A stretch of DNA of 24,874 nucleotides from a virus: IMG/VR virus record IMGVR_UViG_3300025674_000364, positions 1 to 24,874 of that record, one strand, 5' to 3'. Positions 1 to 24,874 of this stretch are shown one piece after another. The notes beneath the pieces were generated by a model. That model did no database searches, was not told the DNA's origin, and saw nothing but the letters and a program-made list of their open reading frames with translations. Made by a program: the position numbers and the translations under genes. Every line of letters begins with the position of its first letter. The first letter of the stretch is position 1.

Positions 1-10
1 ATAAGCACGA

Positions 11-370
11 TTAGTTCTTAGTCCAGTCTAAAGGTTTCATTCTTAATTTCTCATCAATCTGATTTCTATCTCTTTGGAAATAACGTTCTCCACCAATACC
101 TTTTGTATTTACGCTTATTTTACCATATAGCATAGCCATATAAATATCTCGTGTAAATGAACTAACGGCTGATGAAAAGTCATTTCTGTCCTCTGGAACG
201 TAAGCTCTTCTACTGAATGGCCATATATACCATACGCCTCTATGTTTCTTTCTAAGTAGAGTTTCCATTTGCAATGTATTCTTATCCCTTGAGATTTTAA
301 TTTTAGGGAATACAGGCATATTAGTAGTATCTATTCCAATAGGATCTTTTTGTTCTGCTTTTTCGCTCAT
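11..370 (-). CDS. Hypothetical protein, 119 aa, last gene of the minus-strand operon
   Basis: I do not recognise this protein. It is hydrophilic and basic, with no signal peptide or membrane segment. An aromatic patch, VWYIWPFSRR at about residues 46-55, sits in the middle, and charged stretches occur at both ends. Its start codon overlaps the stop of the upstream 68-aa gene by four bases (ATGA), so the two are probably translationally coupled. It is the third gene of a compact three-gene cluster that diverges from the structural block. In crAss-like genomes the opposite-strand block normally carries early or replication functions, so an early accessory role is possible, but nothing in the sequence shows it. 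That it is a real gene is well supported by length and overlaps; function is unknown. Confidence 0.75.
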   Translation of the reverse strand: MSEKAEQKDPIGIDTTNMPVFPKIKISRDKNTLQMETLLRKKHRGVWYIWPFSRRAYVPEDRNDFSSAVSSFTRDIYMAMLYGKISVNTKGIGGERYFQRDRNQIDEKLRMKPLDWTKN

Positions 371-573
371 GATATAATTTTTAATTGTTTACGTTTATTG
401 TGAATGTATTCTCTTAATTGCTTTTCTGTCTTAATAGGCTTATTAGGAACTACCCATAAGTTATTAGAAATTTTAATTCGATTACTTATATCCGGAGATA
501 CAATACCTTCCATTTTTAATCTCTTAGCTGTTTGAATACCTAAGCTAAGAACATCAGGACTTAATTTACTCAT
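367..573 (-). CDS. Small hypothetical protein, 68 aa
   Basis: This is an unrecognised small basic protein. The N-terminal half (about residues 1-30) looks helical. The C-terminal tail (about residues 45-65) is rich in Lys, Arg and Gln and could contact nucleic acid. That is inference from composition only. The gene is joined to both neighbours: its start shares one base with the stop of the 119-aa gene upstream (573), and its stop overlaps the start of the next gene by four bases (367-370). Such linked spacing supports a genuine coupled gene despite its short length. There is no separate promoter box; it would be transcribed from the divergent region at 937-944. Confidence 0.7.
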   Translation of the reverse strand: MSKLSPDVLSLGIQTAKRLKMEGIVSPDISNRIKISNNLWVVPNKPIKTEKQLREYIHNKRKQLKIIS

Positions 574-932
574 TAGTGCTTTGTTTCGTCAAATTTATAA
601 TTTACTTTACCATGCTCAGATAATACCTGTATGTTAGATATATTTGTTTGATGGTCATTAAAATTACCATTAATATTTAACACTCTCCATATTCTTTTTG
701 CTAAAGCTATCTTTATTTTATCAGTAGGGATTTTGTTATGATCATCAAGTATAGTTAATATTTCGTAAACAAATGTTTCATTAACTAATTGCATAAGCTC
801 ACGTTTACGATTAGCTTTCTTTAATCTATAGTACTTATCCATGTTACTCTTTTTGATATATTGGAAGTTACAAGATATTATACAAATTCTTGGTTTATAG
901 CCAACATTGTATTTACGTATAGTATCTAACAT
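573..932 (-). CDS. Hypothetical protein, 119 aa, first gene of the minus-strand operon
   Basis: I do not recognise the family. The protein is basic in its first half (cluster KKANRKR at about residues 38-44) and then largely helical. It has no membrane segment. The start at 930-932 is favoured because a minus-strand TATTTTTG box (937-944) ends exactly four bases before the ATG, the same geometry as at four plus-strand genes here. The transcript would therefore be leaderless or nearly so. The 961-977 inverted repeat lies about 30-45 bases upstream, where it could regulate this gene together with the divergent winged-helix gene. The next minus-strand gene starts within its stop codon. Function is unknown. 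Confidence 0.75.
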   Translation of the reverse strand: MLDTIRKYNVGYKPRICIISCNFQYIKKSNMDKYYRLKKANRKRELMQLVNETFVYEILTILDDHNKIPTDKIKIALAKRIWRVLNINGNFNDHQTNISNIQVLSEHGKVNYKFDETKH

Positions 933-936
933 ATTA

Positions 937-944
937 CAAAAATA
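937..944 (-). promoter_or_regulatory. Bacteroidota-type -7 box for the minus-strand operon
   Basis: Read on the minus strand, the sequence is TATTTTTG, matching the TAnnTTTG consensus of Bacteroidota housekeeping promoters. Four bases (TAAT) separate it from the ATG at 932. Because this box is centred near -7, transcription would start at or next to the A of the ATG. I see no clear TTG-type -33 element. The expected -33 position lies close to the inverted repeat at 961-977. Confidence 0.55.
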
Positions 945-960
945 TGAAAAATATTAAAAT

Positions 961-977
961 GTGTATTTTTAATACAC
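961..977. promoter_or_regulatory. Perfect inverted repeat, candidate operator between divergent promoters
   Basis: GTGTATT-TTT-AATACAC is a perfect inverted repeat with seven-base arms and a three-base spacer. It lies about 29-45 bases upstream of the minus-strand start and 21-37 bases upstream of the plus-strand start, so it covers the -33 region of both promoters. The neighbouring plus-strand gene has winged-helix character, so autoregulation by its product is a natural hypothesis. The repeat is not followed by a run of T long enough to suggest a terminator, and it contains G/C positions at both ends of the arms. Confidence 0.55.
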
Positions 978-985
978 TTTTTTCA

Positions 986-993
986 TATCTTTG
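986..993 (+). promoter_or_regulatory. Bacteroidota-type -7 box for the winged-helix gene
   Basis: TATCTTTG is an exact TAnnTTTG match, and four bases (TACT) separate it from the ATG at 998. The position predicts a leaderless transcript and decides the start of the gene: an upstream in-frame ATG at 944 would lie before the promoter and inside the candidate operator. Confidence 0.65.
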
Positions 994-997
994 TACT

Positions 998-1306
998 ATG
1001 AGAAATTACAATGTTTACGATAGCAATCCATTTAAACCTCAGGAAATAGAAATAACACAAGAGGCGTTAGAGTTAGTTTCTGAGTTAAGTAAAACTGGGT
1101 TAAGACTATATAACTATATGTATCAATTCTCGTTAAGAAAAAATGGTATCTTGTACTTTGATAATAAAGAAGCTAAATTTGAATTAAGCTTTAAAGAAAA
1201 TAAATCAATTTACAATGGTATCAATGAATTGCTAAATAAAGGAATTATAGCTCGGCGAAAATCAAATGAAGAGTTTTATTACAATCCTAAATATATAAAT
1301 AATTAA
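998..1306 (+). CDS. Small winged-helix-like DNA-binding protein (putative regulator), 102 aa
   Basis: The C-terminal two thirds (about residues 35-100) look like a winged helix. A helical segment is followed by a strand-like FDNKEAKFELSF, then a recognition-helix-like stretch (NKSIYNGINELLNKGII) and a basic wing (ARRKSNEEFYYNPKYI). The ending, aromatic residues then NPKYI, resembles winged-helix domains of plasmid and phage RepL/MarR-type proteins. I start it at 998 rather than the in-frame ATG at 944, because the TATCTTTG box at 986-993 lies directly before 998 and the longer version would read through the 961-977 inverted repeat. It is the first plus-strand gene and faces the minus-strand operon, the classic place for a phage switch regulator. 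The fold is likely; the regulatory role and its target are inference. Confidence 0.65.
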   Translation: MRNYNVYDSNPFKPQEIEITQEALELVSELSKTGLRLYNYMYQFSLRKNGILYFDNKEAKFELSFKENKSIYNGINELLNKGIIARRKSNEEFYYNPKYINN

Positions 1307-1311
1307 ATTTG
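1304..1311 (+). promoter_or_regulatory. Bacteroidota-type -7 box before the 80-aa gene
   Basis: TAAATTTG matches TAnnTTTG and overlaps the stop codon of the winged-helix gene. Five bases (TTGTT) separate it from the ATG at 1317. It could give the packaging and head genes their own near-leaderless transcript. AT-richness makes chance matches easier here, so support comes mainly from the conserved spacing. Confidence 0.45.
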
Positions 1312-1316
1312 TTGTT

Positions 1317-1559
1317 ATGGATATGCAATCTATAGAAGATGTAATGGTATTCAGATTAACTGAATCTACATTAAATGTAGACGGATTACTTGTAATTGGT
1401 TCAGAAGATGTTCGGTATCATGCTTTATGTGGTACAGAGCTTAGTATAATAAGACTAACTGCTATATATAAATTTTTAGCACAAGAGGAATTAGAAAAGA
1501 GAAAAAAGTTTGGTCAGTATGTAGACCGTATAATTGATAAATTAATTTACAACAAATGA
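1317..1559 (+). CDS. Small hypothetical protein, 80 aa
   Basis: I do not recognise this protein. It is mixed alpha/beta in appearance: a strand-rich N-terminal half (about residues 8-30) is followed by a long helix ending in a basic segment (EELEKRKKFGQ at about residues 56-66). No membrane segment is visible. The ATG at 1317 lies five bases after a TAAATTTG box; a second in-frame ATG at 1323 is the alternative start. The stop overlaps the ATG of the 44-aa basic gene (ATGA, 1556-1559), so it belongs to the start of the packaging operon. Its function cannot be inferred. Confidence 0.65.
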   Translation: MDMQSIEDVMVFRLTESTLNVDGLLVIGSEDVRYHALCGTELSIIRLTAIYKFLAQEELEKRKKFGQYVDRIIDKLIYNK

Positions 1560-1690
1560 GTACTTTAAAACAAAGAGCTGCTTGGAGCCAACACTCTCAA
1601 CAGCAAGATGCTAAAAGGAAAAAGAAAAGTAAGGTTAAAAAGAAAATGACTCCCGTTTCAAGAAAGGGAAAAAGTAAATTTAAGTATTAA
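1556..1690 (+). CDS. Tiny lysine/arginine-rich protein, 44 aa
   Basis: The frame ATG...TAA encodes 44 residues, beginning MSTLKQRAAWSQHSQ. About residues 20-43 are dominated by Lys and Arg (DAKRKKKSKVKKKM, then SRKGKSKFKY), and there are almost no acidic residues. The gene is locked between its neighbours: its ATG overlaps the TGA of the 80-aa gene (ATGA), and its TAA shares its last base with the ATG of the TerS candidate (TAATG). That double junction is strong evidence for a real gene despite its size. Such a charge should bind DNA or RNA, or shield polyanions. Position directly before the packaging genes suggests a DNA-handling role, which is inference. I know no named family for it. Confidence 0.7.
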   Translation: MSTLKQRAAWSQHSQQQDAKRKKKSKVKKKMTPVSRKGKSKFKY

Positions 1691-2238
1691 TGTATAATCA
1701 ACTCGTTGATATAGGAAAGGATGGTAATGTATTACTACAAGATAGTTCCATAGCTTTAATGCCTTCAATGTGGTGTTTGTATAAGGATAGAAAAGGTGGT
1801 AGTAAACAAGTAAGGTGGATTGTAGCTATGTATGACTATAAATCTCCTTACCGTAGATTACCAGAAGATGAAAGGCACAGCAGGGTTTCTTACATGATAT
1901 TTGAAAAAAGTAAAAATCCAAAGTTTAATAGTAAACTTGTTAAAGATGCTATTGAAGAATATAAGAAGTTACAGTATGATCCTTTGATTGATGAGTATAA
2001 TGCTATGTGTGAAAAGTCATATCAAATGACTAAAGTTTACAGAAGTATTAAACCTACTGCTGAAACTCTTGAGGATTTAAACAAGATGCAAGAACAAATG
2101 GGTAAGGCTGCTATAGCAAGAGATAAGATTAAAGCATTAATTCTAAAAAATGAAGAGTCAGAAGTTAAAATATCTGGTACTGGCTCAGAAGATTTTAGTT
2201 TATTTGAACAAGATGAGCGTTTAATAGATAATGATTAG
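1690..2238 (+). CDS. Probable small terminase subunit or packaging accessory protein, 182 aa
   Basis: Location is the main clue. The gene immediately precedes the large terminase, overlaps its start by eight bases, and has the usual TerS size. The N-terminal half (about residues 1-85) looks like a compact alpha/beta region containing WCLYKDRKGG and RWIVAMYDYKSPYRRLP. The middle (about residues 90-150) is strongly helical with coiled-coil character, including a KMQEQMGKAAIARDKIKALI stretch, as expected of the oligomerisation region of a ring-forming TerS. The C-terminal tail is acidic. No clear N-terminal helix-turn-helix is visible, so DNA recognition is not shown. The alternative is an unrelated conserved crAss-like head gene. 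Confidence 0.5.
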   Translation: MYNQLVDIGKDGNVLLQDSSIALMPSMWCLYKDRKGGSKQVRWIVAMYDYKSPYRRLPEDERHSRVSYMIFEKSKNPKFNSKLVKDAIEEYKKLQYDPLIDEYNAMCEKSYQMTKVYRSIKPTAETLEDLNKMQEQMGKAAIARDKIKALILKNEESEVKISGTGSEDFSLFEQDERLIDND

Positions 2239-4243
2239 TTCTGATAAATATAGTCCAGTAATATTTGATAAGAATTTAAAAGATTATCATAAGCTAAAAA
2301 AGAATACGGCTGAATATTTTGCTTTTTGGAAAGAACAAAAACATAGATTGCTTCATGGTTATAAACCAACTGGTGGTACTTGGATTCCACCAAACTACTA
2401 TTTCTACTTAAATTTTTCTAAAATACATGGTTTATCTCAAGGGGCAAGACGTAAATCTATGATTGCTCCCATTTATCGTGACCAAGACCACGAATACTTT
2501 CAAGAAATATATCACGCTAAATATGGTGATGGTAAAGATAACAAAGGTGGATATGGTATTATTGTCGTAAAAGCAAGACGTAAGGGGTTCTCCTTTATGA
2601 ATGCTAATACTCTATTACATGAATGGACTTGTTACCCTCATTCAGAAAATGGGTTAGGAGCTCAAAGAGAAGATTATGTTCAGGATTTCAGAAAAAAACT
2701 GATAATGTCCTACAATGAACTCCCACCAGAACTAAGAAATAAAGTCTTGCATAATAACGAAGAATTATTAATGTCGGGATATAAAGAAAAAGTTGATGGT
2801 ATTTGGTTAGAGAAAGGAACTAAATCTATGATACACTTTAGAGTAATGGAAAAGCCTAACGCATTTCGTGGTACTTCATTGAACTATATGGTATTTGAAG
2901 AAGCTGGAGAATTTTTAAAACTTAAAAGATCTTACGAATCATCAGAAGATTGTTTTAAAGAGGGGGATATATTTTTTGGTACTCCAATAATAGGGGGAAC
3001 ATCAAATAATATGGAAGTTGAGTCAGACGATTTTATGAATATGTTTTACAATGCTGAAGAGTATAATCTTAAAGCAGTATTTATAAAAGCTTCTAAAGTG
3101 TTTGGTAGTTTTTTTGATATGAAAACTGGACAAAGTGATGTAGAAGGAGCTGAGAAGTTTGTATTAGCCGAAGCACAACGTAGAAAAGAAACTGGTGATT
3201 TACAATCATATTATTCATACTTACAAGAAAATCCATTAGAGGTAGAACACGCTTTTTATCGTAGTGGACAAACACCATTTGCTTTAGAAAAGATTAATAA
3301 GCAAATAGCTAACATTAATAATAATCCTTCATTTCAAAAAGTTCAAAGATGTAGATTAGAATGGAGTAAAGGAAAAGATGGTAAAGAAATATTTGGCAGT
3401 AAGCCTACTATTGTATATGAATGGGAAGATAAAGCTAATGGCTGTCTAAAAGTTTCTGATAATATTAAAGAAGATGCTTATCCATTTGAAATTGTTGAAT
3501 TACCATTGGATGGAATTAAAAATGCTCATTTATCAGCAGTTGATCCTTATCACGTAGATGATGAATTAGAGGAAATGAAAAAGAAAGTTTCCGAACAAAC
3601 TGGTAGGTCAAATGGTTGTATGTGTGTATATCGTAGGTTTGTTGGACAAAATACTATTGGAGAATTACCTGTAGCTTTTTATACTGATAGACCATATTCA
3701 AAAGAAATATTTTATGAGAATTGTTTGAAGTTAGCTATTTTATATGATAGTCAAATACTTGTAGAATACAATGATGATGGTTTCTTAAAATATTTTCAAA
3801 CTAATAAAATGATGAGGTACTTAAAAGAAAGACCACGTTCAGCTGATAGTCCTTGGAGTCAAGTTACAAATAGATATGGTATTCATATGAAAACATATCA
3901 AAAGAAATTGGTAACAGAATTAGTGGATGAATATATTAAAAAACATTGGGAAGATATATACTTTTTGAAACTACTTAATGAGTTTACCGTATATGGTGCA
4001 AAGAATACAGATAGAGTTATGGCATTTGGTATGGCGTTAATACACGATATGGATGCTACTAAAAAAATATTTGATAAATCAGAAGATAAAAAAAAAGAGA
4101 AAATGGAAGGTTTGCCTGAGTTTAAAAGAGATATGAATGGTATGGTAACAATTTCAGCAAATCGTGAAAGTAATAATAATTTTGGAAATAGAAAAAGAAA
4201 ACCTACTTTTGATTACAATTTAGATACTGACAATATTTATTAA
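2231..4243 (+). CDS. terL: Terminase large subunit (packaging ATPase and nuclease), 670 aa
   Basis: This motor subunit would pump DNA into the prohead through the portal and cut the concatemer. The ATPase domain occupies roughly residues 70-330. KARRKGFS (114-121) replaces the usual Walker A P-loop, YMVFEE (219-224) is the Walker B strand with catalytic Glu, and FFGTP (248-252) fits the coupling motif. The RNase H-fold nuclease domain follows at about 430-610. Its acidic residues are plausibly D438 (AVDPY), E512 (LVEYN) and D594 (TDRVMAFG), an order matching known TerL nucleases. Length is normal for crAss-like TerL. It overlaps the TerS candidate by eight bases and is followed after four bases by the portal gene. 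The deviant P-loop is noteworthy, but the overall call is secure. Confidence 0.93.
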   Translation: MISSDKYSPVIFDKNLKDYHKLKKNTAEYFAFWKEQKHRLLHGYKPTGGTWIPPNYYFYLNFSKIHGLSQGARRKSMIAPIYRDQDHEYFQEIYHAKYGDGKDNKGGYGIIVVKARRKGFSFMNANTLLHEWTCYPHSENGLGAQREDYVQDFRKKLIMSYNELPPELRNKVLHNNEELLMSGYKEKVDGIWLEKGTKSMIHFRVMEKPNAFRGTSLNYMVFEEAGEFLKLKRSYESSEDCFKEGDIFFGTPIIGGTSNNMEVESDDFMNMFYNAEEYNLKAVFIKASKVFGSFFDMKTGQSDVEGAEKFVLAEAQRRKETGDLQSYYSYLQENPLEVEHAFYRSGQTPFALEKINKQIANINNNPSFQKVQRCRLEWSKGKDGKEIFGSKPTIVYEWEDKANGCLKVSDNIKEDAYPFEIVELPLDGIKNAHLSAVDPYHVDDELEEMKKKVSEQTGRSNGCMCVYRRFVGQNTIGELPVAFYTDRPYSKEIFYENCLKLAILYDSQILVEYNDDGFLKYFQTNKMMRYLKERPRSADSPWSQVTNRYGIHMKTYQKKLVTELVDEYIKKHWEDIYFLKLLNEFTVYGAKNTDRVMAFGMALIHDMDATKKIFDKSEDKKKEKMEGLPEFKRDMNGMVTISANRESNNNFGNRKRKPTFDYNLDTDNIY

Positions 4244-4247
4244 TTGT

Positions 4248-6461
4248 ATGACTGACTTTCCTCAACAGAATATTCCAGAAAATAAAAAGAATAGAAAGTG
4301 GCACATGGATTGTGTTAACGCTGTATTGAGGTATCATAGAGATTATACTAATTTCATTGACTCAAGAAAAAAAGACCACGAAAACTATCTTATAGCTGCT
4401 GGAACATTTGACCATAAACAATTTGAATATTTAACAGATATGTATGGTTTAACTTCTCCGGCAAGATTAGTTAATTATCCAATCATTATGCCTAAGCTTG
4501 ATTTATTAGCTGGTGAGCTAATATCTCAACCATTACAATATACTGTTAATGTAATTAACCGTAATGCTATTCGTAAAAAGAATGAGAAACGTATTCAAGT
4601 AGCTGCAGAAGTAGTATTAAGACCAATACGTAGAGAGATTGAAAAGGCTATTGGTATGCCAATACCTGATGAGAATGTTGGAGAAGAGATTCCGGAAGAT
4701 GTAGATACTTATATGAAAAAGAAATTCCGAAATGCTGTTGAAGAAATGGTACACGTAGGAATTAAGTATTGTGTTGAAAGATGGGATTTAAAACATGATT
4801 TCAAAAGAGGTTTTTATGATTTAGGTATTACTGGTAAAGAATTTTATCATACTTATGTTAAGAATGGAGATCCATTTGCTGAAAGAGTGGACCCACGTTC
4901 AATGATATATGATTTAGATTTAGATAAAGAAGATTTACAAGATTCTAAATATGTAGGTCAAGAAAATTGGTTTACTGTAAATGAAATAATTGATAAGTAT
5001 GGTCATTTATTAAAAAAGAAAGAAGTTGATGAATTAGAGAAGTTACAATCTAAAGGTCCTAATGCTTTTGAAGGTGGTACTGATTTGTGGGATAATTATT
5101 CTCACGATGAAAGTAAACACTTAAAAGTTAGAGTAGCTCATATACAATGGAAGAGTATTAGAATGTTAAAGTTTAAGGTTAGTGATAATCCCTACGACCC
5201 TAACAATCCACATTTAAAGAAACTTCCAGATGATTATAAAGAGAAAAAAGGTGATAAGATTATAAAGCGACCAATTACTGATATTCGTCAGGCTACTAAA
5301 ATAGGTCACGATATATTATTAGATTGGGGTAGAAAACCTAATCAAATTAGATATGAAGAAAACTATGCTAATTCTTATTTTGACTATCATGGTATAATTA
5401 GAAATAATTTTAGTGGTAGTACATTAAGTGTAGTTGATGCCCTTAAAAATATTCAGATATTATATAATATCACAATGTACCAAATAGAACTTGCTATGGC
5501 AAGGTCTGGTGGAAAGTCAATGGTTTATGATGTCGCTCAAAAACCAAAAAACATTCCTTTAGAAGATGTTTTTTACCATGCTAAGAATAGTGGTCTTACT
5601 TTAATTAATAGTAAGGCAGAGGGTATGCAAACAACTTCTTTTAATCAATTCCAACAAGTAGATTTTACATTAAGTCAATCAGTATCTCAAATGATTAATT
5701 TAAAATTAATGCTTGAGGAAACTGCTGATAAACTTACTGGTATTAGTGCTGCTCGAAGTGGAGTTCAAAAGTCAGGTGACTTAGTTGGTGTTACAGAAAG
5801 AAATGTAATGCAATCTACTTTGATTACTGCTCCAATATTTGATTTACATTATAAGTTAATTGGTGATGTGTTTCAGGCGTTAGCTGGTTTAATGAAAATG
5901 GCTTGGGGTAAAGAGGGTAGAATGGCTAATGTATTTGGTGATATGGGTATGCAAACCTTTAAAATAGATAAATCAATAGCATTAGATGAGTATGGTATTT
6001 TCTTAGAGAATAGTGGTAAAGAAGTACAACGTAAACAAGAAATGATGGCTCTACTTGAAAGATTTAGTTCAAGTGGTGCTGTAGATCCTGCATCAATTAT
6101 TAAAGCTGTTAATGCTGAAAGCTCAAGTGAAGTTGAAGGTATTTTAACACAAGGTCTTGAAGCAATACGTGACCAACAAGCTCAACTTGAAGAGCGTAAG
6201 GTTTCAGCTCAAGAACAAGCTAATGAGATTGAAGGACAAAAAATACAAATGCCTCTTGAAGTTCAAAAACTTAAATCTCAAACTGATATTCAGCTTAAAG
6301 AAATGGAGCTTAGAGTTAAGGCAGATATGGAAAGTGGTGCTTTAGAACATAAGGAAAATATGCTACAAGAACAGCGTAATAATGATTTGGACAAAGCAAT
6401 GCTTGAAAGTACTAATGAAAATCAACAAGCTAAAACTATGCAAAAAGTTTTAGAAAAATAA
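4248..6461 (+). CDS. Portal protein, 737 aa
   Basis: Twelve copies of a portal form the DNA entry channel, bind TerL during packaging and anchor the neck. The position directly after terL and the length fit crAss-like portals. The N-terminal wing and stem region includes SPARLVNYPIIMPKLDLLAGEL (about residues 66-91). The centre has ARSGGKSMVYDV and then a long helical stretch with TGISAARSGVQKSGDLVGVTE, a pattern common in portals where the stem/crown helices meet. The last 120 residues or so (about 615-737) are a Gln/Glu/Lys-rich helix suited to the coiled-coil barrel seen in podovirus portals. No frameshift is present. The family call rests on context and general portal features; no catalytic motif exists to confirm it. 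Confidence 0.88.
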   Translation: MTDFPQQNIPENKKNRKWHMDCVNAVLRYHRDYTNFIDSRKKDHENYLIAAGTFDHKQFEYLTDMYGLTSPARLVNYPIIMPKLDLLAGELISQPLQYTVNVINRNAIRKKNEKRIQVAAEVVLRPIRREIEKAIGMPIPDENVGEEIPEDVDTYMKKKFRNAVEEMVHVGIKYCVERWDLKHDFKRGFYDLGITGKEFYHTYVKNGDPFAERVDPRSMIYDLDLDKEDLQDSKYVGQENWFTVNEIIDKYGHLLKKKEVDELEKLQSKGPNAFEGGTDLWDNYSHDESKHLKVRVAHIQWKSIRMLKFKVSDNPYDPNNPHLKKLPDDYKEKKGDKIIKRPITDIRQATKIGHDILLDWGRKPNQIRYEENYANSYFDYHGIIRNNFSGSTLSVVDALKNIQILYNITMYQIELAMARSGGKSMVYDVAQKPKNIPLEDVFYHAKNSGLTLINSKAEGMQTTSFNQFQQVDFTLSQSVSQMINLKLMLEETADKLTGISAARSGVQKSGDLVGVTERNVMQSTLITAPIFDLHYKLIGDVFQALAGLMKMAWGKEGRMANVFGDMGMQTFKIDKSIALDEYGIFLENSGKEVQRKQEMMALLERFSSSGAVDPASIIKAVNAESSSEVEGILTQGLEAIRDQQAQLEERKVSAQEQANEIEGQKIQMPLEVQKLKSQTDIQLKEMELRVKADMESGALEHKENMLQEQRNNDLDKAMLESTNENQQAKTMQKVLEK

Positions 6462-6469
6462 TATATTTG
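6462..6469 (+). promoter_or_regulatory. Bacteroidota-type -7 box before the scaffold-like gene
   Basis: TATATTTG matches TAnnTTTG just after the portal stop. Unlike the boxes at 986, 1304, 11594 and 21493, it is 28 bases from the ATG at 6498, so the transcript would carry a short AT-rich leader without a Shine-Dalgarno sequence. An extra promoter here could raise scaffold and capsid levels relative to terminase and portal. No clear -33 element is seen. Confidence 0.4.
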
Positions 6470-6497
6470 TAATTATTGTTTAATTAATGTTAAAGAA

Positions 6498-7667
6498 ATG
6501 GATGAAGAAACAAATAACAATGATCACTTAGAGGAAAACGTTTCTCAAGAAAGTGATGTAAATACTGAAAGTACTAAAAATACTGAGGAAACTACAGATT
6601 TTAATCCTGATGCTTTTACAAGTGTTCCACCGGTTAAAAATACAACGGAGCAAAACACAGAAGGCAACGAAGCACAAGAGGATACCAGTAATAAAAATGG
6701 AACTACTGAGGAAACTACTGTAGAAAATACAAATGATGATTTTACTTGGGATGATTATATATCCAATAAAAATGAATCAAATACTCAGGAAAGTACTCAA
6801 GAAAGTAATGAAGAAACTTCAACAGAAACAAGTTCAACGAACAATGTTTCTGATGATAATAACGCTCAAACTGAAACAACGAGTTCCAATGAGGACTCTC
6901 AAGTTCAAACTGAGCAACAAAGTTCTTTGAATGATGCATACAAGAAAGTTGCTGATGAACTTGGCTTAGAAGCACAATCTCTTGATGATTTAAAAAAAAC
7001 CTTAGAAGATATTCAAAAAGAAAATGAAGAACTTCGAGAGGCTAAATTAAGTGGAGTTACTAATGAAAGTGTACAGAAACTTGAATCTTATAAATCAAAA
7101 TCAGATGAAGACCTTGTTAGACTTGAATTAAAGAAACAAGGATTTAATGATGAAGAGATTAATAGAGCTGTTGATAGATATATTGACAATGATGCTCTTT
7201 GGATTGAGGCTAAGAAAATTAGAAACACAATTGATAATGCTATCAAAAGAGAACAGGAAACTGTTTTAGATACACAGAAAAATGCTCAAGCAATGCAAGA
7301 GAAAGAACGTGTAGAAGCAGTTGAATCGCTTACTAAGTATATTAATGAGCAAGATACTATGTTTGGTCTTAAAATGGCTAAAGATGATGAAAGCTTAAAA
7401 AGTGTACGTAATGAGCACGTTAATTATATTACCAGCGGAGATTTTTGGGGTGATATAACTAAAAACAATGAGAATCTAAGTCAAGCTGCATGGCTATGGA
7501 AAAACAAAGATGTTATTCTAAAGGCTTTAGGTGGAAGAGAGTTTAATAAGGGTAGACAGGAAATACTTAATGATATAGGTAATCCTGATATTCCCGGAAC
7601 AACAAGACATAAAGACCCTGGTGGTTCCGATGAATTTAATCCTCAAAAATTTGTATACGGGGATTAG
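6498..7667 (+). CDS. Probable capsid scaffold or head assembly protein, 389 aa
   Basis: The gene lies between portal and major capsid protein, the normal place for a scaffold. The first 145 residues or so are low-complexity and acidic, rich in Asn, Thr, Ser, Glu and Gln (for example EETTTE-like runs), and are probably disordered. About residues 145-275 are strongly helical and coiled-coil prone (KKTLEDIQKENEELREA is typical). The C-terminal part is more globular, and the last 25 residues contain PDIPGTTRHKDPGG and end in QKFVYGD. Acidic, disordered plus coiled-coil architecture fits scaffolds that are expelled or left inside the capsid. No Ser/His/Asp protease signature is visible. Alternatives are a head fibre or an internal head protein. 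The ATG at 6498 follows an A-rich leader. Confidence 0.6.
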   Translation: MDEETNNNDHLEENVSQESDVNTESTKNTEETTDFNPDAFTSVPPVKNTTEQNTEGNEAQEDTSNKNGTTEETTVENTNDDFTWDDYISNKNESNTQESTQESNEETSTETSSTNNVSDDNNAQTETTSSNEDSQVQTEQQSSLNDAYKKVADELGLEAQSLDDLKKTLEDIQKENEELREAKLSGVTNESVQKLESYKSKSDEDLVRLELKKQGFNDEEINRAVDRYIDNDALWIEAKKIRNTIDNAIKREQETVLDTQKNAQAMQEKERVEAVESLTKYINEQDTMFGLKMAKDDESLKSVRNEHVNYITSGDFWGDITKNNENLSQAAWLWKNKDVILKALGGREFNKGRQEILNDIGNPDIPGTTRHKDPGGSDEFNPQKFVYGD

Positions 7668-7741
7668 ATAAAAGAATTAAAGGTGATATGTCTTAACGAA
7701 TTAGAAAATAATTAATGTTTAATATTTAAAAAAATTACGTT
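7668..7741 (+). promoter_or_regulatory. Major capsid gene leader region
   Basis: This is the longest non-coding stretch in the window (74 bases). It contains no exact TAnnTTTG box and no convincing hairpin. The last 25 bases are almost pure A/T with a run of seven A, ending ACGTT before the ATG. A-rich, structure-free leaders favour translation in Bacteroidota, which mostly do not use Shine-Dalgarno pairing. A promoter of another type could lie here but I cannot identify one. Confidence 0.3.
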
Positions 7742-9115
7742 ATGAAATATCATAAAGGTACGTATGGAAAAGAGACTATCGAGTCTAATGCTTTAGTAAC
7801 AAACTTGCTAAAGTACCCTGAAATCGCTAAAACGATTATCAGACAATATCCTCAATACTCATTAAACTTTTTTGTTGATGGGCTTGGGAGATATGCTAAA
7901 GAAGAAATGATTGGTGAAAACGCATTTAGATGGCCAATCTTAGGAAGATTAAATCGTCCTTCAACTTGTACTGGAACTAATACTGGAAACGGTCTTGGTT
8001 TAACTCAGTTCTCTGTTGAGTTTGAAGAAAACTACTTCAATCCTTACGATGTTGTAAGATTTGCTGGTGGTGTTCAAGCAATCGTTATGGGTGAGCCAAC
8101 TGCTACTGTTGGTGGTTATACTTTCCAATTCAAATTACAATCTACTGATGTTAATGCTTCTGTTCCTGCATCTGCTTTGACTGCTGGTACTACTGCTAAC
8201 ACTGTAGGTTCTGCTTTCCCTGAAGGATCTGATAGAGGTTATGAAAACCACGTTTACCCAGATTGGTATATCAATTACATTGGTATTTCAAGAAAAGCTA
8301 AATCAATTACTGGTTCTGCTTTAACTGATATTACTTGGGTTGAAAACAATGGTCAGAGATTATGGTTCTTTACTGATGAAATGTTAATGAGAGAAGAGTT
8401 CTTATACCAAAAAGAACTTGACGATTGGTATTCTGTTTCTACAATGGATGCTAATGGTAACTCTACTGTATTAGATAATCAAGGTCGTCCTATTGTTAAA
8501 GGTGATGGTATTTTAAGACAAATTGATGCTGCTAATGTTGATACTTATAATGGTCAATTGACTGAAAAGAGATTAACTGATTTCTTAGCTCAATTAGCTC
8601 TTAATACAGGAAATAAAAATTCAAGATGGATGGTATTTACTGGTACTGCTGGTAAAGTTGCTTTCCACGAAGCAATGAAAGATTTAGTTTACCCAAGTGG
8701 AAACTTAATCTATGATGCTCAAACTGGTCAAGAAATGAACATTGGTGTGAACTTTACTTCATACAATGCTCTTGGACATACATTGACATTAGTTCATTGT
8801 CCATTGTTTGATGATCCAAACTTACATGGAAATAGCTTAGACCCTCAAACTGGTTATCCAGTAGAATCTTTCAGAATGGTATTCCTTGATATGGGAACTA
8901 CTAATGGTGTTTCTAATATTGAAAGAAAAGTTAAGGGTGCTGGTGGAATTGATAGAGGAATGATTGTTAAGTATATTCCTGGTATGGTTGACCCATTTGA
9001 CCAAAAATCAATGAAAGCTGCTAACTCAAGAGATGCGTTTACTTGTGAAATGCTTTGTGAATCAGGTATTATCGTAAGAAACCCACTATCTTGTGGACAA
9101 TTAGTTTTCGCATAA
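7742..9115 (+). CDS. Major capsid protein (probable HK97 fold), 457 aa
   Basis: This would be the shell-forming protein. Support comes from position after the scaffold-like gene, length near that of crAss-like capsid proteins, and composition: few Cys, many Gly, Asn, Thr and aromatic residues, mixed alpha/beta. The N-terminal region (about 1-45) is helical, the middle (about 90-170) is strand-rich with a Ser/Thr/Ala loop (NASVPASALTAGTTANTVG), and the C-terminal part has a hydrophobic core around MVFLDMGTTN and ends with NPLSCGQLVFA. Codon choice differs from neighbours: about half of Phe codons are TTC and AAC is common, whereas the adjoining large genes mostly use TTT and AAT. That is expected of a very highly expressed gene. 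The HK97 fold is inferred from the phage group and not directly visible. Confidence 0.82.
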   Translation: MKYHKGTYGKETIESNALVTNLLKYPEIAKTIIRQYPQYSLNFFVDGLGRYAKEEMIGENAFRWPILGRLNRPSTCTGTNTGNGLGLTQFSVEFEENYFNPYDVVRFAGGVQAIVMGEPTATVGGYTFQFKLQSTDVNASVPASALTAGTTANTVGSAFPEGSDRGYENHVYPDWYINYIGISRKAKSITGSALTDITWVENNGQRLWFFTDEMLMREEFLYQKELDDWYSVSTMDANGNSTVLDNQGRPIVKGDGILRQIDAANVDTYNGQLTEKRLTDFLAQLALNTGNKNSRWMVFTGTAGKVAFHEAMKDLVYPSGNLIYDAQTGQEMNIGVNFTSYNALGHTLTLVHCPLFDDPNLHGNSLDPQTGYPVESFRMVFLDMGTTNGVSNIERKVKGAGGIDRGMIVKYIPGMVDPFDQKSMKAANSRDAFTCEMLCESGIIVRNPLSCGQLVFA

Positions 9116-9152
9116 TTTAATAATTATTAGTTAATAGGTAAAAGTAAAAGAT

Positions 9153-9842
9153 ATGGAAAAGTTAACATCTACAGCTGTTAAAAAATTAGCAAAAAATGCT
9201 CCTGAAAACGGCTTAGCTGAAATAAGGTTAGTGAACCCTAAAAGAACTGGTACAATTACGGTTAGAGGTTATAACGATGAAACGGGTGAATTTAGACCTT
9301 ACGTAGACCAACATGGTAATGAAAGGGTTATGAGAATTAACAAAAAAGTTCTACTCGATTTAAGTAAACTGAAAGACCAATTAACATATGAACAAGTGAG
9401 ATTGCACCCTATTTATACGCAGGGTGCGACTCCTGTTCTTAAAGTTATTAATCACGAAGTTGAAGATGAAAACTTTGTTCTTACCAAAGATTTAGAAGCT
9501 AAAGCTAATGGTATTATACAAGGTTTAAAAGACAACGAATTAAAGGATTTTGCAAGAGTATTGTTAATCCCTATTAGAGAAGGAAGTTCTATAACAGCAA
9601 TTAAACGTACATTGTACAATAAAGCTGAGGAAGATCCTACAGAAATTATTAATGAATTTAATAATCCTGATAGAGAATTAAAAACAATCTTGCAAAAAGG
9701 TTTAGAGAAAGACTTATTTACTAAATCCGGTGGAGTATTTAAATTCAAAGGTACAGTAATGGGAACTTCTTTTGAACTTGCTGTAGAGTGGTTAAGAGAA
9801 AATGAAGATATTCTTCCAAGTATTCGTAAAGAACTTAAATAA
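9153..9842 (+). CDS. Conserved-position head protein of unknown function, 229 aa
   Basis: I cannot name this protein. The N-terminal third (about residues 20-65) looks beta-rich (AEIRLVNPKRTGTITVRGY), while residues 105-229 are helical. They end with a segment (TVMGTSFELAVEWLRENEDILPSIRKELK) that looks like a small DNA-binding-type helical bundle, though this resemblance is weak. It sits 37 bases after the capsid gene behind an A-rich leader and shares its stop with the start of the next gene (TAATG at 9840-9844). Position suggests a head-completion, internal head or assembly protein. The alternative, a regulatory protein for the structural operon, cannot be excluded. The reading frame itself is secure. 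Confidence 0.7.
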   Translation: MEKLTSTAVKKLAKNAPENGLAEIRLVNPKRTGTITVRGYNDETGEFRPYVDQHGNERVMRINKKVLLDLSKLKDQLTYEQVRLHPIYTQGATPVLKVINHEVEDENFVLTKDLEAKANGIIQGLKDNELKDFARVLLIPIREGSSITAIKRTLYNKAEEDPTEIINEFNNPDRELKTILQKGLEKDLFTKSGGVFKFKGTVMGTSFELAVEWLRENEDILPSIRKELK

Positions 9843-10483
9843 TGACTATAGCTGAAATGCATACCGCTTGTGACATCGAATTAGATAAGGCTAATTCTCC
9901 TTGGTTTTCACCAAGTGAGAAAGACTATTTTCTAAATGAAGCTCAAATTGAGTATGTAAAAAAGCAATATGAAAAATTTGAGTTAGATGAAAGAGTACGT
10001 ATGGCGCTAATACCTTTAGTTAGAAGTATTAGTGGTAGTAATGCTACTGAGATTGACCTTAGTGCTATTCCTAATTATCTTTTTACTCTTAATCTTAGAG
10101 CTGAATTTAATAAGCTTTGTGGTAGTGGTACAAGTTGGGAGAAAGTATCTCCTGTTCAATTAGATGATGAGGGTGAAAATCAGAATGATCCTTTTAATAA
10201 GAATGATGATAGTAATCCTGGTTATACAACTGAAAACGATGGTACCAATAATTTGATAAAAGTTATTTCAGATAACCCAATGTTGAATTATGTATTAAAG
10301 TATTTATTGTTTCCACCTAATGTTAGTTTGGATCCTAATAACCCAGCTAACAATGTAAATTCTATAATGCCTGAATTTACTCATCAAGAAATAGTAAATC
10401 TTGCTGTACGTTCAATGTTAGCTACAACTGAACAACAACTTAATTACCAGTTACATACTAATGAGATTAATAATCAAAACTAA
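9842..10483 (+). CDS. crAss-like head-tail connector or ring-type structural protein, 213 aa
   Basis: The N-terminal helical region (MTIAEMHTACDIELDKANSPWFSPSEKDYFLNEAQIEYVKKQYEKF, about residues 1-46) has the general form seen in podovirus head-completion and adaptor proteins, where a short helical bundle packs under the portal. I recall a similar start in crAss-like virion proteins. The middle (about 105-140) is an Asn/Asp-rich loop (DDEGENQNDPFNKNDDSNPG), and the C-terminus is helical (HQEIVNLAVRSMLATTEQQLNYQL), as in gp4-type accessory proteins. It starts in the stop of the preceding gene, so translation is coupled. Virion role is likely; assignment to a specific neck ring is not possible from sequence alone. 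Confidence 0.6.
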   Translation: MTIAEMHTACDIELDKANSPWFSPSEKDYFLNEAQIEYVKKQYEKFELDERVRMALIPLVRSISGSNATEIDLSAIPNYLFTLNLRAEFNKLCGSGTSWEKVSPVQLDDEGENQNDPFNKNDDSNPGYTTENDGTNNLIKVISDNPMLNYVLKYLLFPPNVSLDPNNPANNVNSIMPEFTHQEIVNLAVRSMLATTEQQLNYQLHTNEINNQN

Positions 10484-10488
10484 AAGTC

Positions 10489-10815
10489 ATGGCTAAAGTA
10501 AAAATTACATATAATAGAGATCAACTTAGAGGTTTTACTATTGCAGAATTAAAAAGTTTAGATTTATATAAAAGAGCTAAATTAGATAAGGATGTTAAGA
10601 AAAAAGCTGACATCATTAAAGGAATGTTAGCTCAACAAAAATCTGAAAAGCCTGTTAGTAAACCTAAAGCTAAATCTAAGCCAAAGGCTACAACAGCTCC
10701 TAAAGCTGTTAATAAACCAATACCGGTTAAGATTAAGCCAGAAGTTGAAAAAATTAAAAAAGTAAATGTTGTGTTTCATCGTTTTGTGCGTAAAACAAAT
10801 AGACATTTACATTAA
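10489..10815 (+). CDS. SAP/Rho-N-like domain protein with histone-H1-like basic tail, 108 aa
   Basis: Residues about 14-48 (RGFTIAELKSLDLYKRAKLDKDVKKKADIIKGMLA) match the helix-extended loop-helix pattern of SAP and Rho-N domains, small DNA/RNA-binding modules with the form xLKxLx...KKxxIIxxL. Residues about 49-90 are rich in Lys, Pro and Ala (KPKAKSKPKATTAPKA), like the disordered tail of histone H1. The final 17 residues are basic and aromatic. The gene sits between virion genes, five bases after the connector gene, so the product may be a packaged DNA-condensing or DNA-guiding protein. That role is inference. It could instead be a non-virion assembly factor. The SAP-like match is by pattern and needs profile confirmation. 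Confidence 0.6.
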   Translation: MAKVKITYNRDQLRGFTIAELKSLDLYKRAKLDKDVKKKADIIKGMLAQQKSEKPVSKPKAKSKPKATTAPKAVNKPIPVKIKPEVEKIKKVNVVFHRFVRKTNRHLH

Positions 10816-10825
10816 TACGTATTAA
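10812..10825. repeat. 14-base perfect palindrome overlapping the stop of the SAP-like gene
   Basis: TTAATACGTATTAA reads the same on both strands. It includes the TAA stop (10813-10815) and lies about 20 bases before the ATG of the probable decoration protein. It could be a protein-binding site in the leader of a highly expressed gene. Because it is mostly A/T, chance cannot be excluded, although the central TACGTA is less expected in such a background. Confidence 0.35.
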
Positions 10826-10843
10826 CCTTCAAATTTAAATAAA

Positions 10844-11536
10844 ATGAAAATCGGAAGAAATTATTTCGCTTTAATCGCAGAAGCTCACGTTCCTGCGTTA
10901 ACTGGAACTGAGGTAGATATTACCCCAAGTTTCATTGTTCAAGCTGACGAATTAGCTGGAGCTGTATTTATTGCTCCTGTTCCTGGTGCACCAGGATTTA
11001 TTAACTTTACAATCGGTGGTACTTATGCTGTTGGTGATGATGTAAGAATTACTATTACTTCAAATATTACTAACAGACAATTGTACAGAAAGTCTTATGT
11101 TCATACTGTAGAAGCTGGTGGTACTGCTACTACTGCTATTGCAACTGCTTTAGGTGCTAAGATTGCAGCTGATTTAAATCAGTCTAACACTCCTTATTCA
11201 AATGTTGTTGTTTTGGGTTCTGTTATTACAGTTACACAATTAGATGATGATAAGCAAGGATTAAAAAGTGTTGAGTATACTGATAGTGCTTTAGGTACTA
11301 TTGTTGCTGTTGCTACTCCAACAGTTATTTCAGAAGGTCAACCATCTGACTTAATTGACAGAGGTATTGATGCTGCTAATATTAACTTAGCATCTTATGA
11401 TACTGTAAGAATTGATTTACATGCTGATGCTGCTATTCCGTTTATTGATTCGGAGGGAGCAACTGCAAGAGAAATCTATTGGTATGGTACTCCGGGTAAT
11501 GGAGCCGCATTTGCTTTGCTTATAAATAGCTTGTAA
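10844..11536 (+). CDS. Beta-rich probable capsid decoration (head auxiliary) protein, 230 aa
   Basis: This protein has a short N-terminal part, a beta domain at about residues 50-150, and a C-terminal part (about 160-230) rich in Ala, Ile and Asp. The central domain has the signature PGxP, F.IGG.YAVGDDVRITITSN, YVHTVEAGG, a helix (AIATALGAKIAADLN) and ITVTQL. The same pattern recurs inside the 398-aa neck protein encoded at 12809-14005, at its residues 120-215. There is no Cys, and the protein is acidic to neutral. Codon choice resembles the capsid gene (C-ending codons and GCT, ACT, GTT enriched, especially near the start), implying many copies per virion. It ends the head operon, directly before a strong terminator. 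A decoration protein is the best inference; a tail-tube or spike component is less likely. Confidence 0.6.
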   Translation: MKIGRNYFALIAEAHVPALTGTEVDITPSFIVQADELAGAVFIAPVPGAPGFINFTIGGTYAVGDDVRITITSNITNRQLYRKSYVHTVEAGGTATTAIATALGAKIAADLNQSNTPYSNVVVLGSVITVTQLDDDKQGLKSVEYTDSALGTIVAVATPTVISEGQPSDLIDRGIDAANINLASYDTVRIDLHADAAIPFIDSEGATAREIYWYGTPGNGAAFALLINSL

Positions 11537-11558
11537 TAATTGTTTTTTTACTATAAAG

Positions 11559-11594
11559 AAAGGTGGTGGACTAAAATCACCACCTTTTTTTTTT
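11559..11594 (+). terminator. Intrinsic terminator after the head genes
   Basis: A perfect ten-base-pair stem, AAAGGTGGTG / CACCACCTTT (11559-11568 with 11578-11587), encloses a nine-base loop. It is followed by a run of ten T (11585-11594, partly inside the stem). This is the strongest terminator in the window. It lies 22 bases after the stop of the decoration-type gene and should end transcription of the head operon. Confidence 0.85.
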
Positions 11595-11601
11595 AACTTT
11601 A
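11594..11601 (+). promoter_or_regulatory. Bacteroidota-type -7 box fused to the terminator, before the neck operon
   Basis: TAACTTTA is one base off TAnnTTTG and starts on the last T of the terminator tract. Four bases (CACT) separate it from the ATG at 11606, the same leaderless geometry as the boxes at 937-944, 986-993 and 21493-21500. Its -33 region would fall inside the terminator stem-loop. It restarts transcription for the neck and tail genes. Confidence 0.55.
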
Positions 11602-11605
11602 CACT

Positions 11606-12304
11606 ATGCCTACATTAGACCATTATGCTTATAATATCAGAAACATTGCTCGTGGTGGGCAAGGTAATTCTGATGATGAAAGATTAAATATCCGAATGAT
11701 AAGATTTTGGATAAACGGTTATAGAGCTGCCGGTATGAAACAAGTAACTGAAAATGGTAATAATATCCATCCACAGTTTATTCAAGATTTAGGTGTAGTT
11801 CCATTACAAGAAGTTGATAAGGCTGATAGTCAATGTCCACCAGTAGAATGGGGATGTAGTATTAAAAAGGTTTCTATACCTAATTTAATTGATTTTCCTG
11901 ATTTACGTGCATTAACTTATATTGGTAAAATAGATAAGTTATCTGGTTTTATTATTAATAATGCACACGAGGCTTCACAAAAAGTTCATACTAAGTTTGG
12001 TAAAATAATGTCAAGAGTTTATGTAATAGGCTCTAATATTTATTTTATGCTTAATGATAATGACAGAGATTTAGAGTATGTAAATATTCGTGGAGTATTT
12101 GAAATGCCAGAAGATGTTGTAACATATCCTACAGAGGGATGTGAACAAAAATGTTACGATCCATCTACTGACGAATATCCAATGCCACAAAGTTTGTATG
12201 AATATGTATTAAGAAGTATTCTGCAAAATGAATTAAATTGGTCTACACAAGCTGTTAATGATGAATTAAATAACGCAAGATTAGACAATGCTAAGATTGG
12301 ATAA
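11606..12304 (+). CDS. crAss-like neck/tail ring-type structural protein, 232 aa
   Basis: I recognise the pattern of a conserved crAss-like virion protein: a start with RNIARGGQGNSDDERLNIRMIRFWINGYRA (about residues 12-41), then CPPVEWGCSIKKVSIPNLIDFP, a strand-rich middle, and a C-terminal helical region after DEYPMPQSLYEYVLRSILQNEL. In the conserved module it neighbours the HU/IHF and ring genes, as here, and such proteins build the portal-proximal neck. Four Cys (77, 84, 179, 183) form CX6C and CX3C pairs, so a metal site or redox pair is possible. The start at 11606 is set by the box at 11594-11601. The next gene starts 17 bases before its stop. Which ring it forms is not determinable. 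Confidence 0.68.
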   Translation: MPTLDHYAYNIRNIARGGQGNSDDERLNIRMIRFWINGYRAAGMKQVTENGNNIHPQFIQDLGVVPLQEVDKADSQCPPVEWGCSIKKVSIPNLIDFPDLRALTYIGKIDKLSGFIINNAHEASQKVHTKFGKIMSRVYVIGSNIYFMLNDNDRDLEYVNIRGVFEMPEDVVTYPTEGCEQKCYDPSTDEYPMPQSLYEYVLRSILQNELNWSTQAVNDELNNARLDNAKIG

Positions 12305-12806
12305 TAAAAATAGATATACATTATTTGGTGTATATGAGATTTGTGAGGGAGATATAAATAGTGATTTAAAAGAATTAAAATATAAAAAAGGTGAAATACG
12401 TAAAATAAATTATAAGTTCTTTAGAAGAATTATAAGATTATATTTCACTATTTTGTTTAAAGAATTGATTAAAGGTAAATCAGTTCGTTTATATAATAGG
12501 TTTGGAATATTAAACATTGTTAAGACACAATGTACAAGATACAATCCTAAAAAATACATAATGAGGTTCAATGAAGAAACTGAAGAGTATGAAAGAAAGT
12601 TGGTCCAAATAAAACTTGATTTTGGATATTTTCATTTTGTATTTTGGGATAGTCCAAAAGTATTAAGACCTTATAAGTTTAATATTAATAATAAATGGAA
12701 AAGGTTGTTTATGGATAAGGTAAATGATGGTTTTGAATATTTGGATTTAAGTTTGTTTAAATATGGAAGAAATGCTTCTCCAGATTATATACATCATATA
12801 AAATAA
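12288..12806 (+). CDS. HU/IHF-fold virion-module protein, 172 aa
   Basis: Residues about 43-90 match the HU/IHF fold. A helical pair (KFFRRIIRLYFTILFKELIKGK) is followed by VRLYNRFGILNIVKTQCTRYNPKK, which mirrors the family pattern GxxVxLxxFGxFxVxxRxxRxxNPxT. The conserved Gly, Phe-Gly, Arg and Asn-Pro positions are visible. The N-terminal extension (1-42) and the aromatic C-terminal half (about 100-172) are longer than cellular HU. Genes of this family are a known hallmark of the crAss-like structural module, where they lie by the neck genes; whether they bind DNA in the virion or act as structural adaptors is not settled here. The protein is very basic. It overlaps the preceding gene by 17 bases and precedes the ring gene by two. 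Confidence 0.75.
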   Translation: MLRLDNKNRYTLFGVYEICEGDINSDLKELKYKKGEIRKINYKFFRRIIRLYFTILFKELIKGKSVRLYNRFGILNIVKTQCTRYNPKKYIMRFNEETEEYERKLVQIKLDFGYFHFVFWDSPKVLRPYKFNINNKWKRLFMDKVNDGFEYLDLSLFKYGRNASPDYIHHIK

Positions 12807-12808
12807 TT

Positions 12809-14005
12809 ATGAGCGATACAGTAAATAAAGTTTCTTTACATAGGATTATCGGTAACGTAATGGGTAATCTTGGTCTAAAAGACGTAGATAATAATTATGA
12901 TGATTTTGCTCGTTGGGCTTGTGAGGCTGAAAACAAAATAGGCTCTACTTCATCTTACAAAAGATTTGAATGTGAATTAACTATAAGAAATAGAAAAGCT
13001 ACATTACCACCTAACTTTGTTTATTTAAATGCTTTGAAGTATGGTAATAAAATTGTTCCTGTTACTAAGCGTTCATTTAGAATGTTTAATAAAGGAGCTA
13101 AAAACAATGTTTTAGATAATAATGATAACAGAAATTTTATTACTGGAAATAAACAAACAAATATTCCGGGTGTTCCAATGGTAATTGGAATTAATTTTGG
13201 TGGAGCTTTTATTGCTGGTGATAGTATAACAATCACAATAGCTTCTAATAATTGTGGTAATTTAGCTACTAATCTATTTACTTATATTGTTCAACCAGGA
13301 GATTCAATTCAATCTATAGCACAAGAATTTGCCAATCAAATAAATGCTATTGTAAATATTGGCTATACTGCTACGTCAAACAATACTTCAACAATTATTA
13401 CTGCTGACAGTCCTGATGTTATATTAACTATTTCATTAGTTACTGATAGCATTAATGGCACAATAAATCAAAATACTATTCAGCAAAGAGTTCCTACTAA
13501 GATTAAAACTGCTAAAACAAAATCATTAAAAAAAGATCCTATATTAACTTCTAAAAATTTAGCAAATTCTCATGTTGCTAAATTAAATACTGGAATTAAT
13601 TCTCAAGGAGCTGGTGGTATTGTAAGAGGTTTTTCTTATAATTATGATATAAGTCCTACAGATGAAGTTTTTTCAATAGATAATGGATGTATTAACTTTA
13701 ATGCTTATGATGATGAAAAGATTGGTATTTCTTATATGGGTATTGAATTAGATGAAAATGGATGGCCAATGGTTGCTGAAATACATGAAGATGCTGTTAC
13801 TCATTATCTTATGTATATGTATAAAAGTATTGATTTTTGGAATGGTAAAATGAATGCTGGTGTTTATGATAGACTGGAAAGAAGATGGTTTGATTTATGT
13901 GGTCAAGCTCGTGGTGATGATGAATTGCCTAACAGTCAAGAAATGATTTATTTATCTAACCTTTGGATGCAACTTGTTCCGCTTCCAAGTAAAGAAAACT
14001 TCTAA
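12809..14005 (+). CDS. Neck ring / tail stabilisation-type protein with inserted beta domain, 398 aa
   Basis: The N-terminal region (VSLHRIIGNVMGNLGLKDVDNNYDDFARWACEAENKIGS, about residues 7-46) followed by a beta segment with LPPNFVYLNALKYG (66-79) is characteristic of the crAss-like relative of podovirus gp4-type tail accessory proteins. The C-terminal part (about 275-398) resumes with DEVFSIDNGCINFNAYDDEKIGISYMG and a helical ending that contains HYLMYMYKSIDFW. Between them, residues about 120-220 form a separate domain (PGVP, INFGGAFIAGDSITITIASN, FTYIVQPGDSIQSIAQEFANQINA, STIITAD). It resembles the central domain of the probable decoration protein. This looks like a domain insertion into the neck protein. 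A basic linker (KIKTAKTKSLKKD, 231-243) follows. The last base of its stop is the first base of the next ATG (TAATG). Confidence 0.78.
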   Translation: MSDTVNKVSLHRIIGNVMGNLGLKDVDNNYDDFARWACEAENKIGSTSSYKRFECELTIRNRKATLPPNFVYLNALKYGNKIVPVTKRSFRMFNKGAKNNVLDNNDNRNFITGNKQTNIPGVPMVIGINFGGAFIAGDSITITIASNNCGNLATNLFTYIVQPGDSIQSIAQEFANQINAIVNIGYTATSNNTSTIITADSPDVILTISLVTDSINGTINQNTIQQRVPTKIKTAKTKSLKKDPILTSKNLANSHVAKLNTGINSQGAGGIVRGFSYNYDISPTDEVFSIDNGCINFNAYDDEKIGISYMGIELDENGWPMVAEIHEDAVTHYLMYMYKSIDFWNGKMNAGVYDRLERRWFDLCGQARGDDELPNSQEMIYLSNLWMQLVPLPSKENF

Positions 14006-23024: not shown

Positions 23025-24874
23025 ATGGCAGAAGAAAAAAGTTTTGACAATTTTCTTAAAGAACGTGGATTAAACGACGAAATAGTTCGTTCTGAATTAG
23101 ATGAATATGTTCGTAGGAGAAATCCTATGGCAAGTACTGGTTTAGATGAAAACTATTTTTTAGAAGCTAAAGAATTTGACCAAGGATTTTTAGCTGACGT
23201 TGGTACTGGTTTGTTCAATTCATTAGTAATGGACACAGGAGAGGGTATAGCTAATCTTTTGCCTACTATGTATTTTGCTCAACCGCAAACATATGTGGCT
23301 AATGAAATAGCAAAAAAAGCTGGAATAGAAAATCCAATTGGAGATTTTATGGGTGAGTGGCAAGATAATGTTTCTAATTGGTTTGAAAATCAAAGATGGA
23401 GATATTCAGATGCTTCTTATAAACCTATTGAAGAGTTTTCTGATATTAATGCTTCTCATGTAGCAAAAGGTATTGGAGAGGGTATAGGTTTCATTGCTGG
23501 TATTTTAGCTGGTGGTGCCGGTGCTGCAAAGATTGCTATGAAAGGTGCAAGTTATGCTTCAAAAGCTGCTCGATTAGATAAATTACAAAAAGCTATAAAA
23601 ACCACTAAAGCCATAGATAAATTATCTGCTGGTAAAAAATTGGGAATGTTAAAAGAAGCTGCTCAAACTCAAGCGGCTATGCAAAAGATTAGTAGAAGAT
23701 CTCAAAGGTTAGGTACATTTATGGTTGGTACAAATATGATGTACCCAAAAATATTAACTGAAGCTAAAGAGGCTGGTCTTAATGATTATGATGCCTCACA
23801 ATTTGCTTTAGGTGTAGCCGGTATAGTTTCTTTAACAGAAGGTGCTGCTTTAGAGTGGATAGGTAATATAGCTACAAAACCAATTACAGGTACTTTAGCA
23901 AAAGGGGTAACAAAAAAAACTTTAAAAGAATTAAAAGATAATTCTGTCTTAGGTGCTCAAAAATTATTTACAAAGAATTACGCTAAGAAGTTTGTTCCAG
24001 CTTTAAACAAAGCTATTAAAGGTGGTGGTGTAGAATTTGGACAAGAATTTGTTCAAACATATATTGAGCAAGGTGCTAAAAATATTTGGGATGTAGCTAC
24101 TAAAGGTCTTGATTTAAAAGATAAAGGACAATTTGGTGTTGATGCTACAGATTATAAAACATTTGTTGAAGCTACATTTGGTGGTATGATAGGTGCTTTA
24201 TTAGGTAGTGGTATGGGTGTTGGTGGTCATTATCTTGGGCGTAAAGCTAAGGGTGAAAGTTTAGAAGAAGAAACTATGTTTGGATATATTAACCATTCTG
24301 TAAGAAATGGCAATATGTCTAATATAAGTGGTCTTAAAACTCAAGTATTTGAAATGCTTGATAAAGGAAAGATTACTCAAAAAGATGCTAATAATATTAA
24401 TGATAGAATTGATTCATTAGTAGATTTTTCTCAGAAGTATAAATTATCTGATATTAAAAGTAGTACTGCTCAATATCAATTATATCAATTAGATAATATA
24501 CAAAAAGATATTAATTCGGCTGATGCTGAAATACAGCCTACAGATGATGTAAATCCATCTATGGCTGCTAAATTGAAAAAGAAGTCTGGTCAATTACAAA
24601 TGATTAAAGACAGAACTCAAAAGTTATTTGATAAGGTAATGAAAGATAAAAAACCTTATATAGAAAATAAAACTGAGTTTGAAGATATATTACAAGGTTT
24701 TAGAACAATGCAAGAGGCTGTTCTAAATGAAGATATTGAAAATGATAAAGACTTATCTAATGCTTTAGATGAATTATATAATCCTAAAGAAGAAGATAAG
24801 AAAGAAGCTGAAAAACAAGCTAAGGAACAAGCTAAAGCAAAAACTAAAACAGAAGGTCTTGGAGAAGAAGTAGA
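23025..24874 (+). CDS. N-terminal part of a large virion (cargo/membrane-interacting) protein, at least 616 aa, runs off the window
   Basis: The frame opens at ATG 23025, two bases after the previous stop, and remains open to the window end, so the gene is incomplete. After an acidic N-terminus come three Gly-rich hydrophobic segments. They lie at about residues 148-172 (GIGEGIGFIAGILAGGAGAAKI), 240-280 (containing FALGVAGIVSLTEGAALEWIG) and 384-405 (FGGMIGALLGSGMGVGGHYLG). A basic linker and the helix EFGQEFVQTYIEQGAKNIW precede the third. Glycine-zipper helices and the ExxQE-type helix are typical of large internal virion proteins ejected into the host envelope. The visible end is a Lys/Glu/Ala coiled coil. 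Crass-like genomes carry giant cargo proteins here, one of which is a virion RNA polymerase. No polymerase motif appears in the visible part. Confidence 0.65.
   Translation, partial: MAEEKSFDNFLKERGLNDEIVRSELDEYVRRRNPMASTGLDENYFLEAKEFDQGFLADVGTGLFNSLVMDTGEGIANLLPTMYFAQPQTYVANEIAKKAGIENPIGDFMGEWQDNVSNWFENQRWRYSDASYKPIEEFSDINASHVAKGIGEGIGFIAGILAGGAGAAKIAMKGASYASKAARLDKLQKAIKTTKAIDKLSAGKKLGMLKEAAQTQAAMQKISRRSQRLGTFMVGTNMMYPKILTEAKEAGLNDYDASQFALGVAGIVSLTEGAALEWIGNIATKPITGTLAKGVTKKTLKELKDNSVLGAQKLFTKNYAKKFVPALNKAIKGGGVEFGQEFVQTYIEQGAKNIWDVATKGLDLKDKGQFGVDATDYKTFVEATFGGMIGALLGSGMGVGGHYLGRKAKGESLEEETMFGYINHSVRNGNMSNISGLKTQVFEMLDKGKITQKDANNINDRIDSLVDFSQKYKLSDIKSSTAQYQLYQLDNIQKDINSADAEIQPTDDVNPSMAAKLKKKSGQLQMIKDRTQKLFDKVMKDKKPYIENKTEFEDILQGFRTMQEAVLNEDIENDKDLSNALDELYNPKEEDKKEAEKQAKEQAKAKTKTEGLGEEV

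Follow-up and report, generated by a model that had tools for sequence, protein, structure and literature searches.

A conserved dyad between two divergent host-type promoters of apparently leaderless geometry in crAss-related phages, with a predicted winged-helix protein as candidate regulator

Introduction

In phage lambda, the operator region OR lies between the promoters PR and PRM and forms a divergent control region with a shared operator. At the middle promoters of phage T4, the MotA box at -30 replaces the -35 element; this box is short and non-palindromic, is bound by a double-wing domain and is used at many promoters (PMC2988021). Bacteroidetes sigma-ABfr promoters consist of a -33 element (TTTG) and a -7 element (TAnnTTTG); in F. 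johnsoniae the -7 box spans -12 to -5, the -33 element is weak and 87% of the examined transcripts carry a leader of more than 10 nt (PMC6847099). In crAss phages, the late block with the genes for terminase large subunit (TerL), portal and major capsid protein (MCP) is thought to be read by the host RNA polymerase, in a review of the Crassvirales that makes no mention of promoters (PMC10136315). This review and a survey describe the timing of expression and, for early genes, a virion polymerase, and name no operator or promoter; our literature search gave no paper combining crAss-like, leaderless and promoter.

Here we analyse a junction between two divergent operons in a viral contig, referred to as the window (a whole IMG/VR record of 24,874 bases, i.e. 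a 24.9-kb contig). It carries a 17-bp dyad which, with high confidence, we take to be a dimeric-regulator site common to two predicted host-type promoters with leaderless geometry.

Results

The plus strand of the window carries the genes for TerL, portal, major capsid and other virion proteins, the minus strand three small genes. The late block with TerL, portal and MCP is like that of the Crassvirales (PMC10136315), unlike which the three window proteins are only ~25% identical to their Crassvirales counterparts; the Flavobacterium FpV phages, which stand outside the order, match TerL and MCP about equally. For these reasons the label crAss-related, and in this sense the former description as a crAss-like genome, is safe, an assignment to a family not. 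In the relative G010, a 2794-aa late protein (37220-45604, minus strand; L027/L028) contains near residue 2120 the sequence HISDSDHDGDKA; this motif, DSDHDGD, resembles DxDxD, the catalytic motif in the virion RNA polymerases of crAss phages, although a motif by itself does not establish such an enzyme. The features of the junction are the following.

11..370, minus strand: 119-aa gene of the divergent operon
367..573, minus strand: 68-aa gene of the divergent operon
573..932, minus strand: C119, conserved 119-aa protein, first gene of the divergent operon
937..944, minus strand: -7 box of the predicted divergent promoter, TATTTTTG, 4 nt before ATG 932-930; conserved, with some TAnnTTTA variants
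961..977, no strand: operator-like dyad, GTGTATTTTTAATACAC (sequence, 16/16 conservation, logo, symmetric double changes)
986..993, plus strand: -7 box of the predicted late promoter, TATCTTTG, 4 nt before ATG 998-1000; conserved
998..1306, plus strand: wH102, 102-aa predicted winged helix, first gene of the late operon, candidate regulator (alignment, model, structure match)
1317..1559, plus strand: 80-aa second gene of the late operon
1690..2238, plus strand: 182-aa gene directly before TerL, syntenic in all relatives
2231..4243, plus strand: terminase large subunit (TerL), start of the virion gene block (PHROG 6681, E 9e-78)

Relatives were collected by a TerL search, which yielded 23 related loci, and by a wH102 profile search, which yielded more. 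The window and its relatives, whose TerL proteins are 63-85% identical to that of the window, provide 16 distinct junctions with a conserved gene order. The two outward TAnnTTTG boxes reported in the earlier note, each four bases before an ATG (932 and 998), are exact on the sequence, and both match the -7 pattern TAHHTTTG of Bacteroidetes sigma-ABfr promoters. The late-side box is exact in 14/16 junctions, the variants being mostly TAnnTTTA on the divergent side, and the distance from box to start is 4 bases on both sides in most relatives. Such a box-to-start geometry of leaderless type is rare elsewhere in ~280 kb of family contigs. The box position of -12 to -5 in F. johnsoniae, when applied here, places the predicted +1 at 998 and 932, the A of each ATG, so that transcription would start on both first codons. 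Box positions and conservation support a divergent host-type promoter pair with leaderless geometry; a divergent leaderless pair had been suggested earlier. In the 27 bp upstream of each box, no -33 TTG element was found.

Between the divergent starts lie 65 bp, which contain at 961-977 the 17-bp dyad. In the window it reads as two arms, GTGTATT and AATACAC, around a central TTT; the family consensus RTGTA-YTTTTWR-TACAY describes it better than the 7-3-7 form does. If the A of each ATG is taken as +1, the dyad occupies -37 to -21 relative to the plus start and -45 to -29 relative to the minus start, and thus indeed covers the -33 area of both promoters; the coordinates of repeat, boxes and spacings were all confirmed on the sequence. 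The 7-3-7 palindrome by itself is weak evidence beyond chance, as the window contains 4 perfect ones versus 3.5 expected and, for 66 bp with the local composition, P is ~0.04. A divergent pair of boxes with their starts is present a single time in the window and in 0 of 200 simulated windows. A chance palindrome, which the window alone leaves possible, is ruled out by the relatives (16/16 junctions), and it is this conservation by which the observation goes beyond chance. An intrinsic terminator was rejected, as the T run after the repeat in the window and L004 is absent in other relatives and both neighbours are transcribed away from the repeat. An RNA hairpin was rejected as well; the fold is possible (-5.8 kcal/mol, z -3), yet both predicted starts are downstream of the site.

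The search for the repeat beside the same gene in related genomes, proposed earlier as a check, found the pattern (A/G/T)TGTA-N7-TACA(A/C/T) (DTGTAN7TACAH) in 16/16 distinct junctions versus 0.12 expected from dinucleotide shuffles, a contrast which indicates strength rather than an exact probability, because the pattern was derived from part of the same junction set and the phages share ancestry. In the logo, the information content reaches 1.31 bits per position in the operator compared to 0.27-0.35 in the spacers. Symmetric positions outside the invariant TGTA/TACA covary, with 22 double changes versus 12.5 in shuffles (0/500 as high), and this signal disappears when the dyad is slid. In L030, the most distant lineage, two tandem palindromes 22 bp apart (4093-4131) each overlap a -7-like sequence. 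On the basis of this comparison, an operator at the junction is very likely real.

Beyond the junction the site is scarce. It is present at the junction only in the contigs G024, G025 and G026 (25-44 kb), and the directional consensus without mismatch occurs at the junctions and at one further site, in G010 only, with 0 expected per 71 kb. An IMG/VR-wide scan for the succession box, spacer, operator, spacer and box returned 45 stretches, which lie at divergent gene starts only in the phage family of the window; the other matches do not form divergent leaderless pairs of this kind, most of them being a single recurrent stretch whose boxes have no start codons, and those in L090 and similar contigs lying at a helicase gene start. 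The second exact operator of G010 (15584-15600; L026) overlaps TACATTTA seven bases before an 89-aa orphan ORF, and is situated between the genes for a DnaB-like helicase and Sak4. The other contigs, the majority of which do not include this region, gave no such copy. At this site a replication-gene promoter may be within reach of the same regulator. The ORF (P0001) was considered as a wH102 paralogue and rejected, since it has no profile match, and no other relatives were found. TGTA-N7-TACA also occurs in G010 (2091-2107; L026) and G027 (2510-2526; L064) at the coding start of homologous genes for small membrane proteins; these sites were rejected as operators and are probably a coding coincidence due to a conserved LCI..T peptide.

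The placement of the operator between the boxes follows two mirror registers. In most junctions the boxes are 41-44 bp apart, so that two polymerases, judged from typical footprints, could hardly occupy both at once. The operator lies off-centre, with spacers of 8-9 and 16-18 bp to the two boxes. The near box is the late one in the window, L004, L013, L035, L037 and L050, and the divergent one in L005, L008, L011, L012, L014, L015 and L038, as judged by eye on the sequence of each junction, L016 and L051 being less clear. The operator centre accordingly lies near -29/-30 or -37/-38, the two positions being exchanged between the late and the divergent promoter. The T-tract of the operator is directed at the near box in 14/15 junctions (the exception is L038), a coupling that may reflect few independent events; the TerL tree requires at least 2 changes. 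The inter-promoter segment is flanked by the two -7 boxes as inverted repeats, and an inversion of this segment would yield both the register swap and the T-tract coupling.

wH102 starts at M 998 in the alignment of relatives; a longer 120-aa gene from 944 was rejected, as that alignment begins at M 998. The earlier remark that this plus-strand gene looks like a winged helix is supported by its model (pLDDT 83.7), in which the predicted order H-H-E-E-H-H-E-E corresponds to a wHTH fold with recognition helix and beta wing, and by a match to the wHTH DNA-binding domain of CodY (Z 8.2 over 84 residues). Further structural matches are CRP-family domains, LexA domains and plasmid RepA; the best Foldseek E-value is only 0.037, and in view of such weak values the predicted fold class is supported, a specific family not. 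No Pfam family scored above its cut-off (TrmB 14.3 bits versus 25.6), and the PHROG search gave only a weak match, of unknown function; relatives of wH102 weakly match PHROG replication initiation proteins. Outside the phage family of the window no wH102 relative was found in GenBank phages or bacterial genomes, which leaves no known function to borrow. The gene is found near every junction complete enough to tell. In L013, L016 and L030 another gene directly follows the late promoter, with wH102 after it and the operator retained; the late operon of L030 begins with a MazG-like gene. In the window, a small basic 44-aa ORF (1556-1690) lies between the 80-aa and 182-aa genes, and similar ORFs occupy the same place in several relatives. 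The late operon of G010 extends over ~45 kb.

C119 is conserved in most relatives; its AlphaFold2 model is confident (pLDDT 88.6), and no PDB fold matches it clearly (best Z 3.6). The minus-side operon of longer relatives comprises ~3-6 genes, C119 and 2-5 small ones, and runs into convergent genes in G001, G010, G024, G025 and G026. The replication genes for DnaB, Sak4 and SSB (G010) lie farther along past this operon in the same orientation. The late-block promoter hence faces a short divergent operon, and the junction is not simply a boundary between early and late blocks: of the junction of early and late blocks assumed in the earlier note, the late block on the plus side holds, whereas the minus side is a short operon rather than the whole early block.

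Discussion

On the basis of these comparisons we propose the following mechanism. The two TAnnTTTG promoters, which are of the primary-sigma type of Bacteroidetes, would initiate on the first-codon A of each operon, and the shared dyad RTGTA-YTTTTWR-TACAY would overlap both of them between -21 and -45. Its two TGTA half-sites, about one helical turn apart, would be bound by a dimeric helix-turn-helix protein, most likely wH102, which would exclude the host-type RNA polymerase from both promoters. The late operon and the short divergent operon would thereby be controlled jointly, and wH102 would limit its own synthesis, i.e. be autoregulated. We consider wH102 the most likely binder of the dyad with slightly better than even confidence; against it stands that it is not the first gene in L013, L016 and L030, and the binder could instead be a protein of the host or a different phage regulator. 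For this explanation as a whole, dual repression via the shared dyad with wH102 as the most likely binder, we see about even prospects.

Repression of both promoters by steric exclusion appears fairly probable, and more so than activation, which we regard as somewhat unlikely. In the latter case, a phage factor (wH102 or another) would, like MotA, replace the -33 element from its place on the dyad and, at one promoter or at both, recruit or remodel the host RNA polymerase. Such a factor would agree with the missing -33 TTG on both promoters, with the good -7 boxes retained throughout and with the centre of the near-promoter site at ~-29, which matches the MotA box at -30 when position alone is compared. 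The missing -33 element is indeed also expected of activator-dependent promoters, but this element is weak in Flavobacterium (F. johnsoniae) anyway. Moreover, the site on the late promoter is centred at ~-29 or ~-38 depending on the lineage, positions on different helix faces, which makes a strict activator geometry unlikely, and steric exclusion fits the swapped registers better than a geometry-bound activator. The recurrent site at G010 15584 and the doubled sites of L030 overlap -7-like sequences, the position of a repressor, and were counted for repression.

The earlier note had proposed an autoregulated early/late switch, a reading that is supported in part, its sequence elements being real and conserved. 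In a bistable version similar to lambda OR, the regulator would repress one promoter, help the other and so set the order of the operons. The asymmetric placement of the dyad (8-9 versus 16-18 bp) and the oriented T-tract (14/15) could affect the two promoters unequally. However, the near operon swaps between lineages, so that the logic would be reversed between relatives; usually a single operator is present and no graded set, and the minus side is a short operon and not the early block. The two registers speak for steric control of both promoters rather than for a fixed arrangement that activates one and represses the other, and the switch, in preference to plain dual control, is not upheld; we consider it improbable.

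A symmetric site such as TGTA-N7-TACA would fit many dimeric regulators of hosts. The dyad might correspondingly be bound by a Bacteroidetes host regulator by which the phage senses the state of its host, wH102 being incidental. This reading is set against the confinement of the site to one place in most contigs, the occurrence of the full architecture at gene starts in this phage family only and the presence of wH102 alongside the site throughout, and we rate it slightly below the switch. A replication origin at the AT-rich dyad, with wH102 acting there as a winged helix of initiator type, is highly improbable, since the weak PHROG matches of wH102 relatives to replication initiation proteins, the structural match to plasmid RepA and the change in sign of the GC skew at the junction are outweighed by the usually single dyad without an iteron array, by a skew change that follows gene orientation and by the precise promoter/start spacing conserved on both sides.

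One might speculate that the dyad and wH102 act as a family-wide master switch that sets the order of expression in crAss-related phages via paired leaderless host-type promoters, and that the inter-promoter segment was inverted in evolution, swapping the near operon; we consider this scenario unlikely. In any case, promoter-level control of late genes in crAss-related phages becomes testable with a 65-bp region, a 17-bp site and one candidate protein, and the locus is open to work in vitro and in reporter strains, with no need to culture the phage. A conserved pair of leaderless starts, if true, would be unusual where most transcripts are leadered.

Compared with known systems, the junction is like lambda OR in its back-to-back promoters, the dyad operator between them and the small HTH-type protein encoded at one side. 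Unlike lambda OR, it usually has one operator instead of three, its promoters are of the Bacteroidetes type with leaderless geometry on both sides, one side is a late structural operon and the near side swaps between lineages. With sigma-ABfr promoters it shares the -7 box and the 4 nt between box and start, equal to the published distance between box and transcription start (PMC6847099), but the pair lacks a -33 element and has leaderless geometry on both sides, in contrast to the mostly leadered transcripts of F. johnsoniae. Finally, it resembles T4 middle promoters in combining a host -7/-10 element with an extra element at ~-30 in the place of the -33/-35 element, whereas the site in the window, unlike the MotA box, is a 17-bp dyad serving two promoters.
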